Source: Magnetococcales bacterium
Lineage (GTDB): Bacteria > Pseudomonadota > Magnetococcia > Magnetococcales > Magnetaquicoccaceae
DNA: 41,063 nt
Assembly: GCA_015231775.1 (NCBI GenBank)
Contig: JADGAY010000011.1
Location: 1-41,063 of the forward strand
Direction of reading: 5' to 3'
In this document: positions 1 to 41,063 of the stretch, piece by piece
Position numbering within the stretch: the first letter of the stretch is position 1
Layout of the letters: each line of letters begins with the position of its first letter
Made by a program: the position numbers and the translations under genes
Notes under the pieces: generated by a model
The model's input: the letters and a program-made list of their open reading frames with translations, nothing else
Told to the model about the DNA's origin: nothing
Databases searched by the model: none

Positions 1-1361
1 CCAACCGTCTGCTGCTCAAGGACCGCATGCGCCAGGCCTTCTCTTACGCGGCCCGTTTCAACCAGATCGTCGGCGTGTTGTTCCTGGGGATCGACCGTTT
101 CACGGTGATCAACGATGCCCTGGGACGGGAGGTGGGGGATCGGCTGTTGCGTGATGTGGCGGTGCGCCTGGCCCACTGTCTGCGCGACGAGGATTCGTTG
201 GCACGGGTCGGGGGTGACGAGTTCGTGGTGCTGGCCACCGGTCTCCAGCAGGGGGGCAATGCCGGACGCATCGCCCGCAAGCTTCTCTCCACCTTGAGCG
301 AACCCTTTTCGGTGGAGACGGAACGCTATTATCTCACCGCCAGCATCGGCATCACCCTCTATCCCCTCGACGAGGGGGATGAGGACTCTCATCTCAAGAA
401 GGCCGAGTCCGCCATGCGGCGCGCCAAGGAGCAGGGTGGCAATGTCATCCACTTCTTCACCAAGGAGATCGACGCGGTTTCGGTGAAGCGCATGACCATC
501 GAGAATGGTCTGCGTCTGGCCTTGGAGCGCGATGAGCTGTTTCTGCTCTACCAGCCCCAGATGGATGTGGCCTCGGGTCGCCTGATGGGGGTCGAGGCGC
601 TGATCCGCTGGAAGAGCCCGGAGATGGGACTGGTCTCCCCGGTCAACTTCATCCCGATCGCCGAGGAGAGCGACCTGATCACCTCCATCGGCGAATGGGT
701 GTTGCGCACCGCCTGTCGGCAGAATCGCAAGTGGCAGGATCAGGGCTTCGACCCGATCCGCATGGCGGTGAATCTGTCGGCGCGCCAGTTCCAGAATCGC
801 GATCTGCCCACCAAGGTGGCCCGCATCCTGGAAGATTCCGGCTTGGATGCCCGTTATCTGGAGTTGGAGTTGACCGAGGGGATGTTCATGCGCGACGCCA
901 ACGAGACGGTCTCGACGTTGCAGACGTTGCGCCAAATGAATCTGGAACTCTCCATCGACGATTTCGGCACCGGCTACTCCTCGTTGAGCTATCTGAAGCG
1001 GTTCCCGATCCACACCTTGAAGATCGATCGGGCCTTCGTGCGCGATGTCATCACCGATCCGGACGACGCCGCGATCACCAAGACCATCCTGTCGATGGCC
1101 AAGAACCTGAACCTCCAGGTGGTTGCCGAGGGGGTTTCGGATCCCGATCAACTGGAGTTTCTGCGCTCCTTGGGGTGCGATCTGGTGCAGGGGTTTTTGT
1201 TCAGTCCGCCCGTCTCTCCCGAGGAGATCGCGCAGTTTCTCGAGGAGGACCGGCTTTATCGCGAAAAGCCGGCCTTTGCCCCCAAGTTGCACTCCGGTAG
1301 CGGGTCGCGGATCATCTTTCCCGAGAGCGATCGCGCCACCAAGAGCGTGCACCACCCCTGA
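1..1361 (+). CDS. GGDEF-EAL cyclic-di-GMP protein (5' truncated)
   Basis: 3' part of a bifunctional c-di-GMP turnover protein; the frame is open from the window edge (residues N-R-L-L-L-K-D before the first ATG at 27), so the true start and any sensor domain lie outside. The GGDEF motif is intact at 210-224 and is preceded, five residues upstream, by an RxxD (R-D-E-D) allosteric I-site. The EAL domain begins with E-A-L at 594-602 and keeps the catalytic signature residues: N in NLSARQF, E in ELTEG, DD in DDFGTGYSS, K in KIDRAFV, E in VAEGV and the closing QGF. Both activities could therefore be present, as known for this family; which one dominates cannot be read from sequence. The C-terminal ~30 residues after EAL are low-complexity. 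No partner gene follows on this strand for 700 bases. Confidence 0.95.
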   Translation, partial: NRLLLKDRMRQAFSYAARFNQIVGVLFLGIDRFTVINDALGREVGDRLLRDVAVRLAHCLRDEDSLARVGGDEFVVLATGLQQGGNAGRIARKLLSTLSEPFSVETERYYLTASIGITLYPLDEGDEDSHLKKAESAMRRAKEQGGNVIHFFTKEIDAVSVKRMTIENGLRLALERDELFLLYQPQMDVASGRLMGVEALIRWKSPEMGLVSPVNFIPIAEESDLITSIGEWVLRTACRQNRKWQDQGFDPIRMAVNLSARQFQNRDLPTKVARILEDSGLDARYLELELTEGMFMRDANETVSTLQTLRQMNLELSIDDFGTGYSSLSYLKRFPIHTLKIDRAFVRDVITDPDDAAITKTILSMAKNLNLQVVAEGVSDPDQLEFLRSLGCDLVQGFLFSPPVSPEEIAQFLEEDRLYREKPAFAPKLHSGSGSRIIFPESDRATKSVHHP

Positions 1362-1407
1362 TCCCGCGGAAGGCCCGGCGAAACGGTCCGCTCCCTGGGG
1401 TGGCCGT

Positions 1408-1626
1408 TTAACAATCGCCCAGGGCGTAGGGTCCATCCCAATCCGACACGCATGGATCGCCATCCCGCCAGTCGAGTGGATTGTCGGGCAGACGTGGCGC
1501 GCGCCAACCCCGCGCCGACGGGCGCGGGGGTCCGTTCCGCCAGCCAACCAGGGCATGGCGCAAGGTCAGATGATCGAGAAGCGGGTATCCCTCTTGCGAG
1601 TCGGTCAGGCATGGGCGGTAGGACAT
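1408..1626 (-). CDS. hypothetical small protein downstream of RHH gene
   Basis: 72-residue ORF starting 39 nt after the ribbon-helix-helix gene on the same strand, with a good GGAG site about 9 nt before its ATG. The product is rich in Pro, Arg, Trp and Gly and matches no family I recognise; it is not an obvious RelE, PIN or BrnT toxin. The placement behind an RHH gene is what a toxin-antitoxin pair would look like, but the composition is also what a chance ORF in GC-rich DNA looks like. I list it because of the ribosome site and spacing. Confidence 0.3.
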   Translation of the reverse strand: MSYRPCLTDSQEGYPLLDHLTLRHALVGWRNGPPRPSARGWRAPRLPDNPLDWRDGDPCVSDWDGPYALGDC

Positions 1627-1665
1627 GGTGTGATCTCCAGGTCGAAGGGGCGCGGCGGATGGGTT

Positions 1666-1839
1666 TCAATCCGCGGGTTGGGCGGAAGGATCCTGTTCCA
1701 GCATCCGTTCCAGGGTCATGATCACCACTTGATTGAAGGAGCGGCGTTCCGCTTCCGCCTTGTCGTTGAGCCATTCGGCCAGGGATTCGGGAAAGCGCAG
1801 GGATTTTTGAACCATGCGAATTTTTTTGTCGGTTTTCAT
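1666..1839 (-). CDS. Arc/MetJ-type ribbon-helix-helix DNA-binding protein
   Basis: 57 residues. The pattern 'KSLRFPESLAEWLNDKAEAERRSFNQVV' (read in parts: K-S-L-R-F-P then L-x-x-W-L-N, then R-S-F-N-Q-V-V) is the Arc-like ribbon-helix-helix fold: a short beta strand with alternating exposed residues for the DNA major groove, then two helices with the turn at RRSFNQ. Such proteins act as dimers, often as antitoxins or autoregulators. A GAGA ribosome site sits about 9 nt before the ATG. The gene faces away from the GGDEF-EAL gene and heads a two-ORF unit with the 72-residue ORF. Confidence 0.75.
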   Translation of the reverse strand: MKTDKKIRMVQKSLRFPESLAEWLNDKAEAERRSFNQVVIMTLERMLEQDPSAQPAD

Positions 1840-2057
1840 GAGCGTTCTCTTTCGTGGGTTGGGGTTGATCCTGGTAACGCATGATTCATGAAAAATGGTT
1901 GAATCTTAAGGTTGAACTCCTTCAGCACCTTTTTTCACCAGGCCGGATCCGCCGGGGCGGTGGGTGGTTGGGCGTGGGGTCGCAGCCGGATCTGCAATGA
2001 TTGTTGTTGCGTGCATGGGTTGGCGTGGGAAAGGGAATGGGGGTAGAATCGTTCATC

Positions 2058-3149
2058 ATGGGTGGATGGAGGCGCGGACGCCGACTGTTGTTGGCGATCC
2101 TGGCCTCTGGCGTGAGCGGGTGCGGGGAGTGGCCCTATTATTGGCAGGCCACGACCGGAGAGATGGAGATTCTCATCCAGCGTCGTCCGGTCGAGTCGCT
2201 GTTGGCCGATGCGGATACCCCGCCGGGATTGCGGCGTCGGTTGATGCTGGCCGACCGACTGCGCCGCTTCGCCGAAGGGGCGTTGCTGCTCCCATCCAGC
2301 GGGACGTTTCGGGATTATGTCGATCTGCGCCGCCCATTTGTGACACGGGTGGTGTTCGCGACGCCGGAACTCTCCCTGGAGCCGCATCGCTGGTGTTTTC
2401 CGGTGGTGGGGTGTCTGGCCTACCGGGGCTATTTCGATGATCGGGAGGCCAGGCGTCTGGCCGAGACCTTGCGGCAGGAGGGATGGGATGTCCATCTGTC
2501 GGCCTCGCCGGCCCACTCCACCCTGGGCTGGTTTGCCGATCCGTTGCTCAACACCTTCATCGATTGGCCGGAGAGTCGTCTGGCCGGTCTGATGTTTCAT
2601 GAACTGGCTCATGAAAAGATCTATATACCGGATGATACGACCTTCAACGAATCGTTTGCCGAGGCGGTGAGTCGCATCGGCGTGGAGCGGTGGTTGGAGC
2701 GGACCGGACAGGGGGAGGCGTTGTCGAGTCTGCGGCGTGACTGGAGCGAGCGGGCCCGGTTTGTGGATCAGGTCGAGGCGGTTCGGGAACGGTTGCTGGC
2801 GTTGTATGCCGGCCCCTTGAGCCAGGATGAGAAGCGAGTGGAGAAACGGGCGATCTTGGCGAGCGCGGCCATGGAGGCCGAGGGGTTGGATGGCGCGCCG
2901 GGAGATCCGGAGCGCGAGGCCACCCGCCGTGCCCATGGGCGCTGGTGGCGCGACGGGATCAACAATGCCAAAATCCTCTCCGTGGGGCTCTATTCGGCGT
3001 GGGTGCCGGCCTTCATGGCGATCCTGGAGGAGAATCACGGCGATCTGGAGGGGTTTTATCGTTCGGTTCGGGCGTTGGCGGCGTTGCCGATGGAGACGCG
3101 GAACGAGCGCTTGCGACGCGGGATCCCGGATGGGGCGGCGCGTCGGTGA
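2058..3149 (+). CDS. predicted lipoprotein aminopeptidase (COG4324/PF10023 family)
   Basis: A zinc-metallopeptidase-like protein of about 363 residues. From the ATG at 2058 there is an Arg-rich N-region, a short hydrophobic stretch and a lipobox V-S-G-C, so it should be a lipoprotein acylated at Cys23. The segment MFHELAHEKIY...NESFAEAVS carries the HExxH-like H-E-L-A-H and a downstream E in N-E-x-F-A-E, the pattern of this uncharacterised aminopeptidase family. Earlier in-frame starts exist (ATG at 2037, TTG at 2001), but they only lengthen the region before the lipobox. Substrate unknown. The next gene starts 25 nt downstream, suggesting co-transcription with the hydrolase and dgkA. Confidence 0.85.
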   Translation: MGGWRRGRRLLLAILASGVSGCGEWPYYWQATTGEMEILIQRRPVESLLADADTPPGLRRRLMLADRLRRFAEGALLLPSSGTFRDYVDLRRPFVTRVVFATPELSLEPHRWCFPVVGCLAYRGYFDDREARRLAETLRQEGWDVHLSASPAHSTLGWFADPLLNTFIDWPESRLAGLMFHELAHEKIYIPDDTTFNESFAEAVSRIGVERWLERTGQGEALSSLRRDWSERARFVDQVEAVRERLLALYAGPLSQDEKRVEKRAILASAAMEAEGLDGAPGDPEREATRRAHGRWWRDGINNAKILSVGLYSAWVPAFMAILEENHGDLEGFYRSVRALAALPMETRNERLRRGIPDGAARR

Positions 3150-3174
3150 GGTGTGGTGCGATGAGGATGGCGGC

Positions 3175-3828
3175 ATGTCGGTGAGCGAGAGCGTGGTGTT
3201 GGTGCACGGCCTGTGGTTGGATGGCACGGAGTTCAAGTGGTTGGATCTGCACCTGCGCCGGGAGGGGTTTAGGGTCTTGACCTTTCATTATCCCACCGTG
3301 CGGCGCGGGTTGGATCAGAACGCCGATGGGCTTTGGGAGTTCCTGGAGTTGCGTTTTGGCACCGCCATGCGCGATGTCCAGGCCGGATCGGTCCATCTGA
3401 TCTGTCACAGTCTCGGGGGGCTGGTGGGGTTGCGCATGCTCGAACGCCATCCCGAAGCGCCGATCGGACGCATGGTGGCGTTGGGAAGTCCGTTTCAAGG
3501 CTCCTTTTCCGCGCAACGATTGGCCAGGTGGCCGGTGGGTTCCTGGTTGCTGGGGGAGAGCATGAACGGCGCCCTGGATGGGGGACGCCCCTGGCGGGTG
3601 CCCGAGGGCCGCAGCATCGGCGTGTTGGCCGGTACGCTCCCCCTGGGATTGAGCCATGTGATCTGGGGGGTGGAGTCTCCGAATGACGGGGTGGTGGCGG
3701 TCTCCGAGACCCGCCTGCCCGGCGCGGTCCATGCCACCCTGCCGGTGGTGCATGTGGGATTGGTGTTTTCGCGCCGCGCGGCGCGTTGGGTACAACATTT
3801 CATCAAAACAGGGGAGTCGGAATGGTGA
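3175..3828 (+). CDS. alpha/beta hydrolase, lipase/esterase-like
   Basis: 217-residue alpha/beta hydrolase. Visible hallmarks are the oxyanion-hole strand V-L-V-H-G-L-W near the N-terminus, the nucleophile elbow C-H-S-L-G-G (GxSxG type with Cys at the first position), an Asp in S-P-N-D-G-V-V and a late His in V-V-H-V-G, giving a complete Ser-Asp-His triad. This resembles PGAP1/triacylglycerol-lipase-like hydrolases and small cytoplasmic esterases; there is no signal peptide. The start is fixed by a GAGG site 7-10 nt before ATG 3175; a longer open frame upstream overlaps the aminopeptidase and is not credible. It sits between a peptidase and DgkA, so a role in envelope lipid turnover is possible but is inference. 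Confidence 0.85.
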   Translation: MSVSESVVLVHGLWLDGTEFKWLDLHLRREGFRVLTFHYPTVRRGLDQNADGLWEFLELRFGTAMRDVQAGSVHLICHSLGGLVGLRMLERHPEAPIGRMVALGSPFQGSFSAQRLARWPVGSWLLGESMNGALDGGRPWRVPEGRSIGVLAGTLPLGLSHVIWGVESPNDGVVAVSETRLPGAVHATLPVVHVGLVFSRRAARWVQHFIKTGESEW

Positions 3829-3856
3829 GTGGAACCATCCACCGGTGGGTGCGAGC

Positions 3857-4231
3857 ATGAAGCCGGGGGCCACGGGATTGACCCGGGTGATCCATGCCGC
3901 CGGATATTCCTGGCTGGGTTTTCAGGCCGCCTGGCGCCATGAGGCGGCCTTTCGGCAAGAGTTGATCGGCATCCTGCTGTTGATGCCGATCGGTTTGTGG
4001 CTGGGCGGCAACGCGGTGGAGCGGTCGCTGCTGATCGGCTCTTTGCTGGTGGTCCTGATCGTCGAGTTGCTCAACTCCGCGGTCGAGGCCGTGGTGGATC
4101 GGATCGGGCCCGAGCATCATCCGTTATCCGGGCGCGCCAAGGATCTCGGCTCGTCCGCGGTTTTCGTGGCCCTGGCGTTGGCGGTGGTGGTGTGGGGATT
4201 GGTGGCCTGGGAGCGGATCGGGTCACTTTAG
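3857..4231 (+). CDS. dgkA: diacylglycerol kinase DgkA
   Basis: 124-residue integral membrane kinase that phosphorylates diacylglycerol to phosphatidic acid, recycling the diacylglycerol released when phosphoglycerol or similar head groups are moved from phospholipids. Seen in sequence: an N-terminal amphipathic segment with R-H-E-A-A-F-R-Q-E, three hydrophobic helices, the catalytic/metal-binding motif E-L-L-N-S-A-V-E-A-V-V-D, and A-K-D-L-G-S-S-A-V. The length matches E. coli DgkA (about 120). The start is the ATG at 3857, just after the hydrolase stop; upstream in-frame codons overlap that gene. Confidence 0.95.
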   Translation: MKPGATGLTRVIHAAGYSWLGFQAAWRHEAAFRQELIGILLLMPIGLWLGGNAVERSLLIGSLLVVLIVELLNSAVEAVVDRIGPEHHPLSGRAKDLGSSAVFVALALAVVVWGLVAWERIGSL

Positions 4232-4328
4232 ATCGCGACGCAATGGGCGTGAGGAGAGGGGTGATCGTCGTTTCCAGTCCGGGCAACCCCCAATCGTGAC
4301 ACCGGTATGTGAAGGCAGGACGGTCGGC

Positions 4329-6473
4329 ATGTCGGAGAAGAGCTTCAAACGCATATTGATCGTTCTGTTGGTGGTGGTGCTCGCACTGCTGGGCGGACGC
4401 ATCGCCAAGAGTCTGCGCGATCCGGTGGAGAGTCAGGTTGGATCCCAAGCGATCCACAACCGTGAGATCTCCCTGCGCCTCGGCATCGCCACCGCCGTTG
4501 GGCCGGTGCCCCGCGCCGCGGCGACCCGTCTGGCCGAACGGCTCGCCACGTTGAGTCAGGATACCCTCAAACTCACGATCCACCCCTCCGCGGAGTTCGG
4601 CGGCGACGAACGTATGTTGAAACTGGTCAGCCGTGGCGAGCTTTCGATGGTGCTGGTCACGAGCGACTTTCTGGCCAGGCGGATCGAGGCGCTGCGGGTG
4701 TTCGACCTGCCGTTTCTCTTTCCGTCGCGGGACTCTTGGCATCGGGCCCTGGATGGGGAGTTTGGCCGGGTGTTGCTGGACAAAGCGCGTCAACTCAACC
4801 TGGAGGGGGTCGCCTTCTGGGATGGTGGATCTCGCCATCTGCTCGCGGACCGTCCCCTGGCCGATCCCGAGGCCTTTGCCGATCTGGCCCTCGTGGAGCC
4901 GGACAATCGGGCGGGTCGAGCCTATTTCTCCCGTCTGGGTGTCCGCTTCGTCACCCCGGACGACGTTTTGGCCCAGGCCTGGGAACAGCCGCTCGCCGGG
5001 TTGGAGAGCCATTCGGGTCGTCTGGCCTCCGCGCATCTGATCTTGAGTGGACACGCCCATCTGGGCCACCTCGTGGCGATTGGTCGCGATGTCCAGAATC
5101 TGTTGACCGCCCGTCAACAGGAGATCCTGCTGGAGGCGGCGCGGGAGATCGCCTGGTGGACCCGTGTCGAGCAGGGCGAGCGTGAGGCGGAGATCCTGCA
5201 ACGGTTGCGCGGCATGGGCATGCGGATCCATGAATTGTCCGCAGAGGCCAGGGAGCGGTTTCGGGCGTTTCTGCCTCCGGTGGAGCGGGGCTTCGAGGAG
5301 GATATCGGCGCCGATGTCATGGCCAAGCTCGCGGAATGGCAGATGCTGCATGATCATGAGGCGACGCGGGTCGGTGAGATCCGGGTCGGTCTGGATGCAC
5401 AGCTTTCGGGAGAGAGCGCACGGGCGGGGCTGGAGCTGTCGCGCGGGATCCGACTGGCCATGGAGACGATCAATGGCCAGGGAGGCGTTCTGGGACGCAA
5501 GATGCGTTTGGTGGCTCGCGACAATCATGGTTTTGCCACGCGCGGGCTGGACAATCTGAAGTTCTTTGCCGGCCTCGAGGATCTGGTGGCCGTGGTGGGG
5601 GGGCAGAAAAGCTCGGTGGTTGCCGCCGAGGTGGAGCTGGTGCATGAATTGGAATTGCCGATGCTTTTGCCCTGGTCGGCGGCGCGCCATCTGACCGAGA
5701 ACGGTTATCGTCCCAATCAGGTGTTCCGGTTGAGTCTCAACGACCGCTGGACCGCGCCGTTTCTGGCGGATGCCGCCTTGCGGCGCGGCTCTAGGATCGC
5801 CCTGGTGCTCGAGAACTCCAGTTGGGGGGTGGAGTTCGAGAAGATCGTGTCCCGCCATTTGAATGCCAGGGGGGTTCGTCCGGTGCTGCTGCAGTGGGTG
5901 GACAACGGGCAGGAGCGGTTCGATACGCTGGTTGCCAGAGTGGGTGAGTCCGGGGCCGAGGTGGTGATCCTGGTGGATACCCCGGATGAGAGCGTGCCGA
6001 TCCTGATGGAGCTGCACCGACACCTGCCTACCGTGGCCGTGGTCTCTCACTGGGGGTTGCTGGGCGGTGACATGACCGCCATGCAACGCAAGGTGATCGG
6101 CGGCATGGATCTGCTCTTTCCGCAAACCGGTTTCCCAAACGATCCGAATCACCGCGCCGGAGGGGCCATGCTGGCCGACTATCGCCGCTATCTGGGAATG
6201 GATGAACATGAACCGGTTCAGGTAACGGTCGGTTTTGCCCATGCTTTCGACCTGGTGGGCATGCTGGCCGAGGCGGTGCGTATGGCGGGTTCCACCGATC
6301 GACGCGTGGTGCGTGATGCCATGGAGCGGTTGCCGGCGTATGATGGCGTCATCAAATCCTTGCGACACCCCTTCGACGAGCAGCGTCACGATGCCCTGGA
6401 TGACCAGGATTACCGACTCGGGCGGTTGACGCCCGAGGGGCTGGTTGTGCCGGAGGGGAGGAACGGGGAATGA
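4329..6473 (+). CDS. fused TRAP-type and ABC-type solute-binding protein, membrane-anchored
   Basis: 714 residues. An N-terminal hydrophobic anchor (about residues 8-26, no clear cleavage site) is followed by a DctP/TRAP-type binding domain (about 45-355; recognisable by the '[12 protein letters not shown]...RLAERL...[15 protein letters not shown]' layout, shown here in parts) and then a Leu/Ile/Val-type periplasmic binding domain (about 370-700; '[17 protein letters not shown]' is typical). No transporter subunits accompany it. Its stop overlaps the start of a sensor kinase by ATGA, so the likely role is a periplasmic ligand co-receptor for that kinase rather than transport. The conserved carboxylate-clamping Arg expected after the G-x-K-(I/M)-R motif of TRAP proteins is not seen; the equivalent stretch reads A-L-V-E-P-D. 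Start ATG 4329 chosen; a GTG at 4296 is in frame. Confidence 0.85.
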
Positions 6474-9397
6474 ACCCTCAACCCACCTACGCGCCTCATG
6501 GCCGGTTGCGACGTCGCTACATCCTGCAATTCTCCTCGTTCGTCGGCGCGGCGTTGGTGTTGGTGCTCGGGTTGTTGCAGGCCGACATGGTCCATTCGTT
6601 GCGCGCCCGGTCGGTGACCTCCCTGGAGGCGCGCGGAGGGGAGCTGTTCGAGCGCGTGGAGACCCGCATCGGCTTCTTGCGGCAGAATCTCGAACAGTTC
6701 GCGCGCAATCCGCTGGTGATCAACGCCCTGGTGGAAGGGACCGAGCGGGATCCGCATTTGGCGCAACTGGTGCGCAATTTTGCCAGCGGGCGACACATCG
6801 TGGCCTTTTTCCTGGTGAATTTCGATGGCGCGCCACTGCTGCTCCAGCGCGAGGAGGCCCCGGTCAACCCGGACCCGGCTGTCATCCGTCACGCGCTCTC
6901 CTGGACCCGTCCAGCCCCCTTGATCGATGCGAGTGGTCGATACCTGATCCTGAGCCATCCCCTGGAGTCCCATCACGCCATTCAGGGGGCCATGATCGTC
7001 CATCTCGATTTCGCCGGTCTTCTTTCCGAGATCGTGCCAGGGGATCGCAGCGTGCGGCATGCGGTGCTGCTGGGGGATCGGGTGCTCTACCAGACCCAGG
7101 CGACCATTTCCGAGGATCTCATCGAGCTGACCCTGACCCCTCCCCCCGGTTCGGCGATCCTGACCCGTTTGGGATTGCGGCAACGGTTGACCGTGGATAA
7201 ATCGGTCCTTCGGGCGCCGATCTACGAGAGCATCACCAATGCCACCCTGCTGGGCCTGGCGTTGGTGATCGTCTCCATGCTGCTGGCCTTTCGGCTGGGG
7301 GCCAAGACCGCGGACCCGATTCTGATGCTCTGTCGTCGGGTGCGTCTGGCCACCGAGGATGGGAACACGGCGATCACGCCGGTCGGCACCGGGGATGAAC
7401 TCGAAGAGCTGGCCGCCATCTTCGAGGAGCGTACCCGTGCCTTGTGGGCGATCCGCATGGAGCTGGAGAACCGGGTGTTGGAGCGGACCGGAACCCTGGA
7501 ACGGCTCAACTGGGAGTTGGAAAAGGAGGTTTTGGAGCGGACCCGTGTCGAGGCGGAGACCCGCAGGCACCTGGAGTTGTTGGACCAGGCGCAACGGATC
7601 GCCCATCTGGGAAGCTGGGAGTGGGATCTGTCGGCGGGGACGGTGCAGTGGTCGGCGGAGCTGTTCCGGATCCTTGGGTTGCGACCCCATGCCTTGCTGC
7701 CCAGCCATAAACGTTTTCTGGCCGCCGTGCATGTGGATGACCGCAAGCGGGTCAACGATGTGATGGAGCAGGCCATTCGTGGCGACGCCTTGGAGTTTGA
7801 ACAGGAGTTCCGCATCGTTGGCGCCGATGGACTAGCCCGATTCGTGTTTGGCAACGCGCGGATCGATCGCGATGACAAGAATGAACCGGTTCGCGTAACT
7901 GGCACGGTGCTCGACATCACCCCGCGCAAGATGCTCGAGGATGAACTGCGTCGCGCCAAGGAGCAGGCCGAGGAGGCCAGTCGCATCAAGGGGGAGTTTC
8001 TGGCCAACATGAGCCACGAAATTCGTACCCCCATGAACGCGATCATCGGTTTCAGCCATCTCTGTCTGCGCACCGCCCTCACCACCCGACAGAGGGATTA
8101 TCTGCAAAAGCTTTATTTGAGTGCCAATGGAATGCTGCGCATGATCAACGATATTTTGGACTTCTCCCACATCGAGGAAGGAAAACTCCAGATCGAGCGC
8201 GTCGGCTTCGATCTGGAGGAGCTTCTGGTTGGTCTGGACGCCCTCATGAGCGTCAAGGCCATGGAGAAATCCCTGGATTTCAAGGTGGAACCGCGTCTTG
8301 GACTCCCCTTGCACCTGGTGGGGGATCCGGTCCGGTTGCGTCAGGTGTTGTTGAATCTCACCAACAACGCCATCAAGTTCACCGATCAGGGCGAGGTGGT
8401 GGTCTCGGTGGAGGTTGCCGAGGAGGATGCCTCGGAGATCGTGTTGCGTTTTGCGATTCGCGATACCGGGATCGGCATGCCCCATGAGCAGCTTGCCATT
8501 ATCTTTGACAAGTTCCAGCAAGGGGATCCCAGCTCGACCCGTCGGCATGGGGGGACCGGATTGGGATTGGCGATCTCCAAGAGTCTGGTCGAGTTGATGG
8601 GCGGGTCGGTGGAGGTGGAGAGCACGCCAGGGGTGGGCAGCCGCTTCGTGTTCATGGTCCGCTGTGGCAAACCGCTGCATGTCGAGGAGTTTCCGGAGAA
8701 CGATCCCCTCCTGTTGTGCGAGGGGTCGCAACCGGCGGAGGAGGGGAGCGCCTCGGAGGTCGAGGCGCGGAACACCTTGCCAACCCTGCCCGGCATCAAC
8801 ACCCGTGCCGGTTTGCGTGGCATGGGTGGGGATGTGACCTTGTATCGTCGCGTCATGAACAAGTTCGTGCTCACCCAGTCGGATGCCGCCCGTTTGATGG
8901 GATCGCTTCTGGAAGCGCGGGAGTGGGTGGAATTGGAACGGGTCGCGCATACCTTGAAGGGCGGGGCGGCGACCATCGGCGCCATGGATCTCAGTCATGC
9001 CGCCTTGCAGATCGAGCATGGCGCCCGGGATCGAATGGGTCGAAAATCGTTGCGCCCTCTGTTGGCCGTGGCCGAGAGGCATCTGGAGAAGGTGCTGTTG
9101 ACCATCGGCGCCGCCTTTCCGGAGCCGCGACGGGTGGAGAAACCGGGTGATCTCTCGGACATGGTCTTCGATCCTGGCGAGTTGGCGCCATTGTTCGCTC
9201 AGGCGCGGGATCTGTTGCGCAATTTCGATGTCTCCTCCGAGGGGGTGATTCGGGCCCTGGAGCCGTGGGCCCGTGACAAGGAGAGTCATGAGGGGTGGCT
9301 GGGGATGATCAAGCATCTGGAAGTGTATGATTACGATAAGTGTCTCGAAGTGTTGTCGCAGTGGGCCGCCCGGGTGGGCGTGACCTTGGAGACGTGA
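6470..9397 (+). CDS. sensor histidine kinase with Cache-like, HAMP, PAS and HPt domains
   Basis: 975 residues. Domain order: TM1 (about 17-36), periplasmic Cache-like sensor (40-240), TM2 (about 245-265), HAMP (to about 325), a coiled coil rich in Leu/Glu, PAS/PAC (about 375-490), HisKA with phospho-acceptor His516 in S-H-E-I-R-T-P, HATPase_c with N, G1 (DTGIGM) and G2 (GTGLGL) boxes, and a C-terminal HPt with His827 in H-T-L-K-G-G. It has no receiver domain of its own, so phosphate must move through a partner receiver, which the next gene supplies. It overlaps the dual binding protein by 4 bp (ATGA), evidence for translational coupling and joint sensing. Confidence 0.93.
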
Positions 9398-9398
9398 G

Positions 9399-11480
9399 AT
9401 GGAAAACCAATCCGCGGGTATGCCTTTCGAAGGGGACAACGAGGCTCGCAAGAGCATCGTGCTGTTGGTGGACGATCAGCCCGAGAACATCGACATCATC
9501 CGCAGCGCCCTGGACGAGCATTTCCAGATCCTGGTGGCCACCCATGGGGTCAAGGCTCTGCAGGTGGTGCGGCGGGTGGTGCCGGACATCATCCTGCTCG
9601 ACATCATGATGCCGGTCATGGATGGTTACGAGACCTGTCGGCGTCTCAAGGAGGATCCCCTGACCGCCGCGATTCCGGTGATTTTTCTGACCGCCAAGAC
9701 CGAATTCGAGGATGAGGCCAAGGGGTTGGCCCTGGGTGCGATCGATTACATCCGCAAGCCGTCGAGTCCGCAGATCATTCTGGCGCGGGTCAAGAACATC
9801 GAGCATCTGCTTTTGGCCAGGCGCGCGCTGGAGCTGAAGAATTTTGCCCTGGAGAGCGCCCGTCTCAAGGCCGAGGAGGCCCTGGCGCGACTGGCGGAAA
9901 ACGAACGGGATCTGCATGCCGCGATGGTGACCGCGGAGCGGGCCAGCATGGCCAAAAGCGAATTTCTGGCTGTGATGAGCCATGAGATCCGCACCCCCTT
10001 GAACGGCATTCTCGGCATGACCGAGTTGTTGATGGATCTGGAGATGAGCGACGAGTATCGGCTCTATGTGGAGACGATCCGTCGTTCGGGGGAGAATTTG
10101 CTGGTCATCATCAACGATATCCTGGATTTTTCCAAGATCGAGGCAGGTCGTCTGGAGTTGGAGGCGATTCCGTTCAGTCTGTGGGGACTGCTCGACGAGT
10201 TGCAGTTCATTTTCGGGCAGGTGGCCAGCAGCAAGGAGTTGGCATTTCGGGTCGAACATGACGGACTTCTGCCCCGCGATTTGATCGGCGATCCGGTGCG
10301 CGTGCGGCAGGTTCTCACCAATTTATTGTCCAATGCCCTGAAATTCACCGAATTCGGCGGGGTGTCGCTCCAGGCCGAACCGCTCAAGGTGACGGCGGAC
10401 CAGGCGCGCATCGCCTTCATGGTGCGTGATACCGGCATTGGGATCAGTCCGGAGAATTTCGCCCGGCTGTTTGATGCCTTCTCCCAGGTGGACAGCTCGA
10501 CGACCCGCAAGTTCGGCGGCACGGGATTGGGGTTGAGCATCACCAACCGTCTGGTGCGCATGATGGGCGGCGAGATCACGGTCCAGAGTCAATTGGGCAT
10601 CGGCAGTACCTTCCGGGTCGAGATTCCCTTCAAGATGGCCCGTTCGGCCCTGCCCGAGGGGATCGTCCGCCCGCCCGGAGAGGGGGTGCCGGCGGAGATT
10701 CCCGCCAACACCTTGATTCTGTTGGTGGAGGATGATCCGATCAATCTCGCGGTGATCAAGGGGATGCTGCAACCCTATCGGGTGCGGATCGAAGCGGCCC
10801 AGAACGGGCGGGTGGCACTCGGCAAGCTGGCCAAATCGAACTTTGATCTGGTGCTCATGGATTGCCTGATGCCGGAAATGGATGGCTATGCCGCCTGTCG
10901 GGAGTTTCGCGGCATGGAGTTGACCGCCGGCGTGTCCAGGCGCACCCCGGTGATCGCCCTGACCGCCAATGCCATGCAGGGGGATCGGGAAAAGTGTCTG
11001 GCCGCTGGCATGGATGACTATTTGAGCAAGCCTTTCAAACGGCATGCCCTGGTGGAGATCATCGCCCTGTGGCTGGCCCGTGCCAGGAGTCAAGGTGGGT
11101 TGGAGATCCCGCCCCCCACGGAGACGCTCCGGGAAAGGGAACCAATCGATCGGGAAAAGATCCAAGAGTTGCAGGAGGATCTCGGCGAGGATTTCTTCAA
11201 GGTGTTGCGCACCTTCCAGGCCGGCTTGCCGGATCGGTCGGCGCGGGTCTGGTCGGCGCTGCAGGCCAACGATGCCAATCAGGTTCACATGGAGGTCCAT
11301 TCGTTGAAGAGTCTCTCCGCGCAGTTCGGCCTGGTCCGTCTGCGGGAGGTGGTGGTGGGGTTGGACAACAAGGCCAGAACCGGATCGTTGAATGGGACAT
11401 CCGACCTGGCGGAGCGGTTGATGGAAGAGATTCGAACGGCGGATGCGGCCATTTCAGCCTATTTGGCGGGCAGGAGTTGA
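9399..11480 (+). CDS. hybrid histidine kinase REC-HisKA-HATPase-REC-HPt
   Basis: 693 residues, soluble (no TM segment). Order: receiver 1 with acceptor Asp68 (L-L-D-I-M-M-P) and Lys in R-K-P; a helical linker; HisKA with His195 (S-H-E-I-R-T-P); HATPase_c with D-T-G-I-G-I and G-T-G-L-G-L; receiver 2 with Asp488 (M-D-C-L-M-P) and Lys in S-K-P-F; and HPt with His634 (H-S-L-K-S-L). The N-terminal receiver suggests its kinase is switched by phosphorylation from the upstream membrane kinase. It starts one base after the upstream stop. The layout is that of BarA/TorS-like phosphorelay enzymes but without a membrane sensor. Confidence 0.93.
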   Translation: MENQSAGMPFEGDNEARKSIVLLVDDQPENIDIIRSALDEHFQILVATHGVKALQVVRRVVPDIILLDIMMPVMDGYETCRRLKEDPLTAAIPVIFLTAKTEFEDEAKGLALGAIDYIRKPSSPQIILARVKNIEHLLLARRALELKNFALESARLKAEEALARLAENERDLHAAMVTAERASMAKSEFLAVMSHEIRTPLNGILGMTELLMDLEMSDEYRLYVETIRRSGENLLVIINDILDFSKIEAGRLELEAIPFSLWGLLDELQFIFGQVASSKELAFRVEHDGLLPRDLIGDPVRVRQVLTNLLSNALKFTEFGGVSLQAEPLKVTADQARIAFMVRDTGIGISPENFARLFDAFSQVDSSTTRKFGGTGLGLSITNRLVRMMGGEITVQSQLGIGSTFRVEIPFKMARSALPEGIVRPPGEGVPAEIPANTLILLVEDDPINLAVIKGMLQPYRVRIEAAQNGRVALGKLAKSNFDLVLMDCLMPEMDGYAACREFRGMELTAGVSRRTPVIALTANAMQGDREKCLAAGMDDYLSKPFKRHALVEIIALWLARARSQGGLEIPPPTETLREREPIDREKIQELQEDLGEDFFKVLRTFQAGLPDRSARVWSALQANDANQVHMEVHSLKSLSAQFGLVRLREVVVGLDNKARTGSLNGTSDLAERLMEEIRTADAAISAYLAGRS

Positions 11481-11487
11481 TCGACCC

Positions 11488-12531
11488 ATGATCATGAACC
11501 ATGATACCCGAGAGTTGGGCAGACTCTACAAACAGGGCGAGATCATCTTTCGACAGGGTGAGTTCTCCGACAAGTTCTTCATGGTGCGGAAAGGACGGGT
11601 CGAGCTGACCCGTGACTCTTCGGCGGGCAAGAGCATGCGGGTGGAGATCAGCGATGGGGAGATCTTCGGGATCGCCTCGGCCTTCACCACCAACCACGAG
11701 CGGTTCGCCACCGCCAAGGCCCTGGAGGACTCCTACATTCTCGGCATCGATGAAAAGATGTTCGTGGCGCGGATGCATCAGGATCCGTCGATCGCCTTTC
11801 GTCTGATCCGCCATCTCTCCCAGCGTCTTTTTGATCTGGAGCATGGCTCGACCAAGAGCCTGGAGAAGGGCAAGAAGGCCGCCGGTGCATCGAAGAGCGA
11901 CAAGAGCGACAAGAGCGACAAGGGCGATAAAAATGACAAGAAATCCAAGACCGATCTTCTGTCACCGTGTCGCAAACTGCCGAATGTCCACGATTTCAGC
12001 GTCTGTTACCATTTTCTGATCGTCGAGGATGAGATCGAGTTCTTCACGGTGATCGAGAGTTGGTTGGCCAATTCCGTGGAGAACCGCGACGATCCCAACG
12101 CGCCGTCGTTATACAAACTCACCCATGCCGCCTCCTTCCAGGAGGCTGAACAGCGACTCGGACAGGACAAGTACGATCTGATTCTGTTGGATCTCAATTT
12201 AAGCGACAGTCAGGGGTACGAACAGACCTTCGTGCGCATGCAGGCCATGGCCTTCGATACCCCGATCATCGTCTTCACCGGCATGGATGATGATCATCAG
12301 GCCATCCAGGCGGTGGAGGATGGGGCGCAGGATTACCTGATCAAGGGCCAGGTGAACCGGCGTACCCTGGTGCGGGCCATCCAGCACGCCCTCTCCCGGC
12401 ACAAGATGCAGCGCATGGCCATGGAGGAGTTCGAAAACCATAAAGAGGAGAACGGCAACAAGTACGCCGTGATGCTGCGCGATTGGCTGCATCGTTGCAT
12501 CGTGCCGAATCATGAGTACTCCAAGGCGTAA
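11488..12531 (+). CDS. cyclic-nucleotide-binding domain plus receiver protein
   Basis: 347 residues. A CRP-type cNMP-binding beta-barrel (about 10-125: K-Q-G-E-I-I-F-R-Q-G-E is the typical entry) is joined by a very polar linker (about 130-160) built of repeated K-S-D/K-G-D/K-N-D triplets to a CheY-like receiver (about 175-300) with phospho-acceptor Asp235 (L-L-D-L-N-L), the acidic pair E-D-E near its start and Lys in I-K-G. No helix-turn-helix is visible, so it is not a CRP transcription factor; output is probably protein-protein. It starts 7 nt after the hybrid kinase stop and is the last member of the four-gene signalling unit. An ATG two codons later is an equally possible start. Confidence 0.85.
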   Translation: MIMNHDTRELGRLYKQGEIIFRQGEFSDKFFMVRKGRVELTRDSSAGKSMRVEISDGEIFGIASAFTTNHERFATAKALEDSYILGIDEKMFVARMHQDPSIAFRLIRHLSQRLFDLEHGSTKSLEKGKKAAGASKSDKSDKSDKGDKNDKKSKTDLLSPCRKLPNVHDFSVCYHFLIVEDEIEFFTVIESWLANSVENRDDPNAPSLYKLTHAASFQEAEQRLGQDKYDLILLDLNLSDSQGYEQTFVRMQAMAFDTPIIVFTGMDDDHQAIQAVEDGAQDYLIKGQVNRRTLVRAIQHALSRHKMQRMAMEEFENHKEENGNKYAVMLRDWLHRCIVPNHEYSKA

Positions 12532-13534
12532 ACCGGTTCATTGTCTGATCCACGCACGGCAGTCGGGTGGCATGGCCCGGCTGCCGTTCTTGTTGTTTGG
12601 GTCGGTGGTGGTCTTCGTGGCCGGTTTGTCGTTCGGCGGCGTCGGAGGGGGTGTGGCCGGGATCTGGGATTGGCTGGTCGGCAACGGGGATCCCCTGTTC
12701 GGGCGGGTGGTTCTGGAGTTGCGACTGCCGCGCGTGGCCGGGGCCATGGCTGTCGGTGGTCTGCTGGCCCTGTCGGGGGTGTTGATGCAGGTGTTGATGC
12801 GCAACCCCCTGGCCGATCCGTATGTGCTTGGTCTCTCCGGTGGCGCGGCCTGCGGGGCGATTCTGGCCCTGGCGAGCGGAGCCTCCGGGGTGTGGGTCGA
12901 TGGCGGGGCCTGGTTCGGGGCGCTGGTGTCGATGCTGGTGGTGCTGGGATTGGCCGGGGGCCCGACGGGTTGGGAGGGGGGATCGCGTCTGCTCCTGACC
13001 GGTGTCGTGGTGGCTTCGGGTTGGGGTGCCGGGGTGAGCTTTCTGCTGTATCTGCTCCCCGACGAGCGGTTGCGCGGCGCGTTGTTCTGGCTGATGGGGG
13101 ATCTGGGACGGGGCGGCGATGCCACCCTGCTGGTGGGGATTCTGATCGTGTTGCTGGCCGTGACCTGGCCGGTGGGGCGGGCGTTGAATCTGTTGGCCAC
13201 CGGCGTGGAGCGGGCCGCGAGTCTCGGAGTGGCGGTGGGGCCGCTCAAACTGCTGCTCTATCTGGTCGCCTCCCTGGCCGCGGCCTCCGCGGTGGCGGCG
13301 GTCGGCAGCATCGGCTTCGTCGGGTTGGTGACCCCCCATCTGTTGCGGCTGGCCGGATGCGTGGATCATCGTTGTCTGTTGCCGGCCTCGGTGTTGCTGG
13401 GCGGGATGCTGCTCACCCTGGCCGATCTGTTGGCGCGCACCCTCATCGCCCCCCAACAGATGCCCGCCGGGGTTCTGACCGCGCTGATCGGGGCCCCTCT
13501 GTTCGTGTGGCTTCTGCGTCGGAGCGGTCGGTGA
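12512..13534 (+). CDS. FecCD/BtuC-type ABC permease
   Basis: 340-residue integral membrane permease of the iron-siderophore/cobalamin/heme import family. It shows about ten hydrophobic segments and family motifs: L-R-L-P-R-V near the N-terminus, the L-M-R-N-P-L-A-D-P-Y-V-L-G block and the cytoplasmic coupling region G-F-V-G-L-V-T-P-H. The annotated start overlaps the preceding gene by 20 bp; ATG 12572, preceded by GGGTGG, is an alternative that keeps all TM helices. It is followed by the cognate ATPase with a GTGA overlap. No periplasmic binding protein (BtuF/FecB) is found in the window, so the substrate cannot be assigned from the operon alone. Copper, heme, corrinoid or siderophore are all possible. 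Confidence 0.92.
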   Translation: MSTPRRKPVHCLIHARQSGGMARLPFLLFGSVVVFVAGLSFGGVGGGVAGIWDWLVGNGDPLFGRVVLELRLPRVAGAMAVGGLLALSGVLMQVLMRNPLADPYVLGLSGGAACGAILALASGASGVWVDGGAWFGALVSMLVVLGLAGGPTGWEGGSRLLLTGVVVASGWGAGVSFLLYLLPDERLRGALFWLMGDLGRGGDATLLVGILIVLLAVTWPVGRALNLLATGVERAASLGVAVGPLKLLLYLVASLAAASAVAAVGSIGFVGLVTPHLLRLAGCVDHRCLLPASVLLGGMLLTLADLLARTLIAPQQMPAGVLTALIGAPLFVWLLRRSGR

Positions 13535-14340
13535 GTACAGCATTGGATAATCCAGATGACACGCGCATCATGACCCCACTCCTGACCGTCGAAGGGTTGC
13601 GTTTGGGATGCGGTGGACGTGACTTCTGCCGCGATCTGGCCTGGTCGATCCGGCCCGGCGAGCGATGGGCGATCCTGGGCCCCAACGGCGCGGGTAAATC
13701 CACCCTGCTGCACGCCCTGGCCGGACTGCGCGGTCCGGATGGCGGCGAGATCCGACTGGCCGGTCAACCCCTTGCCCGCCTCTCCAGACGCGCCGTGGCC
13801 CGCGAGATCGGCATTCTCTTTCAACAGATCGATTACACCTTGCCAGCCACCGTGCTTGCGACGGTCCTGGGGGGGCGCTATCCGCATCGTGCCTTCTGGT
13901 CACAAGAGAGCGGGGAGGATCTCGATCTGGCCCGTCGCGCCTTGCGCCTGACCGGGTTGGAGGGTCTGGAGGAGCGTCCGGTGGCCACCCTGTCCGGGGG
14001 GGAGCGGCGGCGCATGGAGGCGGCGACCCTTTTGGTGCAGGATCCTCGGGTGCTGTTGCTCGACGAGCCGACCAACCATCTGGATCTCAACCATCAGATC
14101 GCCCTGCTGGAGCTGTTCACGGAGCGGGTGCGGGTCACCGCCGGGGCCATGGTGCTGGTTACCCACGATATTCATATGGCGGCACGCTATTGCGACCGTT
14201 TCTTACTGGTGCATGGGAACGGTAGGTGCGATCAGGGCGGTCGGGAGGCGATGTTGACCCCGGAACGGTTGAGTCGTCTGCTGGATCATCCCATGCGCAT
14301 GGTGAACGCGGACGGGGAGCGTTTCTGGTTGCCCGCCTGA
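13531..14340 (+). CDS. ABC transporter ATPase, FecE/BtuD type
   Basis: 269 residues. Walker A G-P-N-G-A-G-K-S-T (50-58), Q-loop near 98-99, signature L-S-G-G-E (154-158), Walker B V-L-L-L-D-E-P (174-180) and switch His212 (V-T-H-D) are all intact, so it should hydrolyse ATP and drive the FecCD permease. I chose the GTG at 13531 because GGAG lies 5-8 nt upstream and it overlaps the permease stop as GTGA; ATG 13570 is the alternative, giving a 256-residue product. Confidence 0.93.
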   Translation: MSTALDNPDDTRIMTPLLTVEGLRLGCGGRDFCRDLAWSIRPGERWAILGPNGAGKSTLLHALAGLRGPDGGEIRLAGQPLARLSRRAVAREIGILFQQIDYTLPATVLATVLGGRYPHRAFWSQESGEDLDLARRALRLTGLEGLEERPVATLSGGERRRMEAATLLVQDPRVLLLDEPTNHLDLNHQIALLELFTERVRVTAGAMVLVTHDIHMAARYCDRFLLVHGNGRCDQGGREAMLTPERLSRLLDHPMRMVNADGERFWLPA

Positions 14341-14508
14341 TCATGCTGCCCTGGTCTGTTTTTTTGTCTGGCGCGGAGATGAGCGGTTTCCAAGAAGAAA
14401 AATTCACATTATCCTGCATCTGGTCAAAGGAAGATCATCCACGCTGGATCCACGGGATTGGATGGCCTTGGGTATGGGGAGTGTCGCGGTAGCGGGGAGG
14501 GGAATGTC

Positions 14509-15735
14509 GTGTTCGATCCGGTCATCATCGAGGAGATCATCGCGCTGTGGAAGCCGGATTCCGGCGCCCTGGAGGATCCTGTGCTGTTTCAGCAGGTGCG
14601 GACCATCATGGAGATGGTCTTTCTGGCCGGTTTGAAGCGCAATGAAGATCGTCCCGTGCGGGTGGGGGTCTCCCTGACCAACCCGGCACTACTGCCCGAC
14701 AAGGGTCGTGCCGGTGAGAGCATCGTCTTGCGGATGTCGCCCCGGCAGCCCATGACCGTCGATACCCTGGTGAAACTCGCCCCCGCCTTTGACCCGGATA
14801 CCACGGTTCTGGCGGTCTGGGGCAGCGAGGAGGAGCCGGCGGAACTGGAGATCTGGAGCGCCATCTTCACCACCCATCGGGGTCGCAACCGTTTCGATGC
14901 CCTGCCGCTCGAGCAGGCCTCGCCCAACTCCCTGGCGATCATCACCAAGCGCACCGGTTCCTTGTCGATCTACCAGGGGGATGATCTGATCGCCCGGTTC
15001 AAATCAGGCCGATTCCTCGAACCGGTTCACAATCATTTCACCTCGGGTTTGATGGGTTGGCGCTTTCTGGAGGTGGTGAAACGTCACCCGGAGTTCCAAA
15101 AGCTCGGCATGAAATATTGGCATACCTACCGGGATTTCATCGATTATCTCCTGATGGAGACCGATCGGCGCGGCCATGGCGGGATCATTGTCTGGCTCCC
15201 CTCGGACTTCATCGATCCCGAATCCCACTGCATCATCCCCAAGCATAATCTCACCGAGAGTCCCGACGGAGCCAACCTCATCGGTGAGTTGTGCGACGTG
15301 GAACATCAGCAGGAGCTGTTCCGCAAGGATGCCGCCGAAGCCTCCTCCCTGGCCACCATCTGCATCATCGGCGAGACCGTCCTCGAGTGCAAGCGCAAGG
15401 TGATCGAGCACGCGGAGATGCTGGCGCAGATGACCTGCGTGGATGGCGCCCTGATCATCTCCGACCGGCTGCGCCCCCTCTCCTTCGGGGCGTTTCTCTC
15501 CGCGCCGATCTGGCAGGAGCGGATCATCTACTGGAAGAACAACAAGGCCCAGCACCTGGACCGGGACGAACTCTTCTCCCGCTACGGCACCCGCCACAAT
15601 GCCACGGTCAATTTCGTCGGCCACTATCCAGGTTCCGCCGCCTTCGTCATCTCCCAGGATGGCCCGATCAGCGGTCTGACCAAAAAGGATGATCACGTCA
15701 TCCATTGGTGGCCGGACTGTCTGGGCAAGTACTGA
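14509..15735 (+). CDS. DACNV-type sensor with diadenylate-cyclase-like C-terminus
   Basis: 408 residues, soluble. The N-terminal two thirds resembles the DACNV domain that precedes DAC domains. The C-terminal ~100 residues follow the DAC (DisA/CdaA) layout: D-G-A at 312-314 (D-G-A-L-I-I-S-D), a S-F-G-A-F-L strand, and Y-G-T-R-H-N-A-T (362-366 = R-H-N-A-T) where active cyclases have G-T-R-H-R-A. Known DAC enzymes make c-di-AMP from two ATP with DGA and RHR as core residues; here the third residue of RHR is Asn, so activity is uncertain and nucleotide sensing is an alternative. The GTG start at 14509 has a very strong GGGGAGGGG site; a TTG at 14458 is the longer option. It sits 168 nt after the ABC ATPase and before the TonB receptor. 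Confidence 0.75.
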   Translation: MFDPVIIEEIIALWKPDSGALEDPVLFQQVRTIMEMVFLAGLKRNEDRPVRVGVSLTNPALLPDKGRAGESIVLRMSPRQPMTVDTLVKLAPAFDPDTTVLAVWGSEEEPAELEIWSAIFTTHRGRNRFDALPLEQASPNSLAIITKRTGSLSIYQGDDLIARFKSGRFLEPVHNHFTSGLMGWRFLEVVKRHPEFQKLGMKYWHTYRDFIDYLLMETDRRGHGGIIVWLPSDFIDPESHCIIPKHNLTESPDGANLIGELCDVEHQQELFRKDAAEASSLATICIIGETVLECKRKVIEHAEMLAQMTCVDGALIISDRLRPLSFGAFLSAPIWQERIIYWKNNKAQHLDRDELFSRYGTRHNATVNFVGHYPGSAAFVISQDGPISGLTKKDDHVIHWWPDCLGKY

Positions 15736-15780
15736 TTCCCCACCTTGATGGCGCGGTGTGAACGTTCGAATACGGCGTTC

Positions 15781-15900
15781 GCACCCTGCCGCGCCTTGAC
15801 GCACCCAGCCGTACCGTGCCGCACCCTGCCGTACCCTGCCGTACCCTGCCGTACCCTGCCGTACACTACCGTACCCTGCCGCACCGTGCCGTACCCTGCC
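15781..15900. repeat. tandem array of twelve 10-bp units (consensus GTACCCTGCC)
   Basis: Twelve contiguous 10-bp units in exact register, with a decayed thirteenth at 15901. Five are identical to GTACCCTGCC (15831, 15841, 15851, 15871, 15891); the others differ at 1-4 positions, mostly GCACC for GTACC. The unit equals about one helical turn. It lies in the non-coding gap between the DACNV gene and the TonB receptor. The outer units on the left are the most degenerate, as expected for an array that grows and shrinks by slippage in the middle. Confidence 0.95.
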
Positions 15901-15952
15901 GCACCTTCCAGCGACGCTTTCCAGATTCCTCATGGCCGTTTGTGTCGGGGTG

Positions 15953-15976
15953 AAATCGCGATATTATACGCGATTT
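15953..15976. promoter_or_regulatory. perfect 8-bp inverted repeat, probable operator/promoter
   Basis: Arms AAATCGCG and CGCGATTT flank the AT-rich 8-nt spacer ATATTATA. A possible promoter overlaps it: TTGTGT at 15940-15945, a 16-nt gap, then TATTAT at 15962-15967. A protein bound to the palindrome would cover the -10 element, so repression of the receptor gene 170 nt downstream is the simplest reading. The site does not match the Fur or CRP consensus. Confidence 0.5.
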
Positions 15977-16010
15977 TAATGTTATTCTAGTGTGTTAAAA
16001 GACCATGTAT

Positions 16011-16028
16011 GTGTGTGATATAACACAC
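16011..16028. promoter_or_regulatory. inverted repeat GTGTGT-N6-ACACAC
   Basis: Perfect 6-bp arms with spacer GATATA. The core TGTGT-N6-ACACA has the spacing of CRP-family sites (TGTGA-N6-TCACA) with both symmetric fifth positions changed. An additional TGTGTTA at 15991-15997 pairs with TAACACA at 16021-16027, so two alternative stem or dimer arrangements exist. It lies between the putative promoter and the receptor start, within the presumed leader. Confidence 0.45.
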
Positions 16029-16113
16029 GCTCACACAGTAGCTCTATGTCTAAATAGTTGATTTCCAATCACTCCTATTCTGGGCTTTAACTTGCTTTTC
16101 TCCGGGATCGCAT

Positions 16114-16133
16114 ACGTTTCCAAACGTTTCCAA
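16114..16133 (+). repeat. two tandem copies of ACGTTTCCAA just before the receptor ribosome site
   Basis: Two perfect head-to-tail 10-bp copies end 3 nt before the AGAGGAG-type ribosome site of the receptor gene. This could be a binding site for a dimer on one face of the helix or an mRNA-level feature; nothing in the sequence decides between them. Confidence 0.5.
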
Positions 16134-16144
16134 GAGGAGCAGAG

Positions 16145-18559
16145 ATGATGATTCAGAAAGTCCGTTGTCTGACGTTGGCCGCGCTGTTCGCGTTGCCGGG
16201 ATTGGCCATGGCCGTCGAGGGGGGGGAGTCCACCACGTCGGGCAAGGGTGAGTCGGTCCGGAAGGAGTCCGGGAGCGTGCTCAAAGAGGTGGTGGTCACC
16301 GCACCGCGTATCGACGAGCAGGGAATCGTGGACGGAACGACACGCTCTGCATCGGATATGACCCCTATCCGTCCGACAACCAGCGATGCCGCATCGCTGT
16401 TGAAAGACATTCCCGGCGTGAGTCTCTACACGGGTGGTGGCGTCTCCTCGCTGCCGGTGGTGCATGGTCTGGGTGATGATCGCTTGAAGACCCAGGTGGA
16501 TGGCATGAATCTGATCTCCGCCTGTCCGAACCACATGAATCCGACCCTCTCCTACATCGATCCCAACAATGTCGAGAGCGTCAAGGTCTACTCAGGCGTG
16601 ACGCCGGTCAGCGTGGGTGGCGACAGCATTGGCGGCACGATCCAGGTTAACTCCAAGGAACCGAAGTTCGCCAAGCCGGGAGCCGGCATGCTGGTTACCG
16701 GACAGGCCGGCACTTTCTATCGCACCAACGGCGATGCCTTGGGCGGCAATCTCGATGCCACGGTCGCCGGGGACAAAGTGAGCCTCTCCTACAACGGTTC
16801 GACCGCGAAATCCGAAAACTATACGGCTGCAAAAGCTTTCCACGATACGGGTAAAATTTCAGCCACCTCTGATCGGGCTGGATTGCAAGGTGACGAGGTG
16901 GGTTCCTCGCGCTACAAGACCGAAAACCACGAAATCGGTTTGGCCGTGAAGCAAGAGAACCATCAGGTTGAGTTGAAACTCGGTTTGCAGCACATTCCCT
17001 ATCAGGACTATCCCAACCAGCGCATGGACATGACCCTGAACGAGAGCGTGCACGGCAATCTGCACTACACCGGCAAATTCAACTGGGGCAATCTGGATGC
17101 GCGGGTCTACGACGAGCATACCCGTCACCGGATGGATTTTGGGCCGAACAAGCAGTTTACCTACGGTACGGCCATCAATGCGACAAGCCTGATTGCTCCC
17201 GGCATGCCGATGTTCACCGATGGCACCAACCTAGGGGCAGAGGTCAAGGGCGAGATCACCCTGTCGGAGCGGGATACGTTGCGGTTGGGTATCGAGGGAT
17301 TGCGCCATCGTCTGGACGACTGGTGGCCGCCGTCACCGGCGACGCTTCCGGCGATTTATACCAATACCTTCGGCGGTGGTAGTGCGACTCCTTACGGCGG
17401 GATGTCGCCGGATACATTCTGGAACATCAACAATGGTCAAAGAGATCGGATCGATCTGTATGCGGAGTGGGAGGCCCGTTGGAATCCGCAATGGACGACG
17501 CAGTTGGGTCTCCGCAGCGACAATGTGATGATGGATACCGGAACGGTACATGGGTATAACAATGGCACTAAAGGGCCCGGTTACGGCGACCCGGCAGATC
17601 CGAACAGTCCTCCTGGGAAATTCAATGCGGCGGATCGGCAGCGCACCGACAACAACATCGATCTGACCGCCTTGTTGCGGTACACGCCGGTTGCCTCTGG
17701 CAGTTACGAAGCCGGTTATGCGCGCAAGTCGCGCTCCCCGAATCTTTACGAGCGCTATGCATGGTCGCCGCACACCATGGCCATGGAGATGATCAACATG
17801 TTCGGGGATGGCAACTTCTACATCGGCAATCTCGACCTGAAGCCGGAGGTGGCCAACACGATCAGTGTGTCCGCCGATTGGCGCGGGGAGGGGACGCACA
17901 AGTGGAATCTCAAGCTCACCCCCTATTTTACCCACATCGAGGATTACATCGATGTGCGGCGTTGTCCGAGGGATGTCTGCACAACGGCGACCGGGGCACT
18001 CGCGACACCCGGAGGGGCGGTGGACAAGTCTTCTCAGGGCGCCACCACGGGTTATGTGTATTTGCAGTACATCAACCAGAGTGCGCAGTTGTATGGATTG
18101 GATGTTTCTGGTCATGTGCTGCTGGCGGAATCCCCGACTTATGGCGCACTGACCCTCAACGGCATGGTGAACTATGTGGTGGGTGAGAATCGCACCACCG
18201 GGGATAACCTCTACAATATCATGCCTCTGAACGGGAAAATGTCGTTGGTGCACCAACGGGATGGCTGGACCGGAACCATCGAGGAGCAGTTGGTCGCGCC
18301 GAAAAATGATGTCTCCCAGACCCGCAACGAGCTCAAGACCTCCGGGTATGGTCTGTTGAATCTGCGTGGAAGCTATGAATGGGAGAAGGTTCGTCTGGAT
18401 CTCGGGGTGGAAAATGTGCTGGATCAATTTTACAATCTGCCATTGGGTGGGGCCTATGTCGGGCAGGGGGCGACCATGACTTCAACCGAGCCGCCATGGG
18501 GCACGCCGGTTCCGGGCATGGGTCGGACCTTCTATACGGGCCTGAGCGTGAAGTTCTGA
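16145..18559 (+). CDS. TonB-dependent outer-membrane receptor, OprC/NosA-like (copper)
   Basis: 804 residues with a signal peptide (about 1-23, ending A-M-A). The K-E-V-V-V-T-A-P TonB box is at 47-54, the plug domain at about 75-185, and the C-terminal 22-strand barrel ends in aromatic Phe (S-V-K-F). The plug holds A-C-P-N-H-M at 126-131, i.e. Cys127-x3-Met131, and a loop carries His328-x-Met330. This CxxxM...HxM set is the copper-binding signature described for Pseudomonas OprC, where the two halves are about 180 residues apart (201 here). No heme FRAP/NPNL or B12 features were seen. The start is ATG 16145 (or 16148) with AGAGGAG upstream. It is followed by a strong terminator, then tonB-exbB-exbD. 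A corrinoid or siderophore receptor is the alternative. Confidence 0.88.
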   Translation: MMIQKVRCLTLAALFALPGLAMAVEGGESTTSGKGESVRKESGSVLKEVVVTAPRIDEQGIVDGTTRSASDMTPIRPTTSDAASLLKDIPGVSLYTGGGVSSLPVVHGLGDDRLKTQVDGMNLISACPNHMNPTLSYIDPNNVESVKVYSGVTPVSVGGDSIGGTIQVNSKEPKFAKPGAGMLVTGQAGTFYRTNGDALGGNLDATVAGDKVSLSYNGSTAKSENYTAAKAFHDTGKISATSDRAGLQGDEVGSSRYKTENHEIGLAVKQENHQVELKLGLQHIPYQDYPNQRMDMTLNESVHGNLHYTGKFNWGNLDARVYDEHTRHRMDFGPNKQFTYGTAINATSLIAPGMPMFTDGTNLGAEVKGEITLSERDTLRLGIEGLRHRLDDWWPPSPATLPAIYTNTFGGGSATPYGGMSPDTFWNINNGQRDRIDLYAEWEARWNPQWTTQLGLRSDNVMMDTGTVHGYNNGTKGPGYGDPADPNSPPGKFNAADRQRTDNNIDLTALLRYTPVASGSYEAGYARKSRSPNLYERYAWSPHTMAMEMINMFGDGNFYIGNLDLKPEVANTISVSADWRGEGTHKWNLKLTPYFTHIEDYIDVRRCPRDVCTTATGALATPGGAVDKSSQGATTGYVYLQYINQSAQLYGLDVSGHVLLAESPTYGALTLNGMVNYVVGENRTTGDNLYNIMPLNGKMSLVHQRDGWTGTIEEQLVAPKNDVSQTRNELKTSGYGLLNLRGSYEWEKVRLDLGVENVLDQFYNLPLGGAYVGQGATMTSTEPPWGTPVPGMGRTFYTGLSVKF

Positions 18560-18617
18560 TTCGGGATGGAAGCGGTGTCTCGTGATGCCGTATTGACATC
18601 ATGCATGGCTAAAGACT

Positions 18618-18650
18618 ACGCTCCCGAGACCATCGGGAGCGTTTGTTTTT
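18618..18650 (+). terminator. rho-independent terminator after the receptor gene
   Basis: A 10-bp perfect stem (ACGCTCCCGA / TCGGGAGCGT) with a 5-nt loop GACCA is followed by TTGTTTTT. It separates receptor transcription from tonB, so the receptor can be expressed without its energy-transducing partners. Confidence 0.93.
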
Positions 18651-18675
18651 AGTGATATAAGGGATTTGGGGGGGT

Positions 18676-19428
18676 ATGACCGGCTCCGTGACAACCGCGT
18701 GCGTCGTGACGAGGGAGGCGGAAGGGCGAGTCTGGCGGGCTTTCGTGCTCTCCCTGCTCGTGCATGGCTTTGTGGTGGCGGGCTTTTGGGCCAGGCCCGC
18801 GTCCCAGCCACGCCTGGAGCGCTCCGAGCTGTTGTTCGAATTGCGGGAGGCGGCGCAACCGGTCGTTTTGCCCGCGCCACCCCCGCCTCCCGAGGAGCCG
18901 CCTCCCAAACCCGAGGAACCGGTGGCCCCGCCACCGCCTCCCCCGCCCAAACCAGAGCCGGAACCGGTGAAACCGCCGCCGCCCAAGGAACCACCGGTTG
19001 CGCGCAAGGTGGTCAAACCGGCGCCGATCGTCCGGCGTGCCGAACCGGTTCCCGCCGAATCGACCGATGTCGCGCCGCTTCCCATGAGCGCCCCACCGGT
19101 GGTCCCCGCGCCGACGGCCAGCGCGCCGGTCGAACCGGTCTATCGTGCCATGGACCTGGGCGCGGCGCTGGCTGGGAATCCTCGTCCCGACTATCCCCGT
19201 TCCGCCCGCCGTCTGGGACAGGAGGGGTTGGTGATGGTGCGGGTGGAGGTGAGTGCCGATGGCCGCGCGGAGCGGGTCGCGTTGCAACAGAGTTCCGGCT
19301 TCGAGGCGTTGGACCAGGCCGCCCTGGATGCGGTGGCACGTTGGCGCTTCGTCGCGGCCAGACGCGCGGGAGTCCCGGTGGCCGCCACCGTGACCGTTCC
19401 CATTCGCTTCGTGTTGCGGGAAGGGTAG
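18676..19428 (+). CDS. tonB: TonB energy-transducing protein
   Basis: 250 residues. An N-terminal membrane anchor (about 20-38, with the functional His in L-L-V-H-G-F) is followed by a long Pro/Glu/Lys-rich periplasmic span (about 65-120) and a C-terminal TonB_C domain with Y-P-x-x-A-R-R (here D-Y-P-R-S-A-R-R), G-x-V-x-V-x-V-x-V layout and A-A-L-D-A-V-A-R-W-R-F. It couples the inner-membrane proton gradient to the outer-membrane receptor. The placement directly after an OprC-like receptor and before exbB/exbD suggests a dedicated TonB. A GC-rich stretch of Gs precedes the ATG rather than a classic ribosome site. Confidence 0.95.
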   Translation: MTGSVTTACVVTREAEGRVWRAFVLSLLVHGFVVAGFWARPASQPRLERSELLFELREAAQPVVLPAPPPPPEEPPPKPEEPVAPPPPPPPKPEPEPVKPPPPKEPPVARKVVKPAPIVRRAEPVPAESTDVAPLPMSAPPVVPAPTASAPVEPVYRAMDLGAALAGNPRPDYPRSARRLGQEGLVMVRVEVSADGRAERVALQQSSGFEALDQAALDAVARWRFVAARRAGVPVAATVTVPIRFVLREG

Positions 19429-19481
19429 TGTCGATGTCACAATAGGGGGCTTTTTTTGTCAGCGACAATCCAAACAAGGGG

Positions 19482-20099
19482 ATGACATTGAACGAATCGG
19501 TCTCCTGGCTGGCGTGGTGGGTCCATGCCGATGGGGTGGTAAAGGGGATTTTTCTGCTGCTGATCGCCCTGTCGATCGGCGGCTGGACGATCATTTTGCA
19601 CAAGTGGAGCCGCTTTCAGGGACTGCTCAAACGCGAGCGACGCGTGCGTCTCGCCCTGGAAGCGGGTGAGGGGGGCTCTGCCTTCGAATCGTTGCTCGGC
19701 GCCTATCTACCCGACTCACGGAATGGCACGGCGCTGGGTGAGGCACGGTTGGCCCTGGCGGTGCGCGAGGCGCGGATCGAACTGGAGAGCGGTCTGACCT
19801 TTCTGGCCTCCATCGGGGTCTCCACCCCCTTCATCGGCCTGCTCGGCACGGTCTGGGGGATCATGCACGCCCTGGCCGGCCTGGGGCATGGCTCGGCCCT
19901 GTCGCTGGATCTCGTGGCCGGCCCGGTGGCCGAGGCGCTGGTCGCCACCGCCGCTGGCCTGTTCGCCGCCATTCCGGCGGCGGTTGGCTACAACATGCTG
20001 GTGCGACGGTTGCGGCGCTTGATGACCCTGGCCGAGGGGAATCTCTTGCGTCTGGCGGCGTTGCGCCAAGGAGACGGACGTGGCCGGCTGGCTGAGTGA
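19482..20099 (+). CDS. exbB: ExbB proton-channel subunit (MotA/TolQ/ExbB family)
   Basis: 205 residues, three TM helices: about 18-40, then the pair at about 105-130 and 145-170. The family core is S-T-P-F-I-G-L-L-G-T-V-W-G-I-M, followed by A-E-A-L-V-A-T-A-A-G-L-F-A-A-I-P-A. It forms the pentameric channel around the ExbD dimer. The ribosome site AAGGGG directly abuts the ATG at 19482; the TTG at 19488 has a normal 6-nt spacing and may be the true start, which would remove only two residues. The 3' end overlaps exbD by 20 bp. Confidence 0.94.
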   Translation: MTLNESVSWLAWWVHADGVVKGIFLLLIALSIGGWTIILHKWSRFQGLLKRERRVRLALEAGEGGSAFESLLGAYLPDSRNGTALGEARLALAVREARIELESGLTFLASIGVSTPFIGLLGTVWGIMHALAGLGHGSALSLDLVAGPVAEALVATAAGLFAAIPAAVGYNMLVRRLRRLMTLAEGNLLRLAALRQGDGRGRLAE

Positions 20100-20490
20100 T
20101 GCGGAGGGCGAGGATCGCCCGCTTTCGGAGATCAACGTCACCCCCTTGGTGGATGTGATGCTGGTGTTGCTGGTGATCTTCATCATCCTGGCACCGGTGA
20201 TGGCCAACTCCCTCAAGGTGGCTCTTCCCAAGGCAAGCGGCGAAATGGCCGCCGCCCAGACCCCGGTGATCATCCTCCTGGAGGCCGATGGCACCATGCG
20301 ACTGGGTGAGCGCGCCATCGACCGGGAGGCGCTTGCCGCCCATCTCAAAGAGGCCGCCGCCCGCGATCCGGAGTTGCTGCTGCGCATCGATGCCGATGGC
20401 GCCACCGCCTATCAGAAACTGGCCGAGCTGCTCTCCCTGGTGCAGGAGCAGGGGATTCGCCGCATCGCCTTCACCACCCTGCGACCCTGA
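20080..20490 (+). CDS. exbD: ExbD/TolR proton-channel subunit
   Basis: 136 residues: a short cytoplasmic tail with E-I-N-V-T-P-L-V-D-V-M-L-V-L-L, in which the Asp is the essential protonatable residue inside the single TM helix, then a periplasmic domain that binds TonB. GTG start with AAGGAG 6-11 nt upstream, overlapping exbB. Stop at 20490 ends the tonB-exbB-exbD unit. Confidence 0.95.
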   Translation: MAGWLSDAEGEDRPLSEINVTPLVDVMLVLLVIFIILAPVMANSLKVALPKASGEMAAAQTPVIILLEADGTMRLGERAIDREALAAHLKEAAARDPELLLRIDADGATAYQKLAELLSLVQEQGIRRIAFTTLRP

Positions 20491-20560
20491 AGCATGCGCT
20501 TTTTGGTTGCAATTTGGTGGGATATCCAGGATAAAGGAAAACCTTGGAAAGAATGATTTA

Positions 20561-20574
20561 ATGAACCGGTTCAT
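20561..20574. promoter_or_regulatory. 14-bp perfect palindrome, probable HicB operator
   Basis: ATGAACCGGTTCAT lies 23 nt before the hicB ATG. HicB antitoxins repress their own operon through palindromes near the promoter, so this is the natural candidate; binding is inferred. Confidence 0.5.
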
Positions 20575-20597
20575 GTTTGAATTGGAGTCGCGTCCAG

Positions 20598-20807
20598 ATG
20601 CAAACCTATACCGCGGTAACCAAACAGGTGGATGGCTGGTGGATCGGCTGGATCGAGGAGGTGGCTGGAGTCAATGCTCAGGAGAGCACGCGTGAAGCCT
20701 TGCTCGAATCCTTGGCCGTGACGCTCAAGGAGGCTATTGAGATGAATCGGCGAGATGCCCTGTCCATGGTAGGTTCAGAGTATTTTGAGGAGCGTATGGC
20801 GTTGTGA
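20598..20807 (+). CDS. hicB: HicB-family antitoxin
   Basis: 69 residues. The segment V-D-G-W-W-I-G-W-I-E-E-V-A-G-V-N-A-Q-E-S-T-R is the diagnostic HicB strand pattern (partial RNase-H fold), followed by the helix E-A-L-L-E-S-L-A-V-T-L-K-E-A-I-E-M-N-R-R. Antitoxins of this type bind and block the HicA mRNA interferase. The ATG at 20598 fits the known family N-terminus; a TTG at 20577 is in frame but less likely. The stop overlaps the hicA GTG by four bases (GTGA). Confidence 0.88.
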   Translation: MQTYTAVTKQVDGWWIGWIEEVAGVNAQESTREALLESLAVTLKEAIEMNRRDALSMVGSEYFEERMAL

Positions 20808-20998
20808 AACGTCGAGAGTAGATGCGGTACCTGGTCGCACAAGGTTGTGAATTGGTGCGGGAAGGTGGCAATCACTCTTGGTGGAGAAATCCGTTTGATA
20901 ACCGTCGGACGGCCATTCCAAGGCATCAGGAGATTCCGGATTTGATGGCGAGGAAAATTTGTCGTGATCTTGGCGTCGAAGATATCAAGGTGCATTGA
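20804..20998 (+). pseudogene. hicA: HicA toxin interrupted by an amber codon at position 6
   Basis: Reading from the GTG that overlaps the hicB stop gives K-R-R-E, then TAG (20819-20821), then M-R-Y-L-V-A-Q-G-C-E-L-V-R-E-G-G-N-H-S-W-W and the rest of a full HicA dsRBD-fold domain, including the catalytic His in G-G-N-H-S, ending at 20998. Family members have Leu or Val at the TAG position (K-R-R-E-L), so a single TTG-to-TAG change explains it. Translation could restart at ATG 20822, giving 58 residues that lack half of helix 1. The pair is therefore either a disarmed toxin with an intact antitoxin, or a toxin made at low level by restart or readthrough. Confidence 0.8.
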
Positions 20999-21029
20999 GC
21001 CCTGTTTGCCGGAATAAGTGGAGCCGTGA

Positions 21030-21134
21030 ATGAGTACGTTCTGGATTGTGGGTATTATCTTTAACGTAACTTTGACAGGATTGGCCATCTATTGGCTCTG
21101 GAGCAACCGCGCCAAGGACGATACCAAGAAGTAA
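21030..21134 (+). CDS. 34-residue single-TM microprotein
   Basis: M-S-T-F-W-I-V-G-I-I-F-N then more hydrophobic residues to W-L-W-S-N, ending in the charged tail R-A-K-D-D-T-K-K. It has a very good ribosome site (GGAG, 7-10 nt before ATG) and lies 61 nt before the SafE-type gene on the same strand. The one-helix-plus-charged-tail design is that of small oxidase subunits or assembly peptides (CcoQ, CcoS, CydX types), but no family signature is present. The function is unknown; a link to respiratory membrane biogenesis is inferred only from neighbours. Confidence 0.6.
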   Translation: MSTFWIVGIIFNVTLTGLAIYWLWSNRAKDDTKK

Positions 21135-21141
21135 ACAGGTC

Positions 21142-21165
21142 GGATGGGGGGAGAACGCCCCATCC
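21142..21165 (+). other. 8-bp GC-rich hairpin in the leader of the SafE-type gene
   Basis: Arms GGATGGGG and CCCCATCC with an 8-nt loop, starting 7 nt after the microprotein stop and ending 30 nt before the next ATG. No T-run follows, so it is not a simple terminator; it may stabilise the upstream transcript or affect translation. Confidence 0.35.
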
Positions 21166-21195
21166 CTCCCGTGTGGCACGCCTGAAACCTGTTTC

Positions 21196-21978
21196 ATGGC
21201 CTGTTCCGCCCCGTCCGTCGCACCCGATGGAACCTTTGTGGATAACTTCTCTCTGCTGATCCCCCTGCTTCTGGCCCTCTCCAGCCTGCTGCACTGCCTG
21301 GGTATGTGCGGCGGCATCGTTGGGGCGATGTCGTATCACCTCTCCGCGAGTTTCGGGAGTCAGAACCGTCCTGTCTGGCCCTTTCTCGTCGCCGCCAACC
21401 TGGGACGACTCACCAGCTATACCCTGGCCGGGGCCCTGGTGGCAGTCTTTGGCAACACCCTCTTCGAAACCCTCTCCCCCGAATACGGTCATACCCTGCT
21501 CCAGGGGTTCGCTGCGCTGATTCTGATCGGGAATGGTCTGTTTCTGATGGGACGCTTGCCGGAGATGCATCGACTGGAGCGACTGGGCGGCCTGTTGTGG
21601 AACGTACTCGAACCACTGGCGCGGCGCTTCATGACCCCACGGACCCTCGGTCAAGCCTTCCTGTTTGGGGTGGTGTGGGGATGGTTCCCCTGTTCCCTGG
21701 TCTACGGTGCGCTGCTGTGGAGCAGTGGCACCTGTTCCGGTCCGTCGGGGGCCGGCATGATGCTGCTCTTCGGTCTGGGGACCATGCCGGTGATGCTCTC
21801 CGCCGGTTGGTTCGCCGGTTCCTTGGTGCGGTTTGGGGGGATCTCCCGTCTGGGACGCATCATCGCGGTGCTTCTGCTCGCCATCGGAATTTTGAACTTG
21901 CTTTTACTTGGCTGGAAAGTGCATAATCATCATGGACATGAATTCTCAAACCTGATTAACGGTCTTTTGGCGCCATGA
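21196..21978 (+). CDS. SafE/DsbD-like membrane protein (TauE/SafE annotation, PF13386 type)
   Basis: 260 residues with about six TM helices. Paired motifs H-C-L-G-M-C-G-G (33-40) and [11 protein letters not shown] (161-171) are the GMCGG/PCGLVY signature of the DsbD_2-type family, usually annotated 'sulfite exporter TauE/SafE'. Members are frequently found with cbb3 oxidase assembly genes and are suspected in copper or thiol handling. The Cys38/Cys166 pair may be membrane-embedded redox or metal ligands. The C-terminus has H-N-H-H-G-H, a further potential metal site. The stop overlaps the sigma-54 activator start (ATGA). No strong ribosome site precedes the ATG; a GTG at 21238 is possible. 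Confidence 0.85.
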
Positions 21979-22967
21979 GATCCTCCTCCCGCATCGATCA
22001 GATGGGCAACTCTCCGGCCTTCGTGGCCGTTCTGCGCGCCTCGCGGTTGGTGGCGATCACCCATGCCACGGTGTTGATCCAGGGGGAATCCGGGGTTGGC
22101 AAGGAGCTTCTGGCCCGCTCGATCCACGATTCCAGCCCCAGAACCAAAGGGCCGTTCATCCCGGTCAATTGTGCCGCCCTCTCCGAATCCCTGGTGGAGA
22201 GCGAACTCTTCGGACATGCCAAGGGTGCCTTCACCGGTGCCCTCACCGAGCGGGTCGGTCGGATCGCCGCTGCCCATGGCGGCACGCTGTTTCTGGATGA
22301 GATCGGCGACATGCCACTCTCCATACAGGCGAAAATGTTGCGTTTCCTCGAGAATGGCGAGTGCCAGCCCCTTGGACAGGAACAGCCCAGGAAGGTCGAT
22401 GTGCGCGTTATCGCCGCCACCAATCGGGATCTGGGCGACTTGGTGACCACCGGACGGTTTCGTCAGGATCTCTACTACCGCCTTCAGGTCGTGCCGTTGA
22501 GCCTGCCGTCGCTGCGCGAACGCGGTCAGGATATCGAACTGCTCGCTTCCGCCTTTCTCGAGAGTTTCGCCAGACAACAGGGTGTGACCCAGCCGATTTT
22601 CACCAATTCGGCCCTGGAATGGTTGCGCAGTTACCCGTGGCCGGGCAATATCCGCGAACTGCGCAATCTCTGCGAGCGCGCCGTGATTTTTCAGGCTGGA
22701 CAACGGTTGGACGAACGCTTCGTCCAGGCCCAACTCCACCCGCATGCCACCCGTCCAAACCTGGGCCAGGTGGGGCATCCCGAAGGTGTTCCCGCCACCG
22801 GCGAGGTGGCATTACCCCACGGCGGCATCAGTCTCGACACCCTGGAGCGCGACATGATCCGCGCCGCGCTTTTCAAGACCAACGGCAACCGTACCCACGC
22901 GGCCCGCCTCCTCGATGTCAGCCGCGATACCCTGCTCTATCGGATGAAGAAACACGCCCTGCGCTGA
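21975..22967 (+). CDS. sigma-54-dependent transcriptional activator lacking a sensor domain
   Basis: 330 residues: AAA+ domain with Walker A G-E-S-G-V-G-K-E (37-44), sigma-54-contacting G-A-F-T-G-A (84-89), Walker B T-L-F-L-D-E-I (104-110) and R-finger region, then a C-terminal Fis-type helix-turn-helix ([16 protein letters not shown]). Only about 30 residues precede the AAA+ core, so there is no receiver, GAF or PAS domain. As with PspF, control must come from a partner protein or from expression level. It is translationally coupled to the SafE-type gene. Target promoters would carry GG-N10-GC elements. Confidence 0.93.
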
Positions 22968-23079
22968 TGGAATCGACAGACGGTTTCTCCCCTCTGCTCG
23001 TCCAGACAGCTCGCATGGATGATCTGACACGCGAGAGCTCCTTCCACGCCGTCATGCCCTCGTGAAGCCGACATCCGCC

Positions 23080-24567
23080 ATGCGCGTCCTCTTTGTCTAT
23101 CCCAACGTCACACGACCCAGAACCCCACAGATGGGATTGCTGGCCCTCGGCTCCTACCTTATCCATCATGGCGTCGAGGTCGCCATCTGCGACCTGACCT
23201 TTGTCGAGGCGACCCGTTTTCTCGATTATATCCTTGCCGATATCGCCCGTCATAAACCGGATCTCCTCGGATTCTCGATCCGGACCATGGAGTTCCCGGT
23301 GGTGCGGGAACTTCTCAAGGAGATCCGGAACCGTCACCCCGATTTGCTGATCATTGCCGGCGGACATCACGCCACCTTGGTGCCAAATGATCTGGTTGGT
23401 CTGGTGGATTTTGGGGTGGCGGGCGATGGCGAGGAGGTCTGTCTGGAGATTGTCCAGGCGTTGGCAGATGGAAGACGCGCCCATCTGCATGAAATACAAA
23501 GTCTTTTCTATCTTCGCGATGAGACCCTGATCCGCAACCCCCTGCGGGCGATGTTTGATCTGGCCAACGCGCCGCTCCCCCGCTTCGAGCTGTTCGACGA
23601 ACGCCACTACCGGGAACACTCCTTTTTGCGCCTCGTGCCGGGTGCTTCGGTGTGCGGGGTGTTCGAGGGGAGTCGCGGCTGTCCGTATCAATGTACCTAT
23701 TGCAGCAATGCCGCGCTCATGGATCTCAACAAGCAGGGGGGCAGGTGGCGACGGGAAAAGGATGTCGGCCAGTTGCGCCGGGAGATCGACCATTTTCGCG
23801 CCCGGTATGGACTGGATATGATCTACTTCGTGGATGAGGTGATCATGACCTCGGATGCCCGTACCCTGGCGCTCAAGGAGGGGCTGGAGGATCTGCGCAC
23901 GCCGTTCATCTTCATGGAGCGACCGGAGTTGATCCGTGAGACGCGCGTGGCCCACATCAAGGCCGCGGGGGCCTACTCCTGCTCCATCGGCATCGAGAGC
24001 GGCGATGAGACCTTCCGTCAGCAGCTTCTCAAACGGCGCATGAGCGATGACAAGATCAAGAAGAGCTTCGACCTCATGCACCAGCACGGTATCCATACCC
24101 ATGCCTTCATCATGATGGGACTGCCGGGGCAGGAGGAGGAGGTGATGCGCGAGAGCGTGCGGTTGTTGCAGGAGATCCAGCCGACCACGGCCCAGGCGAC
24201 CACCTTCTACCCGTTGCCGGCCACTGAACTGCGCGATGAGACGGTGCGACAGGGGCTCCTCGACCCGGACAATCAGCCCAACACCTATTACGCGTTGTCG
24301 GCCCTGGCCTATCCCTTGGCCTTCAAGAAGAAGATCAAGATGTACGCCGACATGGTCAACCTGTCACTCTGGAAACGTTCGCCCATCCAGGATGTGACGG
24401 TCTGGTTGTGCATGCGCTGGTCGTTTCTCTTTCCGCTGGTCGATTGGTACATGAACAGTCCGGCGGGATACAGGCGCTATCGTTCGATCCGCGCCATGAG
24501 CTGGACGCAAATCGGGCGCAAAATTCTACAAAAATTGGGTTTCTCAGCGGTTGTGAAGAGCAGGTGA
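23080..24567 (+). CDS. B12-binding-type radical SAM enzyme
   Basis: 495 residues. An N-terminal cobalamin-binding-like Rossmann domain (about 1-150, without the D-x-H-x-x-G motif) is followed by a radical SAM core with C-P-Y-Q-C-T-Y-C (Cys201, Cys205, Cys208) binding the [4Fe-4S] cluster and a GIESGD strand typical of this class. The C-terminal ~120 residues are basic and aromatic, possibly membrane-associated. Such enzymes methylate or rearrange unreactive carbons in tetrapyrrole, hopanoid or natural-product pathways; the substrate cannot be read here. The start is ATG 23080 (M-R-V-L-F-V-Y-P); GTG 23062 is in frame. There is a 112-nt gap from the regulator. Confidence 0.88.
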   Translation: MRVLFVYPNVTRPRTPQMGLLALGSYLIHHGVEVAICDLTFVEATRFLDYILADIARHKPDLLGFSIRTMEFPVVRELLKEIRNRHPDLLIIAGGHHATLVPNDLVGLVDFGVAGDGEEVCLEIVQALADGRRAHLHEIQSLFYLRDETLIRNPLRAMFDLANAPLPRFELFDERHYREHSFLRLVPGASVCGVFEGSRGCPYQCTYCSNAALMDLNKQGGRWRREKDVGQLRREIDHFRARYGLDMIYFVDEVIMTSDARTLALKEGLEDLRTPFIFMERPELIRETRVAHIKAAGAYSCSIGIESGDETFRQQLLKRRMSDDKIKKSFDLMHQHGIHTHAFIMMGLPGQEEEVMRESVRLLQEIQPTTAQATTFYPLPATELRDETVRQGLLDPDNQPNTYYALSALAYPLAFKKKIKMYADMVNLSLWKRSPIQDVTVWLCMRWSFLFPLVDWYMNSPAGYRRYRSIRAMSWTQIGRKILQKLGFSAVVKSR

Positions 24568-24652
24568 CATTGCGGGAGAGACGGCGGATCCGTGGGTGTT
24601 GACCGCTTACGGATCCCCGGTTTCAGGGGCGCGGATACCCGCGCGGCGCTTT

Positions 24653-25537
24653 TCAGAATCCGCCCACCGGCCAGTTTTTGTCAGCGAGAATGGCGATGAA
24701 CAGCCCGCCCAGATAGCGCATGGAGGCCATGAAGTTCTTCCAGGCCAGGGGACGGTTGTTCGGCTCCTTGAGCAGGGCGACATTGAGGCGGATGAAATCG
24801 ATGCCGAACAGCAGGGCCCCAATGGCGTAGATCGCGCCAAGCTCATGCATGAACCATGGCAGGAGCGAAATCCCCACCATCAACAGCGTATTGCCCAGGA
24901 TGACTCGCGCGGTCTTGGCCTCTCCGACCACGACTGGCAGCATCGGCACGCCCACGCGCTGATACTCTTCCTTGAGATAGATCGCCAGGCTCCAGAAGTG
25001 GGAAGGGGTCCACAGAAACAGCACGAGGGACATCAGCACCGGCAGGGTGCACAGCTCCGGGTTGACCGAGGTGGCCCCCGCCAGTACCGCGAAGCTCCCG
25101 GCGGAACCGCCGATGACGATGTTGAGCCAGGTGCGGCGTTTGAGCCAGATGGTGTAGACCACGCCGTAGAGGAAGGTGCCCAGCGCCAGATGGATCGCGG
25201 CCACATGGTTGAAAAACCAGGTGATGAGCGTGATGCCGGCCACGGTGAAGAAGAGGGCCAACCAGAGGATGCGGGCCGGATTCTGTTGGGAGTCGTCCTC
25301 CATGGCCAGGGGACGCCGGGCGGTGCGCGGCATGATGCGGTCGATGTCCCGGTCCCAGAAGTGGTTGATCACCGCCGAACCCGCCGAGCCACACATCATC
25401 GCGATGGCGAGGGCAAAAATCGCCGAGGCGCGGTACTGATCGGCCACCGCCATGTGCGAGACCACGGCGGTCAAGGCGATCATCAATCCGATCTTGGGCT
25501 TGCACAGCTCGATGTATTGATTCAAGGTCAAGGACAT
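24653..25537 (-). CDS. ctaB: protoheme IX farnesyltransferase (heme O synthase)
   Basis: 294 residues, UbiA superfamily, about nine TM helices. The prenyl-diphosphate site N-H-F-W-D-R-D-I-D and the second conserved loop around S-H-F-W-S-L-A-I-Y are present. It adds a farnesyl group to heme b to make heme O for the oxidase encoded upstream in the same direction. No ctaA (heme A synthase) is seen in the window, so whether the oxidase receives heme A or O is not settled here. It is the last gene of the oxidase unit, separated from it by the 139-bp inverted-repeat element. Confidence 0.95.
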   Translation of the reverse strand: MSLTLNQYIELCKPKIGLMIALTAVVSHMAVADQYRASAIFALAIAMMCGSAGSAVINHFWDRDIDRIMPRTARRPLAMEDDSQQNPARILWLALFFTVAGITLITWFFNHVAAIHLALGTFLYGVVYTIWLKRRTWLNIVIGGSAGSFAVLAGATSVNPELCTLPVLMSLVLFLWTPSHFWSLAIYLKEEYQRVGVPMLPVVVGEAKTARVILGNTLLMVGISLLPWFMHELGAIYAIGALLFGIDFIRLNVALLKEPNNRPLAWKNFMASMRYLGGLFIAILADKNWPVGGF

Positions 25538-25574
25538 GGCCGTATCCGCCTCGGGTGGAGGAAAGAGTCATCTG

Positions 25575-25713
25575 AGAGGCTGTTTGGCACATGCCATACA
25601 GCCGATGCAGGCCCTGCATGGCCCGCCAAATGGCGCGGCAATTTGAGTGGCACGAATCGATTGGTTCAATTCGTGCCGGTTTGGTGATTCCAGGAAGTCA
25701 CCAAACAGCCTCT
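25575..25713. mobile_element. 139-bp MITE-like element with 13-bp perfect terminal inverted repeats
   Basis: Termini AGAGGCTGTTTGG (25575-25587) and CCAAACAGCCTCT (25701-25713). Inside are further palindromes, including GGCACGAAT (25649-25657) pairing with ATTCGTGCC (25669-25677), and ATGCAGG/CCTGCAT around 25605-25620. No coding capacity. Termini beginning GAGGCTGTTT resemble those of IS5-like elements, but no clear target duplication is visible. It sits between ctaB and the small membrane gene, so it may also fold in the transcript. Confidence 0.6.
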
Positions 25714-25772
25714 AAAAGCGTGCGGTAAACTGGCGCGTCATCCACAGTCGCGCGTGAACATTGCCCAGGCGA

Positions 25773-26084
25773 TCAGGGCTGCTTGGGCGGAACGGGAAGC
25801 GTTTGGGGTGAAGTCGGAGCCGCCGGCGGATTCACGGATTGGGATTGCGCGGCTTGTGACTCGGCGAACTTCTTGGCTTCGGCGGCCTTTTTGGCGGCCT
25901 TGATCTCCATGGCCTCCTTGTCCTTGATGGCACGGTGGGCCGGATCGTACTCCTTGGAGAAGTTATGGGTCAAGAAGGCGATCAAGATCAATGCGAAAAT
26001 AAAGAAAACAATGCCTGCCAGATTCATCTTCCGGCGCAGTTCAGGCGTGATGGCACGCGGTTCCAAATTCGGGGCCTTGATCAT
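25773..26084 (-). CDS. small membrane protein in the oxidase operon
   Basis: 103 residues: R-R-K-M-N-L-A-G-I-V-F-F-I-F-A-L-I-L-I-A-F as parts of a basic flank and one TM helix (about 20-40), then an Ala/Lys/Glu-rich helical stretch and a Pro-rich tail. Lies directly after ctaD, where many proteobacteria encode a small cytochrome oxidase assembly protein; the R-x-x-N...TM pattern is reminiscent of that family, but the long charged tail is not. It could instead be a subunit-IV-like peptide. Longer in-frame starts upstream encode Pro/Arg-rich residues and are unlikely. Confidence 0.65.
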   Translation of the reverse strand: MIKAPNLEPRAITPELRRKMNLAGIVFFIFALILIAFLTHNFSKEYDPAHRAIKDKEAMEIKAAKKAAEAKKFAESQAAQSQSVNPPAAPTSPQTLPVPPKQP

Positions 26085-26162
26085 TTTCTCACGTCTAGGT
26101 AGGAAGAAGAGAAGAGGAGGGGGCCGGGGAGGCGCGGTCAACAACCTCCCCGGAGATGTGAC

Positions 26163-27767
26163 TTACTTGTAGTTGTACGGCGTCCAGTTGGCATCCACGG
26201 TAACCGGGGTCGGGAAATTGCCCGGGCCCGGAGGCGTGGCGGTGTGGGTCCACTCCAGGGAGTTGGAACCCCACGGATTGCTCGGAGCCTTTTCGCCCTT
26301 GATGGCGCTGATGAGCCAGTTGCTGATGGTCAGGACCATGCCGATGGCCACGATGAAGGCACCGATGGTGGCGATCTTGTGATAGGAGCCGAAGTGGACC
26401 GGAAACTGGGAATAGTCCCAATAGCGGCGCGGCATCCCCTCGACACCGATGATGAACAGGGGCCAGAAGGTGATGTTGACGCCGATGAAGTTGAACCAGA
26501 AGCCCAGCTTGCCCTGCTTTTCGTTGAGCATCTTGCCGGCGATCTTCGGGAACCAGAAGTCCACGGCGGCAAACACCGCGAAGGTGGAGAAGATACCCAT
26601 GATGAAGTGGAAGTGGGCGTGCACGAAGGAGGTCTCACCCAGATGCACCGCCATGACGGTCATGGCCAGGGGGATGCCGGTCAAGCCACCGATCAGCAAC
26701 AGATACAGTGCCGCCGTGCCATAGTACATCGGCACATTGAAGGTGATCGCGCCCTTGTACAGCGTGCCGAACAGGGAGATGGTCATCAAACCGACCGGGA
26801 CGGAGATCATCAGGGTGGTGATCATCTGTCCGATGCGCAGCCAGTCCGGCATGCCGGAGTAGTAGAGGTGGTGGATCCACACTTCGCCGGAGATCAGCAC
26901 GATGAAACACATGCCGCCGTAAACCGCCGCCTTGTAGTTGAAGATCGGGTTCTTGGCCATGGTGGCGAAGATTTCGTAGAAGATGCCCATGGCCGGCAGG
27001 AAGATGACATACACCGCCGGGTGGGAGTAGAACCAGAAGAGGTTTTGATACAGCAGAACGTCACCGCCATTGGCCGGATCGAAGAAGTGGGTGCCCAGGT
27101 AGCGGTCGAACAGCAGCAGGGTGACGGCGGCGGCCAGCACCGGCACGAAGATCAACTGGATGATCAGCGCGGTGAGGCAGGACCAGACGAACATGTTGAG
27201 TTGGTTCCAGCCCATGCCCGGCGCGCGCATGTAGATGATGGTCACCAGGAAGTTCACCGCGGCCAGGATCGAGGAGAAACCCATCAGATGGACGGTGAAG
27301 ACATACAGGGCGGTGTTGCCGGCGGTGGTGATGGAGTAGGGCGGATAGCCGGTCCACATCACGTCCGGCTTGTCCGGAACGATGAAGGTCAACAGCGCCA
27401 CGACGATGCCGGCCCAGAACAGCCACACCGACAGGGCGTTGATGCGCGGGAAGGCCACATCCTTGGCGCCGATCATCAGCGGCAGCAGGTAGTTGGCCGC
27501 GAAGCCCGTGAGGCCGGGAATCAGGAAGCCCAGGATCATGGCCGCGCCATGAAAGTAGAGCCAGACATTGTACTGATCGCCACCCGTGTAGGCATCCGAC
27601 ACGATCGTCGGGCCTGGGGATGACTGCTCGATGCGGATCAACAGGGCCATGAGACCGGCCACCGCGAAGGCCGCGATCGAGCCGATCAGATAGAGAACGC
27701 CGATGCGTTTGTGATCCGTGGTAAAGATCCACTCTCCCAATTTGAAACCAGATGATGCGCTGCTCAT
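26163..27767 (-). CDS. ctaD: cytochrome c oxidase subunit I, A2-type
   Basis: 534 residues, 12 TM helices. All metal ligands are visible: the low-spin heme His in the Y-F-H-G-A-A-M segment, CuB His with cross-linked Tyr in H-P-A-V-Y, H-H-L-Y for CuB, and H-A-H-F-H-F for the two hemes. The helix VI stretch reads W-F-Y-S-H-P-A-V-Y, so the Glu of A1 oxidases (G-H-P-E-V-Y) is replaced and the Y-S pair that defines the A2 proton path is present. Ribosome site GGGGA precedes ATG. Directly downstream of ctaC. Confidence 0.96.
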   Translation of the reverse strand: MSSASSGFKLGEWIFTTDHKRIGVLYLIGSIAAFAVAGLMALLIRIEQSSPGPTIVSDAYTGGDQYNVWLYFHGAAMILGFLIPGLTGFAANYLLPLMIGAKDVAFPRINALSVWLFWAGIVVALLTFIVPDKPDVMWTGYPPYSITTAGNTALYVFTVHLMGFSSILAAVNFLVTIIYMRAPGMGWNQLNMFVWSCLTALIIQLIFVPVLAAAVTLLLFDRYLGTHFFDPANGGDVLLYQNLFWFYSHPAVYVIFLPAMGIFYEIFATMAKNPIFNYKAAVYGGMCFIVLISGEVWIHHLYYSGMPDWLRIGQMITTLMISVPVGLMTISLFGTLYKGAITFNVPMYYGTAALYLLLIGGLTGIPLAMTVMAVHLGETSFVHAHFHFIMGIFSTFAVFAAVDFWFPKIAGKMLNEKQGKLGFWFNFIGVNITFWPLFIIGVEGMPRRYWDYSQFPVHFGSYHKIATIGAFIVAIGMVLTISNWLISAIKGEKAPSNPWGSNSLEWTHTATPPGPGNFPTPVTVDANWTPYNYK

Positions 27768-27826
27768 CGCTTCAATCCCCTATTTCCTTCCTTATGATAT
27801 CCGTTGAAGGCCAACCGATCGTGCGA

Positions 27827-28552
27827 TCAGGCGCCCTGTTTCTTTTTCGCGACCCAGGCGTCGAACTCGGCCTGCGGCACCATCTTGACCTTGGTCCACA
27901 TGAAGGAGTGGCGGTTGCCGCAATACTCGGCGCAGGTGGCGATGGTCTCGCCCGCCTTGACCGGGTTGAACCAGAGATAGGTGACGCGGCCCGGCATCAG
28001 ATCTTCCTTGACGCGATAGTCCGGCAGGAAGAAAGAGTGCACCACATCGGTGGAGGTCATGCGCAGCACCACTGGTTTGCCGACCGGCACCACCAGGCCA
28101 TCACCCTCCTTGGAATCGACCACGAACGAGGAGGATGCGCCGTTGTCATATTCGAAGTTCCAGCTCCACATGCTGCCGGTCACCTTCACTTCCATGGCGT
28201 TGCGCGGCACGTCGCGGTATTCGTTCCAGACCGTCCACCCCTTGGCCGCCAGGTAGAAGTCATCGGCCATGAAGATGAAGGAGGGGACAACCGCGAGACC
28301 GATCAGGGTGATCTTGTCAAATTTCGGAGCGGTGCCGATCTGATTCGGACGACTGGCGCGATACTTCCAGACCCAGTAGAGACCTGCGGTCAGAAAAACG
28401 ATGCCGATAATGAAGAGATCCAGCAGCACATCGTGCCAAAGGTGATTCCAGCTTGCCGCCGGATCCGGAATCCCACCTTTCGCCCCTGCCTCGGCCAGCG
28501 CGGCTGCCGACCCGAGGCCCATCAGGACCATCGCGGAAACTGCCCGTTTCAT
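27827..28552 (-). CDS. ctaC: cytochrome c oxidase subunit II
   Basis: 241 residues with a signal peptide, two TM helices (about 40-65 and 80-100) and a periplasmic cupredoxin domain. CuA ligands: His172, C-A-E-Y-C-G-N-R-H (Cys207, Cys211, His215) and Met218. The protein ends soon after the CuA loop, so there is no fused cytochrome c domain as in caa3 enzymes; a separate electron donor is needed. The start is the ATG at 28552, set by GAGGAG 8 nt upstream; an ATG at 28567 lies in that ribosome site and overlaps the SCO stop. Confidence 0.95.
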   Translation of the reverse strand: MKRAVSAMVLMGLGSAAALAEAGAKGGIPDPAASWNHLWHDVLLDLFIIGIVFLTAGLYWVWKYRASRPNQIGTAPKFDKITLIGLAVVPSFIFMADDFYLAAKGWTVWNEYRDVPRNAMEVKVTGSMWSWNFEYDNGASSSFVVDSKEGDGLVVPVGKPVVLRMTSTDVVHSFFLPDYRVKEDLMPGRVTYLWFNPVKAGETIATCAEYCGNRHSFMWTKVKMVPQAEFDAWVAKKKQGA

Positions 28553-28563
28553 GAATGTTCTCC

Positions 28564-29391
28564 TCATTTTCTAATGTTCTTGCGATGATGAATCAAACGA
28601 TAAATACCCAGTGAAGCAAACAACAATCCGATACCCAGAAGAAATGAACCCAGTCCCACGAAGACCGGTATGCTCAACGTATAGCGGCCTTCCTTGAAAT
28701 TGTAGCTGTAGCAGAGGCTCACCAGGTAATCCAAGCTCTCGGAAGGCTTGAATTGGCTGGATTTGGCCTCCAGAAGCGCCAGTTCGACATCCTTGGGCGT
28801 CACGTTCAGGACATTGAGGTAACGCGCCACCCGGCCTTCTGGGGAGAGGATCAGGATCAACGTCGGGTGGAAGAAGGTCCGGTCAGCCGGAGACCAGAAA
28901 AACTTGTACCCGATCTTGTCCATCTCCCGTTTGATCACGTCCGGCTGCTCGAACCTCGTGAAACGCCAACCGCGAATCGGGTCATCCGGGAGATCGAGTT
29001 GTTGGACGAACTTGGTCAACCCCTCGGTGGTATCGTTCTTGTCGAAGGAGACGAACACCACGTTGAAACCTTTTCCGGCCTCGAGCGACTTGACATCCTT
29101 GAGCAACTCCTTCAACGAGATGCCGATGTTGAAGCAGGCGCCGTCGCAGGTGTAGTAGGCCGGCACGAGCACGAAGGGCCTATTGGGAAGATCCGCGAAC
29201 TGAAACGGTTTTCCCTGTTCATCGAGCAGGGTGACCTCGTTGCCGAACTTGACGCCGAGAAATTTCTGTTCATCCACGCGGAAGAGGGTCGGGTCGATGT
29301 CGGAATTATCCGTGGGCTTGGAAATGGCCCAGCCATCTCCAAGCAACACCACCCAGAGCGTCATGGCCATCAGCCATGCAATTTTCCGCAT
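28564..29391 (-). CDS. SCO1/SenC-type copper chaperone with C-terminal membrane anchor
   Basis: 275 residues: signal peptide ending near D-G-W-A, a thioredoxin-fold domain with C-D-G-A-C (Cys82, Cys86) and the distal His175 in F-F-H-P-T, the three copper ligands of SCO proteins, and a C-terminal TM helix followed by a basic tail. SCO proteins deliver copper to, or reduce, the CuA site of subunit II; its position just before ctaC fits that. Most SCO proteins are anchored at the N-terminus, so the C-terminal anchor is less common. Of two ATGs, 29391 has better spacing to AGGAG than 29397. Confidence 0.92.
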   Translation of the reverse strand: MRKIAWLMAMTLWVVLLGDGWAISKPTDNSDIDPTLFRVDEQKFLGVKFGNEVTLLDEQGKPFQFADLPNRPFVLVPAYYTCDGACFNIGISLKELLKDVKSLEAGKGFNVVFVSFDKNDTTEGLTKFVQQLDLPDDPIRGWRFTRFEQPDVIKREMDKIGYKFFWSPADRTFFHPTLILILSPEGRVARYLNVLNVTPKDVELALLEAKSSQFKPSESLDYLVSLCYSYNFKEGRYTLSIPVFVGLGSFLLGIGLLFASLGIYRLIHHRKNIRK

Positions 29392-29477
29392 TCTCATTCA
29401 CTCCTGGCCAAACAGGCATTCAACAAAGGTCGCGCAGGGAAGTTCCACCGGGCAACCTTTGCTGAATGTTCATCGAT

Positions 29478-30254
29478 TTACCAATAATAGACCTGGGAAA
29501 CCACGAAGAACCACACCACGTCCACGAAGTGCCAGTACAGCCCCACGCAGAAGGTGAGGGACTTGTTGGTTTTGCCAGCCAGGGCGGCGATCAGCACCGT
29601 GAGGAAGGATCCCAGACCGACCACGACGTGGGAGGCATGGAAACCGGTGATCGAATAGAAGGCCGTGCTGTAAGCATTGGTGGAGGGGACGAAATTTATG
29701 TGGATGAGATGGTTGTATTCGTAGGCGGTGCAGCCCAGAAAGATCGCGCCCAGGATGATGGAGAGGAACAGCCAGAGGCGGAAGCCGCCCATGTTGTTCT
29801 GTTCGCTTTTGATCTCGGCGATGTGATAGGTGAAGCTGGAGGCCACCAGGATCACGGTCATGATGATCGGCAAGACGAGATTCATGTCCGTCGGGGTGCC
29901 AGCCGGGGGCCAGTTGGGTCCGGCGGAGAGACGCATGGTCCAGTAGGAGACAAACAGGCCCATGAAGATGAAGACTTCCGAAACGATGAAGATCGGCAGC
30001 GCGATGGGGGTAAGCCCCTCCATGACCGGCTTTTGGGTGAGCGCCTCGGCGGTCCATTTGGCGATGCCGGCCAGCAACAGGGGGGTTCCGATACCGGCGC
30101 AGATGATGGCCAGCATTTTGTTGTTGTAGGTGATCCATTCAACAAAACAGAAGACCACGGCAAAAAGGACGCCAAGCACCACGAGCAGAGGCGCCGCGCT
30201 GGTCTCCCAGTGATGCGCTTGGGCGTGGTTGTGACCGGTTGTGGAATTCGACAT
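29478..30254 (-). CDS. ctaE: cytochrome c oxidase subunit III
   Basis: 258 residues with seven predicted TM helices and the late block F-H-A-S-H-V-V-V-G-L-G, followed by W-H-F-V-D-V-V-W at the C-terminus, both diagnostic for subunit III. It stabilises subunit I and lines the oxygen path. It is the first gene of the minus-strand oxidase operon (ctaE, SCO, ctaC, ctaD, small protein, ctaB), an unusual order since subunit III normally follows subunit I. Ribosome site AGGAGGGAG. Confidence 0.95.
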   Translation of the reverse strand: MSNSTTGHNHAQAHHWETSAAPLLVVLGVLFAVVFCFVEWITYNNKMLAIICAGIGTPLLLAGIAKWTAEALTQKPVMEGLTPIALPIFIVSEVFIFMGLFVSYWTMRLSAGPNWPPAGTPTDMNLVLPIIMTVILVASSFTYHIAEIKSEQNNMGGFRLWLFLSIILGAIFLGCTAYEYNHLIHINFVPSTNAYSTAFYSITGFHASHVVVGLGSFLTVLIAALAGKTNKSLTFCVGLYWHFVDVVWFFVVSQVYYW

Positions 30255-30390
30255 CGGACTCCCTCCTAAAGATCAAGATTATCAATGAATCCAATTGAGG
30301 ATGGACACGTTTTTCAAGGAGAAACTGAATTGTCAAGCCTCGATTATTATCGCCGAAAGTTAACATCGATGTGTGTGGGTGTCAAATCAT

Positions 30391-30410
30391 TTTTTGACAT
30401 TTGTCAAAAA
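30391..30410. promoter_or_regulatory. FNR-type site, 20-bp perfect palindrome
   Basis: Contains TTGAC-N4-GTCAA (30394-30407), a symmetric variant of the FNR consensus TTGAT-N4-ATCAA, extended to 9-bp perfect arms around a TT centre. A third half-site TGTCAAA lies at 30380-30386. It stands 137 nt before ctaE and 168 nt before the divergent fnr-type gene, so it can serve oxidase control, autoregulation, or both. Confidence 0.75.
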
Positions 30411-30577
30411 TGTGTGAAGAAAAAATGAGTCAGCGTTTATTTCTCTTTATGAACTTTTTCCCTGCTCTCGGGTCTCAAAATTCATTGGACCGCAGTGCGG
30501 ATTGTGCCGTATTCTGCGTCGAAAAATGGGGTGGGACGGTGTGGTTGTGGTGGTGCTTGAGAAGGTGAATTCCACGC

Positions 30578-31363
30578 ATGAATGGTTTGAATCAGTTCGC
30601 AATCAAGCAGACCGGTGACGCGGAGGAGGCGTGCCCCGATTCCCAGGAGGTCGCCTGCGCCCAGTGCAAGTTGCACGGCTTTCTGAAGTTTTTCGAAGGG
30701 TCGGATCTCTTATCCCTGAATATCTTCTTGTCCAGACGCATCCCGGTGGCCAAGGGGGCCATTCTGTTTGATGCGGTTGCGCCTTTCCGTGGAATTTACG
30801 CAGTCAAAAGTGGTAGTTTCAAAAGTTTCTCGCACCAGGATCCGTCGGGTGATCAGATCCTTGGTTTCAGTCTGCCTGGAGAGTTGATTGGTTTGGATGC
30901 CCTTCACTCCAGCCAATACGGTTATTCCACCGTTGCGCTGGAAGCCAGTTCCGTCTGTTGGTTGCCCTTCGAGCATCTGGATGTCTTGGGTGAACGGATG
31001 GCCTTTTTTCAGGAACAGGTGATTCGGATCCTGGTTGATCAGGTGCGACATGATCACCATCAGACCCTTCTGGTGGGACGTCGTACCGCCGAGGAGCGGT
31101 TGGGCGCCTTTTTGCTGAATCTGTCCGATCGGTACCGTCGCCATGGTTTCGAGGGCGAGGCGTTTCGTCTGCCCATGCTCCAAAACGATATGGCCAACTA
31201 TCTGGGGCTCTCCATGGAGACTGTCAGTCGCACCTTGCGTGGATTTCGTGAGCAGGAGGTGGTGTCGATTCAGGGGAAGCGGTTGCGGATCTTGAATGAG
31301 GATTGTTTGCGTTCGATCGCGCATGCGTGTCGAGGGGGGGGTGATTCGGCGGGTCCGGGATGA
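30578..31363 (+). CDS. FNR-type CRP-family regulator
   Basis: 261 residues. An N-terminal Cys cluster (Cys19, Cys27, Cys30) plus Cys127 at the position of E. coli FNR Cys122 gives the four ligands for an oxygen-labile [4Fe-4S] cluster, though the spacing C-x7-C-x2-C differs from E. coli C-x2-C-x5-C. A cNMP-like barrel (about 45-150), a long dimer helix and a winged HTH with recognition helix M-E-T-V-S-R-T-L-R follow; E-x-x-S-R reads TTGAT-type half-sites. Such sites stand upstream of this gene and between ccoN and ccoG. It therefore probably switches the two oxidases with oxygen supply. Ends before a bidirectional terminator. Confidence 0.9.
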   Translation: MNGLNQFAIKQTGDAEEACPDSQEVACAQCKLHGFLKFFEGSDLLSLNIFLSRRIPVAKGAILFDAVAPFRGIYAVKSGSFKSFSHQDPSGDQILGFSLPGELIGLDALHSSQYGYSTVALEASSVCWLPFEHLDVLGERMAFFQEQVIRILVDQVRHDHHQTLLVGRRTAEERLGAFLLNLSDRYRRHGFEGEAFRLPMLQNDMANYLGLSMETVSRTLRGFREQEVVSIQGKRLRILNEDCLRSIAHACRGGGDSAGPG

Positions 31364-31457
31364 TTTCCCTTTGTGCCGGATCGGCAGGGATTGGGATGAA
31401 CTTGCATGATGGGGGAGTACCCCCGACGGTGGACCACCCTTCGGTCGTTCCACGAAA

Positions 31458-31491
31458 AAAAAGGTCCAGGGATCGCTCCCTGGACCTTTTT
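31458..31491. terminator. bidirectional rho-independent terminator between fnr-type gene and ccoP
   Basis: A 10-bp stem GGTCCAGGGA/TCCCTGGACC with a TCGC loop, flanked by A-run on one side and T-run on the other, so it works in both directions between the two convergent genes. Confidence 0.93.
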
Positions 31492-31512
31492 GGGTATGCC
31501 TGTCCGAAAAAC

Positions 31513-32424
31513 TTACTGCCCGCCACCCAGGCTGTGCACGTAAATGGTCAGCTTCTTGATGTCCAGCGCACTCAACTGACGACCTGACTCCTTGATGCCC
31601 GCGCCCCAGGCCGGCATCTCACCCATGCGACCCTTGGCGATCGACTCACGCACGGTCTTTTGATCTCCACCATAGAGCCAGATTCCGTCGGTCAGGTTCG
31701 GAGCACCCACCTGAGGCGGTTTCTCGCCGTTGACCGTACCCTTGAGCGAACCGTTACCCTTGTCGCCGTGGCAGGTCGTGCAGGCCGCTTCGCCCCGGAA
31801 CAGGGCGTCGCCACGGGTGATGGCCGGCTTGTCCGTGGATTTTCCGGACAGGGATAGGACATACTGGGTCAGATCATCCACCTGCGCATCCGTGAAGTTG
31901 CCGCCCGCCGCTTTCGCATGCGCCGGCATCTGCCCGTTCCGACCATTGGTGATGGTCTCCTGGATGGTGTCCAGATCGCCACCGAAGAGCCAGTCGTCAT
32001 CCGCCAGGGTCGGGAAGCCACCCGCCTTGACGCCAATGCCCGCCGGACCGTGACACGGTGCGCAGTTGTCACCGAACAGCGCCTTGCCACCGGAGATCGA
32101 GAATTGCAGGAGTTGGTTGTCCTTGCTGATCTCCTTCAGCGACAGCTTGTCCAGCTTGTCGTTGAAGACCTTCTGCTTGGCCTTGGCCTCGTCCATCTCT
32201 TTCTGATACTCGCCACGCATGGTCGTGCCCAGCGTGCCGGGGGTGAATCCGTCCGGCAGCGGCCAGGCCGGATAGAGCACCCAGTAGACCACCGACCAGA
32301 TGATGGTCGCGTAGAAACTGTTCAACCACCATTTGGGCAGGGGATTGTTGTATTCCTGGAGGGGAAACCCCTCATCATCATCCCACTTGTGGCCCGTGGT
32401 ATCCAAATCTTTGTTGTCCGCCAT
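31513..32424 (-). CDS. ccoP: cbb3 oxidase subunit III, diheme cytochrome c
   Basis: 303 residues: a soluble N-terminal tail with H-K-W-D-D-D-E-G (typical CcoP 'DGIxE' region variant), one TM helix (about 32-55), a charged linker and two cytochrome c domains with C-A-P-C-H and C-T-T-C-H heme sites and Met ligands in G-Q-M-P-A and G-E-M-P-A-W. It passes electrons from cytochrome c to CcoO. The ribosome site GGAG precedes the ATG; only 21 nt separate it from ccoO, so no ccoQ lies between as in most clusters. Confidence 0.96.
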   Translation of the reverse strand: MADNKDLDTTGHKWDDDEGFPLQEYNNPLPKWWLNSFYATIIWSVVYWVLYPAWPLPDGFTPGTLGTTMRGEYQKEMDEAKAKQKVFNDKLDKLSLKEISKDNQLLQFSISGGKALFGDNCAPCHGPAGIGVKAGGFPTLADDDWLFGGDLDTIQETITNGRNGQMPAHAKAAGGNFTDAQVDDLTQYVLSLSGKSTDKPAITRGDALFRGEAACTTCHGDKGNGSLKGTVNGEKPPQVGAPNLTDGIWLYGGDQKTVRESIAKGRMGEMPAWGAGIKESGRQLSALDIKKLTIYVHSLGGGQ

Positions 32425-32445
32425 GGTATGGGTCTCCTTCTCCTC

Positions 32446-33162
32446 TTAGCGGGCCTTGGCCTGTTGGCCGGAAAAATCCACCAGCGTGCCCAACATTTGC
32501 AGATAGGCCAGCAGGGCATCCAGTTCGGTGAGCTTTTCGGGCTTGCCGTCAAAGTCCGCCTTCGGAACCTTCTTGCCATAACGGGTGGTCAAACCGGCGC
32601 CATCGGCGGTCGGGGAGGCCTGGGCCGCCAGATCCTGCTTGGCGTTGGCCATCTGGTCCGGGGTGTAGGGGACGCCCACCATCGACAACACCTTCATGCG
32701 CTTCTCGATGTCGTCGAATTTGAGTTCGTTCTCCTGCAACCAGGGATAGGCCGGCATCACCGACTCACGCACCACGTTCTGAGGCTTGAGCATGTGGGCG
32801 CGGTGCCACTCGTTGGAGTACTTGCCGCCGATGCGGGCCAGGTCCGGACCGGTACGCTTGGAGCCCCACTGGAACGGATGATCGTACATGCTCTCCGCGG
32901 CCAGGGAGTAGTGCCCGTAACGCTCGGTTTCGTCGCGGAACGGACGGATCATCTGGGAGTGACAATTGTAGCACCCCTCGCGGATGTAGATGTCGCGGCC
33001 TTTCAGCTCCAGGGGGGTGTAGGGACGCATCCCTTCCACCTTCTCGATGGTGCTCTTGATGAAAAAGAGCGGAACGATTTCGACCAGACCACCGATGGAG
33101 ACCATGATCAATGTCAGAACGGCCATCAGTGGAATGCTTTTTTCGATGGTACTGTGTTGCAT
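32446..33162 (-). CDS. ccoO: cbb3 oxidase subunit II, monoheme cytochrome c
   Basis: 238 residues: one N-terminal TM anchor (about 12-38) and a periplasmic cytochrome c domain with C-Y-N-C-H and the block [11 protein letters not shown], characteristic of CcoO. It relays electrons to the catalytic subunit. The start is ATG 33162, preceded by AAGGAGG; an upstream ATG at 33180 overlaps ccoN. Confidence 0.96.
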
Positions 33163-33176
33163 CGTGGTCCTCCTTA

Positions 33177-34586
33177 TCAAACGGCCTTGGCCGGGTTTTG
33201 GTTGGCGCCAGCGATGGTCTTGGCGATGTTGTAGACCATCACCAGAGCACCGACCAGGAAGACGATACCGCCTATGGCGCGGAACAGATAATACGGATGC
33301 ATGGCGCCAACGGTTTCGGCGAACGAGTAGCTCAGGTTGCCGAAGGAGTCATAGGCGCGCCACATCAGGCCCTGCATGATGCCCGAGATCCACATCGGCA
33401 CGATATAGATCACCACGCCGATGGTGGCGAGCCAGAAGTGAACGTTGACCAGGCGCAGGGAGTAGAGCTGGGTGTTCCACAGGCGCGGCATCATGTGATA
33501 GAGGCAGGCGAACGACACCATGGCCACCCAACCGAGGGCGCCGGAGTGAACGTGGCCAATGGTCCAGTCGGTGTAGTGGGAGAGGGCGTTGACCGCCTTG
33601 ATCGACATCATCGGCCCTTCGAAGGTGGACATACCGTAGAAGGAGAGGGAGACGATGAAGAAGCGCAGGATCGGATCGGTGCGCAGTTTATGCCAGGCGC
33701 CCGACAGGGTCATGATGCCGTTGATCATGCCGCCCCAGGAGGGGAGAAGGAGCATGATGGAGAAGGTGGCACCGAGGGTGCTGGCCCAATCCGGCAGGGC
33801 GGTGTAGTGCAGATGGTGCGGGCCGGCCCAGATGTACATGAAGACCAGCGCCCAGAAGTGGACGATGGAGAGACGGTAGGAGTAAACCGGACGCTCGGCC
33901 TGCTTGGGGACGAAATAGTACATGAGGCCCAGGAAGGCGGCGGTCAGGAAGAAGCCCACGGCGTTGTGACCATACCACCATTGGATCATGGCATCCTGGA
34001 CGCCGGCCCACACCGGATAGGAGTCGGTGAGGCTGACCGGGATGGCCAGGTTGTTGGTGATGTGCAGGATGGCCACGGTGATGATGAACGAGAGCAGGAA
34101 CCAGTTGGCCACGTAGATGTGGGGTTCCTTGCGACGGGCCAGGGTGCCGACGAAGTTGATAAAGTAGGCGACCCAGACCACGGTGATCAACAGGTCGATC
34201 GGCCAGATCGGCTCTGCGTACTCTTTGCCCTGGGTGATGCCGAGGGGGTAGGTGATCACCACCAGCACCACCACCAGGTTCCAGCCCCAGAAGGTGAAGT
34301 TGGAGAGGAAGTCGGAGAACAGACGCGCCTTGCAGGTGCGCTGCACGATGTAGTAGCTGCACGCGAAGAGCACCGATCCGCCGAAGGCGAAGATCACCGC
34401 CGAGGTGTGCAGGGGACGGAGGCGGCCAAAGGAGATGTAGGGGATGTTGGCGTTGAGTTCCGGGAAGGTTAGTTCCAGGGCGATGATCACGCCGACCAAA
34501 AAGCCCACCACCGCATAAATCACAGCGCCGATGGAGAACTTTTTGATCACTTCATAGTCATACGTTCGTGCGAGGTTTTGGTCCAT
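33177..34586 (-). CDS. ccoN: cbb3 oxidase catalytic subunit I
   Basis: 469 residues, 12 TM helices, C-family heme-copper oxidase. Ligands seen: L-H-T-S-A-V (low-spin heme), W-W-Y-G-H-N-A-V (CuB His), P-H-H-L-H-Y (CuB His pair), and H-V-H-S-G-A-L-G-W (both hemes). The cross-linked Tyr is expected in helix VII, as in this family (S-F-Y-G-M). It reduces oxygen with high affinity under microoxic conditions. AAGGAGG 6 nt before ATG 34586 fixes the start; an open frame runs further upstream but lacks ribosome sites. Confidence 0.97.
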
Positions 34587-34726
34587 TCCGTCCTCCTTAC
34601 TTATGAGAATTCGAAAACATAATTTTTTGTTTGGGTCTGGATGAGGTTTCCCGTGACATTGATTGGGAAACGTTATATATACATTTTTAACTGTGTGCAA
34701 TGAAAAAAGCGAATTATTTGCAAAGA

Positions 34727-34740
34727 TTGATCACTGTCAA
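34727..34740. promoter_or_regulatory. FNR-type site between ccoN and ccoG
   Basis: TTGAT-CACT-GTCAA, one base from the FNR consensus. It stands 141 nt before ccoN (minus strand) and 21 nt before the ccoG ATG. On the minus strand a TATATA-rich stretch at 34674-34683 could be a -10 for ccoN about 60 nt from the site, giving a class I arrangement. A lone TTGAT half-site is at 34659-34663. Confidence 0.7.
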
Positions 34741-34760
34741 CCAGTCAGGTGACGAACATC

Positions 34761-36164
34761 ATGGACACGACCTCGTTGTATGCGGAATGGAAAAAAATTT
34801 ATCCGCGTTATCAGTCCGGTTTCTTCCGTACATTCCGCCTTTGGCTCTATGCCGGGGAGATGGGCATCTTTTTTCTGTTGCCCTGGATGCGTTGGGAGCG
34901 TCCTGGAGGTCTGCCCAACCAGGCGATCCTCTACGATTTGCCGGGCCGGAAATTTTACATCTTTGATTGGGTGATCTGGCCGCAAGATATCATCCTGCTA
35001 GCCTTTTTGTTGGTTGCCGCGGCGATTGGGCTCTTCTTCATCACCGCGCTGGCGGGACGGGTCTTCTGCGGCTACATGTGTCAGCAGACCCTCTGGACCG
35101 ATCTGTTCCTGCTCATCGAGAAGTTCTTCGAGGGCCATCGCAATGCCCGCATGAAGTTGGATCGCTCGCCGTGGAGCCTGGCCAAACTGAGAATCAAGAT
35201 CGCCAAGCATGGCGTCTGGTTTCTGGTCAGTCTGTTGACCGGGTTGTCGTTCGTGCTCTACTTCGGGGACGCGCCGACCCTGTTCAAACAGTTCCTCGAT
35301 GGTTCCGCGCCGTTCGCGGCCTGGTTCACCCTCGGCTTCCTGACGGTCACCACCTACGTGATGGCCGGCTTTGCCCGCGAACAGGCCTGCATCTACATGT
35401 GTCCCTACGCCCGCTTCCAGGGGGTGATGTTCGACGAGGACACCTTGATCGTCGCCTACCATCCGGAGTACGGCGAACCCCGCGAATCCAACCGTCGCAA
35501 GCGGACCGAGATGGGCGAGGCGGTGGGATCCTGCATCGATTGCAACTCCTGCGTCACCGTCTGTCCCACCGGGATCGACATCCGCAACGGGCAGCAATAC
35601 GAGTGCATCACCTGTGGGGCCTGCATCGACGCCTGCGACGAGGTGAAGCTGAAAACCGGCATGAAGGAGCGGTTGATCCGCTACACCTCGCTGCGGGAGA
35701 TGCGCGAGGGCAAGACCCGCTGGATCCGTGGTCGCACCATTGTCTATGCGCTGTTGTTGTCGATCTTCCTGGGTGGTATCGTGGTCTACATGGAGCGCCA
35801 CGATGCCGTGGAGTTCACGGCCATCGGCCATCGGCAGCCGCTCTACATCACCCAAACCGATGGCAGCATCCAGAACAACTTCACCGTGCGCGTCCTCAAC
35901 ATGACCTCGACGCCCCAAACCTACGCCCTGGGGATCACCGGTCTGCCCGGCGCGGCCCTGGTGGTGGGCGCGGTGACCGAACGTGATGCCGAGGGACGTC
36001 CCCTGTTGTCGGTCACACCCGGATCGGTGACGACCTACTCGGCCTATGTGCGGCAGGCGTGTGCCAGCGTGGAGTCGGGAAGTCTGGATTTCCAGTTTAC
36101 CCTGGACGCCCAATCTCCGACTGGTGGAACGGCAACCTACAAGAGCGTGTTCATGAGGCCATGA
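34761..36164 (+). CDS. ccoG: cbb3 assembly protein CcoG/FixG (ferredoxin-type)
   Basis: 467 residues: about five TM helices; a conserved F-C-G-Y-M-C-Q-Q-T motif; two [4Fe-4S] ferredoxin motifs C-x2-C-x2-C-x3-C (Cys258/261/264/268 and Cys282/285/288/292); and a C-terminal immunoglobulin-like domain in the periplasm. CcoG reduces Cu(II) to Cu(I) for insertion into the cbb3 active site. It is divergent from ccoNOP with an FNR-type site in between. The stop overlaps the next start (ATGA). GTG 34749 is an alternative start. Confidence 0.96.
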   Translation: MDTTSLYAEWKKIYPRYQSGFFRTFRLWLYAGEMGIFFLLPWMRWERPGGLPNQAILYDLPGRKFYIFDWVIWPQDIILLAFLLVAAAIGLFFITALAGRVFCGYMCQQTLWTDLFLLIEKFFEGHRNARMKLDRSPWSLAKLRIKIAKHGVWFLVSLLTGLSFVLYFGDAPTLFKQFLDGSAPFAAWFTLGFLTVTTYVMAGFAREQACIYMCPYARFQGVMFDEDTLIVAYHPEYGEPRESNRRKRTEMGEAVGSCIDCNSCVTVCPTGIDIRNGQQYECITCGACIDACDEVKLKTGMKERLIRYTSLREMREGKTRWIRGRTIVYALLLSIFLGGIVVYMERHDAVEFTAIGHRQPLYITQTDGSIQNNFTVRVLNMTSTPQTYALGITGLPGAALVVGAVTERDAEGRPLLSVTPGSVTTYSAYVRQACASVESGSLDFQFTLDAQSPTGGTATYKSVFMRP

Positions 36165-36691
36165 TGGATCCAACAACCGAGGATGGGCGCAGCAAGAGAG
36201 GATTTCGGCTTGAACCCTGGCCGACCGCCATTGTATTGTTCTTCGTGGTGGTCTTCGTGGTCAACGCCATTTTTGTCCGCTTGAGCCTCAACTCCTGGTC
36301 CGGTCTGGTGACCGACAAGGCCTACGACAAGGGGTTGGCCTACAACAAGGTGCTCAAGGCGCAACAGGAGCAGGAAGCCATGGGGTGGCGCGTCACCCTC
36401 GACGACGACGCCCTGAAGGTGGGTTCGGAAGCTCCCTTGCGTTTGACGGTCCTGGATCAACAGGGCTCCCCCCTGGTCGGGGCCAATGTTGAGGGAACTC
36501 TGGTGCGTCCGGTGCAACAGGGGTATGATCGGGAGTTCGTGATGAAGGAGATCTCCCCAGGTCGCTACGAGGTGGGGTTGATGGTGCCTCTGTCCGGCAT
36601 TTGGGAGTTGAAGGTGCGCGTGAGCGGCACGGGCGGGGAGTATCGTCTGGCGCGTCGGATTCAGGTCTCTGCCTCGGGTTTGGGAGGGTAA
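36161..36691 (+). CDS. ccoH: cbb3 assembly/stability protein CcoH/FixH
   Basis: 176 residues: a single TM helix (about 23-42) and a periplasmic Ig-like FixH domain (G-S-E-A-P-L-R-L-T-V ... S-P-G-R-Y-E-V ... G-I-W-E-L-K-V-R-V). It interacts with CcoN during oxidase maturation. Start at ATG 36161 overlaps ccoG; ATG 36164 is equivalent. No ccoI (copper P-type ATPase) or ccoS follows, which is where those genes usually sit. Confidence 0.93.
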   Translation: MMDPTTEDGRSKRGFRLEPWPTAIVLFFVVVFVVNAIFVRLSLNSWSGLVTDKAYDKGLAYNKVLKAQQEQEAMGWRVTLDDDALKVGSEAPLRLTVLDQQGSPLVGANVEGTLVRPVQQGYDREFVMKEISPGRYEVGLMVPLSGIWELKVRVSGTGGEYRLARRIQVSASGLGG

Positions 36692-36692
36692 G

Positions 36693-36848
36693 ATGGATTT
36701 CGATACCATGGTGGCGTTCTCGCGTCAGTTCGCGTTGGTTTGGTTCTTCGTGCTGTTCGTGGCAATCATCGCCTGGGCCTACTGGCCGGGCCACAAAAAA
36801 CGCTACGAGCAGGAGGGGAAGAAGATCCTGGAGGAGGGGGATGAGTAG
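36693..36848 (+). CDS. ccoQ: CcoQ/FixQ-like small cbb3 oxidase subunit
   Basis: 51 residues: M-D-F-D-T-M-V-A-F-S-R, then one TM helix ending I-I-A-W-A-Y-W-P, then the basic/acidic tail H-K-K-R-Y-E-Q-E-G. This matches CcoQ size and plan (short acidic head, TM, W-A-Y/W-S, K-K-R-F/Y tail). CcoQ stabilises the assembled oxidase. It normally lies between ccoO and ccoP; here it lies behind ccoH. GGGAGGG precedes the ATG by 5 nt. The stop overlaps the next start by 8 bp. Confidence 0.8.
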   Translation: MDFDTMVAFSRQFALVWFFVLFVAIIAWAYWPGHKKRYEQEGKKILEEGDE

Positions 36849-37737
36849 CGGGATCCGTTACGGTAGGAGATGGACCGGATTTGCGCTGGTCGCATGGATG
36901 TTGCTGTCACTGGCGACCATGCGCGCGGAGGGGTTTGTCCTGGCCGCGGTGGATACGCTGCTGGTGGGCGAGGCGATCGCGGACCCCGCCTTGCCACTCG
37001 GAGCCGTGCCGATGGGCACCGCCAATGCCGAGGCCGCCGCCCAGGGACGCGCCGCCGAGGAACAGGAGCAGATGGACAACGCCGTGCGGCGTTTCAAGGA
37101 GTTCCGGAACTTCCTGATCATCTGGATCGTGATGATGCTGGTGGGTTTCGTGGCCTGGAAGATGCGACCGCGCACGAAGTGGGCTCCTGCCGAACCGGCC
37201 AAGCCCGAGGAACTGGTTGTCGAGGTGGAGGTCGAGGAGGTGCCACCGGGTGGATCATCCTCCGCCGCCTCGATCCCCTCCGACGAACAGCGTCGGCGTA
37301 CCCGTGACAGTCTGGTCACCCTGGCCCTGGAGTGGGAGGAGCGCTATGGTCTCCTGCCGCTGCAATCGTCGGTGATCGCGGCTCGGGATGCGGCGCTGTT
37401 GGTGGGGATGTCGGACGAACGGTATTCGCTGCACATGCAGGATCGGGTGGTTCCGGCACCGAGCGACCTGGATTTCATCTACAACAAGCAGCGTTACATC
37501 GTGCGCTGCGCCCGTCGTGGGCCCGGATCCGAGAAGGTCTACGTATCCAAGGCGCACCAGGGTGGATGGAACTATCTGGTTTTCATACTCTACGACGCGA
37601 AATTCTCCATCCTTGGCGCCTGGCAGATGCCCAGCGATCAATATCAGGTGCAGTGCGGGGAGAAGGAGCGCCTGGTTCCCGAGGATCATCAGGTGGGCAA
37701 GAATCTCCTGACCGGCGCTGGAATCACGATGGATTAA
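36841..37737 (+). CDS. unknown membrane protein closing the ccoGHQ operon
   Basis: 298 residues. A hydrophobic N-terminus (about 12-37, signal or TM), a short Ala/Gln/Glu-rich segment, a second TM helix (about 92-108), an acidic/Pro linker and a C-terminal globular domain (about 150-298). That domain has the run D-L-D-F-I-Y-N-K-Q-R-Y-I-V-R-C, then K-V-Y-V-S, G-G-W-N-Y-L-V-F-I-L-Y-D and I-L-G-A-W-Q-M. The D...V-x-x then W-x-Y-L-V-F-x-L-Y-D plan resembles nuclease-like (PD-(D/E)xK) folds, but the catalytic K position reads R-C, so this is a weak structural guess. It overlaps ccoQ by 8 bp, with strong GGAGGAGGGGG upstream, so it is surely co-translated with oxidase assembly genes. I do not recognise the family. 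Confidence 0.85.
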   Translation: MSSGIRYGRRWTGFALVAWMLLSLATMRAEGFVLAAVDTLLVGEAIADPALPLGAVPMGTANAEAAAQGRAAEEQEQMDNAVRRFKEFRNFLIIWIVMMLVGFVAWKMRPRTKWAPAEPAKPEELVVEVEVEEVPPGGSSSAASIPSDEQRRRTRDSLVTLALEWEERYGLLPLQSSVIAARDAALLVGMSDERYSLHMQDRVVPAPSDLDFIYNKQRYIVRCARRGPGSEKVYVSKAHQGGWNYLVFILYDAKFSILGAWQMPSDQYQVQCGEKERLVPEDHQVGKNLLTGAGITMD

Positions 37738-37801
37738 GCCCCACGCCGGGGCATGTGGGGCGCCCCACGCCGGGGCATGTGGGGCGATTGGCATGTGGGG
37801 C
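37738..37801. repeat. 24-bp GC-rich hairpin unit repeated twice plus a third partial copy
   Basis: Units 37738-37761 and 37762-37785 are identical; each starts GCCCCAC and ends GTGGGGC, so each forms a 7-bp-stem hairpin, and a partial copy follows at 37790-37801. It lies just behind the stop of the unknown gene and before sfsA on the other strand. No T-run, so transcript stabilisation or a loose terminator are both possible. Confidence 0.85.
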
Positions 37802-37835
37802 GGTCGTCCCTGTTTACGTCCCGTTAACTCCCTGC

Positions 37836-38594
37836 TCACCCCAGATCCCAAGGGATGGCCTGATCCAGACGGATGGCCTCCAGCCCAACCTTGCAACGAA
37901 AGGCCATGATCTCCACCCCGGCCTCGACCACCCGTCTCAGGGTGGCGGCATAGGCCGGATCGATGTGGCTTGCCGGCCTGAACCGTTGACAATCCTCCCG
38001 TTGCACCAAGAAGAGTATCACGCTTCGATACCCCATCTGATTCAGCCTGGCCAGATCCTCCAGATGCTGGCGCCCCCGATTCGTGACCGCATCCGGAAAC
38101 AGGGCCTCATCCCCCTGTCGCAAGGTGACGCTCTTGACCTCCAGGAAACAGGGGGGCCGGTTCTCCCCGTCCAGGCGAAAATCCAGGCGGCTGTGGTGGG
38201 ATGGGGATCCCTTTGAGGATGAGCCACGGGCGTGGGATCCGGTTTCCGACAACTCCGCGAGGGTGACTTCGGCCTGGATGCGGTTGTAGCCACCCAGGGC
38301 AGGTGGCATCCCCTGTGCCAGATACTCCCGGACAATGGCATTGGCGCGCCCGGTATGGATACCGACCCAGGATTGGTGTTCGTGAACCAACTCCCAGGTG
38401 TAGGATAACCTGCGTCGTGGATCCGTGGCGTGGGACAACAGCGCTGGTGCGCCGGGCTGGAGCAGTCCGAGCATGGAGCCGGTATTGGCGCAATGGGCGG
38501 TGAGAATCGACCCGTCCCCGGTCTGGAAGTCGGCCAGGAACCGTTTGTAACGCCGCGAGAATTGGGCCTGGATGGACGACTCCGGCAGTTTCAT
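37836..38594 (-). CDS. sfsA: SfsA family DNA/RNA nuclease-like protein
   Basis: 252 residues. SfsA hallmarks: F-x-x-R-Y-K-R-F-L near the N-terminus, H-C-A-N-T-G-S-M, S-R-L-D-F, C-F-L-E-V-K-S-V-T-L (PD-(D/E)xK core), F-P-D-A-V-T-x-R-G. First described as a sugar fermentation stimulation protein in E. coli; its true substrate is still unclear. A low-complexity Ser/Gly/His insert (about residues 118-135) is absent from typical members of about 230-240 residues. Confidence 0.95.
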   Translation of the reverse strand: MKLPESSIQAQFSRRYKRFLADFQTGDGSILTAHCANTGSMLGLLQPGAPALLSHATDPRRRLSYTWELVHEHQSWVGIHTGRANAIVREYLAQGMPPALGGYNRIQAEVTLAELSETGSHARGSSSKGSPSHHSRLDFRLDGENRPPCFLEVKSVTLRQGDEALFPDAVTNRGRQHLEDLARLNQMGYRSVILFLVQREDCQRFRPASHIDPAYAATLRRVVEAGVEIMAFRCKVGLEAIRLDQAIPWDLG

Positions 38595-38744
38595 CGATCA
38601 CCCGTTGTGCGTGGTGGCTGCTTTTCTCAAAGCATCGAGTTTGATCAGTGTTCCAGATCGATCCCGCACCCGAGGATTACTCCTACCTTTTTGAACGGTT
38701 TCATCAATTTCCCATAGGTGTCATGGGGGGATCTGCAAGTCAAT

Positions 38745-39350
38745 TCACCCCCCGCGTTTGACCAACTGCATCAGATAGGCCCCAACCAGATGGTCGAGTA
38801 CCATGTGGGCATCTTCCGCCGGGCCGTACTCCTTCGGATCCGTGGGGACATGAATCCCCGCGTCGGCCATGGCGCGCATCGCCCCGCCGTCAAAGGCGGT
38901 CAGGGCCACGCTCTTGATTCCCATCTCCCGGGCCGCTTCGAACGCACGGAGCAGATTCGGCGAGTTCCCGGAAGCGGAGATCCCCACCACCACATCCCCA
39001 GGCCGTCCCAACACCCGCAACTGTCGCTCGAACACCCCTTCATAGCCGTAATCGTTGGCAATCGCGGTCAGTACCGAGAGATTGTCGGTGATGGCCAGGG
39101 CGCGGAAGGGTTTGTGATGGGAGCGGGTGCCGATGGCCAGATCGTTGGCGAAATGGCTGGCCGTGGCGGCGCTCCCGCCATTGCCCATGAAGAAGATCGT
39201 GGCCCCGCGCTCCCGCGCGTCGAGGAGCGTGGCGATGAAACCGGCGATCTGTTGGGGATCGATGCGTTGCAAGATCTCGCACAGATAGCCGATGTAGGCG
39301 CGGGCGAAACGCGCCGGATCCGGATCATGGAGTTTTTCCAGCGTGTTCAT
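38745..39350 (-). CDS. gmhA: sedoheptulose-7-phosphate isomerase GmhA
   Basis: 201 residues, a SIS-domain isomerase. Motifs: N-G-G-S-A-A-T-A-S-H-F-A-N-D-L and S-A-S-G-N-S-P-N. It makes the first intermediate of ADP-heptose for the lipopolysaccharide core. ATG 39350 has GAGATGG before it; ATG 39362 is possible. Other heptose genes are absent from the window. A DiaA-type SIS protein is the alternative, but the GmhA-like substrate residues favour this call. Confidence 0.88.
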   Translation of the reverse strand: MNTLEKLHDPDPARFARAYIGYLCEILQRIDPQQIAGFIATLLDARERGATIFFMGNGGSAATASHFANDLAIGTRSHHKPFRALAITDNLSVLTAIANDYGYEGVFERQLRVLGRPGDVVVGISASGNSPNLLRAFEAAREMGIKSVALTAFDGGAMRAMADAGIHVPTDPKEYGPAEDAHMVLDHLVGAYLMQLVKRGG

Positions 39351-39378
39351 GGGCCATCTCATTCAAACATGGGGTTTG

Positions 39379-40185
39379 TCACAGAACCACGAAAAAAATC
39401 ACCAGGGCGAGGATGATCCGATAGATGGCGAACGGTACCAGGCTCTGATGGCGCAACCAGTTCATCAGCCAATGGATCACCGCGAAGGCCGAGATCCCCG
39501 AGACCACCAGTCCCAGCCCCATGAACAGCCATTCGGAGAGGGTTGGGGACATGCGGTAGAGATCCCGGAACTCCAGGATCGCCGCCAGAACCCCCACCGG
39601 TATGGCCATCAAAAACGAGAAACGGGCCGCCGCCTCGCGGGTGAAGCCGATGAAGAGCCCGGCGGTCATGGTGACACCGGATCGGGAGGTGCCCGGAATC
39701 AGGGCGAACATCTGCGCCACGCCGATCAACACCGCGTCCTTCCAGGTCAACGCTTCGATCCCCTTCAACCGCTTGCCGCGTCGGTCGGCCACCCACAGCA
39801 GGGCGCCGAAGAAGAGCGTCGTGGTGCCGATCACCGTCGGAACCCGCGCCAGGGTTTCGATCTGGTGCTTGAAGGTCAAGCCCGCCAGCCCGATGGGGAT
39901 GGTCGCCCAACCAACCGCCCAGGCCAGCAGGCCATCCGGGTTGTTGGTAAAGCCGCCGGGTCGCAAGCTCTTGACGAATCCCACGGTCAAACGCACCACG
40001 TCGTGGCGGAAATAGGCCAACACCGCCAGCAGGCTGCCGGTATTGGCGGCGATGTCGAACATCAACCCCTGATCCGGCCAACCCAGCAGTTTGGGCACCA
40101 GGATCAGATGGGCCGAGGAGCTGATCGGCAGGAATTCGGTGAGTCCCTGCACGATCCCGAGAATGATCGAATGAAACAGTTCCAT
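39379..40185 (-). CDS. uppP: undecaprenyl-diphosphatase UppP (BacA)
   Basis: 268 residues, polytopic. E-F-L-P-I-S-S-S-A-H-L near the N-terminus and P-G-T-S-R-S-G-V-T-M in the centre are the two active-site blocks. It recycles undecaprenyl diphosphate to the monophosphate carrier for cell-wall and LPS sugars, and confers bacitracin tolerance. Only 8 nt after cca, 28 nt before gmhA: one envelope operon. Confidence 0.96.
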   Translation of the reverse strand: MELFHSIILGIVQGLTEFLPISSSAHLILVPKLLGWPDQGLMFDIAANTGSLLAVLAYFRHDVVRLTVGFVKSLRPGGFTNNPDGLLAWAVGWATIPIGLAGLTFKHQIETLARVPTVIGTTTLFFGALLWVADRRGKRLKGIEALTWKDAVLIGVAQMFALIPGTSRSGVTMTAGLFIGFTREAAARFSFLMAIPVGVLAAILEFRDLYRMSPTLSEWLFMGLGLVVSGISAFAVIHWLMNWLRHQSLVPFAIYRIILALVIFFVVL

Positions 40186-40193
40186 GTTCTCTT

Positions 40194-41010
40194 TCACACA
40201 CTGTTTGTGGATTCTTTGTGTCGCGCCTGCATGAGGAGCCGCTTGACCACGCGGATCCGTTCCTGGCGCAACGCCTCGCCGAGCTGTTTGCCCTGTTTTC
40301 CGCCTGCCGCCAGAGCCCTGGCATCGACCCCGAGGCAGGCCCGCGACGCGGCCCGCAGCAGTGCGCCGGCTGGATAGTGGCCCAGGGTCGGATTCTCCCG
40401 TGAGTCCGCGGCGCAGGCGAGCAGAACCTTTTCGAGGAGTTCGGGACGGCGCCAGGCATCCAGGCGTTCCAACAGATCCACCACCTTGCCGGGTCGCATC
40501 TCGATGACGCGATGACAACGCATATGTTCGCCGGCCACCAGGCGCGCCAGGGTGCCGAACGCCTTGGGGATGCGCAGGCGGTCCCGCAGCCCCTCCACCA
40601 CCGTCACGCCGCGTTTTTCATGGGCGATGTGGCGTGGCAGTTCCGTCTCCGGGGTCAACCCCTTGCCCAGATCGTGACAGAGCGCGGCAAAGCGGATCGT
40701 CGTATCGGCGCTCAAACGTGTCGCCCGCTCCAACACCCACAGGGTGTGTTCGAAGGCGTCCCCTTCCGGGTGATGGATGGGGGTGTGGACCTGGCCCTTG
40801 AGCGCGGCCAACTCGGGAAAGAGTTCCGCCAGCGCGCCGCATGCATCCAGAACCCGGAAATAGGCCAGCGGCGCGTCGCTTGCCAGGGCCTTTTCGGTTT
40901 CGCGCCAGATCCGCTCGGCGCTCAATGCGCGCAACTCCCCGGAGGCGACCAGATCGGACATCACCCCCAAGGTGTCCGGATCGATGACAAAGCCGAACCG
41001 GTCCAGCGTG
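40194..41010 (-). CDS. cca: CCA-adding enzyme / HD-domain tRNA nucleotidyltransferase (3' part)
   Basis: C-terminal portion of a multifunctional CCA protein: the RNA-binding neck (S-A-E-R-I-W-R-E-T-E-K-A-L), then H-P-E-G-D-A-F-E-H-T-L and C-H-D-L-G-K, the HD phosphohydrolase motif. The N-terminal nucleotidyltransferase head lies outside the window. Reading back from the C-terminus, the coding frame is sound up to T-L-D-R-F-G-F-V-I-D-P-D-T-L-G-V; beyond 41010 the 53-bp duplication shifts the frame. Either the gene is broken or the window end is misassembled. Confidence 0.88.
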
Positions 41011-41063
41011 TCATCACCCCCAAGGTGTCCGGATCGATGACAAAGCCGAACCGGTCCAGCGTG
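40959..41063. repeat. 53-bp direct tandem duplication at the window edge, inside cca
   Basis: The sequence 40959-41011 is repeated from 41012 to the last base (52 of 53 bases, no mismatch seen). 53 is not a multiple of three, so the second copy puts cca out of frame. Its position at the very last base suggests a contig-end assembly artefact. Confidence 0.9.

Follow-up and report, generated by a model that had tools for sequence, protein, structure and literature searches.

A divergent diadenylate-cyclase-like DACNV protein of Magnetococcia that probably acts as a signalling enzyme

Proteins in which a DACNV domain (Pfam 'Probable sensor domain DACNV') precedes a diadenylate cyclase (DAC) domain are the closest described counterparts of the protein analyzed here. 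The definition of DACNV reportedly goes back to Galperin in 2023. The enzymes CdaA/DacA, CdaM and DisA (PF02457) are the canonical diadenylate cyclases. REC-GGDEF response regulators are dinucleotide (c-di-GMP) cyclases controlled by phosphorylation.

We analyzed a DACNV protein encoded in a 41,063-nucleotide stretch of DNA (the window), which is an entire contig (C40) of the 3.82 Mb draft genome of a bacterium of the Magnetococcales. Its host lineage, the Magnetococcia, is a deep class of magnetotactic Pseudomonadota. The protein is a new member of the known DACNV-DAC family and has the same order of domains, DACNV then DAC-like. It differs from the described DACNV-DAC proteins in having RHN rather than RHR, and its Magnetococcia paralogues, which are little described, add REC-PAS or GAF domains in front. 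With CdaA/DacA, CdaM and DisA it has in common the predicted fold, the DGA motif, G-x-RH and the serine of SEET. In contrast to these enzymes, it has no recognised transmembrane part and no YbbR, has SQDG in place of SEET, is longer in the stretch from DGA to GTRH, and carries another residue at the third position of RHR. It is not filed as a canonical DAC because it falls short of the Pfam cut-off and lacks the last R and SEET. The REC-PAS-DACNV-DAC paralogues, with their predicted output, have the logic of REC-GGDEF regulators, although the catalytic fold of the latter is unrelated. Based on the modelled fold and on conservation, we consider it reasonably likely that the window protein is a soluble, sensor-gated, divergent signalling enzyme of the diadenylate cyclase type. 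The protein probably functions as an active enzyme in signalling and not as a sensor of metal.

The gene and the predicted fold of its product

The open reading frame at window positions 14509 to 15735 (forward strand, as for the domains and motifs below) is a real gene. We annotated it from the reading frame, Pfam matches, alignment of its start, the structural model and dN/dS. It encodes 408 amino acids from a GTG start that aligns with the MFD start in nearly all relatives, and a purine-rich stretch, GGGGAGGGG, lies 5' of the GTG. Comparison with six congeners gave dN/dS values of 0.06-0.17, indicating that the gene is under purifying selection. The protein had no match among the PADLOC defence models.

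Residues 28-116 (14590 to 14856) match DACNV (PF21751), a presumed sensor or regulatory domain, with 49.3 bits against a curated cut-off of 27. The protein thus belongs to the family to which the sequence-only reading had assigned it. C-terminal of DACNV, a DAC-like domain extends over about residues 203-403 (15115 to 15717), as judged from Foldseek, profile comparison, motifs and a Nitrospira relative. The canonical DAC model (PF02457) gave 16 bits at residues 309-388, below its cut-off of 27.

We found that the protein is predicted to have the fold of a DAC. An AlphaFold2 model made with 34 relatives had a mean pLDDT of 86.6 and a pTM of 0.82. When this model was compared with 350,542 PDB chains using Foldseek, the best 50 matches listed were all diadenylate cyclases (CdaM, DacM, CdaA/DacA and DisA), with a best E of 2.5e-3, a probability of 1.00 and target-normalised TM-scores up to 0.60. 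Judged from the model, the structural match to diadenylate cyclases is specific but distant. The structural comparison proposed in the sequence-only reading therefore turned out in favor of a DAC core.

The N-terminal half, folded separately (pLDDT 83.6) and compared with PDB folds as a Foldseek control, had no match (best E 1.4), indicating that it is the C-terminal half that gives rise to the resemblance to DACs. As modelled, the DACNV half has no clear counterpart among solved folds. A sequence that resembles the tail of a DAC, TGSLSIYQGDDLIARF, raised the possibility that the DACNV half might be a second copy of the DAC domain that has degenerated. We rejected this idea; the hhalign probability was 1.6% and there was no match to a DAC fold.

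The C-terminal half aligned with 21 canonical DACs in hhalign with an E of 5.8e-9, and DGA, GTRH and S-x-x-G were in register. In the Nitrospira relative, PF02457 scored 27.4 bits (cut-off 27) and covered DAC positions 7-116 in one stretch. In contrast, plain sequence searches of the PDB with the protein or a family profile retrieved no DAC, and the likeness was detected only by profile-profile comparison and fold search. The earlier suggestion of a DAC-type nucleotide enzyme is supported by the Foldseek and hhalign results and by the invariance of residues among 76 homologues.

Conservation of the active-site motifs

The sequence-only reading had noted DGA and GTRHNAT in the layout of a DAC. 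We found both in DAC order and aligned with canonical DACs: DGA at residues 312-314 (15442 to 15450) and GTRHNAT, the counterpart of GxRHRxA, at residues 360-366 (15586 to 15606). SQDG, the counterpart of SEET, is at S382-G385 (15652 to 15663). The 76 homologues aligned came from Magnetococcia, Desulfobacterota and other 'Deltaproteobacteria', Nitrospira, Methylobacter and Acuticoccus. Ten columns were invariant (E46, G224, D312, A314, G360, R362, H363, S382, D384 and G385), nine of them in the DAC domain and mostly within the three motifs. The G of DGA was present in 75 homologues and the Q of SQDG in 67. Because the motifs align with canonical DACs and, except for the third position of RHR, are conserved in the homologues, they are not due to chance. 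Of the features of a canonical DAC, the fold (in the predicted structure) and DGA are present, and GxRHRxA and SEET are absent.

The residue after RH (position 364) was free to vary in the family and was N, A, T, S, G, H, K, I or R. RHR was present in DACNV proteins of Methylobacter and Nitrospira relatives, and all members seen in Magnetococcia and Desulfobacterota were without it. Because this position varies freely, RHN is weak evidence for inactivity. It is also a poor sign of a dead enzyme because some DACNV members have RHR, and because CdaA-YbbR-type proteins of Desulfobacterota and relatives (L162, L163, L164 and L169) have RHT or RHH yet score 117-127 bits as DACs.

Mutations in described enzymes bear on these positions. 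CdaA of Leptospira loses all activity with D172A or with R203A, a change at the first R of RHR, and keeps half of it with S222A (PMC12974146). The equivalents of all three residues are invariant in the DACNV family. Mutants in which RHR is changed to AAA are dead (PMC3328451, PMC4568413, PMC13022847), which counts against a diadenylate cyclase here; we found no report of a single mutation of the third R in the literature examined. The sub-threshold PF02457 score, the change from SEET to SQDG and the V in place of the H before DGA also count against it. DisA-type enzymes likewise lack this H (PMC12974146).

Some of these departures would fit a non-catalytic nucleotide sensor, whose DAC fold would relay the binding of ATP or c-di-AMP to a partner, and in which the chemistry was lost together with the third R and the glutamate of SEET. 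The cation-coordinating E of SEET and the third R are indeed gone, and no Magnetococcia or Desulfobacterota member seen has RHR. The sequence-only reading had taken RHN to favor such a sensor. However, position 364 accepts R among its nine residues, and the members with RHR make a shared loss event unnecessary. Moreover, two residues that are essential in Leptospira CdaA (PMC12974146), the Asp that acts in trans and the first Arg of RHR, are invariant, and a pure binder would not need them. We consider a sensor of this kind unlikely.

The distance from DGA to GTRH is 48 residues here, compared to 30 in canonical DACs, and a beta hairpin is predicted within the extra residues (residues 338-349; 15520 to 15555; AlphaFold2 secondary structure). 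Tyr187 of Listeria CdaA, a residue able to stack on the base (PMC10167629), maps inside this interval. The extra residues may alter the choice of base, which counts against a c-di-AMP cyclase. Together with SQDG, they might make the protein a nucleotide cyclase with another product, in which the base differs or the dinucleotide is linear or mixed. We regard this as quite unlikely, as the PgpH-type phosphodiesterase present in nearly all Magnetococcia genomes (see below) fits c-di-AMP.

Neighbors of the DACNV gene

The DACNV gene had been described as lying between an ABC importer and a copper-type TonB receptor and as possibly tied to metal or cofactor uptake. The importer and a TonB receptor are present. 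Upstream are genes for a FecCD-type ABC permease (12512 to 13534, forward strand; PF01032, 2.2e-76) and a FecE-type ABC ATPase (13540 to 14340, forward strand, start approximate; PF00005). The best NCBIfam models were of the FhuB and BtuC types for the permease and of the F420-0, heme and corrinoid types for the ATPase, all below their cut-offs. The gene for a TonB-dependent receptor is downstream (16145 to 18559, forward strand). The label 'copper-type' was not borne out. The receptor scored 105 bits with the TonB-copper model (cut-off 472) and 144 bits with the TonB-hemin model (cut-off 317), and the heme-, lactoferrin- and copper-type models were all below cut-off. Genes for TonB, ExbB and ExbD are found 3' of the receptor gene, at window positions 18676-20490.

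We found that this arrangement was not conserved. FecCD-FecE lies directly upstream of DACNV in the window and in two congeners (L037 and L039), and with one gene between in a third (L032); this neighborhood is limited to the genus. The TonB receptor is beside DACNV in the window's genome only, and our survey did not encounter the order FecCD-FecE-DACNV-TonB receptor beyond one species. Downstream of DACNV, six congeners (L032, L033, L034, L035, L037 and L039) have a BtuB-like receptor and a cobalamin riboswitch that scores about 100 bits; in L039 they are farther off and in the opposite orientation. BtuF-like, CobU and CobT genes come next in several of the six. Rfam models detected no riboswitch in the window, and the cobalamin riboswitch of the window's genome is on another contig (C115:258-484).

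A tandem repeat with a 10/20-bp unit, ACCCTGCCGT, lies between the DACNV gene and the receptor gene (15780 to 15905). With the B12 riboswitch on another contig, we considered a contig misjoin at this repeat. There was no sign of one, and the repeat occurs nowhere else in the genome, although a misjoin might still have occurred.

These neighbors could indicate that the protein serves specifically to regulate uptake of metal or B12, acting on the adjacent ABC and TonB genes. Consistent with this, FecCD-FecE is upstream in some congeners, and the riboswitch and BtuB-like receptor are downstream in congeners, with CobU and CobT nearby. A CobU/CobT pair is also found beside a REC-PAS-DACNV gene in L088, and in Desulfobacterales (L134, L135, L136, L143 and L147) genes that resemble an ABC permease and ATPase are upstream of DACNV and divergent from it, along with a gene for a ZnuA-like binding protein in L135. 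We take the L088 pair and these metal-type ABC genes as hints only. In contrast, the neighbors are gone outside the genus while the gene persists in 43 of 48 Magnetococcia genomes (26 of the 27 good genomes). The riboswitch is 3' of the DACNV gene and therefore has no control over it, and in the window's genome it is not even on the same contig. Furthermore, we found no partner gene or neighbor conserved with DACNV across the class, which also argues against a sensor that signals to a partner. The link of the DACNV gene to metal uptake is weak, and we consider a dedicated uptake regulator highly improbable. Because DACNV has no metal genes among its stable neighbors in the class, pursuing metal uptake would misdirect experiments.

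Paralogues, PgpH and a predicted dinucleotide network

A sample of 351 other Pseudomonadota contained no member of the DACNV family. The family is present in scattered other bacteria, and the order DACNV then DAC is shared by Nitrospira, Methylobacter, Acuticoccus and Desulfobacterota. The general statement that DACs are rare in Pseudomonadota holds, with one family excepted.

Magnetococcia genomes have up to three copies of DACNV, including paralogues with REC-PAS (for example, in L067, L078, L073, L089, L066 and L058) or GAF (L082, L054 and L064) ahead of the DACNV-DAC module. In a tree, 21 REC forms made up one clade (100/100), and the GAF forms were in a separate clade of 11 rows (100/99) that included one stand-alone protein. 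Inspected by eye, the REC domains are intact, with the acidic pocket, the phosphoacceptor Asp, the Thr/Ser and the Lys. A module behind input domains of the REC-PAS or GAF type is normally an output. These architectures suggest that DACNV-DAC is an output module, a position that favors catalysis over sensing and speaks against the non-catalytic sensor.

PgpH-type 7TM-HD proteins were found in 46 of 48 Magnetococcia genomes, including that of the window, and above cut-off in 1 of the 351 other Pseudomonadota. The protein from the window's genome (L210:1306-3711) has all three parts, 7TMR-HDED (PF07697, 111.9 bits), 7TM (PF07698, 88.6 bits) and HD (PF01966, 67.6 bits). Its gene is flanked by genes that resemble phoH and lnt in sequence. 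PgpH is kept in genomes in which DACNV was not found, and it is present in just 3 of 11 distant DACNV genomes. The co-occurrence of PgpH and DACNV fits turnover of c-di-AMP, but their shared descent within one class is a confounding factor.

The DAC fold, the hhalign alignment, the invariant motifs, the REC-PAS and GAF fusions, PgpH and purifying selection support a diadenylate cyclase. From the computed fold, conservation, architecture and gene content, we infer its catalysis, product, dimerisation and sensed signal as follows. Two C-terminal DAC domains would pair head to head, each binding metal-ATP, with R362/H363 and S382 on the phosphates and D312, perhaps also D384, in catalysis or metal binding. 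The product of the pair would be a cyclic dinucleotide, with c-di-AMP as the most likely one. Upon a signal, pairing of the DAC domains would be gated by the DACNV region, or in the paralogues by REC-PAS or GAF; the window copy would be the stand-alone form, controlled by a signal sensed by DACNV. The PgpH-type protein of the genome would degrade the product.

Our genome search found no canonical DAC in Magnetococcia; the sole matches above cut-off besides DACNV proteins were two divergent DAC-like proteins. We tentatively propose, with slightly less than even confidence, that Magnetococcia have a dinucleotide network whose cyclases are all DACNV proteins without RHR. Some of these would be REC-PAS-DACNV-DAC response regulators that phosphorylation switches, and PgpH would turn the signal off. 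Such a network would place c-di-AMP or a related dinucleotide under two-component control, and the last Arg of RHR would be dispensable. If the proteins are active, c-di-AMP-type signalling would be at the core of the magnetotactic Magnetococcia; a search of the open-access literature found nothing relevant on DACNV or on c-di-AMP in magnetotactic bacteria. The RHR motif used for calling active DACs would then need revision, and the REC paralogues would offer cases of a diadenylate cyclase that might be switched directly by phosphorylation.

The two divergent DAC-like proteins (L156:844-1920 and L157:778-1731) are of a second, shorter type without DACNV, and have DGCT, RHAT or RHAS, and SQDGP. 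The gene in L156 is just upstream of a gene for an AAA+ ATPase.
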